Assembly: GCA_902776365.1 (NCBI GenBank)
Contig: CACYPU010000001.1
Span: 372,001 to 436,000 of the forward strand
Origin: an uncultured Bacteroidota bacterium
Lineage (GTDB): Bacteria > Bacteroidota > Bacteroidia > Bacteroidales > P3
Length of the DNA stretch: 64,000 nt
Reading direction: 5' to 3'
Shown: piece by piece, positions 1 through 64,000 of the stretch
Position numbering within the stretch: the first letter of the stretch is position 1
How the letters are laid out: each line of letters opens with the position of its first letter
Made by a program: the position numbers and the translations under genes
The notes under the pieces: model-generated
The model's database searches: none
What the model was told of the DNA's origin: nothing
What the model saw: only the letters and a program-made list of their open reading frames with translations

Positions 1-2
1 TC

Positions 3-266
3 CTCGGCCTCCAGACCTTCCTTACCGCTGGCCCCAAGGAGTGCCGTGCGTGGACTTTCAAGAAAGGAATGAAAGCCCCTCAGACCGCAGGCATCATCCA
101 TTCCGACTTCGAACGCGGTTTTATCCGCGCCGAAGTCATCAAGTATGACGACTACGTAACCCTCGGCTCCGAAGCCAAATGCCGTGAAGCCGGCAAGATA
201 GCCGTCGAAGGCAAAGACTACATCGTCCAGGATGGCGACATCATGCACTTCAGATTCAACGTATAA
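3..266 (+). CDS. ychF: YchF/Obg-family ATPase, C-terminal fragment (5' end outside window)
   Basis: Reading from base 3 without a break to the TAA at 264-266 gives about 87 residues that match the C-terminal TGS region of the redox-regulated ATPase Ych[14 protein letters not shown], then [19 protein letters not shown], and the terminal [10 protein letters not shown]. YchF binds ribosomes and hydrolyses ATP in the cytoplasm. The ATPase domain lies upstream of the window, so only the TGS end can be described. An in-frame ATG at 69 is internal to this domain and is not a start. The next gene begins four bases after the stop. Confidence 0.95.
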
Positions 267-270
267 TCAC

Positions 271-3156
271 ATGAAAGGTTTAATAGGTTTAAGAGGTTTT
301 AAAGGTTTGAGAGGTGCGCGTCTTTTGCCCGTCACCTTTTTAACCTTTTCAACCCTTTTAACCTTTTTAACCCTCTCCTCTTGCTCCACCCAGAAAGCCA
401 AGTGGGTCAACATCCAGTACCATAACCTCACCTGTCACTACAACGTTTGGTGGAACGGTAACGAAAGCCTCAAGGCTGGACGGCTGAAACTCAAAAAGCA
501 AGCCGTCGACGACTACACTCAACTCATCCCCATCGAAAACCTCGGCACCGACGAGTTGTCTCGCTCCCTCAATCCTGAGTTCGACCGCGCCATCGAGAAA
601 GGCGTCAAAGGCATCAGGGAACATAGCATCTTTGTCAAAGGCCAGGAACATGTGCCCTACATCAAGGAATGCTACCTCCTCACCGCCTACGCTACCTTCT
701 ATAAGCACGACTTCGTCTCCACCGTCAACTCCTGCAACATCCTTGTCAGTCAGTTCCCCGGCACACGCGCCGGCGACGAAGGCGCCGTCCTCCTTGCCCG
801 CTGCCAGACCATGGAGAAGCAGTACCCCGAGGCCGAAGCAGCCCTCGACCAGCTTGTGCGCAACCTCGACAAAGGCAACTTCTCCCGCTCTCAGCGCGAC
901 AAGCTCTACCTCGCTATGGTCGAAGCCACCGTGCCACAGGAGAAATACAAGAAAGCCGTCGAATATATCCATCTCGCCATCGACGCCTCCTCCGACAGCT
1001 ACACGCGCGCGCGTCTCTATTTCCTTATGGCCCAGATCTACCGTAAGCTCGACAAACGCACCGTCGCCGCCAAATACTACGGCGAAGTGCTCTCCTGCAA
1101 CCCGCCCTACGTTATGGAGTTCAACGCCCGCCTCGGCGAAGCCTCCTGCGCCGACCTCCAAAACTCCGACACCGCCAAGCTTGCCCGTCAGCTCGACCGC
1201 ATGCTCTCCGACAAGAAGAACGAGGAATACCTCGACCAGATATACTACGCCAAAGGCGAAATGTACCTCGGTGTCAAGCAGCCCCAGAAAGCCTGCGAAA
1301 ACTACCGCCTCTCCGTCGCAGCGTCCACTGTCAACAAGGCACAGAAAGCCCAGTCGTCTCTTCGCATGGGTGAGGTGCTCTACGATATTTTCGAGGACTA
1401 TGACCAGGCCCAGAGCTACTACGACACCGCCATCCATATCATCACCCCCGACTATCCCAATTACCCCGCCATCCGCCGCCGCTACGACATGCTCACCGAG
1501 CTCGTCTCCTTCACCCGCGTCTACTCCCGCTGCGACAGCCTCAAAGCCGTCGCCGCCATGCCTGAGTCCGAACGCATGAACCTCATCAACGGCAAGATTG
1601 AAGCGCTTAGAAAGCAGGAGGAAGAAGCCCGCGAGAAAGAGCTCATGGAGGAACTCCTCTCCGACGCCCGTGCTCAGCAGAACACCCTCTCCGGCGACTG
1701 GTACTTCTACAATCCCCAGACCGTCCAGAAAGGCAAGGAAACCTTCCGTCAACGGTGGGGCACCCGCACCCTCGAAGACCTCTGGTTCCTCTCCAACAAG
1801 AATACGATGTCTATGCTCACTTTCGACGATGAGCCCGACTCCGACTCAAGCAATAACGCAATAACGCAATCACGCAATCAAGACACCTCAAGCAATAACG
1901 CAATAACGCAATCACGCAATCAATACGGCGACCCCACCGACCCCCACAGTCCTGCCTATTATCTCAAGGACCTCCCCACCTCGCCGCAGCAGTTCGACTC
2001 CATCGACTCCCTCACCTCCCTCTCTCTCCTCGGTGCGGGATACATCTTCTACGATGGCATCCACAACATCCCTCGCGCCCTCGAATGCTATCACCGCCTC
2101 GCTTCCGACTACACCTCGCATCCCGAGATTGTCCAGGCCTTCTATATGCTCTACCGCATCTACGACCGTCAGGGCAACACCCCCCAGGCCAACTACTACC
2201 GCGATATGGTCCTCATGGGGTTCCCCGACTGCGACTTCGCCAACCTCATCCGCGACAACGAATACTACAAGGAACTCCTCCGTCGCGAGCGTGTCGTCGA
2301 GGCCGACTATGAGGAGATGTATTCCCACTTCGTCGACGGACGCTACACTGCCGCCGTCACCATTGCCGACCGTGCCGAGGAGAACTATCCCGGCAATCCC
2401 ATGCTCAACAAATTCCGCTACTTCCGCGCACTCGCCCTCGCTCACAAAGGCCTTCGTGCCGATGCCGTTACGCTCCTCAAGCCCCTGGCCTCCCTTCCCG
2501 CCAGCGACAGCCTTCAGCCCTTCGCCAAAGCCCAACTCGAACTCCTCCAGGATTCTACCTACGACTACCTCTCCGAATCTTCCGACCGTCCTACCTCCGA
2601 AAACTCCTTGAACTCCTTGAACTCCTCGAACTCCTTGGACTCCTTGAACTCCTTGAACTCAAGCAATAACGCAATAACGCCTGCCCGACCGCAGGGAGCG
2701 GCCTTGAGCACCGCTGAAATAAATCAAATTAGCGAAAAATCACGCAATCAAGAAGAACCTTTGCCAAAAGAATCACAGGTCTACCGCTACCGCCCCAACC
2801 AGCAGCAGTTCATCGTCATCGTCGTCAACGACCGCACAGTCAGAGCCACCGAATTGCAGAATAAAATTATTGAATTCAATAATATATACTATTCCAATAC
2901 CGGACTCAAAGTCAACACCTCCCTCTTCACAGACACCACCCAGATCATCACCATACATCGCTTCGTCAACGATGACGACGCCTTCAACTATTGGAGCCAC
3001 CTCCAGCAGGAAGAAAGTCCACTGCACCAGCTCGCCCCTGGCGACCATATCGAGTTCCCCATCACCTCACAGAACTACGCCACCTTCTACAACCGCAAGG
3101 ACCCCGCAGCCTACCTTCCCTTCTTCAAGAAATACTACCTCGACAAAAGAAAATAA
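271..3156 (+). CDS. porW: Type IX secretion lipoprotein PorW/SprE, TPR-rich
   Basis: 961 residues. The ATG at 271 is chosen because it starts a lipoprotein signal peptide: a basic Gly-Leu-Arg-rich n-region, a Thr/Phe/Leu core and a lipobox LSSC near residue 36. The mature N-terminus has the HNLTCHYNVWWNGNESLKAG signature of the PorW/SprE family, followed by TPR-like helices (YAKGEMYLG, YYDTAIHII, ALECYHRLASDY). In characterised species PorW/SprE links the outer ring to the motor of the type IX secretion and gliding machinery; the role here is by homology. Two stretches of low-complexity sequence (residues about 527-551 and 778-828, rich in Ser/Asn/Gln) are encoded by tandem DNA repeats and make the protein longer than I expect for the family. 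Upstream is ychF, downstream a bactofilin. Confidence 0.85.
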   Translation: MKGLIGLRGFKGLRGARLLPVTFLTFSTLLTFLTLSSCSTQKAKWVNIQYHNLTCHYNVWWNGNESLKAGRLKLKKQAVDDYTQLIPIENLGTDELSRSLNPEFDRAIEKGVKGIREHSIFVKGQEHVPYIKECYLLTAYATFYKHDFVSTVNSCNILVSQFPGTRAGDEGAVLLARCQTMEKQYPEAEAALDQLVRNLDKGNFSRSQRDKLYLAMVEATVPQEKYKKAVEYIHLAIDASSDSYTRARLYFLMAQIYRKLDKRTVAAKYYGEVLSCNPPYVMEFNARLGEASCADLQNSDTAKLARQLDRMLSDKKNEEYLDQIYYAKGEMYLGVKQPQKACENYRLSVAASTVNKAQKAQSSLRMGEVLYDIFEDYDQAQSYYDTAIHIITPDYPNYPAIRRRYDMLTELVSFTRVYSRCDSLKAVAAMPESERMNLINGKIEALRKQEEEAREKELMEELLSDARAQQNTLSGDWYFYNPQTVQKGKETFRQRWGTRTLEDLWFLSNKNTMSMLTFDDEPDSDSSNNAITQSRNQDTSSNNAITQSRNQYGDPTDPHSPAYYLKDLPTSPQQFDSIDSLTSLSLLGAGYIFYDGIHNIPRALECYHRLASDYTSHPEIVQAFYMLYRIYDRQGNTPQANYYRDMVLMGFPDCDFANLIRDNEYYKELLRRERVVEADYEEMYSHFVDGRYTAAVTIADRAEENYPGNPMLNKFRYFRALALAHKGLRADAVTLLKPLASLPASDSLQPFAKAQLELLQDSTYDYLSESSDRPTSENSLNSLNSSNSLDSLNSLNSSNNAITPARPQGAALSTAEINQISEKSRNQEEPLPKESQVYRYRPNQQQFIVIVVNDRTVRATELQNKIIEFNNIYYSNTGLKVNTSLFTDTTQIITIHRFVNDDDAFNYWSHLQQEESPLHQLAPGDHIEFPITSQNYATFYNRKDPAAYLPFFKKYYLDKRK
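276..378 (+). repeat. Inverted tandem repeat encoding the PorW signal peptide
   Basis: Left arm (276-315) repeats AGGTTTAAGAGG-like units; right arm (337-374) repeats the complement, CCTTTTTAACC. In frame the left arm encodes GLxGLRGFKGLRG and the right arm TFLTFSTLLTFLT. The same arrangement occurs at 16129-16317. Confidence 0.8.
1849..1922 (+). repeat. Direct repeat inside porW
   Basis: Two copies of a roughly 36-base block built from CAATAACG and CAATCACG octamers. It encodes the duplicated peptide SSNNAITQSRNQ separated by DT. In frame and stop-free. Confidence 0.8.
2602..2756 (+). repeat. Second repeat tract inside porW
   Basis: A 9-base unit CTCCTTGAA repeated about seven times (encoding Asn-Ser-Leu triplets), then another copy of the AACGCAATAACG octamer block seen at 1849 and a final ACGCAATCAAG. 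It forms a linker before the C-terminal domain. Confidence 0.75.
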
Positions 3157-3198
3157 TTAATGTATTTATAAAATCAAGTAATTAAATAATAATAAATT

Positions 3199-3597
3199 AT
3201 GGCTAGAACAATGGAAGTAGAAAACAATTCGATCAACATCATCACCGCCGGTACCCTTATCAAAGGTGACATCACCGCCTCCGGCGATTTCCGCCTCGAC
3301 GGAACCCTTGAAGGCAACATCCAGCTCAACGGCAAGCTCGTTGTGGGCGACAGCGGCGTTGTCAACGGCAATATCCTCTGCGTCAATGCCAATATCATTG
3401 GCACTGTCAACGGCAACCTCTCCGTCAAAGAACTCCTCTCCCTCAATGCTACGGCACGTGTCAAGGGCGACATCCTCATCAACAAGCTCTCCATTGAGCC
3501 CGGTGCCCTCTTCACCGGCAAATGCCGCATGCTTGACGAGGTGCGTCAGCAGCAGGAAGCCGCCGCGGCTACTGCCGAAGCCGAAGAAGAGGTATAA
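3199..3597 (+). CDS. Bactofilin family cytoskeletal protein
   Basis: 132 residues of the polymer-forming cytoskeletal (bactofilin, DUF583) family. After a short N-terminal tail the protein shows the rolling beta-helix pattern of alternating short strands and glycines: IKGDITASGDFRLDGTLEG, NGKLVVGDSGVVNGNIL, VNGNLSVKELLSL, VKGDILINKLSIEPGA. Bactofilins polymerise without nucleotide on the inner membrane and organise cell-wall enzymes. The C-terminal tail is Ala/Glu rich. It lies 42 bases after porW and 4 bases before the kinase-RapZ gene, so the three are probably co-transcribed. Confidence 0.9.
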   Translation: MARTMEVENNSINIITAGTLIKGDITASGDFRLDGTLEGNIQLNGKLVVGDSGVVNGNILCVNANIIGTVNGNLSVKELLSLNATARVKGDILINKLSIEPGALFTGKCRMLDEVRQQQEAAAATAEAEEEV

Positions 3598-3601
3598 AAA
3601 A

Positions 3602-5143
3602 ATGGACGAAGTCGAACATCTGCAACGGCTCTTCTCCCAATGGGCCGGCGTTCCTTGTCAGGAATGCCTGGCCTTGGGTGCCAATGGCTCCAGCCGCCGA
3701 TATTATAGATTAGTGGGTAGTGGACAGTGTGTAGTGGGTAGCACTCGGGAACAAATGCTACCCACTACCCACTACCCACTATCCACAATCTCAGCCATCG
3801 GTTGCATCAACGACGACATCCGCGAGAACGAGGCCTTCTTCTCCTACAGCCGTCACTTCCATGCCAAAGGCTTGCCGGTGCCTGAGATTTATGCCGTCAG
3901 CGACGACCGCCGCTGCTACCTCCAGCAGGACCTCGGCGACCAGACCCTCTATGGCCTCCTCTTCGATAAGAAAAGGCAGGGTGGGGGATTCGACGCCGAA
4001 ATGCTGGACCTTTATAAGAAAGCCCTCGCCGACCTCGCCGCCATCCAGCAAGGGGGCGCCGATATGGACTTCTCTGTGGCCTATCCCCGCAGCGACTTCG
4101 ACCGTCAGTCCATCCTCTGGGATCTCAACTACTTCAAGTACCATTTTCTCAAGCTCACCCACACCCCTTTCGACGAGCAACTTCTCGAGGATGATTTTAA
4201 CCGCCTCGCCGACTTTCTCCTCCAGGCCGACTGCCGATACTTCCTCTACCGCGACTTCCAAAGCCGCAACATAATGGTAAAGGATGACAAGTTGTATTAT
4301 ATAGATTATCAAGGTGGCCGTCGTGGCGCAGCGCAGTATGATGTGGCCTCGTTGCTCTACAGCGCCAAAAGCGACCTCCCGGAAGTAATCCGACTCGACC
4401 TCCTCAACCATTACCTCGATGTCCGCGGACTGAAAGGCGAGGAGCGTCAGCGTTGGCTCGGACACTTCTGGGGCTACGTCCTCGTGCGTATCCTCCAGGC
4501 CCTCGGCGCCTATGGCTATCGCGGCCTCTTCGAGCGCAAGGATTACTTTATCCAGTCCATACCCCTCGCCCTCAACAACCTCCGCAGCCTCCTCGAGAAC
4601 CACCCTCTGCCCATCGAACTGCCCGAAATTACTAAAGTAATTTGGGAAGTGCATGGTAGTGCAAGGAGTGCAGAGGAGTGCGAGACAAATGCTCCTTCAG
4701 TGGTATTGTCCCAGCACTCCCCAGCACTCCCCGGCACTCCCCAGCACTCCTTGGTTGTCACCGTCAGCAGTTTCAGTTACAAGCGAGGCCTCCCCACCGA
4801 CCCCTCCGGCAATGGCGGCGGATTCATCTTCGACTGCCGTGCGCTGCCCAACCCCGGCCGCTACGCCGAGTACAAGACCTATACGGGCAAGGACCGTCCT
4901 GTCATCGAGTTCCTGCAGAAGGAACCCGCCGTCGACCAGTTCCTCAACCATGTCAAAGCCATCGTAGGACAGAGTGTGGAGAAATATATGGAACGCAACT
5001 TCACCAGCCTCCAGGTCTCCTTCGGCTGCACAGGTGGTCAACACCGCTCTGTCTACTGCGCCGAGCAGATGGCCCATTATCTTTCTGATAAATATCCTGA
5101 CTGTCAGGTTGTTATTATCCATCGCGAGCAAGATAAATGTTAA
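3602..5143 (+). CDS. Aminoglycoside-phosphotransferase-like sugar kinase fused to a RapZ C-terminal domain
   Basis: 513 residues; the ATG at 3602 follows the bactofilin stop by four bases. Residues 1-345 are an APH-fold kinase: GANGSSRRYYR near 27-36, the catalytic loop YRDFQSRNIM at 216-225 and the metal-binding IDYQGG at 234-239. This resembles AmgK-type amino-sugar kinases of cell-wall recycling. Residues 386-513 match the C-terminal domain of RapZ (GFIFDCRALPNPGRY, FGCTGGQHRSVYCAEQMA), here without the RapZ N-terminal ATPase domain; in E. coli RapZ senses glucosamine-6-phosphate. The combination suggests amino-sugar or cell-envelope sensing, which is inference. Two palindromic repeat inserts lie in frame, at residues about 36-62 (inside the kinase N-lobe) and 350-385 (the interdomain linker). 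Confidence 0.8.
   Translation: MDEVEHLQRLFSQWAGVPCQECLALGANGSSRRYYRLVGSGQCVVGSTREQMLPTTHYPLSTISAIGCINDDIRENEAFFSYSRHFHAKGLPVPEIYAVSDDRRCYLQQDLGDQTLYGLLFDKKRQGGGFDAEMLDLYKKALADLAAIQQGGADMDFSVAYPRSDFDRQSILWDLNYFKYHFLKLTHTPFDEQLLEDDFNRLADFLLQADCRYFLYRDFQSRNIMVKDDKLYYIDYQGGRRGAAQYDVASLLYSAKSDLPEVIRLDLLNHYLDVRGLKGEERQRWLGHFWGYVLVRILQALGAYGYRGLFERKDYFIQSIPLALNNLRSLLENHPLPIELPEITKVIWEVHGSARSAEECETNAPSVVLSQHSPALPGTPQHSLVVTVSSFSYKRGLPTDPSGNGGGFIFDCRALPNPGRYAEYKTYTGKDRPVIEFLQKEPAVDQFLNHVKAIVGQSVEKYMERNFTSLQVSFGCTGGQHRSVYCAEQMAHYLSDKYPDCQVVIIHREQDKC
3706..3786 (+). repeat. 81-bp palindromic element, copy A, in frame inside the kinase gene
   Basis: Tandem TAGTGGG-type heptamers, a roughly 20-base centre, then the complementary CCCACTA heptamers. 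It is nearly identical to 9812-9892 and encodes, in the same frame, LVGSGQ.VV.S...Q.LPTT.YPLST. Both copies are exactly 81 bases (27 codons). Confidence 0.9.
4648..4752 (+). repeat. Second inverted repeat inside the kinase-RapZ gene
   Basis: The left arm (4648-4681) repeats AGTGC with GGAGTGC; the right arm (4713-4751) carries four GCACTCC units in AGCACTCCCC-like decamers. The arms are complementary and the tract is in frame between the two domains. Confidence 0.75.
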
Positions 5144-5193
5144 GTATCTAATAATTAGGTATTTTAACGTCATTTCAACCATGTTTCAACCAT

Positions 5194-5219
5194 ATTTCGA
5201 CCATTTTTATGGTCGAAAT
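5194..5219 (+). terminator. Hairpin after the kinase-RapZ gene
   Basis: ATTTCGACCAT and ATGGTCGAAAT form a perfect 11-bp stem with a TTTT loop. It follows two further TTTCAACCAT units, so it is also a small repeat-plus-inverse tract. There is no long T-run after it; termination is plausible but not certain. Confidence 0.45.
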
Positions 5220-5315
5220 GAGGTAAAACAATGGAAAAAACAAAGGGGAAACTACATTCTCGATAAAAATATCTTGCTTAAAAACAGTGAGATGTGAGGT
5301 TTTTTGAAAAAATAT

Positions 5316-5346
5316 TTTGCCAGTCTCAAAAATGTTCGTACTTTTG
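5316..5346 (+). promoter_or_regulatory. Promoter of the tRNA-Glu gene
   Basis: TTTG at 5316-5319, 19 bases, TACTTTTG at 5339-5346: an exact match to the Bacteroidota consensus. The tRNA starts 20 bases further on. Confidence 0.85.
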
Positions 5347-5366
5347 CACCCGATTTCAAAAGAACT

Positions 5367-5440
5367 GCCGCATTCGTCTAGTGGTCCAGGACATCTGCCT
5401 CTCACGCAGAAGATCATCAGTTCGACTCTGATATGCGGTA
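5367..5440 (+). tRNA. tRNA-Glu (anticodon CTC)
   Basis: A 74-base cloverleaf. The acceptor arms GCCGCAT and ATGCGGT pair with one G-U. The anticodon arm ATCTG/CGCAG holds loop CCTCTCA with anticodon CTC (codon GAG). The T arm is ATCAG-TTCGACT-CTGAT. The D arm GTCTAGTGGTCCAGGAC is the usual tRNA-Glu form. The discriminator base is A at 5440 and CCA is not encoded. It has its own promoter and terminator. Confidence 0.95.
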
Positions 5441-5445
5441 CGAAG

Positions 5446-5466
5446 CCTCCCCAAAAGGGAGGTTTT
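5446..5466 (+). terminator. Terminator of the tRNA-Glu gene
   Basis: CCTCCC, AAAA loop, GGGAGG, followed by TTTT. It begins six bases after the tRNA. Confidence 0.8.
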
Positions 5467-5477
5467 CCATTATTTAT

Positions 5478-5508
5478 TTTGTCGTTTTAAAGTTTTTTCG
5501 TATTTTTG
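5478..5508 (+). promoter_or_regulatory. Promoter of the YfcC-family gene
   Basis: TTTG at 5478-5481, 19 bases, TATTTTTG at 5501-5508. The start codon is 20 bases downstream of the box. Confidence 0.85.
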
Positions 5509-5528
5509 CCTTTTCAATTGGAGATGAA

Positions 5529-6950
5529 ATGAAACGCATACCGCATACCTTTACCATTGTCTTTGCGCTTATTGTACTGTCGGCGGTGCTCACCTGGGTG
5601 GTGCCTGCGGGTGAGTTTACCCGCGAAACCATCACCGATGTCAACGGCGACAGCCGCGAGGTGGTGGTCAATGGCTCGTTCCATTATGTCGACAGCGCCC
5701 CGCAGACCTGGCAGGTCTTCTCGGCGCTCTTCAACGGCTTCAAGGAGAATTCAGGCATCATCGTTTTCATACTCATGGTCGGCGGCGCCTTCTATATCCT
5801 CAACAACAGCCACGCCATCGACGTGGGTGTGATGGCTTTCCTGCGGAAGGTGAGACGTCTGGGACGGTATAAGCTTATCGAGAAACTGGGTGTCGACAAC
5901 ATCATCATCACCTTTGTGATGCTGATGTTCAGCCTCTTCGGAGCAGTCTTCGGCATGAGCGAGGAGACCATCGCCTTTGTCGTTGTCTTCATCCCGCTGG
6001 CCATCCAGATGGGCTACGACAGCATCGTGGGCGTCTGTATGTGCTATGTGGCAGCCCATGTGGGCTTCGCCGGCGCCATGCTCAACCCCTTCACCATCGG
6101 CATCGCACAGGGCATCGCCGACCTGCAGCTCTTCTCAGGATTGGAATACAGGCTCTTCTGCTGGGCAGTGCTCACCGTTATCGGCATCGCTTTCGTGTTG
6201 TGGTATGCCCATCGCGTGAAAGCCAAGCCCGAGCGCAGCCCCGTCTACAAGCTCGACGACTACTGGCGCGAGCGCCAACTGAACACCGAACACTCAACAC
6301 TAAACACTAAACATATCCTCATCCTAATCGTGCTGCTGCTCACCATCGTGGCCCTCGTTGTCGGGGTGCTGAAGTGGGACTGGTACATAGAGGAAATCTC
6401 GGCCCTCTTCCTGGCGATGGGTATCGTCAGCGGCATCATCGACCGGCAGGGCGCCGACGGTATCGCCAAGCTCTTCCTTGCCGGTTGCAAGGACATCCTC
6501 TCCGCCGCCTTGGTGGTAGGCCTCGCCACTGGCATCATCGTCATCCTCAGGGACGGTCATGTCATCGACACCATCCTCTATGGCCTCACGCGCTCGCTGG
6601 GCAAACTTGGCGAGGTGGCCTCGCTGGCGGTGATGTACGTCTTCCAGACGCTGCTCAACGTCGTCATGCCCAGCGGCTCCGCCAAGGCGGCGCTCACCAT
6701 GCCCATCATGACCCAGTTCGCCGACCAGATAGAGGTCTCGCGCCAGACGACGGTGCTGGCCTTCCAGTTCGGCGACGGTTTTACTAATATGCTCACGCCC
6801 ACGAGTGGAGTGTTGATAGGAGTGTTAGGCATCGCCCGCATCCCCTACGGCACCTGGCTCAAATGGGTCTGGAAATTCATCCTCGCCCTCATCCTCCTCG
6901 GTTTCCTCCTCATGCTCCCCACTCTCTGGATGCACCTGCCGGGATTCTGA
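5529..6950 (+). CDS. YfcC-family membrane carrier
   Basis: 473 residues. The ATG at 5529 is chosen because it lies just downstream of the promoter and GGAG, and starts MKRIPHTFTIVFALIVL; the longer frame would run through the tRNA. The protein has about a dozen hydrophobic segments and the YfcC-family landmarks WVVPAGEFTRE, the GVVFIL-like GIIVFILMVGGAFYIL, and PSGSAKAALTMPIM near the C-terminus. YfcC proteins belong to the ion-transporter superfamily of dicarboxylate and basic amino acid carriers; the substrate cannot be read from sequence. A heptamer repeat tract inserts NTEHSTLNTKH in a cytoplasmic loop between helices. Confidence 0.85.
   Translation: MKRIPHTFTIVFALIVLSAVLTWVVPAGEFTRETITDVNGDSREVVVNGSFHYVDSAPQTWQVFSALFNGFKENSGIIVFILMVGGAFYILNNSHAIDVGVMAFLRKVRRLGRYKLIEKLGVDNIIITFVMLMFSLFGAVFGMSEETIAFVVVFIPLAIQMGYDSIVGVCMCYVAAHVGFAGAMLNPFTIGIAQGIADLQLFSGLEYRLFCWAVLTVIGIAFVLWYAHRVKAKPERSPVYKLDDYWRERQLNTEHSTLNTKHILILIVLLLTIVALVVGVLKWDWYIEEISALFLAMGIVSGIIDRQGADGIAKLFLAGCKDILSAALVVGLATGIIVILRDGHVIDTILYGLTRSLGKLGEVASLAVMYVFQTLLNVVMPSGSAKAALTMPIMTQFADQIEVSRQTTVLAFQFGDGFTNMLTPTSGVLIGVLGIARIPYGTWLKWVWKFILALILLGFLLMLPTLWMHLPGF
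6279..6313 (+). repeat. Heptamer tract inside the YfcC-family gene
   Basis: Imperfect AACACTA/AACACTC heptamers encoding NTEHSTLNTKH in frame, in the hydrophilic loop before the second half of the carrier. The same family is seen at 28419-28455. Confidence 0.6.
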
Positions 6951-7167
6951 TTGTGATAAATATTTTGTCTTTTGGTAAAGCGTATCCATAGCCTTTTATT
7001 ATGTGGTAGCCCTCCTTTTTCGCGCCCGCGAACAAACAAACTTTTTGCTATTCCAGAAACATTACGAAAATTTTCGTTTCATTTCATGGCTCGTTTTCTC
7101 GCCTCGGAATAAGAGCATGCTCTTCCCCTCTCGGCTTAACGAAACGTTGCGAAAAATTTTGCAACTG
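6951..7167. other. Gap between the YfcC-family and AAA ATPase genes (convergent)
   Basis: No gene is supported. It holds two perfect 14-base palindromes, ACGAAAATTTTCGT (7064-7077) and AAGAGCATGCTCTT (7111-7124), and an imperfect TTGCGAAAAATTTTGCAA (about 7147-7164). A clear U-tract terminator is not visible for either convergent gene. Confidence 0.6.
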
Positions 7168-8226
7168 CTATTGCGTGATATTCCGACAAATCCATTGACG
7201 GAAGAAGGGATCTTCCACCTCGTAATGGGTACTACGCACCACGATGCCCGACCTCATCATCCTTAGCAGCGAACTGTACGAGGTACTTGCCGCAAGACCA
7301 CCGCTTTGCATCGGTTGCCGGTTCATTACTAGCTGCTTCAGCGTGAAGCGGTCGGTACGGTTCAGGTTCTGCCACAGTCGTTCATAGTCGAGGTCGTGCA
7401 TGGTCACCAGCGCCTCGATTGCCTTCGTCACCACATCTTCCTTGATTTTCTGATATTTCATCATCTCCCACACCTGCGACGAAAGTTGCTGGGTATAGTA
7501 AGGATGGCAGGTGGTGAACTGCAGTATCTCCTCAGCCACATTTGCGTCGCCATTCGGGAGTCGCTCGGTGATGTAGACCATAAAGTCCTCGTGAGGGATT
7601 TTTGGCAGGCGTATCATCTGGCCGAAATGGTAGAACGGCGAAGTCTTCTTCTCGAAGATGGCCTCCATCATGGACTCCTGGCTACCGAGCAGAATATAGT
7701 TCAAGTTCTTCTGGTGCTGCATCAGCGACCGAAGCTGCTTGTCGAACCCTTTCTTGATTTTGAGCACCTCCTGAAACTCGTCGAGCACGATTATCAGCCG
7801 TTTGTCGGGCGACGTCACCTTGTCCACCAGTGCCATTGCATCCTCCAGCAGTACGCTGGTGTTGGCCGACGGGTGGAAGCTGACCTCCATTGCCCCTGTG
7901 ACGGGGTTGGAGGATACTGTAGGAATGACTCGAAAGTGCGACATCGCGTGGCGCACCTTCTCCATCTGGAAGCGTTTGAAGATGGCCCTCAGCAGTTGAG
8001 ACGCGAAATCTTCCATGCTCAGCACATACTGCAGGTCGAGCTGTAGGATGGGACGGTCGGTTTGCGAGAGTACACGCTGCACCAGGCTACTCTTTCCAAA
8101 ACGGCGGGGGCTGATAAGCACGATATGGTTTTCGCTGTCCAGTTTCTGTGCCAGCTGGGTCGTTTCTGCCACCCTATCGGTAAAAAAATCACCCTCTACT
8201 ATCGTTCCGAACTTAAAAGGATTCAT
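7168..8226 (-). CDS. AAA-type ATP-binding protein (COG1672-like)
   Basis: 352 residues starting MNPFKFGTIVEGDFFTDR, the usual opening of the archaeal-type P-loop ATPase family found throughout Bacteroidota. Walker A is SPRRFGKSSL near residue 40, Walker B is LIIVLDEFQEV near 145, and a sensor-like LLGSQES follows. The C-terminal third (LTMHDLDYERLWQ, RTDRFTLKQLVMNRQP) looks like the winged-helix end of the family, ending in YEVEDPFFRQWI. Members are often called NTPases of the STAND/MNS type; targets are unknown. Its promoter diverges from that of the caspase gene within a 145-base spacer, so the two may share regulation. Confidence 0.85.
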   Translation of the reverse strand: MNPFKFGTIVEGDFFTDRVAETTQLAQKLDSENHIVLISPRRFGKSSLVQRVLSQTDRPILQLDLQYVLSMEDFASQLLRAIFKRFQMEKVRHAMSHFRVIPTVSSNPVTGAMEVSFHPSANTSVLLEDAMALVDKVTSPDKRLIIVLDEFQEVLKIKKGFDKQLRSLMQHQKNLNYILLGSQESMMEAIFEKKTSPFYHFGQMIRLPKIPHEDFMVYITERLPNGDANVAEEILQFTTCHPYYTQQLSSQVWEMMKYQKIKEDVVTKAIEALVTMHDLDYERLWQNLNRTDRFTLKQLVMNRQPMQSGGLAASTSYSSLLRMMRSGIVVRSTHYEVEDPFFRQWICRNITQ

Positions 8227-8274
8227 ATTGTTAGCACTTTATGATTGCGAAAATCTTCGCAACGAAATTTTTCG

Positions 8275-8305
8275 CAAAAATACGGATAAAATTTTAATCA
8301 GCAAA
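8275..8305 (-). promoter_or_regulatory. Promoter of the AAA ATPase gene
   Basis: On the minus strand TTTG (8305-8302), 19 bases, TATTTTTG (8282-8275). The leader between it and the start at 8226 contains the inverted repeat GCGAAAA...TTTTTCGC. Confidence 0.85.
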
Positions 8306-8321
8306 ATATTTTCACAAACTT

Positions 8322-8352
8322 TTTGTCATTTCTGAAAAAAAGTGTATCTTTG
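8322..8352 (+). promoter_or_regulatory. Promoter of the caspase gene, divergent to the ATPase promoter
   Basis: TTTG at 8322-8325, 19 bases, TATCTTTG at 8345-8352, 18 bases before the ATG at 8371. Its -33 box is only 17 bases from the -33 box of the divergent promoter. Confidence 0.85.
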
Positions 8353-8370
8353 CAGTCTCAAAAAAAGATA

Positions 8371-8985
8371 ATGACGACTATCAAATATAGACAGTTATGC
8401 TATCGGAAGCCATGTTCCGATACCCGTAGGATACAGCCATTTTTGATTGCTGTCTTATTGCTATTCCTTTTGCCGTCAAATCTTTTTGCTCAGCAGAAGC
8501 ACGCTTTGCTAATAGGAATATCCGACTATCCTCAATACAAAGACTCCGATGCTTCGTGGAGCCGTATACATGGAGCAAATGACGTACAGTTACTATCGCC
8601 GATATTATCCAAACAGGGATTCAAGGTTACAACACTCACCAACAAATCTGCAACTCATAGTTCGATAGAGAAGAGTCTTAAGAAACTTAGTCAATCAATA
8701 CAACCAGGAGACATTGTATACATCCAACTCTCCGGTCACGGTCAAGCTGTTGAAGATGAGAATGAGGACGAAGTGGATGGATGGGATGAAGCGTTTATCC
8801 CTTATGATGCCAAACGTTGTTATAAGGAGAATGTCTATCGCGGAGAGAACCATTTGCTGGACGATGAGCTAAACAACCACCTAAATGCCATAAGAAAGAA
8901 AGTAGGAGAAAACGGCATTGTCTATGTAGTGATTGATGCCTGTCATGCAGGATCCGCAATAGACAGCCTGCGCAGAAGAAATTAA
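8371..8985 (+). CDS. Short secreted caspase-family (C14) peptidase
   Basis: 204 residues; the ATG at 8371 is set by the promoter. Residues about 22-41 form a signal peptide ending NLFAQ. The caspase p20-like fold follows: ALLIGISDYP at 45-54, catalytic His123 in QLSGHGQ, the acidic stretch EDENEDEVDGWDEAFIPYD typical of metacaspase-like proteins, and catalytic Cys191 in VIDACHAGS. The protein stops 13 residues after the cysteine. Caspase-family proteins of this kind usually continue with a further subdomain and often a long C-terminal region, so this may be a truncated gene with an intact dyad, or a minimal form. It is AT-richer than neighbouring genes, which suggests acquisition. Confidence 0.8.
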   Translation: MTTIKYRQLCYRKPCSDTRRIQPFLIAVLLLFLLPSNLFAQQKHALLIGISDYPQYKDSDASWSRIHGANDVQLLSPILSKQGFKVTTLTNKSATHSSIEKSLKKLSQSIQPGDIVYIQLSGHGQAVEDENEDEVDGWDEAFIPYDAKRCYKENVYRGENHLLDDELNNHLNAIRKKVGENGIVYVVIDACHAGSAIDSLRRRN

Positions 8986-9233
8986 TAAATATTTGTAAAT
9001 GAGGTTGTTTTAGAGATTCCTAAGTAAGATGATATTATGTACACCAACTGATTTACTTTATAAAAATCCCAATAAGTTGTCAACCTTTTCATGAACACTG
9101 TCAACAATGTCAGGAAATTGTCAACGTCCCCAGTATATCACCTAACAAAAGCTTCAGGAAAAGGGCATTAAACTATCAACCAAAATCAGGAAAAGACAGT
9201 CATTTCCGTCGCCAAATAGAAAGAATTTGTTGA
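8986..9233. other. AT-rich spacer after the caspase gene
   Basis: No coding frame is supported. It has several TGTCAAC words (GTTGTCAACC, CTGTCAACAATGTCAGG, TTGTCAACG) and CAGGAAA words. I could not find the missing caspase C-terminus here by eye. Confidence 0.5.
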
Positions 9234-9235
9234 TA

Positions 9236-9290
9236 TTTTTGGAATCAATTCCGAAAAAATTATAATATTTTTGGAGTTGATTCCAAAAAA
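9236..9290 (+). promoter_or_regulatory. Two tandem palindromic operator-like sites before the M28 peptidase gene
   Basis: GGAATCAATTCC (9241-9252) and GGAGTTGATTCC (9273-9284), each flanked by T- and A-runs, sit 32 bases apart, about three helical turns, so on one face of the DNA. The second overlaps the -33 element. A half site TGGAATC follows at about 9307. Confidence 0.6.
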
Positions 9291-9302
9291 GTTGTATTTT
9301 TG
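9270..9302 (+). promoter_or_regulatory. Promoter of the M28 peptidase gene
   Basis: TTTG at 9270-9273, 21 bases, TATTTTTG at 9295-9302. Two more TATTTTTG words at 9234 and 9266 could be additional promoters. Confidence 0.75.
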
Positions 9303-9368
9303 CAAATGGAATCGTATCATTATTAATAAGTCAAAATTATGCAAATTATTGACCGTCCGACAGACAAA

Positions 9369-10325
9369 ATGAGAAAGGTGGTAAGAATATTTTGCGTAAG
9401 CATAATTTTCAACTTTCAATTTTCAATTTTCAATTCTGTCACCGCCCAGGACAGCAGCTATGTGCGGCGTGTCATCTGCGACCTCTCGGCGCCGGAGATG
9501 TTCGGGCGCGGGATGCAGAATAGGGGAGACTCCATCGCAGCGGAGTACCTGCGCCAGGAACTGCGGGCGCTGGGTGTAAAGCCGTTGGGGAAGGACTATT
9601 TCCAGTATTTCCGCTTTCCCAATACGCGTACCACGCCGCCGATAGTGAAGGCCGGCTACCGTTCGCAGAACGTCTGCGGCTATATCCCCGGTGAGACGGA
9701 CACGATGATTGTCTTCACCGCGCACTATGAACACCTCGGTATGCACGGCGACACCATCTTCTACGGCGCCCACGACAACGCCAGCGGCACCGCCGCCGTC
9801 CTCGACCTCGCTAGATTAGTGGGTAGTGGACAGTGGGTAGTGGATAGCATTCGTGGACAAGTGCTACCCACTACAAACTACCCACTATCCACTAAATACA
9901 CCTACGTCTTCCTCTTCTTCGGCGGTGAGGAGAGTGGTCTTGTCGGCAGCGCCTACTTCGCTGATATTCCGCTTATCAAGATGAATAAGGTGAAGTTCTT
10001 GATGAATATCGACCTCTTCTGTGGCGGCGACGACGGACTTATGATTGTCAACGCCAATGCCCCGGAGACGAAGCCTTATGTCGACCTGCTGGAACAACTC
10101 AACAATGAACGACACTACGCAGCTAAGATCGGCCGTCGCGACAATGCTGCAAACAGCGACCACTGGCACCTCAGCAAGCAGTGCCCTGCAGTCTTCATCT
10201 ACACCCTCGGAGGCCCCTTCGGCGGCTACCACAGCCCCACCGACACCTGCGAGGGGTGCGGGCTCGGTAACTACAACAACTTTATGACCCTCCTGAAAAC
10301 TTTCTTGGAACATATTGAACAATAA
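9369..10325 (+). CDS. Secreted M28 family zinc peptidase
   Basis: 318 residues from the ATG at 9369, which gives a compact signal peptide MRKVVRIFCVSIIFNF...SVTAQ; an in-frame ATG at 9339 is the alternative. The M28 metal ligands are present: His119 (FTAHYEH), Asp136 (GAHDNASGTAA), Glu187/Glu188 (FFGGEESGLVGSAYF), Asp215 (NIDLF) and His288 (GGYHSPTDT). The enzyme should be an exported aminopeptidase with two zinc ions. Its signal-peptide core is encoded by TTTTCAA heptamers (about 9410-9436). Residues about 149-175 are a palindromic repeat insertion, shared with the sugar kinase at 3706-3786, between the DLAR helix and the strand leading to the metal-binding glutamates. Confidence 0.85.
   Translation: MRKVVRIFCVSIIFNFQFSIFNSVTAQDSSYVRRVICDLSAPEMFGRGMQNRGDSIAAEYLRQELRALGVKPLGKDYFQYFRFPNTRTTPPIVKAGYRSQNVCGYIPGETDTMIVFTAHYEHLGMHGDTIFYGAHDNASGTAAVLDLARLVGSGQWVVDSIRGQVLPTTNYPLSTKYTYVFLFFGGEESGLVGSAYFADIPLIKMNKVKFLMNIDLFCGGDDGLMIVNANAPETKPYVDLLEQLNNERHYAAKIGRRDNAANSDHWHLSKQCPAVFIYTLGGPFGGYHSPTDTCEGCGLGNYNNFMTLLKTFLEHIEQ
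9812..9892 (+). repeat. 81-bp palindromic element, copy B, in frame inside the M28 peptidase gene
   Basis: Near-identical to 3706-3786: the same start TAGATTAGTGGG and end CCACTATCCAC, with roughly ten substitutions. Encodes the same peptide frame (LVGSGQ, then LPTTNYPLST). Forms a long fold-back. Confidence 0.9.
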
Positions 10326-10388
10326 TTTTTCAATCACGACGTTAATAAAAAAACATTAACCTTAAATATTAACCGTTAACCGTTATTA

Positions 10389-11411
10389 ATGAACATCCTC
10401 GTCACCGGCGGAGCCGGATTCATAGGCTCCCACACTTTGATAGAACTTTATAAGGCTGGCCACACCGCCGTGGTGGTCGACAACCTCAGCAACTCCAATC
10501 CCGTCGCCCTTCAGCGCGTGGCAGAAATCATCGGCATACCGGAAATACCTTTCTACAAGGTCGACATCCGTGACCGTGAGGGACTCGAGGGCGTCTTTGC
10601 CAAGCATAAACTTGACGCTTGCATCCATTTCGCTGGCCTCAAAGCCGTCGGCGAGAGTGTGGAGAAGCCCTGGGAGTACTACGAGAACAACATCGGCGGC
10701 ACACTGACGCTGGTCGACGTGATGCGCCGTCACGGCTGCAAGAACATCATTTTCAGTTCCTCCGCCACCGTCTACGGCGACCCCGTGGAGATTCCCATCA
10801 CCGAGAACTGCCCCAAGGGTCAGTGCACCAACCCCTACGGCTGGACCAAGTCCATGCTCGAGCAGGTGCTGATGGACATCCAGAAGGCCGACCCCGAATG
10901 GAACGTCGTGCTGCTGCGCTACTTCAACCCCGTGGGCGCCCATCAGAGCGGCAGGATAGGGGAGAACCCCAACGGCATCCCCAACAACCTGATGCCCTAC
11001 ATCACCCAGGTGGCCGTGGGCAAGCGCAAAGAGCTGGGGGTCTTTGGCAACGACTATCCCACGCCCGACGGCACCGGCGTGCGCGACTACATACATGTGG
11101 TCGACCTCGCCAACGCCCATGTCTGCGCCCTGCAGGCCATCGGCCGTCATTGCGGCATCGGCATTTACAACGTAGGCACAGGTCACGGCTATTCAGTCTT
11201 GGATATGGTGAAGGCTTTCATCCGCGTCAACGGTGTCGACGTGCCCTACAGCATCAAGCCGCGCCGTGCCGGCGACATCGCCACCTGCTATTGCAATCCC
11301 TCCAAGGCCAAAGCCGAACTGGGCTGGGAGGCCAAGTACGGCATCGACGACATGGTCCGCGACAGCTGGCACTGGCAGAGCCAAAATCCCGACGGCTACC
11401 CCGAAAAATAA
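10389..11411 (+). CDS. galE: UDP-glucose 4-epimerase
   Basis: 340 residues, full length for GalE. NAD-binding GGAGFIGSH at 7-15, the catalytic serine region SSSATVYG at 123-130 and the YxxxK pair Tyr150/Lys154 (PYGWTKS) are intact. FNPVGAHQSGRIGE and YIHVVDLANAH are typical of the substrate domain. It interconverts UDP-glucose and UDP-galactose in the cytoplasm for glycan synthesis. The upstream spacer (10326-10388) is made of ATTAACC/GTTAACC words; no consensus promoter is visible there, so read-through from the M28 gene is possible. Confidence 0.97.
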   Translation: MNILVTGGAGFIGSHTLIELYKAGHTAVVVDNLSNSNPVALQRVAEIIGIPEIPFYKVDIRDREGLEGVFAKHKLDACIHFAGLKAVGESVEKPWEYYENNIGGTLTLVDVMRRHGCKNIIFSSSATVYGDPVEIPITENCPKGQCTNPYGWTKSMLEQVLMDIQKADPEWNVVLLRYFNPVGAHQSGRIGENPNGIPNNLMPYITQVAVGKRKELGVFGNDYPTPDGTGVRDYIHVVDLANAHVCALQAIGRHCGIGIYNVGTGHGYSVLDMVKAFIRVNGVDVPYSIKPRRAGDIATCYCNPSKAKAELGWEAKYGIDDMVRDSWHWQSQNPDGYPEK

Positions 11412-11420
11412 CGTAACTGC

Positions 11421-11496
11421 CTCTTTATTACCATTGTTCTACCATTGTTCTTCCATTTAAATGAAAGAACAATGGAAGAACAATGAAAGAACAGAG
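11421..11496. repeat. Long palindrome between convergent galE and truB
   Basis: CCATTGTTCT units on the left and AGAACAATGG units on the right meet at a TTTAAA centre (11457-11462). Likely a bidirectional terminator for both genes, and another repeat-plus-inverse tract. Confidence 0.7.
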
Positions 11497-11521
11497 GTTT
11501 AAGTGGTTAATCCAGAGTGGA

Positions 11522-12337
11522 TTACAGCGATTCGAAGAATTGTTGTATCTCGTTAAGGTTAATGGACTGATTGATAGTGTATTCCCCTACTTTTTCGCGG
11601 CGGAGGGCGGAGAGGAAGGCACCGCTGCCGAGGGCGAGGCCGAGGTCGCGGGCGAGGGATCGGATGTAGGTGCCTTTGCCGCAGTGGATACGGAAGTCGG
11701 CCTGGGGCAGGTGAGGGGGCACCTCGCCGAGGGGGTGCTGATAGAGGTGTGAGGTGAAAGGTGAAAGGTGAGAGGTATTGTTTGCGTCAGCACACCTTTC
11801 ACCTTTCACCTTTAACCTTTCACCTTCCCGGAAGGCGGTGATTTCGAAGCTGTAGACGTTGACGGTCTTGGGTTGGATGGTGGCGGTGGGGTCGTCGAGA
11901 CGGGCGTACTCGTAGGCCCTATGGCCGTCGATTTTCACGGCGCTGAACATGGGGGGCACCTGCTGGATGGTGCCAGTGAACTGGCGGACGGTCTCGTCGA
12001 GGAGTTCGCGTGTGATGTGCTCGTAGGGGTAGTAGTGGTCGACGGGGCGCTCGAGGTCGTAGCAGGCAGTGGTGGCGCCGAGGACCATGGTGCCGGTGTA
12101 TACTTTGTCGCCATCCTGCAGCTGCGGGATGGTCTTGGTGGCCTTGCCGATGCAGACGAGGAGGAGGCCGGTGGCCAGGGGGTCGAGGGTCCCAGCATGC
12201 CCTATCTTGAATTTTTTAAGGCCGTAGGTATTACGCACTACGGCCTTAACTTTGTTCACCGCCTGGAAGGAGGTCCACTGGCGCGGTTTGTCGAGGGGGA
12301 TGACTATGCCGTCCTGGAGCTGCTCAAGGGAAATCAT
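11522..12337 (-). CDS. truB: tRNA pseudouridine-55 synthase
   Basis: 271 residues from the ATG at 12337, which overlaps the uppP stop as ATGA. TruB motifs: [39 protein letters not shown] with the catalytic aspartate, [21 protein letters not shown], and [13 protein letters not shown]. It makes pseudouridine 55 in the T loop of tRNAs. Between VYSFEITAF and the conserved [18 protein letters not shown] there is an in-frame insert of about 30 residues encoded by a palindromic heptamer repeat (11745-11826), in a region where TruB proteins normally have a short loop. Confidence 0.93.
11745..11826 (-). repeat. Palindromic heptamer tract inside truB
   Basis: GGTGAAA-type units on one side (11745-11776) and CACCTTT units on the other (11791-11826) with a short centre. 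In frame, no stops, encoding [11 protein letters not shown] on one arm and [11 protein letters not shown] on the other. Confidence 0.85.
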
Positions 12338-13170
12338 AACATGTAGGGCAGGACGATGGAGAGAACACCCACCAGGGCGCAGTAGACAGCGAACCAGATG
12401 AGCTTGCCTTTCTTCACAAGGTTGATCATCCATTTGCAAGCGATGCAGCCACAGATAAATGCGGCGATAAATCCAATGATGAGGGCGAGGGGAGAGATGC
12501 CACCCATGGCGGCGCTGATTCCCTTCTCGGCCATCTCCTTGGTGTCGAGCAGTGCTTCACCGAGGATGGGAGGAATCACCATGAGGAAGGAGAACTGGGC
12601 CAGTTTCTCTTTCTTGTTGCCCAGCAGAAGACCTGTGGCGATGGTGGAACCCGAGCGGGAGATGCCGGGGAGGGCAGCAATAGCTTGGGCGATACCAATA
12701 ATAAAAGCGTGGAGGGGTGAGATGTTCTCGCGCTGACGGGGTTTGGCGAAGTAGCTGAACGCGAGCAGTGAGGCGGTGACGAGGAGGCAGATACCGATGA
12801 TGAGCAGGCCGTTACCGCACCACTCGGCGATGGCTTTGGTGTCGAAGAAGTCGTCGATTGTATCTTTGAAGAGCAGTCCGACGATGGCAATCGGAATCAT
12901 CGAGATGAGGATGTTGACGGCATATTTCATGCCCTCGTTCCATTTCCATTTGAAGATGTCGGCGAAAATCCATACAATCTCTTTCCAGAGGATGACGCAG
13001 GTGCTGAGGACGGTGGCAACATGCACAACGACGGTGAAAGCGAGGTTGGCGTCGGGGTCTGAGAGGTCGAAGAGGGCCTGTCCGATGGCGATGTGACCGC
13101 TGGAGGAGATGGGGAGGTATTCGGTGAATCCCTGTACAATACCGAGGATAAGTGATTGTATCCAGTCCAT
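12334..13170 (-). CDS. uppP: Undecaprenyl-diphosphatase
   Basis: 278 residues, a polytopic inner-membrane protein with seven or eight hydrophobic segments. The family signatures [14 protein letters not shown] (residues 14-27) and [17 protein letters not shown] are intact. It dephosphorylates undecaprenyl pyrophosphate to recycle the lipid carrier of cell-wall and polysaccharide synthesis. Sits six bases downstream of the DUF3098 gene and overlaps truB by four bases. Confidence 0.97.
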
Positions 13171-13176
13171 ATATTC

Positions 13177-13470
13177 TTATTTTCTGCTTTTGAACATGAT
13201 GGCGAAGATTTCGACCACGAAACCGAGGACGATGAGGATAGGTGCCACAGTGAGGCGACGGGAGTCGAACATCTCGGGGTTGAAGGTGTTGGGGTCGTCG
13301 CTGCCGCCGCCGCTGAGGAGGATGTATCCGACGGCGAGGATGAGGATGCCCACACCCATCAGGATGTAGTTGAGGGGGCCGAAAGCGAGCTGGAAGTTGA
13401 GCTTGTGCTCTTTGGTCGCGGCGGTGTTGTTGGTGGTTTTGGCCACAGTGTTTATGTTGTTCTTTTTCAT
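13177..13470 (-). CDS. DUF3098 small membrane protein
   Basis: 97 residues with a Lys/Asn/Thr-rich N-terminus and two transmembrane helices (ILMGVGILILAVGYILLSGG and VAPILIVLGFVVEIFAIMF) separated by a short DDPNTFNPEMFDSRRL loop, the pattern of the DUF3098 family. In Bacteroidota this family lies between ftsX and uppP, exactly as here, and is presumed to act with them in the envelope. Function unknown. Confidence 0.85.
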   Translation of the reverse strand: MKKNNINTVAKTTNNTAATKEHKLNFQLAFGPLNYILMGVGILILAVGYILLSGGGSDDPNTFNPEMFDSRRLTVAPILIVLGFVVEIFAIMFKSRK

Positions 13471-13482
13471 TGTCTTGTGGTA

Positions 13483-14373
13483 TTATTTTTTGGCTATATG
13501 AATTCGGATGGTGATGGCGGTGGAGAGGTAGGCGATGAGAATGCCCACGAGGATGACGAGGAGCGAGATGAGAGCGTACCAGAGAAGGTGCTCGCTGCCG
13601 AGGAGGTCGAGCTTGAAGCCGTTGCTGAAAGCCCAGATGGCGATGAAGTTGAGGATGCCGGCAACAAGGCCGCCAATGGCGCCGTAGGCTATGCTGCGGA
13701 GGCGGAAGGGGCGACCGATGAAGGAGGGCTTGGCGCCGACGAGCCGCATCGTGGCGATGGTGTCGCGGCGGCTGAAGATGGCGATGCGGATGAGGCTATT
13801 GATGAGTACGACGGAGATGATGAGCAGCAGGGTGATGAAGAAGATGAGGAACCAGGTGAGCTTGTAGAAGATTTCGAGGAGCTGGTGGACCATGCCCTGC
13901 CGGTTGGGAAGCTCGGCGAAGTCGGTGGAGACGTTGCAGTTGCAGGATTTCTCGACCGTGGCGCAGAACTGTTTGTAGTTGGTCGACGAGGTGTCGGGAA
14001 TGATGGAGGCGTTGAAGTTGACGAGGAGGTGGGGGCTGATGGGGTTGTATTCGATGAATTCGATAAAGTCGTCTCCGAGGTCTTCGGCGAGTTCGTTGGC
14101 GGCAGCTTCTTTCGATTTGTATTCCACGTGCTTCACGTTGGGCAGGCCGGCAATGATGGCCGAGTCGGCACGTGCCAGCGAGTCGCAGACGTTGTCGGGC
14201 GTGTTTTCGGGGAGGAGGAGCGTGACGTCGACAGTAATGCGCTCCTGAGCGTCGTGGGTGATTCGATAGGCGTGGTACTCGATGGTGACGAGCAAGCTGA
14301 GCATGAACAGCACCAAGGAGATGCCAAGAATGGTGGCACCATGGGTCCCCCAGAGATTTACTTTATTCTTCAC
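13483..14373 (-). CDS. ftsX: Cell-division protein FtsX (permease-like)
   Basis: 296 residues: one N-terminal transmembrane helix (ATILGISLVLFMLSLLV), an extracytoplasmic domain (residues about 40-165, including VKHVEYKSKEAAANELAEDLG), then three membrane helices, with the FtsX-type SRRDTIATMRLVGAKPSFIGRPF loop. With FtsE it regulates peptidoglycan hydrolases at the septum; ftsE is not in the window. First gene of the ftsX-DUF3098-uppP-truB block. Confidence 0.93.
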   Translation of the reverse strand: MKNKVNLWGTHGATILGISLVLFMLSLLVTIEYHAYRITHDAQERITVDVTLLLPENTPDNVCDSLARADSAIIAGLPNVKHVEYKSKEAAANELAEDLGDDFIEFIEYNPISPHLLVNFNASIIPDTSSTNYKQFCATVEKSCNCNVSTDFAELPNRQGMVHQLLEIFYKLTWFLIFFITLLLIISVVLINSLIRIAIFSRRDTIATMRLVGAKPSFIGRPFRLRSIAYGAIGGLVAGILNFIAIWAFSNGFKLDLLGSEHLLWYALISLLVILVGILIAYLSTAITIRIHIAKK

Positions 14374-14383
14374 TTGGTTGTTT

Positions 14384-14513
14384 GTTTAAGGGTTTAAGGG
14401 GTTTAAAAGGTTTAAAGGGTTTAAGGGGTTGGGCTTGTGACCTTTTTGACCTTTTAAGCGAAGCGTGGTTAGCCCCACGAACTTGCTGAGTGAACCTTTT
14501 ATACCTTTTAATC
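14384..14513. repeat. GGTTTAAGG repeat tract between dnaN and ftsX
   Basis: GGGTTTAA, GGTTTAAAA and similar units (14384-14430), then complementary GACCTTTTTGACCTTTT (14438-14456) and ACCTTTTATACCTTTTAATCC (14494-14514). Same family as the porW and 16129-16317 tracts, here intergenic. Confidence 0.75.
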
Positions 14514-14521
14514 CTAAAAAA

Positions 14522-15664
14522 TTAATTCGCCAACATCACCGGCATAACGAGCATAAGGATGTCGTCTTTCTTCTCGCTATCGTCGTCACCATAGGGGAAG
14601 ATGATGCCTGCTCGTGAGGGGTGCGAAAGTTCGACGAGCACCTGCTCGCTGTCGAGGTAGGAAATCATCTCGGTGAGAAACTTGGCGTTGAAGCCGATGT
14701 CCATCGGGTCGCCTTCATACTGGCAGGGTAGCGACTCTCGGGCGTTGTTGGACAGCTCGAGGTCTTCGGCCGAGATCTCCAGCTGCTCCTTGCCGATGGA
14801 GAGGCGCACCTGGCGGGTGGCTTCCGAGGCGAAGATGCTGACGCGCTTCAGCGTGTTGAGGAACGACAGGCGGTCCAGGATGAGCTTGTTGGGGTTGTCC
14901 TTGGGAATGGCGGCCTCGTAGTTGGGGTAGCGGCCGTCGACAAGGCGGCAGACGATGTAGAAGTTGTCGAAGGTGATGAAGAGGTTGGTGTTGTTGTATT
15001 CCACGGTCACCTCGGTCTCTTCCTTGCGGCCGGCGAGGATATTCTTGACGATAATGATGGGCTTCTTGGGGAGGATGAAATTGGTGCTCTCGTCCGACGA
15101 GACGTCTTTGCGGCGGTAGCGGACAAGCTTGTGGGCGTCGGTGGCCACGAAGGTCACCCCGTCGGGCGTCATCTCGCAGTAGATGCCGCTCATCTGCTGG
15201 TGCATCTCGTCGTTAGAGGTGGCGAAAACGGTCTTGTTGATAGCATTCACCAGGGCCTCGCTGTTCATCACCACACGGCTCGTGCTCTCGGCCACAGGCA
15301 TGGTGGGATACGTGGCGGCGTCGAGGCCGGCAAGGTGGTACTGGCCCTTGCCCGAGGCTATCTCGATGTTGTAATTGCTCTGGTTCACGTCGAAGGTCAG
15401 CGGCACATCGTCGAAGGTTTTCAGGATGTCCAGGAGCATCTTCGACGGAACGGCGACCTCTTCGGGGTTGTCCATGTGGCCCGTCTCCACGGTGAGGCGC
15501 GCCAGGAGGGTCGTGGTCAGGTCGGTGGTCTTGATGGTGAGGCTGTTTTCCTCCAGGTGGAAATGGAAACAGTTGATAATGGGCATGGTGTTGCTCGAGG
15601 AAAGCACTCCGCTGAGCGACTGCAACTGCTTCAGTAGCTGTTGACTGTTGACGATGAATTTCAT
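14522..15664 (-). CDS. dnaN: DNA polymerase III beta subunit (sliding clamp)
   Basis: 380 residues, full length. Starts MKFIVNSQQLLKQLQSLSG and shows the three clamp domains with MPIINCFHFHLEENSLTIKTTDL, TDAHKLVRYRRK and VLVELSHPSRAGIIFP, ending ILMLVMPVM. It encircles DNA and tethers polymerase III. A TATTTTTG box on the minus strand (15707-15700) lies upstream, without a clear -33 element. dnaA and oriC-like sites are not nearby. Confidence 0.97.
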   Translation of the reverse strand: MKFIVNSQQLLKQLQSLSGVLSSSNTMPIINCFHFHLEENSLTIKTTDLTTTLLARLTVETGHMDNPEEVAVPSKMLLDILKTFDDVPLTFDVNQSNYNIEIASGKGQYHLAGLDAATYPTMPVAESTSRVVMNSEALVNAINKTVFATSNDEMHQQMSGIYCEMTPDGVTFVATDAHKLVRYRRKDVSSDESTNFILPKKPIIIVKNILAGRKEETEVTVEYNNTNLFITFDNFYIVCRLVDGRYPNYEAAIPKDNPNKLILDRLSFLNTLKRVSIFASEATRQVRLSIGKEQLEISAEDLELSNNARESLPCQYEGDPMDIGFNAKFLTEMISYLDSEQVLVELSHPSRAGIIFPYGDDDSEKKDDILMLVMPVMLAN

Positions 15665-15798
15665 ATTGTTATATTATTATTTGTTCTATTTTGAAAATGC
15701 AAAAATACAAAAAAAGTGAAAAATGTGTGGTGAAAAGTGAAAAATTTTTTAACAACTTTTCCCCACTCTCCTCTCATTTCCCATTTCCCATCTCCCAC

Positions 15799-16335
15799 TC
15801 ACTCAACCGAGATATCGAGAAACACCCCCTCGGGAAGGTGCAGGTCCGACCAATGGATGGAGCAGTTGGCCCGCGAGTACTTGTCGTCGAGGTAGAACGT
15901 CCCCGAGAGTTTGTCGCCCTTGTAGAGCCGGCACCCCGGGTCGTAAAGGATGACGGCGTTGGAATAGTGCGCGCCATTCACCGTGTAGGCAACGCCGATG
16001 CTGTCGGGACTGCTGAGGTCGACAACGAATCCGGCATCCTGGGTCGAGCCGAAAGAGGCGTTGCATTCGCGCACATCCACGATGGTCCCACGGAAAGCTA
16101 TCTCGTCATGCTTGACGCAGCCGGTCAATAGGGTTGAAAAGGTTAAAAAGGTTGAAAAGGTCAGAAGGAACGACCCCCTCAAACCCCTCGAACCTCTTAA
16201 ACCTCTTAAACCCTTTAAACCTCTTAAACCTCTTAAACCTCTTAAACCTCTTAAACCCTTTAAACCCTTTAAACCCTTTAAACCTCTTAAACCTCTTAAA
16301 CCCTTTAAACCCTTAAAATAGTCGCAGTGCTTCAT
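15799..16335 (-). CDS. Lipoprotein with a repeat-encoded signal peptide
   Basis: 178 residues, not recognised. The N-terminus is about fifteen Gly-Leu-Arg/Lys triplets, then a Thr/Phe/Leu core and a lipobox LLTGC near residue 72. The mature part (VKHDEIAFRGTIVDVRECNA, FVVDLSSPDSIGVAYTV, LYKGDKLSGTFYLDD) looks like a small beta-barrel or OB-like fold and is probably anchored in a membrane. The n-region is unusually long; the ATG at 16335 lies inside the end of dapD (23-base overlap), and no better start is visible because the repeat offers none. The start is therefore uncertain. The gene follows dapD in the same orientation. Confidence 0.6.
   Translation of the reverse strand: MKHCDYFKGLKGLRGLRGLKGLKGLKGLRGLRGLRGLRGLKGLRGLRGSRGLRGSFLLTFSTFLTFSTLLTGCVKHDEIAFRGTIVDVRECNASFGSTQDAGFVVDLSSPDSIGVAYTVNGAHYSNAVILYDPGCRLYKGDKLSGTFYLDDKYSRANCSIHWSDLHLPEGVFLDISVE
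16129..16317 (-). repeat. Inverted 9-base repeat array encoding a signal peptide
   Basis: A long run (16174-16317) of CCTCTTAAA and CCCTTTAAA nonamers on the plus strand, and a short complementary arm (16129-16161) of GGTTGAAAA/GGTTAAAAA. The nonamer keeps frame, giving (Gly-Leu-Arg/Lys)n; the other arm gives TFSTFLTFSTLLT. Confidence 0.9.
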
Positions 16336-17116
16336 TGAGTGATGTCTTTTTGTCTGTTGATTCTTTTCTTTGTCCTATAATCAGCGCGCAGCTCACGCTG
16401 TACTCGCCGGCCGGGAAATGCTTCTGGTAGCTGCCCGGAATCACCACGCTGCGGGCCGGCACCCGCCCTATGTATGTGACCGGCTCGGGCCCGGTGACGT
16501 CGATAATATGCGTCGAGGCGGTGATTACGGTACCTGAGCCCAGCACAGCCTCGTGCTCGATATGTGCCCCTTCGACGATAATGCAGCGGCTGCCGATAAA
16601 GCAATTGTCCTCCACAATCACCGGAGCCGCCTGTACGGGCTCCAGCACGCCGCCGATGCCCACGCCGCCGCTCAAGTGCACATTCTTGCCTATCTGCGCA
16701 CAGCTGCCCACCGTCGCCCAAGTGTCCACCATCGTCCCCGTGTCTACGTAGGCGCCGATATTCACATACGAGGGCATCAGGATAGTCCCCGGGGCAAGGT
16801 AGGCCCCGTAACGCGCCACTGCCGGCGGCACCACACGCACGCCGCCCTCGGCATAATGGCGCTTCAGCGCTATCTTGTCGTGATACTCCATTGGCCCCGC
16901 CTCCAGGGTCTCCATCCCGCAAACGGGGAAATACAGCAGCACCGCCTTCTTCACCCACTCGTTGACAACCCAAGAGTTGTCTGGCAAGTCGGCAGGCTCC
17001 GCCACGCGCAACTCCCCCCTGTCCAGGAGACCTATCGCCTCCAGTACCGCCTCGCGGTATTCCTCTTTCTCCAGGAGCTCTCTGCGCTCCCAGGCTTCTT
17101 CTATATGCTTTTTCAT
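16313..17116 (-). CDS. dapD: Tetrahydrodipicolinate N-succinyltransferase
   Basis: 267 residues from the ATG at 17116, which overlaps the stop of the upstream gene as ATGA. Left-handed beta-helix enzyme: VRVVPPAVARYGAYLAPGTI, MPSYVNIGAYVDTGTMVDTW, GSCAQIGKNVHLSGGVGIGG, NCFIGSRCIIVEG are successive hexapeptide coils, followed by GRVPARSVVIPGS. It catalyses the succinyl-CoA-dependent step of lysine and diaminopimelate synthesis. The C-terminal end overlaps the start of the repeat-encoded lipoprotein. Confidence 0.96.
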   Translation of the reverse strand: MKKHIEEAWERRELLEKEEYREAVLEAIGLLDRGELRVAEPADLPDNSWVVNEWVKKAVLLYFPVCGMETLEAGPMEYHDKIALKRHYAEGGVRVVPPAVARYGAYLAPGTILMPSYVNIGAYVDTGTMVDTWATVGSCAQIGKNVHLSGGVGIGGVLEPVQAAPVIVEDNCFIGSRCIIVEGAHIEHEAVLGSGTVITASTHIIDVTGPEPVTYIGRVPARSVVIPGSYQKHFPAGEYSVSCALIIGQRKESTDKKTSLNEALRLF

Positions 17117-19806
17117 CTCAATAAAAGTATTGTTCCGGTTAGTTTCTGTTGTTTCTGTGGCTGCATCCGCGTGCGGTACTGCAGCGTGTAGACGTATGCT
17201 CCCTGCGGACAGGGTTCGCCCCCACGCGTGCCGTCCCACCGGGCGTCGACACCTTCGAGGTGGCAGATGAGCAGTCCTTCGCGGTTATATATCCAGAGCT
17301 CCATCTCCACCACATCCTGCAGCACCGGTTGCCACGTGCTATTCGTGCTCTCCCCGGGAGTGAAGACATTCGGCGTGAAAACCGCCGACCGGTCTATAAC
17401 CACCACACCCCTCGCCGTATCCGTGCAACCCTCCTCGCTAATCGCCACCAGCGTCACCGGCAGCGAGTCCGCCTCCACAGGATAAACGTATTCCACGTGG
17501 CGCTCCCCATACAGGTCGCCCTCTATCTCCCATTGGCACGTCGCATTGTAATGCGAGCAATCGTAGAAATCAACCCCCAGGTTCGACAACGTCACCACCT
17601 GCGGCACCACCCTCATCTCCGCCTTCAGCTCCTCTCGCAGGATACCCAGATGCAGCGTCACCAGCGAATCGCACCCGTACCTGTTGGTGAACAGCCGCGG
17701 ATAAACGCCCGTCCTGTCATAATAGACACCGTCGAACATGTAGCCCTCCGACTTGCACACCGTGTCGTAGATATGGATGTCATCGTGCGGCAGCGCCGTC
17801 AGCGTCACTCCCACAACACTGTCGCACCCCTCGGCCGTCGTCAGCGTGAACGAGTACTCTCCCGTCCTCTCCAGCAAACTGTCTCCCACCGCCAGCGGTT
17901 CATTGTCGCAAATCGTAGTGTCGATATCTATATGGTAGGTCGCATTCACCTCCAGCGTCAGCGTCACCATGCTGTCGGCTCCGTGCACGTCGAGGAGGTT
18001 GAGTGTGAGGGTGCCCGCGCTGTCAAACAGCTCTCCTCCCCACAGGTACGGCAGCTCATTGTCGCAAATCGTCCGCCTATAATGGTACCGGTGGTTCCTC
18101 CACACCGTCAGCCTGTAGCCTATCGTACTGTCGCATCCGTAACTGTTCGTGTACCCGAACACCGTGTCCGTACTCTCCCCGAACGCCACCCCGCAGAACA
18201 CCGCCGGCAGGTCATTCTCCACCACCTCCTCCTCCCTCTCCCAGTGGTGCGACGGAAACACCGTCAGATGCAGCACCACCACACTGTCGGCTCCCTCCGT
18301 CGTCAATGCCCTCAGCGTGTCCACCGTCGAGGCCTCATAACTGTTGCCTGCCCAGTGATAGGGTGTCGTGCTCGCGCAGACCGTGTCGAACACCTCCCCG
18401 AACTTGTTCCTCGCAACATGAAGCGTGAAGCTCACATTGCTGTCGCACCCCGCCGCCGTCGTGTCAGCAAAAAGTGTGTCCGTGACATCGTCGTAGAACA
18501 AGGTTCCGTGGAAAGAGTAGGGGAGGTCGTTCTCCACAACAGAGACTTGCCGATGAAGGTTGTACACCGGGTGCACCACCACATGTGTCATCTGGATACT
18601 GTCGCAGCCGTGCACCGAAAGGGTGTTTACGGGCACCTCGGTCGAGGTCGTGTAGGTGTGCCCCTGCCAGTGGCAACTCCCGCAACCCTCCACCACAGTG
18701 TCGATTTCGTAGTTCGGGTGCACCGTCACAGCCACCGTGCTGTCGATATCCTCGCCGCACGACGAGGTGATATGGTACGTGTAGTAGACCGTCGTGTCGT
18801 GTGTCAGGTCCTCCGGCGCCTGGATCGTGAAGGTCGAGTCGTTCAGAACGGTCACGCCGTAGCCACTTACGCTGTAGCCCTCCACCTCGCAGTCGTCGGG
18901 AATCAGTGCGTCGTTCAGCGCCAGTTCCCATTCGAAAATGTAGCCGTTATCGCCGCTCCACCCGTCCAGTACCTCTATGTACCAGTCTCCGTTCAGCGGG
19001 CAGCCAATCAGCGACGAGAAATTCTGGTCCGGGTGGTAGAAATTCGTCCTCGCACCCACATTCGATGAATCTATCTTCCCTCCGTGTGCGTGCCCGTACC
19101 GGTAGATAATGCCGTCGTCGCTCGCCGAAGTATGTGCATACGAGTAGCCTGAAGTCGTATTGTTGCTCCAGCAATAGTTCCAACCCTCTCCGTGCTCATT
19201 CCCCAAAGCCGACGAATCGCATTTGTGCGAACTATTCTCCCCATCCTGCGGGTCGCCCAGGTACGTCCCCATCTCCACATTGTTCCCCGCCGACCATCCC
19301 CTGTGGTTGCTCGGAATCGTGCTCGTGCAACTCGACGTGCCATTGTTGCTATACTTCAGCAGCGACGCCTTCTGGTCGTTCGGACACGTGATGCCAATGT
19401 AGATGTCGCCTATCCACGAATGCTCCATGTTCAGGCGCACATACTTGATGTCCTGCACCGAGGTGATGGTGGCACCGGTAGCAAACGCCGTGAAATTCAC
19501 ATGCGAGCGGTACGAGCACCCCAGCGTCCCGCACGGCACACCGTCCGGCAGGAAAATCCGCTCGCTGTGCCCCAGCGTCGTACCCTCATGTCCCACCACC
19601 ACATCGTGTGTCGTCATATACCCGAACGTCACCGTCCGCGTGCTCCCCGCGCACATCTCACTCGGCACACTGAAGCTAACCAACCTCTGCCCCTGCACCC
19701 AATTCAAAAATGAAAAAACAAAAAAAACACCCAAGCAAGCCACCCTGCGCAGCCCGCCAACCTCCGTCCTCCGTCCTCTTTCCTCTATCATCCCTTCTTT
19801 CTCCAT
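17113..19806 (-). CDS. Large secreted modular protein with T9SS/gliding-motility C-terminal domain
   Basis: About 897 residues from the ATG at 19806 (ATG at 19791 and TTG at 19824 are alternatives). After a signal peptide (LGVFFVFSFLNWVQGQ) comes a proprotein-convertase P-like domain (IKYVRLNMEHSWIGDIYIGI, GDWYIEVLDGWSGDNGYIFEW). Residues about 300-780 hold six or seven repeats of some 70 residues, each with a TVC or TICDNE motif and a GCDS or GADS turn followed by VxLxL. The last 90 residues (FTPNVFTPGESTN, LWIYNREG, WDGTRGGEPCPQGAYVYTL) are the CHU_C domain used for type IX export. It is predicted to be exported by the system PorW belongs to and displayed on the surface. Ligand unknown. Confidence 0.85.
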   Translation of the reverse strand: MEKEGMIEERGRRTEVGGLRRVACLGVFFVFSFLNWVQGQRLVSFSVPSEMCAGSTRTVTFGYMTTHDVVVGHEGTTLGHSERIFLPDGVPCGTLGCSYRSHVNFTAFATGATITSVQDIKYVRLNMEHSWIGDIYIGITCPNDQKASLLKYSNNGTSSCTSTIPSNHRGWSAGNNVEMGTYLGDPQDGENSSHKCDSSALGNEHGEGWNYCWSNNTTSGYSYAHTSASDDGIIYRYGHAHGGKIDSSNVGARTNFYHPDQNFSSLIGCPLNGDWYIEVLDGWSGDNGYIFEWELALNDALIPDDCEVEGYSVSGYGVTVLNDSTFTIQAPEDLTHDTTVYYTYHITSSCGEDIDSTVAVTVHPNYEIDTVVEGCGSCHWQGHTYTTSTEVPVNTLSVHGCDSIQMTHVVVHPVYNLHRQVSVVENDLPYSFHGTLFYDDVTDTLFADTTAAGCDSNVSFTLHVARNKFGEVFDTVCASTTPYHWAGNSYEASTVDTLRALTTEGADSVVVLHLTVFPSHHWEREEEVVENDLPAVFCGVAFGESTDTVFGYTNSYGCDSTIGYRLTVWRNHRYHYRRTICDNELPYLWGGELFDSAGTLTLNLLDVHGADSMVTLTLEVNATYHIDIDTTICDNEPLAVGDSLLERTGEYSFTLTTAEGCDSVVGVTLTALPHDDIHIYDTVCKSEGYMFDGVYYDRTGVYPRLFTNRYGCDSLVTLHLGILREELKAEMRVVPQVVTLSNLGVDFYDCSHYNATCQWEIEGDLYGERHVEYVYPVEADSLPVTLVAISEEGCTDTARGVVVIDRSAVFTPNVFTPGESTNSTWQPVLQDVVEMELWIYNREGLLICHLEGVDARWDGTRGGEPCPQGAYVYTLQYRTRMQPQKQQKLTGTILLLR

Positions 19807-19922
19807 TTTCCTCCATAAACGCAAAAATACATAAAAAATTGTTTATTATTTTAAAAACTGCTATTTTTTTCCCCATTTTCATTTTTATTCGTATATTTGC
19901 AAAAAATAAAAACTACTATAAT

Positions 19923-21620
19923 ATGAAGCAACTCATTGAATGCGTGCCCAATATCAGCGAAGGCCGCAACATGGATATCATCAATCAGGTCACCGCCGAG
20001 ATCGAAAAAGTCGACGGCGTCAAGCTCCTCGACGTAGACCCCGGCCAGACCACCAACCGCACCGTCATCACCTTCGTCGGCGAACCCGAGCCCGTCCTCG
20101 AAGCCGCCTACCAGGTCGTCAAGAAAGCCGCCGAACTCATCGACATGTCCCAGCACCACGGCGCTCACCCACGCCAGGGAGCCACCGACGTCTGCCCCCT
20201 CATCCCCGTCTCCAACATCTCCATGGACGAGGTCGTCCAATACGCCCACAAGCTCGGCCGCCGCCTCGGCGACGAACTCCAAATCCCCATCTACTGCTAC
20301 GAAAACGCCGCCTTCATCCCCGAACGCCGCAACCTCGCCTACTGCCGCACCGGCGAGTACGAGAGCCTCTCCTCACGCCTCGGCACCGACCAGTGGAAAC
20401 CCGACTTCGGCCCCAACGCCTGGAACAACCACACCGCCCACACCGGCGCCACCCAGGTCGGCGCCCGCGACTTCCTCGTCGCCATCAACTACAACCTCAA
20501 CACCACCTCCACACGCCGCGCCAACGCCATCGCCTTCGACGTCCGCGAGAAAGGCCGTCCCAAACGCGAAGGTGGCAAACCCAGCGGCAAGCCCATCAAG
20601 GACGAGAACGGCAAAACCATCATGATCCCCGGCACCCTCAAAGGAACCAAAGCCATCGGCTGGTACATCGAGGACTACGGCATCGCTCAGGTCTCCATGA
20701 ATATCACCTCCATCAAGGTCGCCCCCGTGCACCTCTGCTTCGACGAAGTCTGCCGCTGCGCCCAGAACCGCGGCCTCCGCGTCACCGGCTGCGAAATCGT
20801 CGGCCTCATCCCCAAGAGCGTCCTCATCGACGCCGGCCGCTACTACCTCGCCAAGCAGCAACGCTCCCTCGGCGTCAGCGAGGAAGAAATTATGAAGGTC
20901 GCCATCAAGAGCATGGGCCTCGACGACCTCAAACCCTTCGACCCCAAAGAAAAAGTCATTGAATATCTGATAGAAGACCACAGCAAGAAAAAACTCGTCG
21001 ACCTCACCTGCCGCGGCTTCTGCGACGAGACCGCCAGCGAAAGCCCCGCCCCCGGCGGCGGCTCCGTCTCCGCCTACATGGGCGCCCTCGCCGCCTCCCT
21101 CGGCACCATGGTCGCCAACCTCACCGGCGGCAAAGCCGCCTACGACGACGACTGGGAAAAATTCTCCGACGTCGCCGTCAAAGGCCAGGCCCTGAAGGAC
21201 GAACTCCTCCACCTCGTCGACGAGGACACCGCCGCCTTCAACAAGATTATGGACGCCTTCGGCCTCCCCAAGAAAACCGACGACGAGAAAGCCGCCCGCA
21301 GCGCCGCCATCCAAGAGGCTACAAAATTCGCCACCGAAGTCCCCTTCCGCACCATGCAGCGCTCCCTCGAAGCCTTCGAAATCTGCCGCGCTATGGTCGA
21401 ATGGGGCAACCCCAACTCCGTCACCGACGGCGGCGTCGGCTCCCTGGCAGCCCGCAGCGCCGTCATGGGTGCCCACCTCAACGTGAAAATCAACGCCTCC
21501 TCCCTCAAAGACGAGGCCTTCAAGGCCGACATCCTCGCCCGTGCCCAGGCCATCGAGGACGAAGCCATCAAGCAGGAAGCCGAAATCCTGAAGATTGTCA
21601 ACGAAAAAATTGGTTTGTAA
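19923..21620 (+). CDS. ftcD: Glutamate formimidoyltransferase / formimidoyltetrahydrofolate cyclodeaminase
   Basis: 565 residues from the ATG at 19923, a true two-domain fusion. Residues 1-about 325 are the formiminotransferase (IECVPNISEGRN, DVDPGQTTNRTVITFVG, SQHHGAHPRQGATDVCPLIP); the rest is the cyclodeaminase (FCDETASESPAPGGGSVSAYMGALAASLGTMVANLT). It moves the formimino group from the histidine breakdown product formiminoglutamate to tetrahydrofolate and releases ammonia. Other histidine-utilisation genes are not in the window. A TATATTTG box at 19892-19899 precedes it, with only a weak -33 match. Confidence 0.97.
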   Translation: MKQLIECVPNISEGRNMDIINQVTAEIEKVDGVKLLDVDPGQTTNRTVITFVGEPEPVLEAAYQVVKKAAELIDMSQHHGAHPRQGATDVCPLIPVSNISMDEVVQYAHKLGRRLGDELQIPIYCYENAAFIPERRNLAYCRTGEYESLSSRLGTDQWKPDFGPNAWNNHTAHTGATQVGARDFLVAINYNLNTTSTRRANAIAFDVREKGRPKREGGKPSGKPIKDENGKTIMIPGTLKGTKAIGWYIEDYGIAQVSMNITSIKVAPVHLCFDEVCRCAQNRGLRVTGCEIVGLIPKSVLIDAGRYYLAKQQRSLGVSEEEIMKVAIKSMGLDDLKPFDPKEKVIEYLIEDHSKKKLVDLTCRGFCDETASESPAPGGGSVSAYMGALAASLGTMVANLTGGKAAYDDDWEKFSDVAVKGQALKDELLHLVDEDTAAFNKIMDAFGLPKKTDDEKAARSAAIQEATKFATEVPFRTMQRSLEAFEICRAMVEWGNPNSVTDGGVGSLAARSAVMGAHLNVKINASSLKDEAFKADILARAQAIEDEAIKQEAEILKIVNEKIGL

Positions 21621-21621
21621 T

Positions 21622-21744
21622 ATGAAAAAGAAAGTTTTTGCTATCGCAGCCCTCGTAATGCTTGTGGCCGGACTGGCCGCCAGCTGCACCCACAACACCT
21701 GCCCCGCCTACCGTGGCTCCACCGCCATGGTAATGGCTGAATAA
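21622..21744 (+). CDS. 40-residue lipoprotein-like peptide
   Basis: An ATG one base after the ftcD stop opens a 40-residue frame: MKKKVFAIAALVMLVAGLA, a lipobox AASC, then THNTCPAYRGSTAMVMAE. The signal peptide and lipobox are textbook; the mature peptide would be 19 residues with a CPAY motif. The tight spacing after ftcD and the hairpin just downstream support a real gene. Function unknown; I have an unverified impression that short CPAY-containing lipoproteins recur in Bacteroidales. Confidence 0.7.
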   Translation: MKKKVFAIAALVMLVAGLAASCTHNTCPAYRGSTAMVMAE

Positions 21745-21767
21745 CCCCTTGGGCGCATAACGATTTT

Positions 21768-21806
21768 ACTCCACTGTGTGGCTGTCGACGCGCCACGCAG
21801 TGGAGT
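21768..21806 (+). terminator. Strong hairpin after the small lipoprotein
   Basis: ACTCCACTGTGTGG and CCACGCAGTGGAGT pair over 14 bp with one G-U, loop of 11. No U-run follows, so it may be a processing or stability hairpin rather than an intrinsic terminator. Confidence 0.55.
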
Positions 21807-21872
21807 ATTGTAATCAAAAAAACTATGACCAATCTGGCGGCGTACCGGCAAAAGTGATTAAACACTTGGACA

Positions 21873-22988
21873 ATGACTAAACGCAAGATAATCAACGACC
21901 CGGTATATGACGGGTTCCTCTCCGTCGACGACCCTGTGATACTGAAGGTCATCGAACATCCCTGGTTCCAGCGGCAACGCCGCATCAAGCAGCTGGGACT
22001 CACCCACCTTGTCTATCCCGGAGCCATGCACACACGCTTCAGCCACATGCTGGGAGCGTTGAACCTTATGGGACGGGCGCTGGAGGTGCTGCGGCAGAAG
22101 GGAGTGGAAATCAGTGACGAGGAGTGCCGCGCCGCCAAGCTGGCCATCCTCCTGCACGACCTCGGACACGGCCCATTCTCGCACACCAGCGAGCGTGTGC
22201 TGGTCGACGTGCCGCACGAGGAAATTACACTGCTGATGATGCAGCGCATCAATAAAGAAATGAATGGCGCGTTGGATATGGCCATCGCTATCTTCTCCAA
22301 CACTTACCCCAAACACTTTCTTCACCAGCTAGTGAGCAGTCAGTTGGACATGGACCGTCTCGACTACCTGGGACGCGACAGTTTCTTTACCGGCGTCAGT
22401 GAAGGGATAGTTGGCACCGACCGCATCATCAGCATGTTGAATGTTCATAACGACGAACTGGTCGTCGACGAGAAGGGCATCTACAGCGTGGAAAAATTCA
22501 TCATCAGCCGCCGCCTGATGTACTGGCAGGTCTACATGCATAAGACCGTCATCGCCGCCGACCAGTTGCTGCTGAACATCCTCCGCCGTGCCCGCGAACT
22601 GAATGTCTCTCCTTTCACCTTTCAACTTTCACCTTTCAACCTCGACCGCTTCGCCGAGGTGGATGACGACGACATCATGGTGGCAGTGAAGCACTGGCAG
22701 CACTCGGACGACGAGATACTCTGCACCTTGTGTAAGAATATGGTCAACCGCCGCTTGCCCGCCATACGTTTCAGCAACGAGCCCTTCCCCGAGACCTCGC
22801 CCTCCTACTTCGAGGGTACCGGCCAACTCCGCAACCGTTCCTACGACTTCAACGACCAGGAAATCAAAGTTCTGTACAAAGACGGCCGCTGCCTCCCCAT
22901 CAGCGAAGCCAGCGACCAGCTCGACCGCCACTTCCTCGAAAAACAGGTCACCAAATACTATTATTACTACCCCAAAGTGGAAGAATAA
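21873..22988 (+). CDS. HD-domain phosphohydrolase (SAMHD1/dGTPase-like)
   Basis: 371 residues. HD signature: HTRFSHMLG (His53), HDLGHGPFSH (His95-Asp96) and the distal DMDRLDYLGRDS. The opening NDPVYDGFLSVDDPVILKVIEHPWFQRQRRIKQLG is typical of SAMHD1-like dNTP triphosphohydrolases. Likely a cytoplasmic nucleotide phosphohydrolase; the substrate is inferred. A repeat tract at 22611-22642 inserts SPFTFQLSPFN between the helical domain and the NLDRFAEVDDDD segment. Confidence 0.85.
   Translation: MTKRKIINDPVYDGFLSVDDPVILKVIEHPWFQRQRRIKQLGLTHLVYPGAMHTRFSHMLGALNLMGRALEVLRQKGVEISDEECRAAKLAILLHDLGHGPFSHTSERVLVDVPHEEITLLMMQRINKEMNGALDMAIAIFSNTYPKHFLHQLVSSQLDMDRLDYLGRDSFFTGVSEGIVGTDRIISMLNVHNDELVVDEKGIYSVEKFIISRRLMYWQVYMHKTVIAADQLLLNILRRARELNVSPFTFQLSPFNLDRFAEVDDDDIMVAVKHWQHSDDEILCTLCKNMVNRRLPAIRFSNEPFPETSPSYFEGTGQLRNRSYDFNDQEIKVLYKDGRCLPISEASDQLDRHFLEKQVTKYYYYYPKVEE
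22611..22642 (+). repeat. Heptamer tract inside the HD hydrolase gene
   Basis: CCTTTCACCTTTCAACTTTCACC-like heptamers, in frame, encoding SPFTFQLSPF. Same unit family as the truB, clpC and DHH tracts. Confidence 0.7.
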
Positions 22989-23021
22989 AAAATTATTTCT
23001 GTGCGATTTATTTTTTTTTCG

Positions 23022-23066
23022 TACATTTGCACTTTCCATTCTTTGGGGTGGAAAGTGTAATTTTTT
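23022..23066 (+). promoter_or_regulatory. -7 box and palindrome before the carbamate kinase operon
   Basis: TACATTTG at 23022-23029, no clear -33 TTTG. CACTTTCCA (23030-23038) and TGGAAAGTG (23049-23057) form a palindrome that would cover the transcription start, followed by TTTTTT. Could be an operator or a short hairpin. Confidence 0.5.
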
Positions 23067-23089
23067 GAAAACAAAGAAAATAGAATAGA

Positions 23090-24025
23090 ATGAGAAAACT
23101 CGCTGTTGTCGCTTTTGGCGGAAATGCACTGCTTCGCAGTGGCCAGAAGGGCACCTACAAAGAGCAACTGGAGAACGTGGAGAACACCTGCGAGAGCCTC
23201 TGCGCCCTGTTGAAAAGAAACTATAACATCGTGATTGGTCACGGCAACGGTCCCCAGGTGGGCAACGTGATGCTGCAGCACGAGGCTGGCAAGCTGACCG
23301 GCGTCGAGGCCATGCCGATGGACTTCTGCGTGGCTGAGACCCAGGGCTCGATTGCCTACCTTATCGAGATGGGGCTGCGCAACGTGATGGCCCGCAACGA
23401 CATTCAGCGCGATGTGGTGACCCTCATCACCCAAGTGGCTGTCAACAAGCTGGACCCGATGTTCCAGAATCCCACCAAGCCTGTGGGACCTTACTACACC
23501 AAGGAGCAGGCCGAAGAGTTTGCCCGCGAGACCGGTGCCAAGTATAAGGAGGACCCCAAGGGCAACGGCTGGCGCAAGGTGGTGGCTTCGCCCAAGCCTG
23601 TGCGTATCAACAACATCAAGATAGTGAAGCAGTTGGCTGCCGCTGGCCACATTGTGGTCACCGTGGGTGGCGGCGGCATCCCTGTGGTGGAGGAGAGCGA
23701 CTATGTGCGTGGCGTCGAAGCCGTTATCGACAAGGACCTCGCCTCGGCCCTCTGCGCCGTCGAGATAGGTGCCGATGAGTTCTACATTCTCACCGACGTA
23801 CCCAAGGTCTACATCAACTTCCGCAAGGAGAACGAGCAGGCCCTCGACACCATCACCATCGCTCAGGCCAAGCAGTACCTCGAGGAGGGACAGTTTGCCG
23901 AAGGCTCGATGGCGCCCAAGGTGCGTGCCGCCATCATGTTCGTCGAGAAGGGTGGCAAGGAGTGCATCATCACCGAGGCCGGCCAGTTGGACAACCCCAA
24001 CTGCGGCACCCGCATTGTGAGATGA
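23090..24025 (+). CDS. arcC: Carbamate kinase
   Basis: 311 residues of the amino-acid-kinase fold: VVAFGGNALLRSGQKGTYKEQ at the start, VIGHGNGPQVGNVMLQ, the PVGPYYTKEQAE insertion loop, VVTVGGGGIPVV and DKDLASALCAVEIGADEFYILTDV near the end, ending in GTRIVR. In arginine and citrulline catabolism it converts carbamoyl phosphate and ADP to ammonia, CO2 and ATP. It heads a probable operon with ornithine carbamoyltransferase (84 bases downstream) and an AspT-like carrier. Confidence 0.96.
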   Translation: MRKLAVVAFGGNALLRSGQKGTYKEQLENVENTCESLCALLKRNYNIVIGHGNGPQVGNVMLQHEAGKLTGVEAMPMDFCVAETQGSIAYLIEMGLRNVMARNDIQRDVVTLITQVAVNKLDPMFQNPTKPVGPYYTKEQAEEFARETGAKYKEDPKGNGWRKVVASPKPVRINNIKIVKQLAAAGHIVVTVGGGGIPVVEESDYVRGVEAVIDKDLASALCAVEIGADEFYILTDVPKVYINFRKENEQALDTITIAQAKQYLEEGQFAEGSMAPKVRAAIMFVEKGGKECIITEAGQLDNPNCGTRIVR

Positions 24026-24108
24026 ATGTGTAAATCCGTGAATGTTTGAATGTGAAAATCCAAAGATTAACAAATTAGCAAATTAACAAATTAATAAATT
24101 CAATAATT
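24026..24108 (+). repeat. Short repeat spacer between arcC and the OTC gene
   Basis: GAATGTGTAAATCCGTGAATGTTTGAATGTG followed by four AACAAATT-like octamers just before the start codon. AT-rich unlike the flanking genes. Confidence 0.6.
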
Positions 24109-25110
24109 ATGGCTTACAATCTTAGAAACCGCAATTTCCTGAAGATCCTCGACTTTTCGCCGAAGGAGCTCAACTATCTGCTCGACCTGGCCCGCGAACT
24201 GAAACGCGCTAAATATGCAGGTACCGAGAAACCGACTCTCACTGGCAAGAACATTGCCCTCATCTTCGAGAAGACTTCGACCCGCACCCGCTGCGCTTTT
24301 GAGGTCGGTGCCAAAGACCAGGGTGCCCATGTGACCTACCTCGGTCCCACCGGCAGCCAGATTGGCATCAAGGAGAGCATGAAAGACACCGCCCGCGTCC
24401 TCGGTCGCATGTTCGACGGTATCGAATATCGTGGCTTCGACCAGGCCACCGTCGAGGAACTCGCCGAATATGCCGGCGTCCCCGTGTGGAACGGTCTCAC
24501 CGCTGAGGCTCACCCCACCCAGATTCTGGCCGACCTCCTCACTATCCAGGAGCACACCGACAAACCCCTCAATCAGGTGAAGTTCGCCTATATCGGCGAT
24601 GCCCGCTACAACATGGGCAACAGTCTGATGGTTGGTGGCGTTAAGATGGGTATGGACATCCGCATCATCGCCCCCAAGAAGCTGCAGCCTGCTAAGGATC
24701 TCGTCAAGAAGTGCCAGGAGATCGCCAAGGAAACCGGCGCCAAGCTCACCGTTACCGACGATGTGGAGAAGGGCGTGAAGGGCCTCGACTTCATCTACAC
24801 CGACATCTGGGTGTCGATGGGCGAACCCGACAGCGTGTGGAAAGAGCGCATCAAGATGCTGATGCCCTATCAGGTCAACGCTGCCCTGATGAAGAAGACC
24901 GGCAATCCCAAGTGCAAATTCATGCACTGCCTGCCCGCTTACCACAATTTGGAGACCAAAGCCGGCCGCGACGTCCACGAGAAATTCGGTCTCAATGGCA
25001 TCGAGGTCACTGAGGATGTCTTCGAAAGCGAGAACAGCATCGTCTTCGACGAGGCCGAGAACCGTATGCACACTATCAAGGCCGTCATGGTGGCCACTCT
25101 GGGTGACTAA
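24109..25110 (+). CDS. argF: Ornithine carbamoyltransferase
   Basis: 333 residues. Carbamoyl-phosphate motif [19 protein letters not shown] near residue 55, [12 protein letters not shown], and the ornithine-binding [10 protein letters not shown] near 275; ends VMVATLGD. The length and '[24 protein letters not shown]' C-terminal part fit the OTCases used both ways. The neighbour carbamate kinase suggests a catabolic role (arcB-like): citrulline plus phosphate to ornithine and carbamoyl phosphate. No arginine deiminase lies nearby, so citrulline may come from elsewhere. Confidence 0.95.
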
Positions 25111-25112
25111 TT

Positions 25113-26342
25113 ATGATAGCTGATCTGTTTACAGGTAGTGGAGTGGCCAGCACAGTGTTGATGCTGGCCATCTCCATCTTTGCAGGCCTTCTGCTTGGCA
25201 AAATCAAGGTCAAGGGTGTCACCCTCGGCATCACTTGGGTGCTCTTCGTGGGCATAGCCCTCAGCGCATTGATGAGCCTATATGGCGTAGACTTCAACAA
25301 TCAGACCATTCCCCTTGAGGCAAAGAAATATGCAGGGGATCACATGAATCATCATATGCTCCATTTTATCAAGGAGTTTGGTCTTATTCTCTTCGTTACT
25401 GGAGTGGGACTTCAAGTGGGTCCTGGATTCTTCAAGTCGTTTAAAAAAGGTGGCTTGAGCATGAATATCATGGCCTTGGTCAATGTTGCTCTAGGCGTCG
25501 CTATCACTGTGTTGATTGCCAAACTGGCCAATCAGGGACTGACCGATATGGCAGGCGTCTACACAGGAGCCATCACCAATACCCCGGGTCTCTCTGCTGC
25601 GCAAGCGGCTATTGAGGATCCTCGTATCGGTGGCGATCCCAATAAGCTGGCTACCGGATATGCTTTGGCCTACCCGTTGGCAGTGGTGGGCATGATTGTC
25701 ACATGTCTCATTCTGCGTCCAAAGAATATTGCCGCTGAACCCACCGTAGCCGAAGGTGACACTGCGGTTACTGCTACCGGCAAGAAAAAAGGTGGAATCT
25801 TACTCATTCCCATCTTCGTCATCATTGCTCTTGGCATTGTGCTGGGCCAGATTCCTATTCCTGTTGGACTGAAAGCTCCTGTGAAGTTGGGTCTCGCTGG
25901 AGGCCCCCTTGTGGTAGCCCTCGTCGTAGGATGGCTGGGTGTGAAGAAGGGATGGTTTGGCACCGATTTCACCGATGGTCAGGGCGTCCACATGCTGCGT
26001 GAGGCGGGTATCGCCCTCTTCCTTGCTGCTGTAGGTCTTGGCGCCGGCGCCGATTTCGTCGCCAATGTCAGTGTCCACTATATGTGGGTTGTCTATGGCA
26101 TCATCATCACCATGGTGCCGCCGCTGCTAGTGGCCGGCTTTGGCCGTTTTGTCCTAAAGATGAATTGGTACACTCTGGCAGGCTTCATCGGCGGAAGCCA
26201 CACCGACCCGCCGACGCTGGCTTTCGCCAACACGGTGGCTCCCGAAGGCTGTAAGCTGCCCAACACCGGCTACGCCACCGTCTACCCCCTCACCATGTTC
26301 CTCCGCATCTTCACCGCACAGCTGCTGGTCCTGATGGCATGA
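25113..26342 (+). CDS. AspT/YidE-type carrier without RCK domains
   Basis: 409 residues, two blocks of about five hydrophobic segments: ISIFAGLLLGKIKVKGVTLG, FGLILFVTGVGLQVGPGFF, TGAITNTPGLSAAQAA in the first, and IPVGLKAPVKLGLAGGPLVVAL, AGIALFLAAVGLGAGADFV, FIGGSHTDPPTLAFAN in the second, the duplicated AspT-family membrane domain. Family members usually carry two RCK/TrkA-C domains between the halves; here there is only a short linker (PTVAEGDTAVTATGKKKGG). It starts two bases after OTC, so an ornithine, citrulline or aspartate exchange role is likely but inferred. Its stop overlaps the next start as ATGA. Confidence 0.85.
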   Translation: MIADLFTGSGVASTVLMLAISIFAGLLLGKIKVKGVTLGITWVLFVGIALSALMSLYGVDFNNQTIPLEAKKYAGDHMNHHMLHFIKEFGLILFVTGVGLQVGPGFFKSFKKGGLSMNIMALVNVALGVAITVLIAKLANQGLTDMAGVYTGAITNTPGLSAAQAAIEDPRIGGDPNKLATGYALAYPLAVVGMIVTCLILRPKNIAAEPTVAEGDTAVTATGKKKGGILLIPIFVIIALGIVLGQIPIPVGLKAPVKLGLAGGPLVVALVVGWLGVKKGWFGTDFTDGQGVHMLREAGIALFLAAVGLGAGADFVANVSVHYMWVVYGIIITMVPPLLVAGFGRFVLKMNWYTLAGFIGGSHTDPPTLAFANTVAPEGCKLPNTGYATVYPLTMFLRIFTAQLLVLMA

Positions 26343-28562
26343 GGAAACTGGCAATTATAATGATGCTTCTTTGGACTGCGTCGGCTTCGGCGCAGTCCGA
26401 AGTGTATCATGTCGTTGTCGACAAGAATGCTACTGCCACAGAGCGTTATGCTGCCGCACAATTGCGCGAGTTCCTCTACAAAGGGCAGCTGGGCACCGAC
26501 ACTGTCGCCAAGAAGCAAGGCACTGTCTATGTCGGCAATACAAAGTATCTTCGCCAGCATTTTGCCGCGTATATCGACAGTCTTCACGACGACGGCTACC
26601 TCATCTGTGGCGACGGCAAAAACCTCTGCCTGTATGGGGCAGGGGAGAAGGGCACCCTCTATGCCGTCTATGCCTATCTGGAGAAAATAGGCTACCGCTG
26701 CTACACACCTACGGCCTTGATTATTCCCGACATCTTCGGTATCGAGGTGCCTGTGTGCCATGAGGTGAGTAATCCTGCTTTCACCTACCGCGAGGTGTCG
26801 TACTATTACCCCAACCACAGCCAGCTGTACGCCGACTGGCACCACCTGCATACTGTGGCTGACCGCGACAGTCTCTTCGGCATGTTCGTCCACACCTTCA
26901 AGGATTTGATTCCTCCGGCTCGTTATTTTGACGCACATCCCGAATGGTTTTCATTGAACAACGGCCGCCGCAGTCGCGACGGACAGCTATGCCTCTCCAA
27001 TCCTGCCGTGCTTGAAGAACTCTGCCGTCGCCTAGCTGACACCATGGCTACCGCCCCCGAGAAGAAGATGTGGTCGGTCAGCAACAACGACAACTACAAC
27101 GCCTGCCAGTGTCCCGAGTGTCTGCACATGGACAGCCTCTATGGCGGTCCTACGGGTACACTGCTGCATTTCGTCAATCAGGTGGCACGCCGTTTTCCCG
27201 ACAAGACCATCTCCACCTTGGCCTATCAGTATACACGCTGCGCTCCAACCAATCCCCGAGGTGAAGCCCGAGAAAAATGTGAACATTATGTTCTGCTCCA
27301 TTGAGTGCGGCCGTGAGTTGCCCATCGCCGACAATTCGCGCGAAGCCTCCTTCCGCAAGGACATGGAAGACTGGAGCCGCCTGACGGATAATCTTTTCAT
27401 GTGGGACTATGTGGTGCAGTTCCGCAACTTCTGGAACCCTTTCCCCAATCTCCATGTATTGCAGCCCAACCTCCAGTTCTTCCGCAAGAACGGCGTGCGC
27501 ATGATGTTTGAGCAGGCTACGGGTGCCGACAACATCACCTCCTGGATGGACATCCGCTGCTACATGCTTGCCAAGCTGCTGTGGAACCCCGATGCCAATA
27601 TAGACTCCATCATGGCCGACTTCTACCAGGGCTACTATGGTGAGTCGGGCAAATATGTGAAAGAGATTATCGATACCATGACATCGGCGCTCATCCAGAG
27701 CGGCCAACGGCTCGACATCTACGGCTATCCTGTCGATGCCGCAGAGGGCTACCTCTCGCCCGACAGGATGCGTCTATACGACTCTTTGATGTTCGAAGCT
27801 GAAGAAACTTTGATGTTCGAATCCGTAGAAACAGATGGCGTCGATTCTGCCCTTCTCCGACGACTTAAATACTTTTGGACACCGTTGGTATTTGCCCGAG
27901 TTGAATTGTCAGCCAACTCCATTCCAGGCTATTCAGGAAGACCAGCGGATATAATGGCTTTCCTTCGTGGTCTTTTCTCAAATTTAGAGGAGTTTGAAGT
28001 GCCGCAGATGATGGAGATGGGCATCACTCCGCAAGAGTACTTCGAAACCATGGACCATTGGTTTGACAAGCGATGGAAAAACAAGGCGCAAGATAAGAGT
28101 GTCACCCTGCACCATCCGGCCACTGCGCCCTACAACACTGCCGGCCTCACCGACGGCGAAGCGGGCATCATAGATTATCGACATCACTGGCTCGGTTTTT
28201 GGGGCGACACCCTCGACGCCGTCATCGACCTCGGCGACACCATTCTCATCCATGAGATAAGCATGGACTTCTTTTTCTATCCTCTTTCATGGATATTCCT
28301 GCCGCAACGGATAGAATTCCTAGGCTCTGTCGATGGCAACAATTGGCAAAGCCTGGAGGTCTTCACACCCGAGAACCCCATAATCCTCGCCACTCCCTCC
28401 ATCAAGACTTTCTCCTATTCATCACTCATCACTCAACATTCAACATTCAACACTTACCGCTACCTCCGCGTCATTGCCGCTCCCCCGGCGGAAATTCCTG
28501 CCTGGCACCGTGCCGCAGGGCAGAAACCATGGATATTCACTGATGAAATCATTGTGAAATAA
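26339..28562 (+). pseudogene. DUF4838 glycoside-hydrolase-like gene with a single-base frameshift
   Basis: Two frames join into one protein. The first (26339-27304) has a signal peptide (MLLWTASASAQ), an alpha-glucuronidase-like N-terminal domain (ATERYAAAQLREFL, GYLICGDGKNLCLYGAGEKG) and the start of the DUF4838 domain (WFSLNNGRRSRDGQLCLSNP, VSNNDNYNACQCPEC). Around 27251 the text switches frame: TISTLAYQYTRCAPTN continues as IPEVKPEKNVNIMFCSIECGR in the frame that runs to 28562. Loss of one base in CCAACCAATCCCC explains it. The second frame holds the rest of DUF4838 and a C-terminal discoidin-like domain (IDLGDTILIHEISMDFF, PQRIEFLGSVDGNNWQSL). A real pseudogene or a sequencing error cannot be told apart here. 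Confidence 0.85.
28419..28455 (+). repeat. Heptamer tract in the DUF4838 gene
   Basis: ATCACTC and AACATTC heptamers in frame, encoding SSLITQHSTFNTY within the discoidin-like domain. Related to the tracts at 6279-6313 and about 48000-48035. Confidence 0.7.
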
Positions 28563-28588
28563 GAATTAAGAATTAAAAATTAAGAATT

Positions 28589-29875
28589 ATGCGACACTAT
28601 CGTCTTGCACTCCTTGCACTCCTTGCACTTCCTGCTCTCCCCAATGTATCGGCTCAGGACACCACTCATACAATCAAACTCTACGGCTTCGTCCGCAACT
28701 ACCTCACCTTCGATTCCCGCCAAACCTACACCGTCATCGGTGGTGAATACAACATGATACCCTTTGACGAACGATGGAACGAGGATAATAGCGAAGACCT
28801 CAACGATGTGGCTTCCATGCAGCTGCAGGCTCTTACCTCACGATTTGGTATAAATATCTCAGGTCCGCAGCTCTGGGGATGGAACACCAGCGGCAAGCTG
28901 GAAGGTGACTTCGGCGGCTTCGGCACCAACAATACCGTCCTCCGGCTCCGCCTGGCTTATGTGAAACTTTCCAAGGGCGGCAGCGAGCTGCTCGTCGGAC
29001 AAGATTGGCACCCGCTCTCGGGTGACATCATGCCCGACGTCCTTGGCATGGCCGCCGGCGCACCCTTCCGCCCCCACAGCCGCACACCGCAGATTCGCGG
29101 CACTAGGTATTGGGGCTCCTTTGGCTATACAGCCGCACTCTTGTGGCAGCTGCAGTATATGAACAACGGTCCTACCTCGCCCTCCAATCCCGCCAGCACC
29201 AACAGCATCGACTTCGCCCACAATGCCCTCTGGCCCGAAGCCTTCCTGGGGCTCAACTACAAACAGGGGCCGTGGTATGCCCAGGTGGGTGTCGACGTGC
29301 AGAAGATTTGTCCTCGCACTCACGCCCTCGTTGGCGGCGTCACCAAAAAAGTCGACGAGAGCGTCACTTCCATCACCCCCACGCTCTACGCCCAGTATGT
29401 CGAAGGTCCTTGGAGCGTGAAGTTCCGCACTCTCTTGGCGCAGAACACCTCACACCTCAATCAACTTGTCGGCTATGGCGTCACCTCCGTCAACGCTGAC
29501 GGCTCGTGGAGTTATGCGCCATTGCGTGCCACCATCAGCTACTTGAATATCGCCTATGGCAAGAAGGTGCGCTGCAACCTCTTTTTGGGCTACATGAAAA
29601 ACCTCGGGGCAGGGGAGGACCTTTGGATCGACCCCGCCACCAATAGTTATCATATATATATGAAAGGCGGAGAGATCTTCACCCACCTTAACAGCGTCTG
29701 GCGCATCGCCCCCTCCATCTCCTTCAACGTCAAAGCCTTCAACATCGGTCTCGAATACGAGCTCACCGCCTGCACCTATGGAGACATCGCCACCGACGGC
29801 TCCATCCTCCTCAACGACAACCTCCGCAACGTCCTCAACCACCGCCTCTGCGCCTTAGTGAAATACAACTTTTAA
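28589..29875 (+). CDS. Outer-membrane porin-like beta-barrel (DcaP-like)
   Basis: 428 residues. Signal peptide MRHYRLALLALLALPALPNVSAQ; its core is encoded by three copies of the nonamer CTTGCACTC. The mature part begins with the barrel strand KLYGFVRNYLTFDSR and has many alternating aromatic strands (LQALTSRFGINISG, LRLRLAYVKLSKGGSELLVGQDWHPLSG) and a terminal LCALVKYNF with a C-terminal Phe typical of outer-membrane barrels. It resembles DcaP-type porins. It follows the DUF4838 gene by 26 bases that consist of AATTAAGAATTAAAAATT repeats. Substrate unknown. Confidence 0.75.
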   Translation: MRHYRLALLALLALPALPNVSAQDTTHTIKLYGFVRNYLTFDSRQTYTVIGGEYNMIPFDERWNEDNSEDLNDVASMQLQALTSRFGINISGPQLWGWNTSGKLEGDFGGFGTNNTVLRLRLAYVKLSKGGSELLVGQDWHPLSGDIMPDVLGMAAGAPFRPHSRTPQIRGTRYWGSFGYTAALLWQLQYMNNGPTSPSNPASTNSIDFAHNALWPEAFLGLNYKQGPWYAQVGVDVQKICPRTHALVGGVTKKVDESVTSITPTLYAQYVEGPWSVKFRTLLAQNTSHLNQLVGYGVTSVNADGSWSYAPLRATISYLNIAYGKKVRCNLFLGYMKNLGAGEDLWIDPATNSYHIYMKGGEIFTHLNSVWRIAPSISFNVKAFNIGLEYELTACTYGDIATDGSILLNDNLRNVLNHRLCALVKYNF

Positions 29876-29903
29876 CAATTTCTCCCTCACATTATAAGAA
29901 TTC

Positions 29904-29932
29904 AAAACGCCCTCCCGGAAGGAAGGGCGTTT
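29904..29932. terminator. Terminator between convergent porin and clpC genes
   Basis: AACGCCCT and AGGGCGTT form the stem, loop CCCGGAAGGA; A-run on one side and T-rich on the other, so it can serve both strands. Confidence 0.75.
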
Positions 29933-29988
29933 GGTTGATATGTAGGAAGGAAATGTGTTATTATTCCGCCAAATAAATGGTTGTCGGC

Positions 29989-32568
29989 CTAAGCCGACAC
30001 CTCGGCCGGTTCTGCGGTCAGCGCCTCGTCTAGGGATTTCGAGGTCTCGCCTTTCTCGATGTTGAAGAAGACGTGCTCCTCGTCGGCGGTGATTTTCACC
30101 GTGTCGCCGGGCAGGATGTCGGACTTGATGATTTGGTCGGCAAGGTCATCCTCGACATAGCGCTGGATGGCGCGGCGCAGCGGACGGGCACCATACTGCT
30201 CGTCCCAGCCCTTGCTGACGATGAAGTCCTTGGCCTTCTCGTCCATCTCCACCTCGAAGCCCATCTTGCGGATGCGTCCGAAGAGGCCGCGCAGCTCGAT
30301 GTCGATAATCTTGTGTATCTCCTCGCGACCCAGCGAGTTGAAGTAGATGATGTCGTCGATACGGTTGATGAACTCTGGCGCGAAAGCCTTCTTGAGGCTC
30401 TTCTCGATGACGTCGCGCTGCATGGCGGCTTTCTCGGCCTCGCGGGCCTTGGTGCTGAAGCCCACACCCACGCCGAAGTCCTTCAGCTGGCGGCTGCCGA
30501 CGTTGGAGGTCATGATGACGATGGTGTTGCGGAAGTCCACCTTGCGGCCGATGCCGTCGGTGAGCTGTCCGTCGTCCAACACCTGCAGCAGCACGTTGAA
30601 GACGTCGGGGTGTGCCTTCTCGATCTCGTCCAAAAGCACAATGCTGTAAGGCTTGCGGCGCACACGCTCGGTGAGCTGTCCGCCTTCCTCGTATCCCACG
30701 TATCCCGGAGGCGCTCCGATGAGGCGGCTCACGGCGAATTTCTCCATGTATTCGCTCATGTCGATGCGTATCATGGCCTGCTCCGAGTCGAAGAGGTATT
30801 TGGCCAGAATCTTGGTGAGGTAGGTCTTGCCGACGCCCGTTGGGCCGAGGAAGAGGAATGAGCCGATGGGGCGGTTGGGGTCCTTGAGGCCCGCGCGGTT
30901 GCGGCGGATGGCCTTGGCAATCTGCGCAATGGCTTCGTCCTGACCCACGACGCTGCCCTTGAGCTCTTTCTCCATGCTCAGCAGGCGGTTGCTCTCGCTC
31001 TCGGCGATGCGTTCCATGGGCACGCCGGTCATCATGGCCACCACAGAGGCCACGTCCTGGTCGGTGACCTTCACCTGGCGCTCGCGCTCGTCGGCATCCC
31101 ACTGACGCTTCATGTCCTCGAGCTTGGCGGTGAGGTCGCGCTCCTGGTCGCGCAGCTCTGCGGCCTCGCTGTAGCGCTTTGTGGCCAGCACCTCCTTCTT
31201 CTTCGCCACTATCTTCGCAACCTCCTGCTCGAGGGTGACGATTTCCTCGGGCACCTGCATATTGGCGATATGCACGCGTGCGCCGGCCTCGTCGAGGGCG
31301 TCGATGGCCTTGTCGGGCTGCAGACGGTCGCTGACATAGCGCTCGGTGAGCTCCACACAGGCCTTCACGGCCTCGGGGGTATATTTCACCAGGTGGTGCT
31401 CCTCGTACTTCTCCTTGATATTGTCGAGAATTTCGAGGGTTTCCTCTACGGTGGCGGGCTCCACGAGCACCTTCTGGAAGCGGCGCTCGAGGGCGGTGTC
31501 TTTCTCGATATATTGGCGGTATTCGTCGAGCGTCGTGGTGCCTATGCACTGGATGACGCCTCGTGCCAACGCGGGCTTGAACATATTGCTGGCGTCGAGG
31601 CTTCCGCTGGCCGAGCCGGCACCCACGATGGTGTGTATCTCGTCGATGAAGATGATGATTTCGGGATGCTGTTCGAGCTCGTTGATGACGGCTTTCATGC
31701 GTTCCTCGAACTGGCCGCGATATTTCGTGCCGGCCACGAGACCCGCCAGGTCGAGGCTCAGCAGGCGCTTGCCGTAGAGTGTGCGGGGCACGCGGCCTTC
31801 GGCGATGCGCATGGCCAGGCCCTCGGCGATGGCGCTCTTGCCCACGCCGCTCTCGCCGATGAGGATGGGGTTGTTCTTCTTGCGACGGCTGAGAATCTGC
31901 GCTATGCGGTCCATCTCGCGCTGGCGTCCCACGATGGGGTCGAGCTTGCCCTCTTCGGCCAGCTTGGTGAGGTCGCGTCCGAAGTTCTCCAGCGCCGGCG
32001 TCCCGCTCTTCCCTTTTTCGCTTTTCACTTTCCCTTTTTCACTTTCAAGGATGGGGTCGGCGAAGGCGTCGTCGTTGTCGTCCTCCGAGGTCTGGGTGCT
32101 GAAGTCGGGAGTGCGTCCCGGCTCCACGCCGCTGTCCGAGCGCACCAGCTTCGAGAAGCGGTCGTAATCCACGCCCTCCTTGTTGAGCAGCGTGGCCACC
32201 AGGTTCTCGCCCTCCTGCAGCATGGCCAGGATGAGGTGCTCGGTGCGTATCTCGGGCGATTTCATCTTCACGCTCTCAAGGTAGCTCAGCCTCAGCACCT
32301 TCTCGGTCTGACGCAGCATGGGCAATTCGCTGTCCTCGGCATAGCGCACATCGCTGCCGGCCTGACTCACCTGACTCTCCATCTTGTTGCGCAGCGCTAC
32401 GGTGTCCACATTCAGCGTCTCCAGCATCGTCATGCCCGAGCATATCTCGAGGCGTCCCATGCCCAGGAAGAGGTGCTCCACGCCGATGCCGCCGTTCTTC
32501 AGACGGATGGCTTCCTCGCGGCTGAACGATATCGCTTTCCTTGTATTTTCACTCAAGTTGGCTTCCAT
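29989..32568 (-). CDS. clpC: ATP-dependent Clp protease ATPase subunit ClpC
   Basis: 859 residues. Clp N-domain repeats (residues 1-145, [15 protein letters not shown] and [11 protein letters not shown]), AAA1 with Walker [14 protein letters not shown] and Walker [15 protein letters not shown], a middle domain with a UVR-like segment ([20 protein letters not shown]), AAA2 with [12 protein letters not shown] and [13 protein letters not shown], and a C-terminal ClpB-D2-small domain. Unfolds substrates for ClpP. The linker before AAA1 contains a repeat-encoded [15 protein letters not shown]. The mRNA leader carries a long palindromic repeat that would fold just upstream of the start codon. Confidence 0.96.
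32009..32049 (-). repeat. Repeat tract inside clpC
   Basis: On the coding strand GAAAGTGAAAAAGGGAAAGTG-like units encode [13 protein letters not shown], in frame, in the N-domain to AAA1 linker. Confidence 0.65.
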
Positions 32569-32576
32569 ATTTTTCT

Positions 32577-32660
32577 TAGTTGGTAGTTGGTAGTTTGTAG
32601 TTGGTAGTCAGTTTTTGGCGCATCAGCCAACTACCAACTATCAACTGTCCACTACCCACT
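32577..32660 (-). repeat. Palindromic element in the clpC leader
   Basis: TAGTTGG heptamers (32577-32609) face their complement CCAACTA and then CCACTACCCACT (32627-32660). On the coding strand it starts AGTGGGTAGTGGACAGT, the same words as the 81-bp elements at 3706 and 9812. It ends eight bases before the clpC ATG. Confidence 0.8.
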
Positions 32661-32672
32661 GATTTCGAAATG

Positions 32673-32702
32673 CAAAAGTACTACAATTATCTCTATTGCA
32701 AA
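32673..32702 (-). promoter_or_regulatory. Probable clpC promoter
   Basis: Minus strand TTTG (32702-32699), 18 bases, TACTTTTG (32680-32673). Spacing is one base short of the usual 19. It would give a leader of about 100 bases made largely of the palindrome. Confidence 0.6.
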
Positions 32703-32896
32703 TTCCATGCCAAAGATTCTTTTCAACAGCGGTTTGTGAATTTAGAGTAACGGTTAACGTTTAAAGTTTAAGGTTTAAGGTTTAAGGTTACCCTTCTCCC
32801 ATCAACTTGCTATCAACTTAATATCAAGTAGCGCCTTTAACATTCTTCCTTACGAGGCTGTTTGATATTAATAAACGTTGTTTGCTTGAATAAAAT
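32703..32896. other. Spacer between clpC and the BRO-family gene
   Basis: No gene. It contains AACGGTTAACG followed by four GTTTAAG/GTTTAAA heptamers (about 32755-32789) and ATCAACTT words (32810-32826). Otherwise nothing recognised. Confidence 0.6.
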
Positions 32897-32927
32897 TTTG
32901 CCAATCCAGAAAAAATGCGTATCTTTG
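32897..32927 (+). promoter_or_regulatory. Promoter of the BRO-family gene
   Basis: TTTG at 32897-32900, 19 bases, TATCTTTG at 32920-32927; start codon 22 bases on. Confidence 0.85.
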
Positions 32928-32948
32928 CAGTCAATTAGATAAAGAGTG

Positions 32949-33755
32949 ATGACACAACAGAATGCTATACAACTTTTTGAGGGGAAACAGGTTAGGATAG
33001 CCTGGAATGAGGAGGAGGAGAAGTACTATTTCTCCATCGTGGATGTGGTGCAGATATTGACAGAGCAACCCACAACGCGCAAGGCAAGTACCTACTGGGC
33101 GGTGCTCAAGAAACGCTTGAAAGAGGAAGGTGCTGATGAACTGCTTACAAATTGTAAGCAGTTGAAATTACCCGCCGCTGATGGTAAGAATCGCGATACC
33201 GATGTGGCTGATTTACAGCAGATGCTGCGCATTATCCAATCCATCCCTTCCAAGAAAGCTGAACCCATCAAGCAGTGGCTCTCCGAGGTGGGCGCACAGC
33301 GTATCGACCAGATGATTGACCCCGAGTTGACCTTCCAGATGGCCGTCGAGGACTACCGACGTCAAGGGTATAGCGAACGCTGGATAGAGAACCGCCTCAA
33401 GTCCATCCGCACACGAAAGGAACTTACAGACGAGTGGGAGCGTTCGGGTGTGAAGGAGCAGAAAGACTTCGCCATCCTCACCAATATTCTCACCAAGGCG
33501 TGGAGTGGTATGACCACTGGCGAATATAAGCGTTACAAGGGGCTCACCAAGGAGAATTTGCGAGACAATATGACCAACTTGGAATTGGCGTTGAACACAT
33601 TGGCTGAGGCCGCTACCACAGAGATTTCGCGCAACCGCAATCCCAAGACAATGAAGGAAAACAAGCGGGTAGCGCAAAGTGGAGGTAAGGCCGCTAAAGC
33701 AGCACGTGATGAGGTGGAGAAACAGATAGGACATAGTGTTATCTCTCACGAGTGA
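32949..33755 (+). CDS. BRO-N domain protein (phage antirepressor-like)
   Basis: 268 residues from the ATG at 32949. The BRO-N domain covers residues 1-110: IQLFEGKQVRIAWNEEEEKYYF, SIVDVVQILTEQPT, ASTYWAVLKKRLKEEG, LKLPAADGKNRDTDVADLQ, and IIQSIPSKKAEPIKQWLSEVG. The C-terminal half (RWIENRLKSIRTRKELTDEW, ILTKAWSGMTTGEYKRYKGL, NLELALNTLAEAATTEIS) is the usual partner in chromosomal BRO proteins of Bacteroidota. BRO domains bind DNA and occur in phage antirepressors and DNA-damage proteins; its target is unknown. It starts an accessory patch between clpC and gyrA. Confidence 0.85.
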   Translation: MTQQNAIQLFEGKQVRIAWNEEEEKYYFSIVDVVQILTEQPTTRKASTYWAVLKKRLKEEGADELLTNCKQLKLPAADGKNRDTDVADLQQMLRIIQSIPSKKAEPIKQWLSEVGAQRIDQMIDPELTFQMAVEDYRRQGYSERWIENRLKSIRTRKELTDEWERSGVKEQKDFAILTNILTKAWSGMTTGEYKRYKGLTKENLRDNMTNLELALNTLAEAATTEISRNRNPKTMKENKRVAQSGGKAAKAARDEVEKQIGHSVISHE

Positions 33756-33824
33756 GCTTCCGACTACCTGCTGCCTGTAGAAGATGCAGAGGTGAAAGAA
33801 ATAGAGAATATCAAAGAAAAATAG

Positions 33825-33950
33825 TATCTTTGCACCGTGAAACCAAAACGATAATTTATGGTAAAAAACAAAAGGATAGAATAGTAATAAAGTCATAATC
33901 GAAGAATTCTTCCTCCGTATGGTTTTTTCATGCGGAGGAAACTTTTTTTT
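33825..33950 (+). ncRNA. Possible small RNA, or 3' untranslated region of the BRO gene
   Basis: A TATCTTTG box (33825-33832, no good -33 element) is followed by about 110 bases with no substantial frame (longest start at 33859 gives eight codons) and then the strong terminator at 33910-33950. This could be an independent small transcript or only the tail of the BRO mRNA. Confidence 0.35.
33910..33950 (+). terminator. Strong intrinsic terminator
   Basis: TTCCTCCGTATG and CATGCGGAGGAA pair over 12 bp (one G-U) with a 7-base loop, followed by eight Ts (33943-33950). Confidence 0.9.
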
Positions 33951-33978
33951 GTGGTTTCGATTTTTATTTGTATTTTTG
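33948..33978 (+). promoter_or_regulatory. Promoter of the FRG-domain transcript
   Basis: TTTG (33948-33951), 19 bases, TATTTTTG (33971-33978). The -33 box shares bases with the T-run of the preceding terminator. Confidence 0.85.
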
Positions 33979-33983
33979 CAGTC

Positions 33984-34129
33984 GCAAACGGGGAGAAATC
34001 CGTTTGCCGAAAGAAAGCGCATTTTCGCCTTATTCCGAGATTGAGAAACTGGACACTTCTTAATGATGTAAAGGGATTTGGGAAAATGAATGCTCCAGAT
34101 GGATTGCGTATCCAGTGGAGCGATTCATT
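33984..34129 (+). ncRNA. Structured leader upstream of the FRG-domain gene
   Basis: The transcript from the promoter at 33948 runs about 260 bases before the FRG start. It contains GCAAACGG/CCGTTTGC (33984-34007) and a 45-base fold (34085-34129) with paired AATGAAT/ATTCATT, CTCCA/TGGAG and GGAT/ATCC. The word CAGATGGATTG recurs at about 34183. It may be a cis-regulatory RNA or a separate RNA; no known class is recognised. Confidence 0.4.
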
Positions 34130-34250
34130 CTACCTTATTGTTTACATCTGGGAGTCCAGCCCATCAATCTCTGATAAGGGCAGATGGATTGGCTCCACTT
34201 TCTTCCGTTGTTGTAATTGCACCGGGCCGTGGATGGGGGAAAACAAATGA
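34086..34250 (+). CDS. Possible 54-residue ORF coupled to the FRG gene
   Basis: ATG at 34086 opens MNAPDGLRIQWSDSFYLIV... and ends in a TGA at 34248-34250 that overlaps the FRG start as ATGA. Such overlap is typical of coupled genes, but the peptide is not recognised, and the same bases form the hairpin at 34085-34129. Weakly supported. Confidence 0.25.
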   Translation: MNAPDGLRIQWSDSFYLIVYIWESSPSISDKGRWIGSTFFRCCNCTGPWMGENK

Positions 34251-35188
34251 TAAAAACAGGCAGATCGAAATATGGAACAGTACGTGAGTTTTTGGATTGG
34301 GTAAAAGAAATTCGAGAAAAAAACGAGCAAAATCAACTTCTTGACAGAACAAGAATCTTTTACCGAGGACAAAGCAATCACAATTGGCCAATACTGCCAT
34401 ATGTATTCCGGACGGATAAAGGAATATATCGGGAGTACGAACTATACAATCAAGCCCGTTGTCTTGCCTGGGATGTGTTGTCAGATAGTCGTACCCCCAT
34501 GGAAATGCTGGTACGAATGCAGCATTTCGGATTACCAACTAGACTCATTGATGTAACACACAACCCTATTGTTGCCCTCTTCTTTGCATGTGATGGTTCT
34601 CCCCGAAATAATGGATGCATATATTGGGGCTCAAATGAACACCTGTGTAATGACAAGTTCGCAGATGCAATCGCAAGGGAAGTAATAGAATATGATAGGG
34701 GTGATTATTGTTGCAAGGATATCCGAAGATTTTTTCCGGAGACATTCTCCAATATTGAGGAATGGTCAGATTCCGATAAAACCCGACTAGTATTTTGTAT
34801 TAATGGTCTCAGTCGACCATATTACATACTTCCACCTTATAACAATAGTCGGATAAAGGCTCAAAAAGGGGCATTTATTATTCCGCCGTTGTTATGTTCT
34901 TATATGGATGTCGTCCCCACTGAAGATGCATTGTATCATGGGGTTAAACGAAATATCGACTATAAATCATACTCTATACCGATTATGGGAGGCAATAAGT
35001 ATATTTTCCAACCAGAGTTGTATGTCATCCCATCTAAGTTTAAACAGGGTATTCTCGCTGAACTAAGCGAAATGGGCATAGACAGAGCGTCCCTTTTCCC
35101 AGATAATATCGAGGCACTGATGAATCAGATTGCAGGCTCTGTGAGATTAAAAAATATGGATTTCTCATTTGAATCGTTGAACAATTAA
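34247..35188 (+). CDS. FRG-domain protein
   Basis: 313 residues from the ATG at 34247, preceded by GGGGG. The FRG signatures are clear: RIFYRGQSNHNWPILPYVFR (residues 36-55), MQHFGLPTRLIDVTHNP (91-107) and IVALFFAC (108-115). The C-terminal half has no recognised domain. FRG (Phe-Arg-Gly) proteins are widespread, of uncertain biochemistry, and often found in variable or defence-linked loci. The gene is markedly richer in A+T than surrounding core genes, which points to acquisition. It is followed after 11 bases by a secreted protease of similar composition, so the two form a unit. Confidence 0.88.
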   Translation: MIKTGRSKYGTVREFLDWVKEIREKNEQNQLLDRTRIFYRGQSNHNWPILPYVFRTDKGIYREYELYNQARCLAWDVLSDSRTPMEMLVRMQHFGLPTRLIDVTHNPIVALFFACDGSPRNNGCIYWGSNEHLCNDKFADAIAREVIEYDRGDYCCKDIRRFFPETFSNIEEWSDSDKTRLVFCINGLSRPYYILPPYNNSRIKAQKGAFIIPPLLCSYMDVVPTEDALYHGVKRNIDYKSYSIPIMGGNKYIFQPELYVIPSKFKQGILAELSEMGIDRASLFPDNIEALMNQIAGSVRLKNMDFSFESLNN

Positions 35189-35199
35189 AAAATAAGAAA

Positions 35200-36429
35200 A
35201 TGAATTATAAAAGCATTACGTTTAGAATTATAGCATTTGCTGTGCTTTTATGCAGCACATTACAAATCCATGCACAAGCAAAGAGTGAGTCATGGTATCG
35301 TAATTATTTCAGAGAGCATATTGATGAATTAGATCCGATAGAGGGTATTTATTCGGTTTCATGTGCTGGAATAAAAACATTATTAGGAACGGAAACTTCA
35401 AGAGAAACTGAAAAAACTCATTTTTTTATTGCTAAATATAAAGATAATGTTTTTGGTGTCTTTGAAGGAGATGATAGAAGTGTGTATGCTGCCATAAAAA
35501 GAATCGGTGAAACAAACGTATATGAATTTATTAGGCACTATCCTGATGGAGATAATGGTAGTGAAGCGTCTACAGATTTTCATTTAAAGTCTTTGTTTTA
35601 TTTTCAAATTGTCCAACCAGTTCCTTTAAAAGCAGTAAGATATACTCTTGATTATAATGCAGCAAGGCGATATGGATTAACAAGCACATTCGACAATATA
35701 AGAATTACTATGCAATATGAATTTGTTAAAGAATATCCTACGCAATCCATGTATGAAGCAGCTATTACTGCAGCACAAAAGAAACACGAAGAAGAATCGA
35801 AACCTTCAGAATGGTCAGGTACTGGTTGGGTACTCGGAAACGGATATCTGGTAACCAATCACCATGTAACAGATGGGGCAAGAACAATCAATGTGAAAGG
35901 CATTGGTGGAGATATGAATACTGGCTATTCTGCTGAGGTGGTTGCTTCGGACAAGGTGAATGATATTTCCATTCTTAAAATAACCGACAGGCGCTTCGTT
36001 GGATTTGGGGCGCGACAGTATGGCGTGACTACTCGAATGGCTGATGTCGGAGAGGACGTATTTGTGCTAGGGTATCCCCTTACTCAGGCATTGGGTAATG
36101 AAATAAAGCTCACTAACGGTATTATTAGTTCTCGTACGGGTTATCAAGGTGACGTGGCCTGCTATCAGATATCGGCACCTGTGCAACCCGGCAACAGCGG
36201 AGGCCCAATGTTCGACAGCAAAGGGAACATCATTGGCATTGTGGTAGCAGGTGTGCCTGGTGCGGAGAATGTGGGCTATGCAATTAAAACATCCTACCTC
36301 AAAATTCTAATCGAAAGTGCAGGATTGAACATAGCATTCCCTTCCAATAACACAATATCAACCCTCTCACTAGCAGAGAAGGTGAAGCGAGTGAAGAATT
36401 TTGTGTATTATATCGAATGCAGTAAATAG
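35200..36429 (+). CDS. Secreted trypsin-like serine protease
   Basis: 409 residues with a signal peptide (IIAFAVLLCSTLQIHAQ). Residues 30-200 are an unrecognised N-terminal domain; the first half of the gene is AT-rich. Residues 205-380 are a chymotrypsin-fold protease with all three catalytic residues: His222 (LVTNHHVTDGA), Asp255 (DKVNDISILK) and Ser333 (QPGNSGGPMFDS). This is the DegP/HtrA-like 'trypsin-2' type but no PDZ domain follows, only a short tail. It probably works in the periplasm or at the surface. The distance to the FRG gene implies co-transcription. Confidence 0.9.
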   Translation: MNYKSITFRIIAFAVLLCSTLQIHAQAKSESWYRNYFREHIDELDPIEGIYSVSCAGIKTLLGTETSRETEKTHFFIAKYKDNVFGVFEGDDRSVYAAIKRIGETNVYEFIRHYPDGDNGSEASTDFHLKSLFYFQIVQPVPLKAVRYTLDYNAARRYGLTSTFDNIRITMQYEFVKEYPTQSMYEAAITAAQKKHEEESKPSEWSGTGWVLGNGYLVTNHHVTDGARTINVKGIGGDMNTGYSAEVVASDKVNDISILKITDRRFVGFGARQYGVTTRMADVGEDVFVLGYPLTQALGNEIKLTNGIISSRTGYQGDVACYQISAPVQPGNSGGPMFDSKGNIIGIVVAGVPGAENVGYAIKTSYLKILIESAGLNIAFPSNNTISTLSLAEKVKRVKNFVYYIECSK

Positions 36430-36715
36430 GTCCTCCTGTTTGTCTTTTTTTGTCCTTTTTAGACTCTAATGAAACTCTCATGTAAGTCTCACTTGGGTCT
36501 CACCTACCAATTTGCCGACAAAAACATATCGCCTCCCATCGGTAGGCACGCCGAGGGTAAAAAAAAGGCCGTCTACTAGGCATCAAATTAGTGTCTTGTG
36601 CATTTGTTGTTCGCTTGTTGTTCGCTTTTAAAGCGAACAACAAATGATTTTTCAAGGGTTCGAGGCCCTTAAAGGCAGAATGTTCGCTCAGTGTTGATAA
36701 AAAAGCAGATTTCTT
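36430..36715. other. Spacer upstream of the gyrA promoter
   Basis: No gene seen. It contains GTCTCAC words at 36486-36506, the long hairpin at 36601-36646 and a few short AT-rich stretches. The text TTTTGTCC and AATTTGCCGACAAAAA resemble words near other genes here but form no clear element. Confidence 0.5.
36601..36646. terminator. Hairpin between the protease and gyrA
   Basis: CATTTGTTGTTCGC and GCGAACAACAAATG are a perfect 14-bp inverted repeat; an internal copy of GTTGTTCGC allows a slipped alternative fold. ATTTTTC follows. Confidence 0.65.
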
Positions 36716-36746
36716 TTTGGTATGTCGAAAAAAAATTGTATCTTTG
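36716..36746 (+). promoter_or_regulatory. gyrA promoter
   Basis: TTTG at 36716-36719, 19 bases, TATCTTTG at 36739-36746; the start codon is 73 bases further. Confidence 0.85.
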
Positions 36747-36819
36747 TTTTTTAGTGCAAGGGTGAGGTGTGGATATAATAATTTAGTATACAATAATATA
36801 ATATAATAACGAACTACTG

Positions 36820-39369
36820 ATGACTACCGAAAACGAGAGAATCAAGAGGGTTGATATAGAGCAGACGATGAAGACTGCTTATATCGACTATGCTATGTCG
36901 GTGATTGTGGCTAGGGCGCTGCCCGATGTGCGCGACGGCTTCAAGCCTGTGCACCGCCGCATTCTGTACTCGATGAACGAGAACGGTATCCTTTACAACA
37001 CTCCTACGAAGAAGAGCGCACGTATCGTGGGCGACGTGATGGGTAAGTACCACCCCCACGGCGACTCGAGCATCTACGGCGCCCTGGTGCGTCTGGCTCA
37101 GGACTGGTCGATGCGCTACACGCTGGTGGACGGCCAGGGTAACTTTGGCTCCATCGACGGCGACTCGCCGGCAGCCATGCGTTATACCGAGGCGCGCCTG
37201 AAGCAGATAAGCAACGAGCTGGTGGCCGATATCGACAAGAATACCGTCGACATGGTGCCCACCTACGACAACGAGGGCGAGGAGCCCAGTGTGCTGCCCG
37301 CCAAGCTGCCCAACCTGCTTATCAACGGCTCCAACGGCATCGCCGTCGGTATGGCCACCAACATGCCCACCCACAACCTCCGCGAGGTGCTGGAGGGCTG
37401 CATGGCCTTCATCGACAACCGCGATATCACCATCGAGGAGCTGATGCAGTATGTGAAGGCTCCCGACTTCCCGCTAGGTGGCATTATCTATGGCTACAAC
37501 GGCGTGCGCGAGGCCTACACCACGGGTCGCGGCAGCATCATCATCCGTGCCATCACCGAGATTGAGGAGGATGCCAAGGGCCGCAATATGATTGTGGCGT
37601 CGACCATCCCCTACGGCGTGAACAAGGCCGAGATGATCAAGAAGACCGCCGACTTGGTGAAGGCCGGCAAGATCGAGGGTATCACCGATATCCGCGACGA
37701 GAGCGACAAGGACGGCATCCGTGTGGTGTACATGCTGCGTCACGATGTGGTCCCCAACGTGATTCTGAACAAGCTGTTCCAGCTCACCGAGCTGCAGAGC
37801 AGCTTCCCCGTGAATAATATCGCCCTGGTGCATGGACGTCCGCAGCTGCTGAACCTGAAGCAGCTCATCCAGTACTTCGTGGAGCACCGCGAGGAGGTGG
37901 TGACGCGCCGCACGCAGTTCGAGATGGACGAGGCCATGCGCCGCGCCCACATCCTCGAAGGTCTGCTCCGCGCCATCGACATCATTGACGAAATTGTGGC
38001 CCTCATCCGTGCCAGCAAGACGCCCGACGAGGCACGTCAGGGACTCATGGACCAGTACCAGTTCAGCGACCTGCAGGCCCGCGCCATCGTCGACATGCGT
38101 CTGGCTCAGCTCACCGGCTTGCAGCACCAGAAACTCCAGGACGAGTACGACGAGAAGATGCGATTCATCGAGCGCTGCAAGGAGATTCTCGGCAACCACG
38201 ACGTGCTGATGCAGGTCATCAAGGGCGAGCTCAACGAGCTGAAGGAGAAATACGGTGACGACCGTCGCACCATCATCAAATACGATGCCGCCAACTTCCG
38301 CATCGAGGACACCATCCCCGACGAGCAAGTGGTCATCACCATCAGCCACATGGGCTATATCAAGCGCACCCCGCTCACCGAATATCGCGCCCAGAGTCGC
38401 GGCGGCGTGGGCTCGAAGGGCAGCGCCGTGAGGAGTGAGGACTTCGTGGAGCACATCTTCACCTGCACGAATCACAACTACCTGCTCTTCTTCACCGAGA
38501 AGGGCCGCTGCTACTGGATGCGCGCCTTCGAGGTGCCCGAGGGCGAGAAGAACACCAAGGGCCGTCCCATCCTCAACTGCATCAATATTGAGCCGGGCGA
38601 CAAGGTGAAGGCCTACGTCAACGTGGAGAGCCTGAGCGACAGCGAGTATGTAGGCAACCACTACATCGTGATGTGCACCAAGAACGGCATCGTGAAGAAG
38701 ACCCCGCTGGAGGCCTACTCGCGTCCGAGGACCAACGGTATCATCGCCGTGGGCATCCGCGAGGGCGACGAGCTGCTCACCGCCTGCCTCACCGACGGCG
38801 AGAGCTACATGCTCATTGCCTCGAAGAAGGGTAAGGTGATGATATGCCCCGAGAAGGAGTTCCGCTCGATGGGCCGTGGCGCCAGCGGCGTGAAGGGCAT
38901 GGAGCTCGACGGCGACGACGATGCCGCCATCGAGATGCTCTGCCTGCCCAGCGAAGAGGAGAACCTGCTGGTGGTCACCGAGCACGGCTACGGCAAGCGC
39001 TCGAGCCTGAAGGACTACCGCGCCACCGTACACCGCGGCGGCAAGGGCGTGAAGGCCATGCAAATTACCGAGAAGACGGGTCCGCTGGTGGCTGTCACCA
39101 ATGTCACCGAGGATCACGACCTGATGATTATCACGCGCAGCGGCATCACCATCCGCATGAAGGTGGCCGACCTCCGCGTCCTCGGCCGTGCTACGCAGGG
39201 TGTGAAACTCATCGACCTTCGCGGTAAGAACTTCATCGCCTCCATCACTAAGGTGCCGACAGAAAACGAGGAAGAAACTCCGGAGACTCCGGAGAACCTT
39301 GAAGTACCGGAAAGTGCGGAAAATTTTACTCCCGAGAGCAATAATTCCGAAGGAAACGATACAAAATAG
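36820..39369 (+). CDS. gyrA: DNA gyrase subunit A
   Basis: 849 residues. The catalytic tyrosine is Tyr122 in [10 protein letters not shown]; the quinolone region [21 protein letters not shown] has Ser83 and Gly87 (E. coli numbering coincides). The C-terminal pinwheel has repeated blades and a GyrA-box-like [10 protein letters not shown] near residue 737. The final 40 residues are acidic ([16 protein letters not shown]) and encoded by an ACTCCGGAG repeat. With GyrB it introduces negative supercoils. Has its own promoter and is the likely leader of a TPR-protein gene 58 bases downstream. Confidence 0.97.
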
Positions 39370-39427
39370 GTGAAAGGTGAAAAAAATATGAATTAAAAAA
39401 CCAAAGAACAATAAACAATAAAACAAG

Positions 39428-40663
39428 ATGAAAATGAAAAAGCTTGTCATGACCGCCACCTTCGTGGCTTTTGCACTGGCCGTCGGCGCACAGTCGCTGA
39501 ATGTGTCGAGCGCTTTCCAGGACATGAGAAAGAACTATCTGAACAAGGCCAAGGCCGAGATCGACGCCGCCTGTCTCCACGAGAGCACGAAGGACGAGGC
39601 CAAGACCTGGTGCTACAAGGCTCTGATTTATGCCCGCATCGGTGGCGACGCTCAGAGCAAGAAGCCTAAATATCCCAACCTGGCTCCCGATTGGGCCGAG
39701 CAGGCCTACACCGCCGCCCTCGAATGCCAGCGTCTGGACACCAAGAAAGAGTTTGCCGACCAGGTGAATGAGGTGTTCAGCTTTGTGGCCAACGAGTATT
39801 ACAACCAGGCTCGCGCCGCCTACGATGCCAAGGATTATGCCAAAGCCATCGAGCTCGCCGATAAGTCTATCACTGGCTTCAACAACTCGGGCAAGAGCCA
39901 GTATGCCCAGGATGCCATGTTCATTGCAGGTGTGAGTGCTGTAGCTACGCAGGACACCGTCAACACCCTCAAGTACTTCAACCAGATGGTGAACAAGAAA
40001 ACCAACAACAACTATGTCTATAACACCCTCTTCAGAATCTACAGGTCGCAGGGCGACAAGTCCAACGCCATGAAACTGGCCAACAGATATGTGAAGAACT
40101 GCAAGAACGACTACCGCTCCTATCTGATGCTCGCCGAGGGCTACCTGCTGGACGACAATGTGGAGAAGAGCAAGGAGCAGATCAACACCGTGCTGGAAAT
40201 GACCAAGGATTCGGTGAACCTCTACCCGCTGGTGCTGGTTCTGTCGGGTGACCTGCTGGCCAACAGCGGTGACTATGACGGCGCCATCGCCAAGTACAAC
40301 GAGAGCCTCACGCTGAAACCCAACCAGTTTGAAGCCAACTTCGGCCTCGGCGGCATGTACTTCAACCGCGCTGCCGACAAGACCAACGCTGCCAACCAGA
40401 TTGACCCCTTTGACGAGGAGAAGGCCGGTCTCTATGACAAGCTGAACGAAGAGGCAAAGGCTCTGTATGGTCAGTCGATTGCCAACCTGGAGAAGGCCAT
40501 CGCCTATATCGACGGCTTGACCGACGAGAACCAGAAAGCCGCCATGCGTGTGAACCTTTACAACGCACTGACCGCTCTCGAGACCTCCTATACCAAGGTG
40601 GACATGCTGAACGAGGCACAGGCCATCAAGGTCCGCAAGGAAGCGATGCTCAAGCAGCAATAA
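39428..40663 (+). CDS. Periplasmic TPR protein
   Basis: 411 residues; signal peptide MKMKKLVMTATFVAFALAVGAQ, then tetratricopeptide helices from about residue 25 to the end (WCYKALIYARIGG, ARAAYDAKDYAKAIELADKSI, ALYGQSIANLEKAIAYIDGL, YPLVLVLSGDLLANSGDYDGAIAKYNESL). Likely an exported scaffold for protein interactions; partners unknown. An ATG two codons downstream is equally possible as start. Confidence 0.8.
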   Translation: MKMKKLVMTATFVAFALAVGAQSLNVSSAFQDMRKNYLNKAKAEIDAACLHESTKDEAKTWCYKALIYARIGGDAQSKKPKYPNLAPDWAEQAYTAALECQRLDTKKEFADQVNEVFSFVANEYYNQARAAYDAKDYAKAIELADKSITGFNNSGKSQYAQDAMFIAGVSAVATQDTVNTLKYFNQMVNKKTNNNYVYNTLFRIYRSQGDKSNAMKLANRYVKNCKNDYRSYLMLAEGYLLDDNVEKSKEQINTVLEMTKDSVNLYPLVLVLSGDLLANSGDYDGAIAKYNESLTLKPNQFEANFGLGGMYFNRAADKTNAANQIDPFDEEKAGLYDKLNEEAKALYGQSIANLEKAIAYIDGLTDENQKAAMRVNLYNALTALETSYTKVDMLNEAQAIKVRKEAMLKQQ

Positions 40664-40669
40664 AGAATG

Positions 40670-40693
40670 CACTAATGCGTTAATGCATTAGTG
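40670..40693 (+). terminator. Hairpin after the TPR gene
   Basis: CACTAATGC, GTTAAT loop, GCATTAGTG; a 9-bp stem without a U-run. AATGCGTTAATGCATTA words match tract units used inside the DHH gene. Confidence 0.45.
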
Positions 40694-40721
40694 ATATTTG
40701 TCCACGGACACAATAAAAAAG

Positions 40722-40760
40722 GCGTTTCGTTGTTATTAAGGCAATGAAACGCTTTTTTTT
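40722..40760 (+). terminator. Intrinsic terminator overlapping the start of the TonB receptor gene
   Basis: GCGTTTC (40722-40728) pairs with GAAACGC (40746-40752) and is followed by eight Ts (40753-40760). The 3' arm and T-run are codons 1-6 of the receptor gene (ATG at 40744). Confidence 0.7.
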
Positions 40761-43224
40761 CTATATATTGCTCGTATTCGTTGCTCAGTGGTCGGTGGTC
40801 AGTGCGCAGGGTGTGGTGGAAGGTGTGGTGACCGATGCCAAGAGCGGCCAGCCGCTGGAGTATGTCAACGTCGGCGTGCCAGGCAACAGTTCGGGAGCGG
40901 TCACCAATTCGAAAGGTTTCTACCGCTTGGAGCTCAAGAGTAGTGACAGCGTGACGGTGCGTTTCTCATTCACCGGCTACGAAGCGGCGCATAAGCGAGT
41001 GCTGCCGCAGCGTGGACGTACCGAACTCAACATACAACTCAAACCCATGGCCACGCAGCTGGACGCTGTGGAGGTGAGCGATGAACAGACGCGTCAGAGC
41101 ACCTTCACGCGCATCGATGCCGAGCGGCTCGACCAGACCGTAGGTCCCACAGGTGGCGTGGAGGGCGTCATCAAGATGCTGCCCGACGTGCAGTCGAACA
41201 ACGAGCTTTCGAGCCAGTATTCGGTGCGAGGAGGTTCTTTCGACGAGAACCTCGTATACATCAACGGAGTGGAGATTTTCCGACCGATGCTGATTCGCAG
41301 TGGCCAGCAGGAGGGCATGAGCATCATCAACCCCGACCTGGTGGACAATATCCTTTTCTCGCCCGGAGGCTTCGACGTGGCCTATGGCGACAAACTCTCT
41401 TCCGTCCTCGACATTACCTACCGCAATACCGCTCCGCTGACAGATTCGTGTTCCATCAAGGGCAAGGTCAGCGCCAGCCTGCTGGGTGGCTCGGCCACCG
41501 TGCAGGGCAGGGTGGGGGAGCGCTGGAGTTATGCCGTAGGATTGCGTCGCCACAGCAACCAGTATGTTCTCGGCAGCATGGACACCAAGGGCAGTTACAC
41601 CACTTCCTATACCGATATCCAGGCGTTGCTGGGATATAAGGTGAGCGACAAGCTGGACCTTGGCCTGCTGGCCGTAGCCACCCGCAATGTCTATGGTCTT
41701 GTACCCGAAAGCCAGACGACGGCCTTTGGCAGCGCCCTGCAGCCAGGTATGGAGATTGACATCTACTTCGACGGCCAGGAACAGGACCGCTACAATACGT
41801 TGCTCGGTGCCTTCACGGCCGACTGGCGTCCCAACGAGGAATGGCATGTGCAGGGCAACCTGTCGGTGCAGCATATCAACGAGAGCGAGCGATACGATGT
41901 GCAGAGCCAATACTGGCTTTACCAGATAGCTACGGGCGAGTCCACCGACGATACCACACGTTTCGACCGCGGCGTGGGCACCTTCCTCGAGCATGCACGC
42001 AACCGTCTCACCACCGATATCGTCAGCCTCGACATCAAGGCCAACCGCTATGCCAAGCTGGGCAGCTGGGACATGGGGTTGAAGGTGCAGCTGGAGAAAA
42101 TTGACGACCACCTGAGGGAATGGAAGTGGGTCGATTCCTCGGGATTCTCCATACCCTCCGTCATCCTGCCTTTCGGCGACAGCACCAATCTGCCGGTGAA
42201 CCCAGTATTGCAGCAGTATGCCCACTCGAACAGCTCGATGCAGACCTGGCGTATGGCAGGCTTTCTGCAGCGTGAGTTGAACTTCCACACCCGCCGTGGC
42301 GACGACATCAAGGTGCTGCTGGGTGTGCGTGGACAGCTTTACGCCAGCCACATGGAGAGCAACGGTGTGGTCGATGACTTCGGCCCGCGGTGGACGGTGA
42401 GCCCTCGCGCGAGCATCAACTACATGCCTGCTGGGCAGAGCGACCTGCTGTTCCGTCTGGCGGCAGGCATGTATAGCCAGGCTCCCTTCTACCGTGAATA
42501 CCGCCGCGACGACGGCCAGCTGGTGCCCGGTGTGAAACCCCAGAATTCATGGCAGGTGACGGCCACCACCGACTACCGTTTCCGCTTGTGGGACAAGCCT
42601 TTCACACTCACCGCCGACCTCTACTACAAATATCTCACCAACTTGATTCCCTATGAGGTAGACAACTTGCGTCTGCGCTACAAGCCCGACGAAACGGCGG
42701 TGGGATATGCCGTGGGCTTGAGTGTAAGACTCAACGCCGAGCTCATCAAAGGTCTCGAGTCGTGGGCCAGCCTCTCCATCATGAAGACCCAGGAGGACAT
42801 CGAAGGCGACGCTTACGGATGGCTCGACCGACCCACCGACCAGCGCATCTCCTTCAAGGTGTTCCTGCAGGACAACGTGCCCGACATGCCGTGGTGGAGG
42901 ATGAGCCTCAACTTGGTCTATGCCACAGGTATGCCTATCATGACGCCCTTCGGAAACAACGGAGGCGACTACCTACGTCTGCCCGCCTACTACCGTATCG
43001 ACTGGGGCAACACCATCCGTCTCTCGCAGTTCGAGGGCCTGAAACACAAGAAAATCTTCCGCATAGTGGAGGATATCCAGATAGGCATCGAGGTGTTCAA
43101 CCTCTTCAATTTCCGCAATGTTGTCTCCTACCTTTGGGTGGCCGACATCGACAACATCCCGCGCCGTGTACCCAACTACCTCACCGCTCGCCAGTTGAAC
43201 CTTAAAATAACAGTCCTCTTCTAA
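40744..43224 (+). CDS. TonB-dependent outer-membrane receptor with carboxypeptidase-regulatory-like domain
   Basis: 826 residues. Signal peptide FFFYILLVFVAQWSVVSAQ; a CarboxypepD-reg-like domain at about 23-110 (GVVEGVVTDAKSGQPLEYVNVGV); a plug domain (GGVEGVIKMLPDVQSNNELSSQ, YSVRGGSFDENLVYINGVEIF, GGFDVAYGDKLSSVLDITY); then a 22-strand type barrel ending in LKITVLF. There is no SusD partner, so it is not a SusC/D pair; cargo unknown (metal, heme, cofactor or peptide are possible). The stop overlaps the start of the M16 gene by one base (TAATG), so the two are translationally linked. Confidence 0.93.
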   Translation: MKRFFFYILLVFVAQWSVVSAQGVVEGVVTDAKSGQPLEYVNVGVPGNSSGAVTNSKGFYRLELKSSDSVTVRFSFTGYEAAHKRVLPQRGRTELNIQLKPMATQLDAVEVSDEQTRQSTFTRIDAERLDQTVGPTGGVEGVIKMLPDVQSNNELSSQYSVRGGSFDENLVYINGVEIFRPMLIRSGQQEGMSIINPDLVDNILFSPGGFDVAYGDKLSSVLDITYRNTAPLTDSCSIKGKVSASLLGGSATVQGRVGERWSYAVGLRRHSNQYVLGSMDTKGSYTTSYTDIQALLGYKVSDKLDLGLLAVATRNVYGLVPESQTTAFGSALQPGMEIDIYFDGQEQDRYNTLLGAFTADWRPNEEWHVQGNLSVQHINESERYDVQSQYWLYQIATGESTDDTTRFDRGVGTFLEHARNRLTTDIVSLDIKANRYAKLGSWDMGLKVQLEKIDDHLREWKWVDSSGFSIPSVILPFGDSTNLPVNPVLQQYAHSNSSMQTWRMAGFLQRELNFHTRRGDDIKVLLGVRGQLYASHMESNGVVDDFGPRWTVSPRASINYMPAGQSDLLFRLAAGMYSQAPFYREYRRDDGQLVPGVKPQNSWQVTATTDYRFRLWDKPFTLTADLYYKYLTNLIPYEVDNLRLRYKPDETAVGYAVGLSVRLNAELIKGLESWASLSIMKTQEDIEGDAYGWLDRPTDQRISFKVFLQDNVPDMPWWRMSLNLVYATGMPIMTPFGNNGGDYLRLPAYYRIDWGNTIRLSQFEGLKHKKIFRIVEDIQIGIEVFNLFNFRNVVSYLWVADIDNIPRRVPNYLTARQLNLKITVLF

Positions 43225-44483
43225 TGATACAGATTCCCGACACCGCAAGCCTCTCGCCCCGCACCTTTCAACTCTCCAACGGTCGCACGCTCTATGCTTA
43301 TCCCTCGGACAGCACGGAGTTGGTGAAGATTGACTTCCTTTATGAGGCCGGCACCGCCTACCAGCCCCAGAAACTGGTGGCAGGGGCAGCCAACAACCTC
43401 TATGCTGTTGCCAGCCAAGAGATGGATGCGCAGCATTTGTCGGAATTCTTCGACTATCGCGGCATCTTGGTCGACCACAACTCGGATGTGCTGCACTGCT
43501 CGTCGAGTTTCTATACCCTGCACCGCCATCTTGATGCGCTGCTGCCGGTGTTGGAGTCGCTGGTTCACAGGCCTGCTTTCCCAGAAGAGGAGTTGGAAGT
43601 GTTCAAAAACAAACGTCGGCAGAAGCTACTAGCGTTGAGGCAGAAATCGTCGGAAGTGGCACGGAGACTATACTATACCGCGCTCTTTGGCGACGACCAT
43701 CCCCTGGGGCGCTATGTCGACCCCGAGGATGCCGACAGACTCAACTCCGATATCGTGAAGAAGTTCTACGAAGAATATCATCGCGGTGGCGATATGGACA
43801 TCATCGTCAGTGGCAAGGTCGACGACCGGTTTTTCGCCGCCCTCGATAACGCTTTCGGCCACGATGCCCCGACTGCTTCACACGTCAATATCCAAACGCT
43901 AGCGCCATCAAGCACTCACACAATCACGCAATCAAACAGTCAAGCAATCCCCAGCTCCGTCCAAACCACTGTGCGCGTGGGGCGTATTCTGCCTTTGCGA
44001 TGGGACGACCCTGACTATGCGTATTTTATGGTACTCACCACGCTGCTGGGTGGCTATTTTGGCTCGCGCCTGATGAGCAACTTGCGCGAGGACAAGGGCT
44101 ACACCTATGGTATCTATGCCCGTACGCAAGTCTACCGCGGTGTCATCGTTTTCTTCATCACCGCCGATGTGGCGGGTGCTGTCGCCGCCGATGCCGAGAA
44201 AGAAATCCTCCATGAGTTGCAGCGTCTGATAGACGAGCCTGTTAGTCAGGAGGAACTCGACCTTGTGCGAGTTGTCCTTGCTGGCGACTTTATCCGTTCT
44301 GTCGACGGGGTCTTCGAGCGTGGCGCCCGTTTGGGCGATATGCTGGGAACCCATGTTTCTGAGCAACTCACCGACAACCTGCGCGAGGCGTTGAACACAG
44401 TGGCACCGGATAAAATACAACAACTGGCCGCCCGCTATCTTCAGGGCGACCAGCTGTGTGTGTGTCGTGCCGGTGTCGTTTAA
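43224..44483 (+). CDS. M16-family protein lacking the HxxEH zinc motif
   Basis: 419 residues, one M16-sized unit with both halves. The position of the HxxEH motif (residues about 56-60) reads ANNLY, so the zinc site is lost. The second half keeps the Arg/Tyr pair region SRLMSNLREDKGYTYGIYAR, the hallmark of the non-catalytic partner in M16B heterodimers such as processing-peptidase pairs. No catalytic partner lies in the window. Starting on the last base of the TonB receptor stop suggests it acts with that receptor. A repeat tract (43908-43953) inserts THTITQSNSQ in the central linker. Confidence 0.85.
   Translation: MIQIPDTASLSPRTFQLSNGRTLYAYPSDSTELVKIDFLYEAGTAYQPQKLVAGAANNLYAVASQEMDAQHLSEFFDYRGILVDHNSDVLHCSSSFYTLHRHLDALLPVLESLVHRPAFPEEELEVFKNKRRQKLLALRQKSSEVARRLYYTALFGDDHPLGRYVDPEDADRLNSDIVKKFYEEYHRGGDMDIIVSGKVDDRFFAALDNAFGHDAPTASHVNIQTLAPSSTHTITQSNSQAIPSSVQTTVRVGRILPLRWDDPDYAYFMVLTTLLGGYFGSRLMSNLREDKGYTYGIYARTQVYRGVIVFFITADVAGAVAADAEKEILHELQRLIDEPVSQEELDLVRVVLAGDFIRSVDGVFERGARLGDMLGTHVSEQLTDNLREALNTVAPDKIQQLAARYLQGDQLCVCRAGVV
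43908..43953 (+). repeat. Repeat tract inside the M16 gene
   Basis: AGCACTCACACAATCACGCAATCAAACAGTC-like units, related to the CAATCACG words in porW, in frame, encoding a Ser/Thr/Gln linker. Confidence 0.6.
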
Positions 44484-44503
44484 CGGCAGGCTAGCGACCG
44501 ATT

Positions 44504-44959
44504 TTATTTCGCCTTTGTTAATACTATTGTATCATTAAACGGGTAAAGGCCAATGATAAAAGGGCCATGTTCCATGTTGTCCACATAAATTCCCAAAACA
44601 CGGTCTTTGTTTTCTCCGCTGTAATCTCCGTCACCGTCACCCATCATAGTGTATTTCTCAATGACCAATTCGTTTTTGTCATTGATAAACCCTGAGATTT
44701 GTGCGTTTGACTCAAAAAAGCTGAGTTCTGCAGTCCATTTCTTTGAGGCTTCAAGATTAATCACATGGTCAAAGGAAAACCAATCTTGAAAATCAGGATT
44801 GTATACTGACGTGTTCCACTGATATTTTCCGGCCACAATGGAAGTGACGTCATTTCCTGTGATGTTTGAAGCGGGGGTGGAATCATTGTTTGATTTGCAA
44901 GAGGCCAGCATCAAACCTGAAAGGAAAAGGATAGCGGCAAGTTTGGATAGATGTTTCAT
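44504..44959 (-). CDS. Uncharacterised lipoprotein
   Basis: 151 residues: signal peptide LSKLAAILFLSGLMLASC with lipobox LASC. The mature part (VTSIVAGKYQWNTSVYNPDFQDW, WTAELSFFESNAQISGFI, VLGIYVDNMEHGPFIIGLYPF) looks like a small beta protein of lipocalin-like size; not recognised. AT-richer than neighbours. Overlaps the upstream membrane-protein gene as ATGA. Confidence 0.7.
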   Translation of the reverse strand: MKHLSKLAAILFLSGLMLASCKSNNDSTPASNITGNDVTSIVAGKYQWNTSVYNPDFQDWFSFDHVINLEASKKWTAELSFFESNAQISGFINDKNELVIEKYTMMGDGDGDYSGENKDRVLGIYVDNMEHGPFIIGLYPFNDTIVLTKAK

Positions 44960-45369
44960 ATCTCGTTATTGTTTAATTCTGTCGTTTGTTTTGCTTTTTT
45001 CTTTTCGCGGTTCACATGGATCAGCAAAGCCACAGTTTCGAAGACCAGCATGGTGGCAAAGCCGATGCAGAAGGCAAGGGTGAAGCTCTTGGCTTGGTCA
45101 GTGTGCGTGAAGAGGTAGGAGGCTAGCACCACGAGGTGGATGAAAAGCACTGCTACGGTGGCGCCGAGGAAATATTGCACAAACTGGCGTGGCGACTTGT
45201 TCATGCTTTTGACCACGACGAAATGCTGGATGCCGGTGATGATGGCGAAGTAGAATGCCAGGATGGGCATGACGAGGTGGAAGTCGGAGCGGGAGAAGAG
45301 CAGCACCGAGAAGGCTGCCGCCACCAGCAACAGCGTCACAATGGCCAAAGCTATGTAGTAACGTTTCAT
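44956..45369 (-). CDS. Small four-helix membrane protein
   Basis: 137 residues with four hydrophobic helices (ALAIVTLLLVAAAFSVLLF, LVMPILAFYFAIITGIQHFVVV, FLGATVAVLFIHLVVLASYLF, FTLAFCIGFATMLVFETVALLIHV) and a Lys-rich cytoplasmic tail. The layout recalls AtpI-like proteins, but ATP synthase genes are absent, so the function is open. Its first base lies within the pyrI stop codon. Confidence 0.65.
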   Translation of the reverse strand: MKRYYIALAIVTLLLVAAAFSVLLFSRSDFHLVMPILAFYFAIITGIQHFVVVKSMNKSPRQFVQYFLGATVAVLFIHLVVLASYLFTHTDQAKSFTLAFCIGFATMLVFETVALLIHVNREKKKAKQTTELNNNEI

Positions 45370-45830
45370 TACTCAGCGAATTTCATGGTTTCCTTGGTGG
45401 TGAACTTCTCGCAGTAGTGGCATCGCAGCTTGAGGTTCTCCTTGTCGACGACGTAGAACTTGGTGGGTACCACTTCGGCGTTGGTGATGCACTTGGGGTT
45501 GGCGCAGCGGATGAAATTCTCCACATGGTCGGGGATTTCCGCTTTGAATTTCTTCACCACCTTGTAGTCTTCGATGTCGATGATGGAGGCAAAGGGAGCC
45601 ACGAGGGCTATCTTGCTTACCTCTGGGGCAGAGAAATGTTTGTTTTTGATTTTGACAATGCCTTTCTTGCCGAGCTTGCCGCTGCTGAGGTAGTTGCCGA
45701 TGAGGACTTCGTCTTTATATTTCTCGAGGCCAAGGATGCGGATGACCTGGTATACCGATTCGGTGGGGATGTGGTCGATGACGGTACCATTTTCGATAGC
45801 GCTGACCACCATTTCTTTCTTGTTTTCCAT
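45369..45830 (-). CDS. pyrI: Aspartate carbamoyltransferase regulatory chain
   Basis: 153 residues. The allosteric domain begins AIENGTVIDHIPTESVYQVIRIL and has KDEVLIGNYLSSGKLGKKGIVKI; the zinc domain has its four cysteines in CANPKCI and LRCHYCEKF. Binds CTP/ATP and controls PyrB. Follows pyrB after 30 bases that consist of TATTATCTATTAACTA repeats. Confidence 0.97.
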   Translation of the reverse strand: MENKKEMVVSAIENGTVIDHIPTESVYQVIRILGLEKYKDEVLIGNYLSSGKLGKKGIVKIKNKHFSAPEVSKIALVAPFASIIDIEDYKVVKKFKAEIPDHVENFIRCANPKCITNAEVVPTKFYVVDKENLKLRCHYCEKFTTKETMKFAE

Positions 45831-45860
45831 AATTAACTATTATCTATTAACTATTATCTA

Positions 45861-46778
45861 TTATCTGACACCTAAAATGGCGGCCATGAGAGCTTGGCGG
45901 ACGTAGACGCCGTTCTGAGCCTGCTGGAAGTAATAGGCGTAGGGGGTGGAGTCGACGTCGGTGGTGATTTCGTTGACGCGGGGCAGCGGGTGGAGGATGC
46001 GCATGTTCTCCTTGCAGCCCTTGAGCATGTCGGCGGTGAGGATGCAGGAGTCTTTCACGCGCTCATACTCCATGGGATCAGGGAAGCGCTCGCGCTGCAC
46101 GCGGGTCATATAGATGATGTCGGCGGTGGGGATGACGTCGCGGAGGTCGGTGTACTGATAGTATTTCAGGCCTGCATCCTTGATGCTCATCTTGACGGAG
46201 GAGGGCAATTTGAGCTCCTGTGGCGAGACGAGATGGAAGGTGGCGTTGAAGTTGCACATGGCCTGCACGAGGGAGTGGACGGTGCGGCCGTACTTGAGGT
46301 CGCCCACCATAGCAATCTGCAGGTTGTCGAGAGTGCCCTGGGTCTTGCGGATGCTGTAGAGGTCGAGCATGCATTGGGTGGGGTGCTGGTTGGCGCCGTC
46401 GCCGGCGTTGATGACGGGCACCGATGCCACCTCGGAGGCGTAGCGCGAGGAGCCCTCCTTGGGGTTGCGCATGACGATGAGGTCGCTGTAGGAGGAGACC
46501 ATCACGATGGTGTCGTGCAGGCTCTCGCCTTTTTGGACGCTGGTGCCACCCGGGTCGGAGAAGCCAATAATGCGGGCGCCAAGCTGGTTGGCGGCACTCT
46601 CAAAACTCAAGCGGGTACGTGTCGACGGCTCGAAGAAAAGCGTTGCCACCACCTTGTCGCTCAAGATTTTCTGTTTTGGATTCTTTTCGAATCCCTCGGC
46701 GATGTCCAGCACCTGGATGTATTCCTCTTTTGAGAAATCGGTGATGGAAATCAGGTTGCGTCCTTTTAAACTACTCAT
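45861..46778 (-). CDS. pyrB: Aspartate carbamoyltransferase catalytic chain
   Basis: 305 residues, full length. Carbamoyl-phosphate motif FFEPSTRTRLSFESA, the loop GDGANQHPTQCMLDLYSI, VGDLKYGRTVHSL and HPLPRVNEITTDVD. First committed step of pyrimidine synthesis, forming the holoenzyme with PyrI. Shares the carbamoyl-phosphate intermediate with the carbamate kinase and OTC elsewhere in the window. Confidence 0.97.
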   Translation of the reverse strand: MSSLKGRNLISITDFSKEEYIQVLDIAEGFEKNPKQKILSDKVVATLFFEPSTRTRLSFESAANQLGARIIGFSDPGGTSVQKGESLHDTIVMVSSYSDLIVMRNPKEGSSRYASEVASVPVINAGDGANQHPTQCMLDLYSIRKTQGTLDNLQIAMVGDLKYGRTVHSLVQAMCNFNATFHLVSPQELKLPSSVKMSIKDAGLKYYQYTDLRDVIPTADIIYMTRVQRERFPDPMEYERVKDSCILTADMLKGCKENMRILHPLPRVNEITTDVDSTPYAYYFQQAQNGVYVRQALMAAILGVR

Positions 46779-46821
46779 AATATATATTGTTTGATTGTTT
46801 GATTGCGTTAACTCTTAGTTC

Positions 46822-47736
46822 TTACTTTTTATTTTTCAAAGCCAATTCTCGGTTGACCAGGGCGTTCTCCATCTGGGGGTTGATGGCGAGGGCTTTGTCG
46901 AAATATTCGATGGCCCGCTCGTAGTCGTGGTAGTGGGTCAGTTCTATCCAGCCGAGGTTGTGCCATGCATCGGCGGAGTGTTCGTTGATGTCGAGCATCT
47001 GATGGTAAAGAGACTCGGCTTTGTCGAAATCCTCGCGGCCTTGATAGAACATTGCCAGCGCATAGAGGGTGTTAGTGTTGGAGGGGTCGAGTTGGAGGGC
47101 GGTGTTCAGATACTCCAGCGCCATGTTCTCGCCACGACTCGCATAGAGCACTCCCAGTTCTTCGAAGGCCAGAGCGTAGTCGGGATATTTGTCGCAGACA
47201 CGGCGGAAAAACTGCACGGCGGTGGCTGTGTCGCCTTTTTCCTTGTAGATATAGCCTTTCATGAAGAGGGCGGCCCGATTGTTTTCATCTTTCGCGGTGA
47301 CCTTGGAGAGGTAATCCAGCGAACGGTCATAGTCCTTACTGTCAAAGGTGATTTCGCCCATCTTCAGCAGCACTTCCATATTGTCGGGAGCCACTTCCTC
47401 GGCATGCTGCAACACCTTGTAGCACTCGGTCATATTGCCGTTTTTCAGGCAGATGTCAGCTTTGAGAAGCATGAAGTCGACATTGTCGGGTTCGCTACGT
47501 AAGGCTTTGTCGATGTCGAGAAGGGCTTCGTTGTTGCGACCCATGCGGAAGAGCACCTGTGCACGGAGGAAGTGCGACTGGATGTCGTCGGGGTTCTTCT
47601 CCAACTGCAGGTCGAGTTTCTCGAGTTTCACGCTGTCCGACATATCGTCGGTGATAACCAAGGAGTTGTCGTTTCCATGACAACCCACGACAAGCACCGC
47701 AACAGCCAACAGGATGATATGTTTTATTCTGGTCAT
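46822..47736 (-). CDS. TPR lipoprotein
   Basis: 304 residues: signal peptide IKHIILLAVAVLVVGC with lipobox VVGC, then at least six tetratricopeptide repeats (FLRAQVLFRMGRNNEALLDIDKAL, LLKMGEITFDSKDYDRSLDYL, FMKGYIYKEKGDTATAVQFF, LYALAMFYQGREDFDKAESLYHQ, AWHNLGWIELTHYHDYERAIEYFDKAL). Probably a periplasmic scaffold. Its own promoter is not evident. Confidence 0.8.
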   Translation of the reverse strand: MTRIKHIILLAVAVLVVGCHGNDNSLVITDDMSDSVKLEKLDLQLEKNPDDIQSHFLRAQVLFRMGRNNEALLDIDKALRSEPDNVDFMLLKADICLKNGNMTECYKVLQHAEEVAPDNMEVLLKMGEITFDSKDYDRSLDYLSKVTAKDENNRAALFMKGYIYKEKGDTATAVQFFRRVCDKYPDYALAFEELGVLYASRGENMALEYLNTALQLDPSNTNTLYALAMFYQGREDFDKAESLYHQMLDINEHSADAWHNLGWIELTHYHDYERAIEYFDKALAINPQMENALVNRELALKNKK

Positions 47737-47798
47737 AAAATGTCTGTCAAATCTATCTGCACAATTATTCTATATCTTATTACGTAAAAAGGCTTTTT

Positions 47799-48731
47799 TT
47801 ATTGTAGGAAATCGTAAATCATTTTTTCAACAGTTGTCAATTTCTCCTGGCGCAATACCTCTCTAGCCTGCATCTCGGTGATTGGCAGCGATTTCCATAG
47901 CATGCACCAGTATTCTTTCATCTTGCGTATGCGGCTCTCGTCGGTGGGCATGCGGAGTTGGATTTCCTCCATGAGGCGGCGGATGAAGTGCTTGGTTAAT
48001 GATGAGTGCTGAATGTTGAGTGATAAATTGTTGAGGGCCAGAGGCAGGGTAGGATTGTAGAGGATTCCGCGGCCCACCATGATGTCCGCCACCTGCGGGA
48101 AGCGCTCATGGATATGTTGGGCATCGGCGGCGGTGAGGATATCACCGTTATAGATGACTGGAGCCTTGAGGAGCGGCATCACCTCGCCGAAGGTATCGAG
48201 GTCGGGATGGCCGGTATACTGCTGGCGACCCAAACGGGGATGGATGGTGACGGAGGCCAGAGGGTAGTCGTTGAGGACGGGTACGAGATGGAAGATGTCG
48301 TTTTTATCTTTCAATCCCAGCCGCACCTTTACGCTCAGTTTCATTTTTATCCCGGGAACAACCTTGTCGAGGATGGCACGCACTTCGTCGGGATAGGGTA
48401 GGATGCCGCTGCCGCGATGCTTGGCGGCGATGGCTCGCATGGGGCATCCCATATTCCAGTTTACCTCATTGTAACCCAATTCATAAAGACGGTTACTTAA
48501 AGTGATGAATTCATCGGTTTCTTTGCCCAAAATTTGGGGTATGACGGGGATGGAATTCACGTTGTTCTCGGGTAGCACGTCGGCGATTTGGGCGTTGTCG
48601 GAGGAGAAACGCATGTTGCGCGTGAGTGCGATGAAAGGTGCTACGGCCGAAGTGATGGCAACGGGGAAGCACTCTTCGTAGACGCGGCGGAAGAGCACCT
48701 CGGTGAGACCTTGCATCGGAGCGAGAATCAT
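47799..48731 (-). CDS. tRNA-dihydrouridine synthase
   Basis: 310 residues of the FMN-dependent Dus family: APMQGLTEVLFRR at the N-terminus, the catalytic-cysteine region NWNMGCPMRAIAAKHRGSGIL, LSVKVRLGLKD, VTIHPRLGRQQYTGHPDL and VMVGRGILYNPTL-like IMVGRGILYNP. Reduces uridines in tRNA D-loops; position specificity is not assignable. A heptamer tract at about 47998-48035 encodes LSLNIQHSSLTK between the barrel and the helical C-terminal domain. Overlaps cvpA as ATGA. Confidence 0.9.
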   Translation of the reverse strand: MILAPMQGLTEVLFRRVYEECFPVAITSAVAPFIALTRNMRFSSDNAQIADVLPENNVNSIPVIPQILGKETDEFITLSNRLYELGYNEVNWNMGCPMRAIAAKHRGSGILPYPDEVRAILDKVVPGIKMKLSVKVRLGLKDKNDIFHLVPVLNDYPLASVTIHPRLGRQQYTGHPDLDTFGEVMPLLKAPVIYNGDILTAADAQHIHERFPQVADIMVGRGILYNPTLPLALNNLSLNIQHSSLTKHFIRRLMEEIQLRMPTDESRIRKMKEYWCMLWKSLPITEMQAREVLRQEKLTTVEKMIYDFLQ

Positions 48732-49324
48732 TTTTGTTTCGTGTTTTTAGTTTTGTGTTTCGAGTTTTCCTTGTCCCCAACCTCTTTATTCACCTTCTCG
48801 GCGGCTTTGTCGCCTGCTTCGGACAGTTTCTCGGTTAGGTCGGGATGCTCGGCGATGAACTCTTTCAGCGAGGAAATCAACTCGTTACCAGTGGAGTAGA
48901 CGGGAGAATAGAGGAGGCTCTCTTCGCGGGTTTCCTGCGATATCAGTGTCTCATTTTTGTCAATCAGAATGATGCCGTTGAGCAGCACGGATAGGATGCA
49001 GAGGGCTTTGACCATACCGAGTGCGGCGCCGGCAATCTTGTTGGGCAGGTTCATCTTCAGCGATTTGATGACGCGGTCGGCGATGCGTCCCAGCAGGAAG
49101 GCGAGCACCAGGGTGCCCACGAAGATGATGAAGAAGGCGATGAGAATGGCGCTCTCGCCGGTGAGCCCGAGTAGCGAGGATATCAGACGGGAGAAATGCA
49201 CTGCCGCCCAGATGCCTATGAGCACACCCGCAAGGGTCGCCGCCTCGCGGACAACACCGCGTTTCCATCCCAGGAAGATGAAGATGGCCAACGGTATAGC
49301 TAGTAATATGTCGAGTAATGTCAT
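48728..49324 (-). CDS. cvpA: CvpA family membrane protein
   Basis: 198 residues from the ATG at 49324, which gives the family opening MTLLDILLAIPLAIFIFLGWKRG. Four membrane helices follow (LIGIWAAVHFSRLI, AILIAFFIIFVGTLVLAFLLG, IAGAALGMVKALCILSVLLNGIIL). The C-terminal 50 residues are charged, ending in KENSKHKTKNTKQK, encoded by AAAACAC-type heptamers. CvpA proteins are linked to envelope stability and colicin V export; the exact role is unknown. Confidence 0.85.
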   Translation of the reverse strand: MTLLDILLAIPLAIFIFLGWKRGVVREAATLAGVLIGIWAAVHFSRLISSLLGLTGESAILIAFFIIFVGTLVLAFLLGRIADRVIKSLKMNLPNKIAGAALGMVKALCILSVLLNGIILIDKNETLISQETREESLLYSPVYSTGNELISSLKEFIAEHPDLTEKLSEAGDKAAEKVNKEVGDKENSKHKTKNTKQK

Positions 49325-49354
49325 TGTGGTTCTTAGTTTTAAGTGGTTGGTATG

Positions 49355-49420
49355 AAAAAACAAGCGCCTGCCTGGAGGGGCTGGCGCTCAAATAACACAT
49401 TTCTTCTTCTATCAAAGATA
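49355..49420 (-). terminator. Terminator and -7-like box between the PAP2 and cvpA genes
   Basis: On the minus strand TATCTTTG (49420-49413) is followed by AGCGCCAGCC/GGCAGGCGCT (49388-49363) and TTGTTTTTTC. The hairpin with its T-run ends the obg-PAP2 transcript; the upstream box could also give a short attenuated RNA leading to cvpA. Confidence 0.7.
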
Positions 49421-49454
49421 GAAATAAGCAAGCACGTCCTATATAACGAAAGAT

Positions 49455-50030
49455 TCATTTTTTTGTTTCACATTTTGTAAATTTTTTTTCAAAAATTTTT
49501 GTCAACCACCAGACAAACCATCCCACGAGGATGCCGAAGAGGGCGCCACAGAGGATGTCACCGGGGTAGTGTTTGCCTAAGTAGATGCGGCTGTAGCTGG
49601 TGAGGAACGCCCAGACAAACATGATGATGGGGAGCGCCTTCATCTGTTTTCTGTATCTCAGGAACAGGAAGGTGGCCAGGGCGAATGCATTGGCGGCGTG
49701 ATTGCTGACAAAACTGAAACTTCCTCCGCATTCGGTGTGGAAATGATTATAATCTTCCAACACCTGGCAGGGACGGGGACGGCAAACCCAGTGCTTGATG
49801 ATACCTGCCCCCTGGTCGGCCAGCAGAAAGCAAAGGCCACCGGCTGCCAGTATCAGCCACCATTTGTGAGGCTCTTTGCGCAGTGTCATAGCGGCGAAAG
49901 CCGCTACCAATACGATAGCCCAACACCAATGCTGGCTCACCACCCACATGGGCCAATCCAAGGCGTCGCATTGAAGCCCGTTGAGGAATTGGAAAAACTC
50001 AGTGTCAATATGATTTAGCGTCTCTAGCAT
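49455..50030 (-). CDS. PAP2-family membrane phosphatase
   Basis: 191 residues with about five membrane helices and all three PAP2 motifs: KHWVCRPRP, SFVSNHAANAF and SRIYLGKHYPGD. Such enzymes dephosphorylate lipid pyrophosphates or phosphatidic acid at the membrane; undecaprenyl or phosphatidylglycerol phosphate are possible substrates. Eight bases after obg, so co-transcribed. Confidence 0.88.
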   Translation of the reverse strand: MLETLNHIDTEFFQFLNGLQCDALDWPMWVVSQHWCWAIVLVAAFAAMTLRKEPHKWWLILAAGGLCFLLADQGAGIIKHWVCRPRPCQVLEDYNHFHTECGGSFSFVSNHAANAFALATFLFLRYRKQMKALPIIMFVWAFLTSYSRIYLGKHYPGDILCGALFGILVGWFVWWLTKIFEKKFTKCETKK

Positions 50031-50038
50031 TTGTCATT

Positions 50039-51040
50039 TCACTCCTTTTCACTCCCAGTTAGTTTTTTATAAATCAAATCTTTCAGCTCTTGAATGTTCT
50101 GTCCGCTGACGGCGCTGATGAAGACGGCATCGACGCCTTTGGGGAGGTGCCGCTTCAGCTGGCGTTGCATCTCCTCGTCCATCATGTCGCACTTGGTGAC
50201 GGCCAGGATGCGCTGCTTGTCGAGGAGTTCGGGGTTGTATTTCTTCAGCTCGTCGAGGAGGACGTAGTATTCTTTGGCTATCTCCAACTGCTCGCAGCTC
50301 ACCATAAAGAGGAGGATGGAGTTGCGCTCGATATGGCGGAGGAAGCGCAGGCCGAGACCTTTGCCTTCGGCGGCACCCTCGATGATGCCGGGAATATCGG
50401 CGATGCAGAACGAGCGGTCGTCGCGGTATTTCACGATACCGAGGTTGGGTACGAGGGTGGTGAAGGGGTAGTTGGCAATCTCGGGTTTGGCGGCGCTGAC
50501 GACGCTGAGGAAGGTGCTCTTGCCGGCATTGGGGAAGCCTACGAGACCTACGTCGGCCAACACCTTGAGTTCGATGATGACCCAACGTTCCACTGAGGGT
50601 TCGCCGGGTTGTGCGTAGCGCGGCGTCTGGTTGGTGGCACTCTTGAAGTGGTCGTTTCCCAAACCACCACGACCGCCACGGGCGATGATGAGTTCCTGTC
50701 CCTCTTCCGTCACCTCGCCGAGGAATTCGCCGGTTTCGGCGTCGCGACAGACGCATCCCAGCGGCACCTCGAGAATCTGGTCTTTGCCGGTACGGCCGGT
50801 GCAAAGGTTCTCGCCACCATGCTCGCCGTCTTCGGCGAAGACATGCTTGGTGTATTTGAGGTGCAGGAGCGTCCAGCGCTGCGTGGTGCCACGCAGGATG
50901 ACGTGACCTCCACGACCGCCGTCACCACCGTCGGGCCCCGCTTTGGCGTTGTATTTCACCCTCAGCAGGTGTGCGCTACCTGCGCCACCTTTGCCGCTGC
51001 GGACGAGAATCTTCACATAGTCTACAAAGTTCGAGGTCAT
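50039..51040 (-). CDS. obgE: Obg-family GTPase
   Basis: 333 residues. Glycine-rich Obg domain ([51 protein letters not shown]) at 1-158, then the GTPase with G1 [10 protein letters not shown]3 [16 protein letters not shown] and G4 TKCD. Essential ribosome-assembly and stress GTPase. The C-terminal OCT domain is absent, as in many short Obg proteins. Confidence 0.96.
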
Positions 51041-51053
51041 GTCTTAAGAAGGG

Positions 51054-52706
51054 TTAGTTTGCATTTTTCACCAGACGGACGGAACAGCCTTTATATCGAT
51101 CGGAGTGGCTTGAGATTCTTATGTCAGAAGCATTAAATACTTCATAGTGTGCGTTGTATAGTTCACCAGAATAATATGAACTAGACCAATAGTATCCGAA
51201 TGAGTTTGCGCTGTAAACGTTAGTGGCACTCCTAATTCCAGCAGCTGGGAGAAACACGCAGCCAGCAGCCTCCATTTTTGACCAGTTGTTATTATTTGTG
51301 CTGGGGTATGATGTACGGGGAGAATTATAGTATGTAATTGTAATTCCTATAACGTCAGGATCAAAGCCATCGGGGAAAATAATTATCCCGTTTTTTCCTT
51401 CTACTCTATCTATTGCATATAAATATTCCCCTCTGTGTGTATCTTGTAGCAGGTATTCCCATTCGGCTTTTGTTAGTGTACGCCATTGATTGGTTGCATT
51501 TCCTCCATTACTAATACTGTTGTTTACTCCCCAGTCATAGTTTGTGCCTGCAATATCATTATTTTCGTCACCGTAGTCAGAGTTGTTTATGCTGGTCATA
51601 TAAGGGTATTTTTCATTGTAACCACTGGTACCCCAACCAAAGAGGTCTATCCATTTTGATTGGTTCAATGAGGGAGCTGTATTGCCAACAGCGTTTCCAA
51701 TATAATTCCACTGATTCTCAGCAAAACGCCATGTGTTTGTCGATGCTTTGTACTGCAGGTTTCCCTGTGAGAAGTAGACTTTGTCGGTGGCGTTGGGGCC
51801 CACGGAGAAGACACCCTTACGGTAGGCGGTGGTGTGGCTGCCGCCGATTTCCACTTGTGCGGTCATCAGCTGGTTGCGCAAGAGGGTGGGGTTGGAGGCT
51901 GAATGCGAGAAGACATAGGTGTTGGCTTTGGCGGGGGTGCCCGTCACATGGGCGTAGACCTGGATGGTGAAGTCGCTAGCGGTGGCTGCTACGGGCCAGA
52001 AGGGCACCTGGACCTCGACGAGGTCGGCATCGGAGGCGTAATGGTTGATGTAGGTGCTGGCGGTGAAATTGATTTTCACACGTTTGGCGCTGTCTTCGAT
52101 GGTGGCGGGCTGCTCGGCCACGCTGACAGAACCCACTCCGATGGTCACGTCGCGCTCTCCACAGAGCTGCAGGGTGCTGCTGCTCACAATCACACTGTCG
52201 AGTGTCAGGAGGTCGTCGGTGCTGTTTTTCAGCACCACCTTGACGGCAGAAGTCAGGTGCTTGAACTCGATGGTACTCGGGCTGGCGCCTGTCACCTTGG
52301 CCACCATAGGCAACGGAATGGTCTGGTTGCCCTCTCCGTCGTAGCTGCAGGTGTAGCTGCTGGGGAGGCTGATGGTAGTGGCGTCGCTCATGGGGGTGCC
52401 GACGGTGAGGGTGGCGGGGTAGTAGCCATAGATGGGGTCGGCCGACGGCACACCGCTGGCGATATAGGCCTTGCTGCCACTCAAGGAGACTGAGCAGGTG
52501 GCGGCGTTGAGCTTTACCTGGTCGCCAGAAAGCCACACTACGCTTTTGTCGTTCACGGCGGTCTTTGTGCTGTGTGCTATGTAGCCCTCGGTGGTGAGCA
52601 TGACGGCTCCTTCGGGGATGCCTGCCTGATTGGACTCCTTGTTGCAAGCGGCCAGCAAGGCCACAGCCGCAAACATACAAAAGCGTAGGTGTTTCGTGTG
52701 TGTCAT
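51054..52706 (-). CDS. Fimbrillin-like lipoprotein with a C-terminal lectin-fold-like domain
   Basis: 550 residues. Lipoprotein signal peptide (MFAAVALLAAC). Residues 25-300 are fimbrillin-like (VPSADPIYGYYPATLT, FKHLTSAVKVVLKNS, LLRNQLMTAQVEI) and parallel the protein at 57231-58133. Residues 305-550 are different: VFSVGPNATDKVYFSQGNLQY, WRTLTKAEWEYLLQ, CVFLPAAGIRS, GYYWSSSYYSG and the ending GCSVRLVK. That is the sulfatase-modifying/C-type-lectin-like fold of 'major paralogous' proteins, used as variable ligand-binding surfaces in some systems. This half is visibly more A+T-rich than the N-terminal half, with Asn/Tyr/Ser-rich stretches, so it was probably joined later. No reverse transcriptase is present in the window. 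Confidence 0.75.
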   Translation of the reverse strand: MTHTKHLRFCMFAAVALLAACNKESNQAGIPEGAVMLTTEGYIAHSTKTAVNDKSVVWLSGDQVKLNAATCSVSLSGSKAYIASGVPSADPIYGYYPATLTVGTPMSDATTISLPSSYTCSYDGEGNQTIPLPMVAKVTGASPSTIEFKHLTSAVKVVLKNSTDDLLTLDSVIVSSSTLQLCGERDVTIGVGSVSVAEQPATIEDSAKRVKINFTASTYINHYASDADLVEVQVPFWPVAATASDFTIQVYAHVTGTPAKANTYVFSHSASNPTLLRNQLMTAQVEIGGSHTTAYRKGVFSVGPNATDKVYFSQGNLQYKASTNTWRFAENQWNYIGNAVGNTAPSLNQSKWIDLFGWGTSGYNEKYPYMTSINNSDYGDENNDIAGTNYDWGVNNSISNGGNATNQWRTLTKAEWEYLLQDTHRGEYLYAIDRVEGKNGIIIFPDGFDPDVIGITITYYNSPRTSYPSTNNNNWSKMEAAGCVFLPAAGIRSATNVYSANSFGYYWSSSYYSGELYNAHYEVFNASDIRISSHSDRYKGCSVRLVKNAN

Positions 52707-52721
52707 TTCTATTTGTAGAGT

Positions 52722-53279
52722 TTAACCGATAGCTTGACGGATGCGGGCGGCGATGTCCTCGATGGTACCGAGGCCGTCGACGATGCGCTGCTTGCCCTGC
52801 TTGGCGTAGTAGTCGGCCACAGGCTTGGTCTTGTTGTTGTACTCCTGGAGGCGGTTGTTGATGGTGGCCTCGTTGTCGTCGGCGCGGCCTTGAATCTTGG
52901 CGCGTTCGAGGAGTCGGCGCATCAGCTCGTCCTTGGGGACCTCGAGCTGCACCATGCAGGTGAGCTCACGACCGTGTTTGGCCAGCAGTTTGTCGAGGGT
53001 TTCGGCCTGTGCTACGGTGCGGGGGAAGCCGTCGAAGAGCATGCCCTTCTGGTCGGCAGCGATGGCATTGTCCATCATTTCGACGACGATGTCGTCGCTG
53101 ACGAGCTGGCCGTTGTCCATGATGCTTTTGATGCGGAGGCCTAGCTCGGTCTTGTCGGCAATCTCCTTGCGGAGGAGGTCGCCGGTGGAGACGTGTGTGA
53201 GGCCGTAGGTCTCGACTATGAAGTCGCTCTGGGTGCCTTTGCCGGCCCCGGGAGCTCCGAAAATAACGATATTTTTCAT
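52722..53279 (-). CDS. adk: Adenylate kinase
   Basis: 185 residues, the short-lid form without zinc cysteines. P-loop GAPGAGKGTQSDFI at residues 7-20, THVSTGDLLRKEI, LFDGFPRTVAQAE and RADDNEATINNRL. Interconverts AMP, ADP and ATP. Confidence 0.97.
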   Translation of the reverse strand: MKNIVIFGAPGAGKGTQSDFIVETYGLTHVSTGDLLRKEIADKTELGLRIKSIMDNGQLVSDDIVVEMMDNAIAADQKGMLFDGFPRTVAQAETLDKLLAKHGRELTCMVQLEVPKDELMRRLLERAKIQGRADDNEATINNRLQEYNNKTKPVADYYAKQGKQRIVDGLGTIEDIAARIRQAIG

Positions 53280-53280
53280 A

Positions 53281-53388
53281 AAGTTTAAAGTTTAAAGTTT
53301 AACGGTTAACGGAGACGCTACGCAGTCGAATTGTCGAAAACGTGATGCGGCAGCTTTTCTTTAAACGTTAACCTTTAACCGTTAACCA
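53281..53388. repeat. Inverted repeat spacer between adk and the FKBP gene
   Basis: AAGTTTA heptamers and AACGGTTAACGG on the left (53281-53312) face TTTAAACGTTAACCTTTAACCGTTAACC on the right (53361-53388). A repeat-plus-inverse tract that could fold in the adk leader. Confidence 0.7.
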
Positions 53389-54306
53389 TTACTTAACTGA
53401 GATAATTTCGATGTCGAACACCAGGGGAGAGTAGGGGGGGATGACGTCGCCGAATCCGCGGCTGCCGTAGGCCTCCTTCGAGGGGATGACCAGCTGCAGC
53501 ACGGTGCCGACATTCTGGTTGAGGAGACCCTTGTCCCAGCCGGCAATCACCTCGGCGATACCAATCTTGAAGGTGAAGGGCTCGTATTTGCGGCGGCTGT
53601 CGTAGACCTCGCCGGAGCGGGCGTCGCTCTCCACGCTGCTGTCGAAGATGGTGCCGTCGAGCAGACGGCCGGTGTAGTTCACCGTCACCTCCTTGCCAAT
53701 GGTCACTTTGGGACCCTTGCCCTGCTTCTTCACCACGATATAGATGCCGTCGGCGGTGGGCTTGGCGGTAATCTTGTTCTCGGTGATGTAGTTCTGAAGG
53801 TCTTCGGGCTCTTCCTGCTCCATCTGGCGCATGTTCTCCACCCAGTTGTTCTGCTCCTGGAGGATCTCATCGCGAGTCACGATGTCCTGCAGGTTGATCT
53901 GGTAGTAGAACTTCTGACCGCTGCCGGGCTTGTAGTTGGTGGGCATCTGGTCGTTGTTCAGATAGCTGGCCAGGACGTCGGCATCGAGAGCGAAGGTGGC
54001 GATTTCGCCCACATGCATCTTCAGCAGGCCTTCACCCACCTTGCCTTCCCAGCCGGGGTTGGCGGTGACCAGGCGCTTCACATTGCCTTTGGTGTCGTAG
54101 ATGACGGAGTCTTCGAACTTCACGGTCATCTCGCCCACCAGCACGTCGCCTTCCTGCACCTGCTGGCCGTTGGGGTTGGATTGTTCGACCATGTAGGAGA
54201 GTCCTTCGGAAATCTCCTGATATTCGCCCTTGTTCTCACTGTTGCAAGCGACCATCATCGCTGTGCCGGCCACCATCAAGGCGGCCCATTTCATGCTGTG
54301 TCTCAT
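53389..54306 (-). CDS. FKBP-type peptidyl-prolyl isomerase lipoprotein A
   Basis: 305 residues. Signal peptide MKWAALMVAGTAMMVAC with lipobox MVAC. Residues 30-190 are an N-terminal domain seen in FKBP-type lipoproteins of this phylum (VQEGDVLVGEMTVKFED, VGEGLLKMHVGEIATFALDADVL); residues 205-305 are the FKBP domain (VNYTGRLLDGTIFDSS, VIAGWDKGLLNQNVG, IPSKEAYGSRG, IPPYSPLVFDIEIISVK). Folds or chaperones exported proteins. Paralogue of the next gene, same length and layout. Confidence 0.92.
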   Translation of the reverse strand: MRHSMKWAALMVAGTAMMVACNSENKGEYQEISEGLSYMVEQSNPNGQQVQEGDVLVGEMTVKFEDSVIYDTKGNVKRLVTANPGWEGKVGEGLLKMHVGEIATFALDADVLASYLNNDQMPTNYKPGSGQKFYYQINLQDIVTRDEILQEQNNWVENMRQMEQEEPEDLQNYITENKITAKPTADGIYIVVKKQGKGPKVTIGKEVTVNYTGRLLDGTIFDSSVESDARSGEVYDSRRKYEPFTFKIGIAEVIAGWDKGLLNQNVGTVLQLVIPSKEAYGSRGFGDVIPPYSPLVFDIEIISVK

Positions 54307-54327
54307 GATATTGGATATTCTTTATGT

Positions 54328-55221
54328 TTATTTTACACTAATGATTTCGACGTCGAATACCAGCGGGGAGTAGGGGAGGATTTGTCCACCGCCGGCGCCG
54401 CGCTCACCATAGGCCATCGCCGAGGGGATGACGAGCTGCAGCTTGCTGCCTACCGTCTGACCGATCAGACCTTTGTCCCATCCCTGAATCACCTGGCCTT
54501 CTCCAATCTTGAACGAGAAAGGTTGGTTTCTGTCCACGCTGCTGTCGAATTTCGTGCCGTCGAGCAGGCATCCGGTGTAGTGCACCGTCACCTCCTGGCC
54601 TTTGGTCACCTTCTCGCCGTTGCCCTTCTCCTTCAGGATGATGTAGAGGCCGTCGGCGGTGGGCTTCACGGTGATGTTGTTCGCTTTGACGAAGTCGCGG
54701 ATTCTGCCTGGCTCGTCGTCCTTCATCATCTGCACTTTGGCCATGAATTCGGCCTGTTCCTTGGCCAGGTCCTCTTTCGTCACAATGCCCGTCAGGTTGA
54801 TTTTGTAGTAAATCTTCTGGCCGGTATTGGGGTTGTAGTTGGGGTGCATCTGTGCGGCGCCCACGATTTGTGCCACGCTGTCGGCATCCATCGCGAAGGT
54901 GGCCACGTCGCCCACATGCATCATCATCAGACCTTCGCCCACCTTGAGCTCCCAGTTGGCGGAAGCCTGAGCGATACGCTGAGGATTACCGGTGTTGTCG
55001 AAGAGGGTCACGGTGTCGAATTTCACCGTCATCTCGCCAACCCACACATCGCCCTCCTGCAACTGCTGGCCTTCGGGATTCTGCTTCTCGAAGTTGTAGT
55101 AGAGACCCTTTTCGGTTCTCTCGAAACCATCCATATCCCCACTAGAGCAGGCCATAGGCAACATTGCCGCCAGAGCAAGCAGCGTCGCTGCAAAAAAGTT
55201 CTTTGAATACTTGTATGTCAT
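54328..55221 (-). CDS. FKBP-type peptidyl-prolyl isomerase lipoprotein B
   Basis: 297 residues from the ATG at 55221. Signal peptide FAATLLALAAMLPMAC with lipobox PMAC. Same two-part design as FKBP A: GDVWVGEMTVKFDTVTLFD, LKVGEGLMMMHVGDVATFAMDADSV and then the isomerase domain VHYTGCLLDGTKFDSSVD, QVIQGWDKGLIGQTVG, IPSAMAYGERGAGG. Clearly a tandem duplicate, 21 bases upstream of FKBP A. Confidence 0.92.
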   Translation of the reverse strand: MTYKYSKNFFAATLLALAAMLPMACSSGDMDGFERTEKGLYYNFEKQNPEGQQLQEGDVWVGEMTVKFDTVTLFDNTGNPQRIAQASANWELKVGEGLMMMHVGDVATFAMDADSVAQIVGAAQMHPNYNPNTGQKIYYKINLTGIVTKEDLAKEQAEFMAKVQMMKDDEPGRIRDFVKANNITVKPTADGLYIILKEKGNGEKVTKGQEVTVHYTGCLLDGTKFDSSVDRNQPFSFKIGEGQVIQGWDKGLIGQTVGSKLQLVIPSAMAYGERGAGGGQILPYSPLVFDVEIISVK

Positions 55222-55244
55222 TTGTTTAAGAGATTTATTATCCA

Positions 55245-56813
55245 CTAATTATTGATTTTTACTACTTCGATGTAGTATATCAGCACCCATCGTTTGCCTA
55301 TGCGGTTGCCGTCGCCGGGAACGCCGTAGGCCTCTTCCGATGGCAGTATCACCGTTGCGCGGCAGCCCTCGTTCAGGGTGCGCAGGGCGAAGTCCACGCC
55401 GCGGTTCGGCTGCAGGCGGCCAATCACCACGGTGTCGTCCACATTTTCGTAGACCACCTTGTCCTCGATATTCCTCACGGTATAGCGGATGGCAACGGTG
55501 TCGTTGTAGTCGGCCACAGGCCCATTGCCCTCGCGGGTCTTCATCACCTTGATGCCCGACCCAATGTCGGTCATCGTCCAATTTCTGCGTGCGGCGAAGT
55601 TCTCTATGTCGGTGCTCTCGCGCTGCGCCAGCATGCGGTTGGTGTTGATGAGGTCCACATCTGTCGTCGACGGTTTCTTCTGCTGCACCTCGATTACGGG
55701 CACATCGTTACACGAAATGAAAAGTGAAAAGTGAAAAGTGAAAATGAGGAGGGTGACGAGTAGGCCCAGGTGTTTCTTGACTTTTTTCACCGTCTCGCCC
55801 AGCGAGAGGTAGCTGGTGGCGCCGGCGGCGCGGGTGTGGCCGCCGCCGTCGAAGAGTTCGCCGGCCAGGCGGTTCACATCGGTGAAGCGTTTCGAGCGCA
55901 AAGAGAGGCGTACGCGGTTCTCCTCCTCGCGGATAAGGATGGCGCAGTCGGTGTCGCGCAGTTTCATCACCTCGTTGACGAGGCCCGTGAGGTCGGCGCT
56001 CTCCACGCCGAAGCGCAGCATGTCCTCCTGGTGGATGACCATCAGGGCGGCGCTCTGGTCGGGGTAGACGGTGAGCAGCTCGCTCATGGCGTAGCCGAAG
56101 AACTTCAGGCGCGCCTCGGAGAAGACATTCTTGATTTGGCGGTTGATTTCCATGGGGTCGATGCCCATCTGCGACAGCTCGGCGGCGGCGAGGTAGAGGC
56201 TCTGCTGGCGGTTGCTGTAGCTGAAGGTGCCGGTGTCGGTGCAGAGACCCGTGAAGAGGCTCGTGGCGGCGTCGACATCGAACACCTCGCGGCCGAAGGT
56301 CGTGCGGAAAGCCCAGTAGATAAGCTCGCAGGTGCTCGAGATTTCGGGGTCGGAGATTACGAGGTCGAAGCTCTCGCGGTCGGGGCCGATGTGGTGGTCG
56401 AAGAGGATGCGGGGGGCTTTCGATGCGCGCATGGCGTCGGCCAGCACTCCCGTGCGGTCGAGGTTGTTGAGGTCCATGCAGACGATGAGGTCGGCCTCCG
56501 CGATGGCCTGCCGGCAACGGTCGAGGTCCGTCTTGCCGCTGAGGATTTTGTCGGTATTCGGCAGCCACGTCAGGTCCTCGGGACATCCGTCGGGGAGCAT
56601 GGGGGTGAGAGTGAATGCGTTAATGTGAGAATGCGTTAATGCGTTAGTCAGCAGGGCGAACATAGCGGTGAGGGAGCCTACGGCGTCGCCGTCGGCGTTG
56701 GTGTGGGCCGTCATCACGATACGGCGTGCAGCCGCCAGGCGCTCCTTCAGCGCCTCCGGCTGCCAGCCGTCGACAAAGTCGACCTTATATCCGCATTCAA
56801 TCTCCATGTACAT
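55245..56813 (-). CDS. DHH phosphoesterase fused in frame to a GldI-like FKBP lipoprotein
   Basis: 522 residues read as one frame (start ATG at 56813 or 56807; upstream starts would lie within the -7 box). Residues 1-345 are a complete DHH/DHHA1 phosphoesterase: MTAHTNADGDAVGS, FDHHIGPD, SSTCELIYWAF, GLCTDTGTFSYSN, and the C-terminal GGGHTRAAGA; such enzymes degrade nanoRNA or pAp. Immediately after comes a lipoprotein signal peptide (KKVKKHLGLLVTLLIF, lipobox LFISC) and a complete FKBP isomerase to the end. A GTG at 55790 is in frame and would give a separate 181-residue lipoprotein, the size of GldI. No stop codon separates the two. Part of the hydrophobic core is encoded by TTTTCAC heptamers. 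Confidence 0.85.
   Translation of the reverse strand: MYMEIECGYKVDFVDGWQPEALKERLAAARRIVMTAHTNADGDAVGSLTAMFALLTNALTHSHINAFTLTPMLPDGCPEDLTWLPNTDKILSGKTDLDRCRQAIAEADLIVCMDLNNLDRTGVLADAMRASKAPRILFDHHIGPDRESFDLVISDPEISSTCELIYWAFRTTFGREVFDVDAATSLFTGLCTDTGTFSYSNRQQSLYLAAAELSQMGIDPMEINRQIKNVFSEARLKFFGYAMSELLTVYPDQSAALMVIHQEDMLRFGVESADLTGLVNEVMKLRDTDCAILIREEENRVRLSLRSKRFTDVNRLAGELFDGGGHTRAAGATSYLSLGETVKKVKKHLGLLVTLLIFTFHFSLFISCNDVPVIEVQQKKPSTTDVDLINTNRMLAQRESTDIENFAARRNWTMTDIGSGIKVMKTREGNGPVADYNDTVAIRYTVRNIEDKVVYENVDDTVVIGRLQPNRGVDFALRTLNEGCRATVILPSEEAYGVPGDGNRIGKRWVLIYYIEVVKINN
55716..55748 (-). repeat. Heptamer tract at the DHH-FKBP junction
   Basis: Four to five TTTTCAC units on the coding strand, encoding IFTFHFSLF, the hydrophobic core of the lipoprotein signal peptide. 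Confidence 0.8.
56609..56649 (-). repeat. Repeat tract inside the DHH domain
   Basis: AACGCATT units on the coding strand, in frame, encoding LTNALTHSHINAFTL between the first strand/helix and the next element of the DHH domain. Confidence 0.7.
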
Positions 56814-56825
56814 CAATATATTACC

Positions 56826-56845
56826 TAGTTTCCTTCCACAGGAAA
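56826..56845 (-). promoter_or_regulatory. Leader hairpin and -7 box of the DHH-FKBP gene
   Basis: Minus strand TATATTTG (56860-56853) without a good -33 element, followed by GGTTTCC/GGAAACT (stem GTTTCC and GGAAAC) between the box and the start codon. Confidence 0.4.
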
Positions 56846-56975
56846 CCAGATGCAAATATACAATTTAAATATTAAAGAATACAAGTTTATTATATAAATT
56901 TATCAACAACTTATTGAAACCCGCCCGATAGCCCGCCTACGCCGTGGGTATTCGCTCTTGTCTTTTTGAGAAAAA

Positions 56976-57007
56976 TTTGCCGGTATCGGCAAAAAGTTGT
57001 ATCTTGG
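56976..57007 (+). promoter_or_regulatory. Promoter-like sequence with a palindromic operator
   Basis: TTTG (56976-56979), 20 bases, TATCTTGG (57000-57007, one mismatch). The -33 box is part of a perfect palindrome TTTGCCG-GTAT-CGGCAAA (56976-56993). Another TTTGCCGAT lies at 57029. Confidence 0.55.
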
Positions 57008-57039
57008 CAGTGTGATTTAAACTGAAATTTGCCGATAAG

Positions 57040-57164
57040 ATGAAGTCAAATACCTGCCGTTTGTAGTTCTGCTCTTCGTCGCCTGCTCGAAGGCCGAGGA
57101 GGGAGGGTCTTCCGATACTTCCAACGGTTTGGAAGAAAGGGAGGATGTGGGCGTCCTGTTCTGA
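57040..57164 (+). pseudogene. Broken small lipoprotein gene
   Basis: ATG at 57040 gives only eight codons (MKSNTCRL). One frame over, the DNA reads KYLPFVVLLFVACSKAEEGG and on to a TGA at 57162-57164: a lipobox-containing signal peptide without a start. Loss of one or gain of two bases between the ATG and about 57052 would join them into MK.KYLPFVVLLFVACSKAEEG. Likely a decayed lipoprotein of about 40 residues behind the promoter at 56976. Confidence 0.45.
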
Positions 57165-57174
57165 GGAGGGGCGG

Positions 57175-57219
57175 TTTAGAGTTAAGAGTTTAGAGTTAAG
57201 AGTTTAGAGTTAAGAGTTG
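57175..57219. repeat. TTAGAGT/TAAGAGT heptamer tract
   Basis: About six heptamers alternating TTAGAGT and TAAGAGT, just downstream of the fimbrillin-like gene stop. Confidence 0.8.
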
Positions 57220-57230
57220 GGGATTCGTTC

Positions 57231-58133
57231 CTATGGGATAATTTCTGACATGTGGTTGCCGTCGCCGGTGGCGAGTTTGGCGCGGGCGGTCATCATCTGG
57301 TTGCGGGAGAGGGCGGGGCAGCTGTTGGCGCAGGAGTAGAGGTAGTTGTGTGTGCCGTCGGTGCAGTAGATTTCGATGGTCATATTGTCCGCGCCGATGG
57401 GGAATATGGGGACCTGGACGCTCTTGGTATCGTCGCCGGCCAGAATTTCGAGTGCTCCGGGCTGACCGGGGTCGGGGAATGTCACTTCGACATACCGATG
57501 GGACGGATTGGTGCCGTGTTGGGGTTCGCAGCTGGCCGTCGGATCAGGGAATTCATTGTAAGACACCAGTGCATTGAGCCTATAGTCGTCGGTCATCAGC
57601 TTTACCTTGGTGACAGTGAGGGTGTTGGGGGTGGTGTTCCACATCATTACCTTCACAGCGGCGGAGGCATGATAGAAGCGGAGCGTTGTATGACCCTCGC
57701 CATTTGCATCGGCGTGCGCGAGCATGGGAAGGGTGATGACCTGACGGCCGTCGCTCCTAATAGAACTGCTGGCGGTGTCGGGGAATACTAACGCGTGGTG
57801 AAACAATGTCGAATATGAATAGAAATTGTTCGGATAGCAGGCGAGGAGTTCCCCGGTTCCAATGGGGTTTGCGGAGGGGTCGATATAGGCCGTATGGTTT
57901 ACCTCGTCGACGATGACGGTGTACTCGTTTTCGTTAATAACCACCACATCGCCGTTGCACCACTGCACGGAGTTGTCGAGCACGGAGGTTTTTTGGCCGT
58001 TGTGGTCGACAAATTCCTCGGCGGAGAGCAGGAGGGCTCCCTTGGGGACATTGTTTTCGGTTTCTTGCTTCTGGCAGGCGGAAAGCAGCATTGTTCCGCT
58101 CAGGAGTGTTATCAGTATGTATCTGATTTTCAT
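57231..58133 (-). CDS. Fimbrillin-like lipoprotein
   Basis: 300 residues. Signal peptide LITLLSGTMLLSAC. VPKGALLLSAEEFVDHNGQKTSV, WCNGDVVVINENEYTV, GTGELLACYPNNF, FYHASAAVKVMMWN, and the closing LSRNQMMTARAKL match the N-terminal half of the protein at 51054-52706 in order and spacing, but there is no C-terminal extension here. Fimbrillin-type proteins are surface or adhesin-like. It follows prfB by 12 bases. Confidence 0.75.
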   Translation of the reverse strand: MKIRYILITLLSGTMLLSACQKQETENNVPKGALLLSAEEFVDHNGQKTSVLDNSVQWCNGDVVVINENEYTVIVDEVNHTAYIDPSANPIGTGELLACYPNNFYSYSTLFHHALVFPDTASSSIRSDGRQVITLPMLAHADANGEGHTTLRFYHASAAVKVMMWNTTPNTLTVTKVKLMTDDYRLNALVSYNEFPDPTASCEPQHGTNPSHRYVEVTFPDPGQPGALEILAGDDTKSVQVPIFPIGADNMTIEIYCTDGTHNYLYSCANSCPALSRNQMMTARAKLATGDGNHMSEIIP

Positions 58134-58145
58134 GATGATTCGATA

Positions 58146-59258
58146 TTAACCTTCGGCGCCGAATTCCATGAGGTAGGCTTTGATGAACTCGTCGAGTTTG
58201 CCGTCGAGGACGCCGGCGACGTCGGAGGTCTGGTAGTTGGTGCGGTGGTCTTTGACGCGGCGGTCGTCCATGACGTAGCTCCTTATCTGCGATCCCCATT
58301 CAATCTTCTTCTGAGAGGCTTTGATCTTGTCTTTCTCCTCCATGCGGTGCTTCAGCTCGCGGTCGTAGAGCTGTGAACGCAGCAGGCGCATGGCGTTCTC
58401 CTTGTTTTTGGGTTGGTCGCGCGTCTCGGTGTTCTCAATGAGGATTTCCTCCTCCTCGCCGGTGTAAGGGTCTTTGTACTGGTAGCGCAGGCGCACTCCC
58501 GACTCCACCTTGTTGACGTTCTGTCCGCCTGCACCGCCGCTGCGGAAGGTGTCCCACGACAGTTTCGACATATCAACCACCACTTCAATAGAATCATCTA
58601 CAAGCGGTGTAACACTGACACTTGTGAAGCTAGTCATACGCTTGCCTTGGGCGTTGAAAGGGGAGACGCGCACCAGGCGGTGGACGCCGGTTTCGGACTT
58701 GAGGTAGCCATAGGCGAAGTCGCCCTCGATCTGGAGGGTGCAGCTCTTGATGCCGGCACCGTCGCCGTCGAGCGAGTTGCTGACGACCACCTTGTAGCCG
58801 TGGGTCTCGGCATAGCGTATGTACATGCGCATGAGCATCTCGGCCCAGTCCTGAGCCTCCACGCCGCCGGCGCCAGCATTGATGCTCAGCACGGCGTCGA
58901 GCCTGTCGCTGTCACTGCGCAGCATGTTCTTGAATTCCAGCTCTTCGACTTTCTTCTGGGTGACGGCGATCTGCGAGAGCAGTTCCTCTTCGGAGGCGTC
59001 GCCGGATTCGAAGAATTCGCCCATCACCTCGAGGTCGCCGCAGGCGGTGTCGACATCCTTGTAGGCGTTGACCCAGGTTTTCTTGGCGTTGATGCCTTTG
59101 ACGACTTTCTGCGCCTCCTTGGGGTCGTTCCAGAAGTCGGGGGCTTCGGTCTTCTTCTCCTCGTTGGCAATCCATGCCGCGGTGTTTTCTATGTCGAGGA
59201 ATTTCTTCAGGTCGTCTTTGCGCTGAAGGAGGTCTTTTATCTGTTCTTGGTTGGTCAT
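58146..59258 (-). CDS. prfB: Peptide chain release factor 2
   Basis: 370 residues. Stop-codon recognition motif SPF (VRVSPFNAQGKR) and catalytic GGQ (SGGAGGQNVNKVESGVRL) are intact. Releases peptides at UGA and UAA. The programmed frameshift present in many prfB genes is absent: the segment LKKFLDIENTAAW reads continuously without an in-frame stop. Its leader resembles that of the ZIP gene upstream. Confidence 0.96.
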   Translation of the reverse strand: MTNQEQIKDLLQRKDDLKKFLDIENTAAWIANEEKKTEAPDFWNDPKEAQKVVKGINAKKTWVNAYKDVDTACGDLEVMGEFFESGDASEEELLSQIAVTQKKVEELEFKNMLRSDSDRLDAVLSINAGAGGVEAQDWAEMLMRMYIRYAETHGYKVVVSNSLDGDGAGIKSCTLQIEGDFAYGYLKSETGVHRLVRVSPFNAQGKRMTSFTSVSVTPLVDDSIEVVVDMSKLSWDTFRSGGAGGQNVNKVESGVRLRYQYKDPYTGEEEEILIENTETRDQPKNKENAMRLLRSQLYDRELKHRMEEKDKIKASQKKIEWGSQIRSYVMDDRRVKDHRTNYQTSDVAGVLDGKLDEFIKAYLMEFGAEG

Positions 59259-59362
59259 TCTGCTAATCTTATTGTTTTTGTCGGCGAATTATGCGAATTG
59301 TACGAATAATTTTATGCCGAATTTAAATACATTAATTTGCTTCATTCGCCCCATTTGCCGAC
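59256..59362 (-). promoter_or_regulatory. prfB leader, related to the ZIP-gene leader
   Basis: From GTCGGC near 59362 to AGCAGAATG at the start codon. GTCGGC (59362-59357) and CATTCGCC words face GTCGGCGAATTATGCGAATTG (59280-59300). The last 45 bases match the ZIP-gene leader closely. Confidence 0.5.
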
Positions 59363-59394
59363 GAAAAAAGCGTACAGCCGTTTGGGTTTGGCCG

Positions 59395-60090
59395 TCAGTG
59401 GACGGTGAGGAAGGCGGCGGCGAAGGCGACGACGCAGAGGCCGAGGTTGAGCCAGGAGAAGCCGTGCTGCTTGTGGTCGAAGAGGATGCTGCTGCTGACG
59501 TGCAGCAAGACGCCGATGACGAGGCCGATAATCATGCGCTGCTGCTCTTCGTCGGGTTGGACGAGGAAGAGGTTGACGAGCGACCCTGCGGGCGACATGA
59601 TGCCGAAGAGCATGAGCAACGCCAGCACGCGCCAGAAGCCCATGCGGTGGGCGGTGAAGAGGGCCACGAGAATCAGCGCCACAGGGATGTTGTGGATGAC
59701 GATGCCCCACACCAGCCCTTGGTTGACGGCGCCGGAGGTCTCCACGAGCGGCATGCCCTCGAGGAAGGCATGGAGGCAGAGGCCCAGCATCAGGCCCAGC
59801 ACAGGGACGCCGTGATTGTGGTGGTCTTCCACATGTCCGTGTTCGGCATGTGCCGAGAGGGCTTCGAGGAGTTGCTGGATGAGGAAGCCTGCGAGGATGC
59901 AGAAGAAGGGTAGGCGAGAGGTGCCTTCGGTGGCTTCCGGCAGCAGTCCCAGTACACAGACGCCCAGCAGGAAAGCACCGCCGAAGACCGTGACGCCGCG
60001 CATCACGCCGTCGGGAATCTTACGTCCCACCAGCGTCATCAGCGACCACACGGCCACTCCCAATACCACTGCTATGTATGTTCCAATCAT
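59395..60090 (-). CDS. ZIP-family metal transporter
   Basis: 231 residues with about eight membrane segments. Helix IV and V metal-site motifs LCLHAFLEGMP and GIVIHNIPVALILVAL are present and the loop between helices III and IV is His-rich (SAHAEHGHVEDHHNHG). Imports zinc or another divalent metal. It lies upstream of prfB in the same orientation. Confidence 0.92.
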   Translation of the reverse strand: MIGTYIAVVLGVAVWSLMTLVGRKIPDGVMRGVTVFGGAFLLGVCVLGLLPEATEGTSRLPFFCILAGFLIQQLLEALSAHAEHGHVEDHHNHGVPVLGLMLGLCLHAFLEGMPLVETSGAVNQGLVWGIVIHNIPVALILVALFTAHRMGFWRVLALLMLFGIMSPAGSLVNLFLVQPDEEQQRMIIGLVIGVLLHVSSSILFDHKQHGFSWLNLGLCVVAFAAAFLTVH

Positions 60091-60172
60091 TCTGCTTTAA
60101 AAAATATTTTGTCGGCGAATTGTGCGAATTGAGCAAAAAAAGATTCGTTTCATTCGCTTCATTCGCCGACCT
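60091..60172 (-). promoter_or_regulatory. ZIP-gene leader with 10-bp inverted repeat
   Basis: GTCGGCGAAT (60111-60120) and ATTCGCCGAC (60161-60170) are perfect inverted repeats around GCGAATTGAG and a TTTTTTT run. On the coding strand GCGAATGAA nonamers precede the complementary AATTCGC words. Confidence 0.6.
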
Positions 60173-60369
60173 TAAAAACGGCTTTCGCCGAATTTATGCC
60201 GCAAAAAAGGGCAAGCTGTTTATATCGCACCGCTACAACCAAACACCCTTGCTGTATTCCTACCCTGGGGGATTCAATGGGAGCTGGTCGTATAAGACTT
60301 GCCCTATCTCTCTGATGTTTACGGAGTTGTTCTATTTCCCCGCGTCCTTTTCGATTTGCAAAGATACGA
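60173..60369. other. Spacer between the ZIP and priA genes
   Basis: No gene supported. GCCGAATTTATGCCG near 60187 echoes the prfB leader (59313-59322). The rest is unremarkable. Confidence 0.5.
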
Positions 60370-60491
60370 AAAAAATGAAAAATGAAAAATGAAAAATGAA
60401 AAAATAGAGAAAAAATGAAAGTGGGTAGTGGGTAGCAGGTAGTGGGTAGTGGGTAGTAAAATGAAAAATGAAAGTGGGTAGTGGGCAGTAG
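60370..60491. repeat. GAAAAAT and TAGTGGG heptamer tracts downstream of priA
   Basis: Five GAAAAAT units (60373-60402), then TAGTGGG units (60421-60457), again GAAAAAT and GTGGGTAGTGGGCAGTAG up to the priA stop. The TAGTGGG part uses the same words as the 81-bp elements but lacks the inverse arm. Confidence 0.85.
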
Positions 60492-62975
60492 TTACATCGG
60501 GTCGACGTCGTAGATGACGGTGATGCCGCTCCAGCCTTCCTGTTTGGTGAGGTCGTCGCCAATCTGTAGGATGACGCGCTTGGCGTCGGAGATGGCTTCG
60601 CTCTTCTCGAAACGCAGGGTGATGGTCTTGAGGTAGAGGCCCCGGATGCGGCTCACCAGAGGGTATTCCGGTCCCATGACCCGTGTGGCGAAGACGCCGC
60701 GCAGCTGCTGCGCCATCCAGTCGGCGGCGCCGTTGAGCACCTCTTGGTCGCGGTGCTTGAGGGTGATCTCGATGAGGCGGTAGTAGGGCGGGTAGAGGAA
60801 GATGCGGCGCTCCTGAATCTGCTCCTGGTAGAGCGCCAGGTAGTCGGCTTTCATGACGTTCTCGATTACCTGATGGTGAGGGTTGTAGGTCTGGAGTATC
60901 ACCTGACCTCCGTCACCGTGACGGCCGGCGCGGCCAGAGACTTGCGTCATTTGCTGGAAGGCGTGCTCGTAGGAGCGGAAGGAGGGGTAGTTGATGATGT
61001 TGTCGGCATTCACGATACCGACGACGGAGACGTGCTCGAAGTCGAGTCCCTTGGTGACCATCTGGGTGCCGACGAGGATATCTATCTTGCGCTGCTCGAA
61101 GTCGTTGAGCAGTTCGAGGTACTGATTTTTCTGCAGTGTGCTGTCGAGGTCCATGCGTGCCACCCGAGCTTCGGGGAACATGATTTGCAGGTCTTCCTCG
61201 ATGCGCTCGGTGCCCACGCCGGTCATCTTGAGGTGTGTGGAGTGGCAGGCGGGACATTCGGAGGGCACGGGGATGGAGTAGCCGCAATAGTGGCAGCGCA
61301 GGGAGTTGGTGGCCTTGTGATACACCAGCGATACGTCGCAGTGGATGCAGTGGGGCACCTCGTGGCAGTCGTCACACTCGAGCCGCAGCGAGAAGCCGCG
61401 TCGGTTTTGGAAGAGGATGACTTGCCGATGCTGAGAAAGGGCTTCGTCGATGGCTTTGAGCAGGGTAGAGGAGAAGTGCCCTTTCACCTGCCCCTGACGG
61501 AAGGCCTCCTTCATGTCGACACATACCACCTCCGGCAGGTTGAAACCGCCGTAACGCTTTGTCATCGTGGTTAATCCATATTTTCCACTCTTGGCGTTGA
61601 AATAGGTCTCCACACTCGGAGTGGCGCTTCCCAGCACCGTCCGTGCGTCCCAGAGGCGTGCGAGGTAGAGCGCCGCATCGCGGGCATGGTAGCGCGGAGC
61701 GGGTTCATACTGCTTGTAGCTGCTGTCGTGCTCCTCGTCGACGATGATGAGCGCCAAGTCCTTGAAGGGCAGGAAGACGGCGCTGCGGGCACCCAGCAGC
61801 ACCTGGTAGCTGCCCGAGAGGGTGCGTTGCCACACCTCCGTGCGTTCGCTCATGCTGAAGCGCGAGTGGTAGACGCCCACCTTGTCGCCGAAATATTTAC
61901 GCAAGCGGTTGATAATCTGTGCTGTCAGCGCTATTTCCGGCAGCAGGAAAAGCGCCTGCCGGCCAGAACGCACCACCTCGTCGATGAGCTTGATATAGAC
62001 TTCCGTCTTGCCGGAGGAGGTGACGCCGTGCAATAGGAATGTGTTAATGGGGGATTGATGGGGGAGTGATGGGGACAAGTGATGTAGTGTTTCGAAGGCT
62101 TGTTGTTGTTCGTCGTTGAGTTGGATGGTGGCGGGGTCGGTGAGTTCGGCATCGCTGAAGTCTTTCAGACGGCTCTCCACGCGCTCCTCGAGGGTCAGGA
62201 TGCCGTTCTTGATCAGCGTTTGCAGGGCGGAACATTGTGGCAGCTCGCGCTTGGGGACGGCCTCCTTGCCGAATTTCGACAGCTGCAGGAACTGCATCAG
62301 CACCTCCACCTGCTTCACGCGCTTCTTCCGCTCCAACTCGTCGAACACCTCCTTCAGTTCGGAATTCGGATTTTTGAATTCGGAATTCAAGAGTACATAG
62401 GTGCTCTTTTTCGGTCGGAAGCGCTCTTTCAGCTCTTCATCCATCACTATAATCTCCCGCTCGATCATTCCTCGGATGAGGGGCATGATTTTCTGTACAC
62501 CGATGGCACGGCTGATGTCCACCACGCGCATCACGGGATGCTCCGAAAGCAGCTGCACCACGCTCATTTCCAGCTTGGAGAGCGACGACAACTCGCCGGT
62601 GAACACGGGATGTATCGTCACGGCGCTCTCGCTGGCTAGCTTGAGTCCCGCCGGCAGGGCGCAGGCCATCACGTCGCCGGGCGAGCACATATAGTAGCGC
62701 GCCATCCACTCCCAGAACTCCATCTGGCGTTCGGTGACGATGGGTTCTTCGTCGAGCACCCCCATGATATACTTCGAGCGCCAATGCGGGGCCTCCTGGT
62801 GGATGCGTCGCACGAGGGCGGAGTACATCCGGGCGTTTTTCGCACCGAACTGCACCACCACACGTGCTCCCACCTTTACCTGCCCGTTCAGTTCCTGTGG
62901 TACCCTATAAGTGTAGGTGCCAGGCAGATGCAGCGGCAGCAGCACATCGACAAAGTATACCTTGAGTTCGTCCAT
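60492..62975 (-). CDS. priA: Primosomal protein N' (replication-restart helicase)
   Basis: 827 residues from the ATG at 62975 (MDELKVYFVDVLLPLHLPGTYTY). Helicase motifs: Walker A GVTSSGKTEVY, DEEH box IIVDEEHDSSYKQYEP, GSATPSVETYF, QVSGRAGRHGDGGQVILQT. Zinc cysteines CDDCHEVPHCIHCD and CHYCGYSIPVPSECPAC are present. Reloads the replisome at stalled forks. Two repeat tracts are in frame: one (62356-62392) encodes LLNSEFKNPNSELKE in the N-terminal half and another (62041-62090) HLSPSLPHQSPINT immediately before the Walker A strand. Its first base overlaps the toxin-gene stop. Confidence 0.95.
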   Translation of the reverse strand: MDELKVYFVDVLLPLHLPGTYTYRVPQELNGQVKVGARVVVQFGAKNARMYSALVRRIHQEAPHWRSKYIMGVLDEEPIVTERQMEFWEWMARYYMCSPGDVMACALPAGLKLASESAVTIHPVFTGELSSLSKLEMSVVQLLSEHPVMRVVDISRAIGVQKIMPLIRGMIEREIIVMDEELKERFRPKKSTYVLLNSEFKNPNSELKEVFDELERKKRVKQVEVLMQFLQLSKFGKEAVPKRELPQCSALQTLIKNGILTLEERVESRLKDFSDAELTDPATIQLNDEQQQAFETLHHLSPSLPHQSPINTFLLHGVTSSGKTEVYIKLIDEVVRSGRQALFLLPEIALTAQIINRLRKYFGDKVGVYHSRFSMSERTEVWQRTLSGSYQVLLGARSAVFLPFKDLALIIVDEEHDSSYKQYEPAPRYHARDAALYLARLWDARTVLGSATPSVETYFNAKSGKYGLTTMTKRYGGFNLPEVVCVDMKEAFRQGQVKGHFSSTLLKAIDEALSQHRQVILFQNRRGFSLRLECDDCHEVPHCIHCDVSLVYHKATNSLRCHYCGYSIPVPSECPACHSTHLKMTGVGTERIEEDLQIMFPEARVARMDLDSTLQKNQYLELLNDFEQRKIDILVGTQMVTKGLDFEHVSVVGIVNADNIINYPSFRSYEHAFQQMTQVSGRAGRHGDGGQVILQTYNPHHQVIENVMKADYLALYQEQIQERRIFLYPPYYRLIEITLKHRDQEVLNGAADWMAQQLRGVFATRVMGPEYPLVSRIRGLYLKTITLRFEKSEAISDAKRVILQIGDDLTKQEGWSGITVIYDVDPM
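62041..62090 (-). repeat. Repeat tract next to the priA Walker A motif
   Basis: CCCCATCA/CCCCCATTAA-like units on the coding strand, encoding HLSPSLPHQSPIN, eight residues ahead of GVTSSGKT. Confidence 0.65.
62356..62392 (-). repeat. GAATTC repeat tract inside priA
   Basis: TTGAATTCCGAATTCAAAAATCCGAATTCCG-like units on the coding strand; encodes LLNSEFKNPNSELKE. Nearly palindromic because the unit contains GAATTC. Confidence 0.65.
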
Positions 62976-63286
62976 TAATAATATAAAAGGCTGTGAACGG
63001 CGTCGTGTACCCACACATAATCCTCGCTATCGTCGTCGGTGCATATCTCGTAGGCAAAATGAAAATCCTCACAGATATACTCTCGCCATCCTGCCTTTAC
63101 CCAGTCTTCTTTCAGCCTTGATTTGGCATAAAGGGAGGGTATTTTGCCTAAGTCCTCAAGTGAATCGTACAAGCGATTCATCTTGTCAATCACAGAGGTA
63201 TAACTTAAAGTAATATGACGCTCCATAGCAGCGTCATAAAAATCCTGAATACTCGTCTGAACCTTTTTGTCAATTATGACCTTCAT
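62975..63286 (-). CDS. RelE/ParE-like toxin
   Basis: 103 residues. VIIDKKVQTSIQDFYDAAMERH, IDKMNRLYDSLEDLGKIPS, WREYICEDFHFAYEI and YVWVHDAVHSLLYY fit the compact RelE/ParE fold of type II toxins common in Bacteroidales. Overlaps the antitoxin-like gene as ATGA and priA by one base. Toxin activity is inferred from fold and pairing. Confidence 0.75.
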   Translation of the reverse strand: MKVIIDKKVQTSIQDFYDAAMERHITLSYTSVIDKMNRLYDSLEDLGKIPSLYAKSRLKEDWVKAGWREYICEDFHFAYEICTDDDSEDYVWVHDAVHSLLYY

Positions 63287-63474
63287 GCTTCAGGATGATA
63301 GTGTTTGTAGATTCTTGTTTCCATTATCTTGCGTGATTCCTCCAGCGTGATGCTAGTTTTCATGGCTTCGGATAATGGAAATCTCCGTTTTTGAATCATT
63401 TCCTGAAACGACGGCTCGCTTGCCGTATGAGGGCAGGATTCATCTTCTTCGATAGGATATGGTTTTGTGCTCAT
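63283..63474 (-). CDS. Antitoxin-like small protein
   Basis: 63 residues: acidic N-terminus, helical middle (FQEMIQKRRFPLSEAMKTS) and a basic tail (IMETRIYKHYHPEA). No known DNA-binding domain is obvious. Placed directly upstream of the toxin with an ATGA overlap, as antitoxins usually are. Confidence 0.65.
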   Translation of the reverse strand: MSTKPYPIEEDESCPHTASEPSFQEMIQKRRFPLSEAMKTSITLEESRKIMETRIYKHYHPEA

Positions 63475-63566
63475 AAAATTCCTTTTGTATTAACAACGAT
63501 TCTTCTGTCAAAATATTGCCCACTCCTAAAATATTATTTTCACTATCGGAAGGGGTTTGTGTGGGG

Positions 63567-64000
63567 TTACTTCCGGCGGTAGGTGTAGTGGTGCCACTCT
63601 TGATTTTGGGCATCGAGGTCGGCGGGGCCGGGGGTGAGGAACTCCAGGTGGTCTTGATTGATTCTATTGATTTGGAACCATGTGAAGAAGGTCCCGTCGG
63701 GATAATACAGTTCCAAACCCAGGTAGTTCTCGAAAGCGGTGTTCCAGGTGAAGGTGATAGCGTCGTTCCGGAACTGGATGACGGCGGTGCCGTCGTCGTT
63801 GAAGACCATATCTTTCATCGGGGCGTTGTGGCCGAGTTCAAACACGGTGTCGATATCACCGCTGCCGAAGTGGATGACCTCGCAGGTGGCGCTTTGGTAT
63901 TCCCACGCGCTTACGATGGGATGGGTGGTGCTGAAATTGTCTGTTTCCTTGCTGCAGGCCGTTAGCAGAAGAATGCCAAGAGTCAGGCTTATGTAGATGA
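63567..64000 (-). CDS. Lipoprotein, start outside the window
   Basis: The frame is open from the window edge to the stop at 63567. At the edge it reads ISLTLGILLLTACSKETDNF, a signal peptide with lipobox LTAC, so only the first few codons are missing. The mature part (about 125 residues; IVSAWEYQSATCEVIHFG, DMVFNDDGTAVIQFRNDAI, LELYYPDGTFFTWFQI) resembles the lipocalin-like or DUF-type small beta lipoproteins of Bacteroidales, but no family is firmly recognised. Confidence 0.75.
   Translation of the reverse strand, partial: IYISLTLGILLLTACSKETDNFSTTHPIVSAWEYQSATCEVIHFGSGDIDTVFELGHNAPMKDMVFNDDGTAVIQFRNDAITFTWNTAFENYLGLELYYPDGTFFTWFQINRINQDHLEFLTPGPADLDAQNQEWHHYTYRRK

Follow-up and report, generated by a model that had tools for sequence, protein, structure and literature searches.

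The segments at 3706-3786 and 9812-9892 of the window, the 64,000-nucleotide stretch of Bacteroidales DNA analyzed here, are probably copies of a short, non-autonomous, protein-coding palindrome that is found at dozens of places in its genome and in congeneric genomes, and that would be a neutral or mildly selfish passenger of its host genes. The element is dispersed, it is inserted in frame beside orthologous sites that are free of it, its copies share a single open frame, and the stop codon of that frame has been cleared. In our best reading it appears to work like the Rickettsia palindromic elements (RPEs), a likeness of behavior.

A sequence-only reading of the window had described an 81-bp palindromic segment in two unrelated genes. 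The pair is present as described, with mismatches at 8 of 81 positions rather than roughly ten, but the element is shorter than claimed: alignment of 40 copies gives a conserved unit of 76 nt, and the TAGATT that is common to both window copies 5' of the unit lies outside it. Both segments are open frames throughout, reading as YRLVGSGQCVVGSTREQMLPTTHYPLST and ARLVGSGQWVVDSIRGQVLPTTNYPLST, which confirms the in-frame reading, and the flanking genes are indeed unrelated according to Pfam, one encoding an APH/RapZ C-terminal protein (its matches to the AmgK and RapZ models fall under their cut-offs) and the other an M28 peptidase. Related words were found, as reported, in the clpC leader and by priA, and TAGTGGGTAGTGG at two mismatches or fewer has 22 matches in the window, whereas 100 shuffles averaged 0.64 matches and never exceeded 5. 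The features of the window are as follows.

3602-5143, plus strand: kinase gene with the first insert; APH (PF01636) and RapZ C-terminal domain (PF22740), by Pfam
3712-3787, plus strand: first copy of the 76-nt unit, with arms at 3712-3742 (left) and 3757-3787 (right) flanking a core at 3743-3756
3725-3727, plus strand: CAG codon replacing the sole in-frame TAG of the left arm; base C at this alignment column
9339-10325, plus strand: M28 peptidase gene with the second insert; Pfam PF04389, E 1.1e-24
9818-9893, plus strand: second copy of the 76-nt unit, with arms at 9818-9848 (left) and 9863-9893 (right) flanking a core at 9849-9862
9831-9833, plus strand: CAG codon of the second element at the place of the in-frame TAG, from the alignment of copies
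32572-32663, no strand assigned: related fold-back of TAGTTGG units without an open frame, in the clpC leader, upstream of a clpC-like gene (Pfam)
60419-60491, plus strand: TAGTGGG units in a direct array, just downstream of a priA-like gene (Pfam)

The 40-copy alignment and symmetric pairing define the unit as a 14-nt core between two inverted 31-nt heptamer arms, with AGTG and CACT as its termini. The core is non-repetitive and, along with the arms, is common to copies at unrelated loci. The arms are terminal inverted repeats, a trait of MITEs, and their heptamers give the period-7 repetition beyond chance that is a trait of heptamer arrays. Statistics on arms and frame were calculated from the 40 ungapped open-frame copies, excluding the gapped copy L011, which is in no recognized gene, and the truncated copy L055. 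Across these copies, 84.4% of arm cells are paired. The claimed fold-back is borne out for the DNA of both window copies, with z-scores of −8.03 for the first and −5.58 for the second, and 0 of 200 shuffles folded equally well in either case.

Further copies of the family exist beyond the window pair, as dispersal requires. Family sequence is present at 44 places in the same genome (a manual merge of 91 hit rows), and 23 of these hold parts of both arms; at 17 of the 23 the flanking gene sequence aligns to congeners in frame, and five have no open frame. Family matches were obtained in 18 of 58 congeners, compared with none of 40 genomes from other families. Merging 116 records gave 59 copies: 42 are open, with 35 codons or more to either side, 3 are ambiguous, and 14 are not open; orthologous copies are included, so these counts are not independent events. 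The full element was absent from viral contigs (0 matches to the strict pattern), in which the one-arm pattern was seen in nine stretches, and it was not found in the plasmids searched.

It is highly improbable that the family is a REP-type element mobilized by a Y1 (RAYT-like) transposase. There is one Y1_Tnp match in the element's own genome and at least one in 13 of the 18 element-bearing congeners, but the other five (G008, G009, G019, G037, and G057) have none, absences that are weakened by the incompleteness of metagenome-assembled genomes (MAGs), and, of 119 genomes from the genus, 73 carry a Y1_Tnp match in any case. Furthermore, the inspected flanks of the own Y1 gene hold no family unit, and the unit termini are AGTG and CACT, not GTAG. 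We rejected a Y1/RAYT link because Y1 genes do not track the element and show no clear association with it across the element-bearing congeners. The search for a parent transposase, which covered Y1_Tnp, thus gave no candidate.

At all 17 sites compared with orthologues, the host sequence runs on in frame on both sides in element-free congeners. The host genes are mutually unrelated, and a palindrome in frame in unrelated conserved proteins, a trait of RPEs, is seen at each of the 17 sites. The family is missing from most orthologues, and the orthologue check that had been proposed gave the answer expected of an insert, many orthologues having an empty site or other sequence in place of the segment. 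Congener loops come in three states: empty, with the same element, or with another array of 7-9-base repeats. This comparison covered the gene-genome pairs with matches except site 15 in five genomes, FAD in two, the G012 helicase, and the G019 copy of unk11, and weak ManC-like rows were treated as paralogues. The congeners differ at species level, and at this divergence the junctions are inexact and no target duplication could be made out. The M28 peptidase element is also present at the identical site in G046 and G019; in the G019 copy (L034) just 13 open codons follow, indicating that the frame has been lost there or that the MAG contains an error.

One shared frame is free of stops in each of the 40 ungapped open-frame copies. 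At the position of the sole in-frame TAG, the first base is C in 18 and G in 22 of the 40 copies, giving CAG or GAG. The open frame entered the classification of copies, and the 40/40 count is therefore partly circular; firmer evidence for stop clearing comes from the 17 orthologue-checked copies, of which the Cca copy is too truncated to include the position and each of the other 16 has C or G there. Among the 14 non-open copies, T is found at this position in 11 of the 12 that have a base there and C in one; on the opposite strand, T is found in just 9 of 13. Nine of the 14 are gapped against the unit, and none is spanned by an open reading frame of 100 codons or more. A crude pN/pS estimate for the inserted peptide, uncorrected for relatedness, is 0.72. 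A fixed phase at the right end of one-arm copies does not hold generally.

The change to CAG or GAG breaks one stem pair in every one of the 40 copies, so that the open frame has been favored over the hairpin. This bears on a possible role of the hairpin for the host, in control of mRNA decay or translation for instance, that selection would maintain. The very stable predicted folds and the conserved arms could be accommodated by such a role, which we nevertheless consider very unlikely, since the host genes are unrelated, most of their orthologues are without the family, and the arms do not covary: in the 40 copies there are 2 cells with changes on both sides, compared with 16.5 in shuffles. 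The missing covariation rules against a selected structure. Skipping of the insert, whether in the RNA or by the ribosome, of the kind described for the bypassed palindromic inserts of Magnusiomyces mitochondrial genes (PMC6649704), is barely plausible, because a preserved frame and a cleared stop would be pointless in a skipped segment.

For the passenger reading, we infer that the insert is translated, neutral, sited in loops, and copied in trans. Genes retain the version that ribosomes can read, with the CCCACTA arm downstream, TAG changed to CAG or GAG, and a length that keeps the host frame. The insert would add approximately 25 residues, probably in loops of working proteins, and selection would leave the passenger only in tolerant places, while the ordinary TAG-bearing version persists outside long open frames.

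The family is one among many heptamer arrays in these genomes, 464 kb of which contain 143 period-7 arrays compared with 1 in Markov-simulated sequence. A separate set of controls for the arrays was 20-40 kb each; the 2 kb from G073 read GC 0 and are uninformative. Of 90 comparisons, 38 have another 7-9-base array in the same loop, whereas the share among random windows is 4-8%; in this scoring the own copy at site 15 is counted as another array and repetitive segments such as that of G002 ManC as none, and variable-length segments are set against random windows of 110 nt, intergenic DNA among them. At the RlmI, unk6, GH, and FAD sites, arrays of different heptamers seem by eye to stop before one shared host codon. 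Either GCTACGCAG or GCTACACAG sits between arms of AGTGGAA, AGTGTTT, TTATGAC, and GTTTAAA, and there are two hybrid copies, L041 with AGTGGAA on the left and one in L263 with AGTGTTT on the left, both with CCCACTA on the right. The core GCTACGCAG occurs 11 times in the 464 kb, 5 times near arrays compared with a 4.3% background, which is suggestive only. A tentative possibility is that the elements are modular, the heptamer of both arms being swapped wholesale while site, core, and coding layout stay constant, such that orthologous insertions diverge between sister species. The main alternative to arm replacement is that a few tolerant loops were filled repeatedly and independently. The abundance of period-7 arrays and the different arrays in sister-species loops would also be expected if heptamer slippage and template switching made fold-back arrays in situ with no movement between loci. 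Such a local origin is unlikely, as copies at unrelated loci have a non-repetitive core and an identical layout in common, and recent mutual templating predicts a covariation of arms that is not seen within the family.

One Bacteroidota lineage joins the few bacteria known for in-frame palindromic passengers in conserved genes, and it offers a comparison set of numerous insertions, unoccupied sites, and sister families. Coding compatibility of the repeat amounts to the removal of one stop at the price of one stem pair. Because different heptamer arrays reuse the same loops, both the origin of new protein segments and the means by which bacterial heptamer repeats spread become testable.

Several known systems resemble the element in part. 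Long inverted repeats are found in coding sequence of Nematomorpha mitochondria, where conserved residues are encoded by both arms of the palindromes (PMC6649704), unlike the unit described here, which is an extra segment missing from orthologues. Dispersed arrays of seven-base repeats are described in cyanobacteria, Xanthomonas, and Beggiatoaceae (PMC4692102, PMC4679880), but these are direct and mainly intergenic, whereas here inverted arms and a core form one unit that is found in genes. The 107-bp and 155-bp Correia/NEMIS pair of Neisseria similarly has an open version mostly within ORFs and a closed version in intergenic DNA (PMC2229807), although the two versions here differ mainly by one base of a 76-nt unit.

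In-frame intragenic palindromes are already known beyond Rickettsia, in Wolbachia (PMC2229807) and as GTAG and CGTC REPs in several species (PMC3733652). The intragenic REPs add 20-30 residues inside ORFs, with Opitutus terrae and Rickettsia conorii as the most frequently reported hosts, and reports of CGTC repeats extend to Bacteroidetes (PMC3733652). REP stems are described as 5-13 bp long, with tags at the ends (PMC3733652), in contrast to the untagged 31-nt heptameric stem; a GTAG REP measures 20-40 bp and has GTAG at one of its ends, whereas the unit is 76 nt with AGTG/CACT ends, and the association of REPs with RAYT genes is not seen here, with 5 of 18 element-bearing congeners lacking a Y1_Tnp match. 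The closest likeness is to the RPEs and the coding palindromes of Wolbachia, which are described as short, open-framed, and in frame within unrelated conserved proteins, and also as intergenic (PMC2229807). The Bacteroidales unit is set apart from RPEs by their described length (105-146 bp; PMC2229807), as opposed to 76 nt built of heptamers, and by their described ends (CGTC at one end; PMC3733652), as opposed to AGTG and CACT. The parallel with RPEs that the sequence-only reading had drawn holds for behavior: in-frame palindromes in unrelated proteins.

The two window copies, at 3706-3786 and 9812-9892, mismatch at 8 of 81 positions, so the near-identity described in the sequence-only reading stands, with an exact count slightly below its rough ten. 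Its palindromic insert in the same frame of a kinase and an M28 protein is also borne out: both copies fold back better than 200 of 200 shuffles and are read through in frame, the first in a protein combining an APH with a RapZ C-terminal domain, the second in an M28 peptidase. The conserved unit is 76 nt long and symmetric around its centre, with inverted 31-nt arms built of TAGTGGG or CCCACTA heptamers on either side of a 14-nt core. A family element occupies a second site in the kinase gene of one congener (G046:C53:46315-46391), at about residue 226 of the window protein, and the kinase match in another (G019:C84) is likewise interrupted near that residue.

The element family is real and dispersed. 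The sequence-only reading had made this depend on further copies, and when the own genome was searched at the DNA level, 91 rows resulted, which merge into 44 places. Of these, 23 include part of each arm (54-81 nt); the remaining 21 are shorter stretches (29-41 nt), mostly a single arm. An open frame runs through 18 of the two-arm places, including an ORF without an assignable gene (C1:264684), and through none of the other five. Family matches were found in 19 of 99 genomes including the own genome, among them 18 of 58 congeners, and in none of 40 genomes from other families of the same order. A strict-pattern scan with one genome per species detected 14 stretches in six Bacteroidales/Bacteroidetes MAGs, some of which are presumably the congeners G002, G012, G019, and G046.

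Insertion sites in the kinase, the M28 peptidase, and 15 further genes were compared among congeners. Relatives without the element, which the sequence-only reading had asked for to tell an insert from an original part of the protein, were found at all 17 sites, and in them the host sequence runs on in frame on either side. Pfam hits were obtained for 12 of the 15 further hosts (three had none), which we take to be ManC-like, RlmI-like, NUDIX, family 20 hexosaminidase-like, PIF1-like helicase, amidohydrolase, FAD, TruA, glycosyltransferase, RsmH, PurL-like, and Cca-like proteins. One-arm copies lie in ORFs whose hits suggest RibD, NadD, FolC, GHMP kinase, GyrB/ParE, RibF, UDP-GlcNAc epimerase, SpoU methylase, MurF, sigma-54 activator, RecO, NTP_transf_5, and NqrA as candidate hosts. 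A single FolC-like ORF has two separate one-arm inserts (L129, G000:C1:206107-206291), and an array at the extreme start of a NadD-like ORF (L126, G000:C2:171454-171485) contains ATGCTACCC, which could provide the start codon. When TruA, RsmH, M28, and ManC are aligned to solved structures, the insert sits in a gap or separates two aligned blocks, positions that are probably loops. The same family occupies the same site in G046 (RlmI, unk11, M28), G019 (NUDIX, GH, M28), and G012 (TruA). The G019 M28 copy (L034) is followed by only 13 open codons, which counts against the reading as an in-frame insert; the gene seems broken at that point, or the assembly is faulty.

Each seven-base unit moves the frame by one base, so a TAGTGGG arm meets an in-frame TAG every third unit, whatever the frame. 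The 40 ungapped open-frame copies share one frame with zero stops, the in-frame TAG being CAG in 18 and GAG in 22. Because "open" excludes TAG by definition, the 17 orthologue-checked copies are firmer evidence for stop clearing: the position survives in 16, as C or G every time, the Cca copy being truncated ahead of it. Among 14 non-open copies, T occupies the position in 11 of the 12 with a base there on the best-scoring strand, and in 9 of 13 on the opposite strand; an ORF scan found no ORF of at least 100 codons spanning any of them. None of the 40 open copies retains the stem pair at the stop position, stem changes on both sides occur less often than in shuffles (2 cells versus 16.5), 84.4% of stem cells are still paired, and pN/pS of the insert is 0.72, a crude value that ignores relatedness. 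We read these sequence measures as suggesting that the insert is tolerated rather than selected.

Other repeats occur in the same loops. Of 90 comparisons across 15 sites, 7 showed the element family itself or an arm of it, 38 a different array of period 7, 8, or 9, and 45 none; by the same test, 3.6-8.2% of random 110-nt windows from four genomes were positive. For example, G002 has AGTGTTT fold-backs at TruA, RlmI, and unk6, with GGTGAAA and CTCATCA units in the loops of its kinase and M28 proteins, and G056 has AGTGGAA fold-backs at FAD and unk11. Either a small number of tolerant loops were filled repeatedly, or old insertions may have had their heptamer replaced in place. Possible signs of replacement are two hybrid copies (L041 and L263), each with a left arm from one heptamer family and a right arm from another, and core words common to different arms. 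An intergenic fold-back at window 53277-53391 has GTTTAAA-type arms and a core containing GCTACGCAG, a word also found between different arms in G002, G056, and G022 (there as GCTACACAG). A second core, AAGCGAAGCGTGGTTAGCCCCACGAACTTG(C/T)TGAG, is common to two fold-backs (window 14403-14511 and L263 944-1048) that come from two species and differ in their arms.

Per 100 kb, period-7 arrays number 14-50 in five samples covering four species (own, G002, G056, G046), 25 in G014 (one 20-kb sample), 0-2.5 in another three congeners, and 0-5 in the seven controls from the order; 70 of 143 (464 kb) lie inside ORFs of at least 100 codons. ORF 232-3156 of the window contains period-8 and period-9 arrays (1837-1934 and 2595-2697), and nine viral-contig stretches (L313-L321) carry (CTACCCA)n arrays without the strict element. 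Both G046 and the own genome have repeated near-perfect 21-bp palindromes CAACACCCTACCAACTCCTAC/GTAGGAGTTGGTAGGGTGTTG with few-base loops (L270, L271, L272, L274), their GTAG start reminiscent of REPs.

Y1_Tnp, which 73 of 119 genomes from this genus carry, is an unlikely mover: its genes do not track the element and are absent from 5 of 18 element-bearing congeners. Excerpts of PMC4679880 cite a proposal that seven-base length favors polymerase slippage. Slippage could build the arms but leaves the cores common to copies unexplained.

Known systems were compared through excerpts of PMC2229807, PMC3733652, PMC4692102, PMC4679880, and PMC6649704. Among the matches listed from the open-licence literature, no report of a heptamer-built coding palindrome in Bacteroidota was found. 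The Rickettsia parallel drawn in the sequence-only reading holds for behavior, in which the family resembles Rickettsia palindromic elements, but not for class membership: because its length and end tag, as tested, differ, we do not file the family among them.
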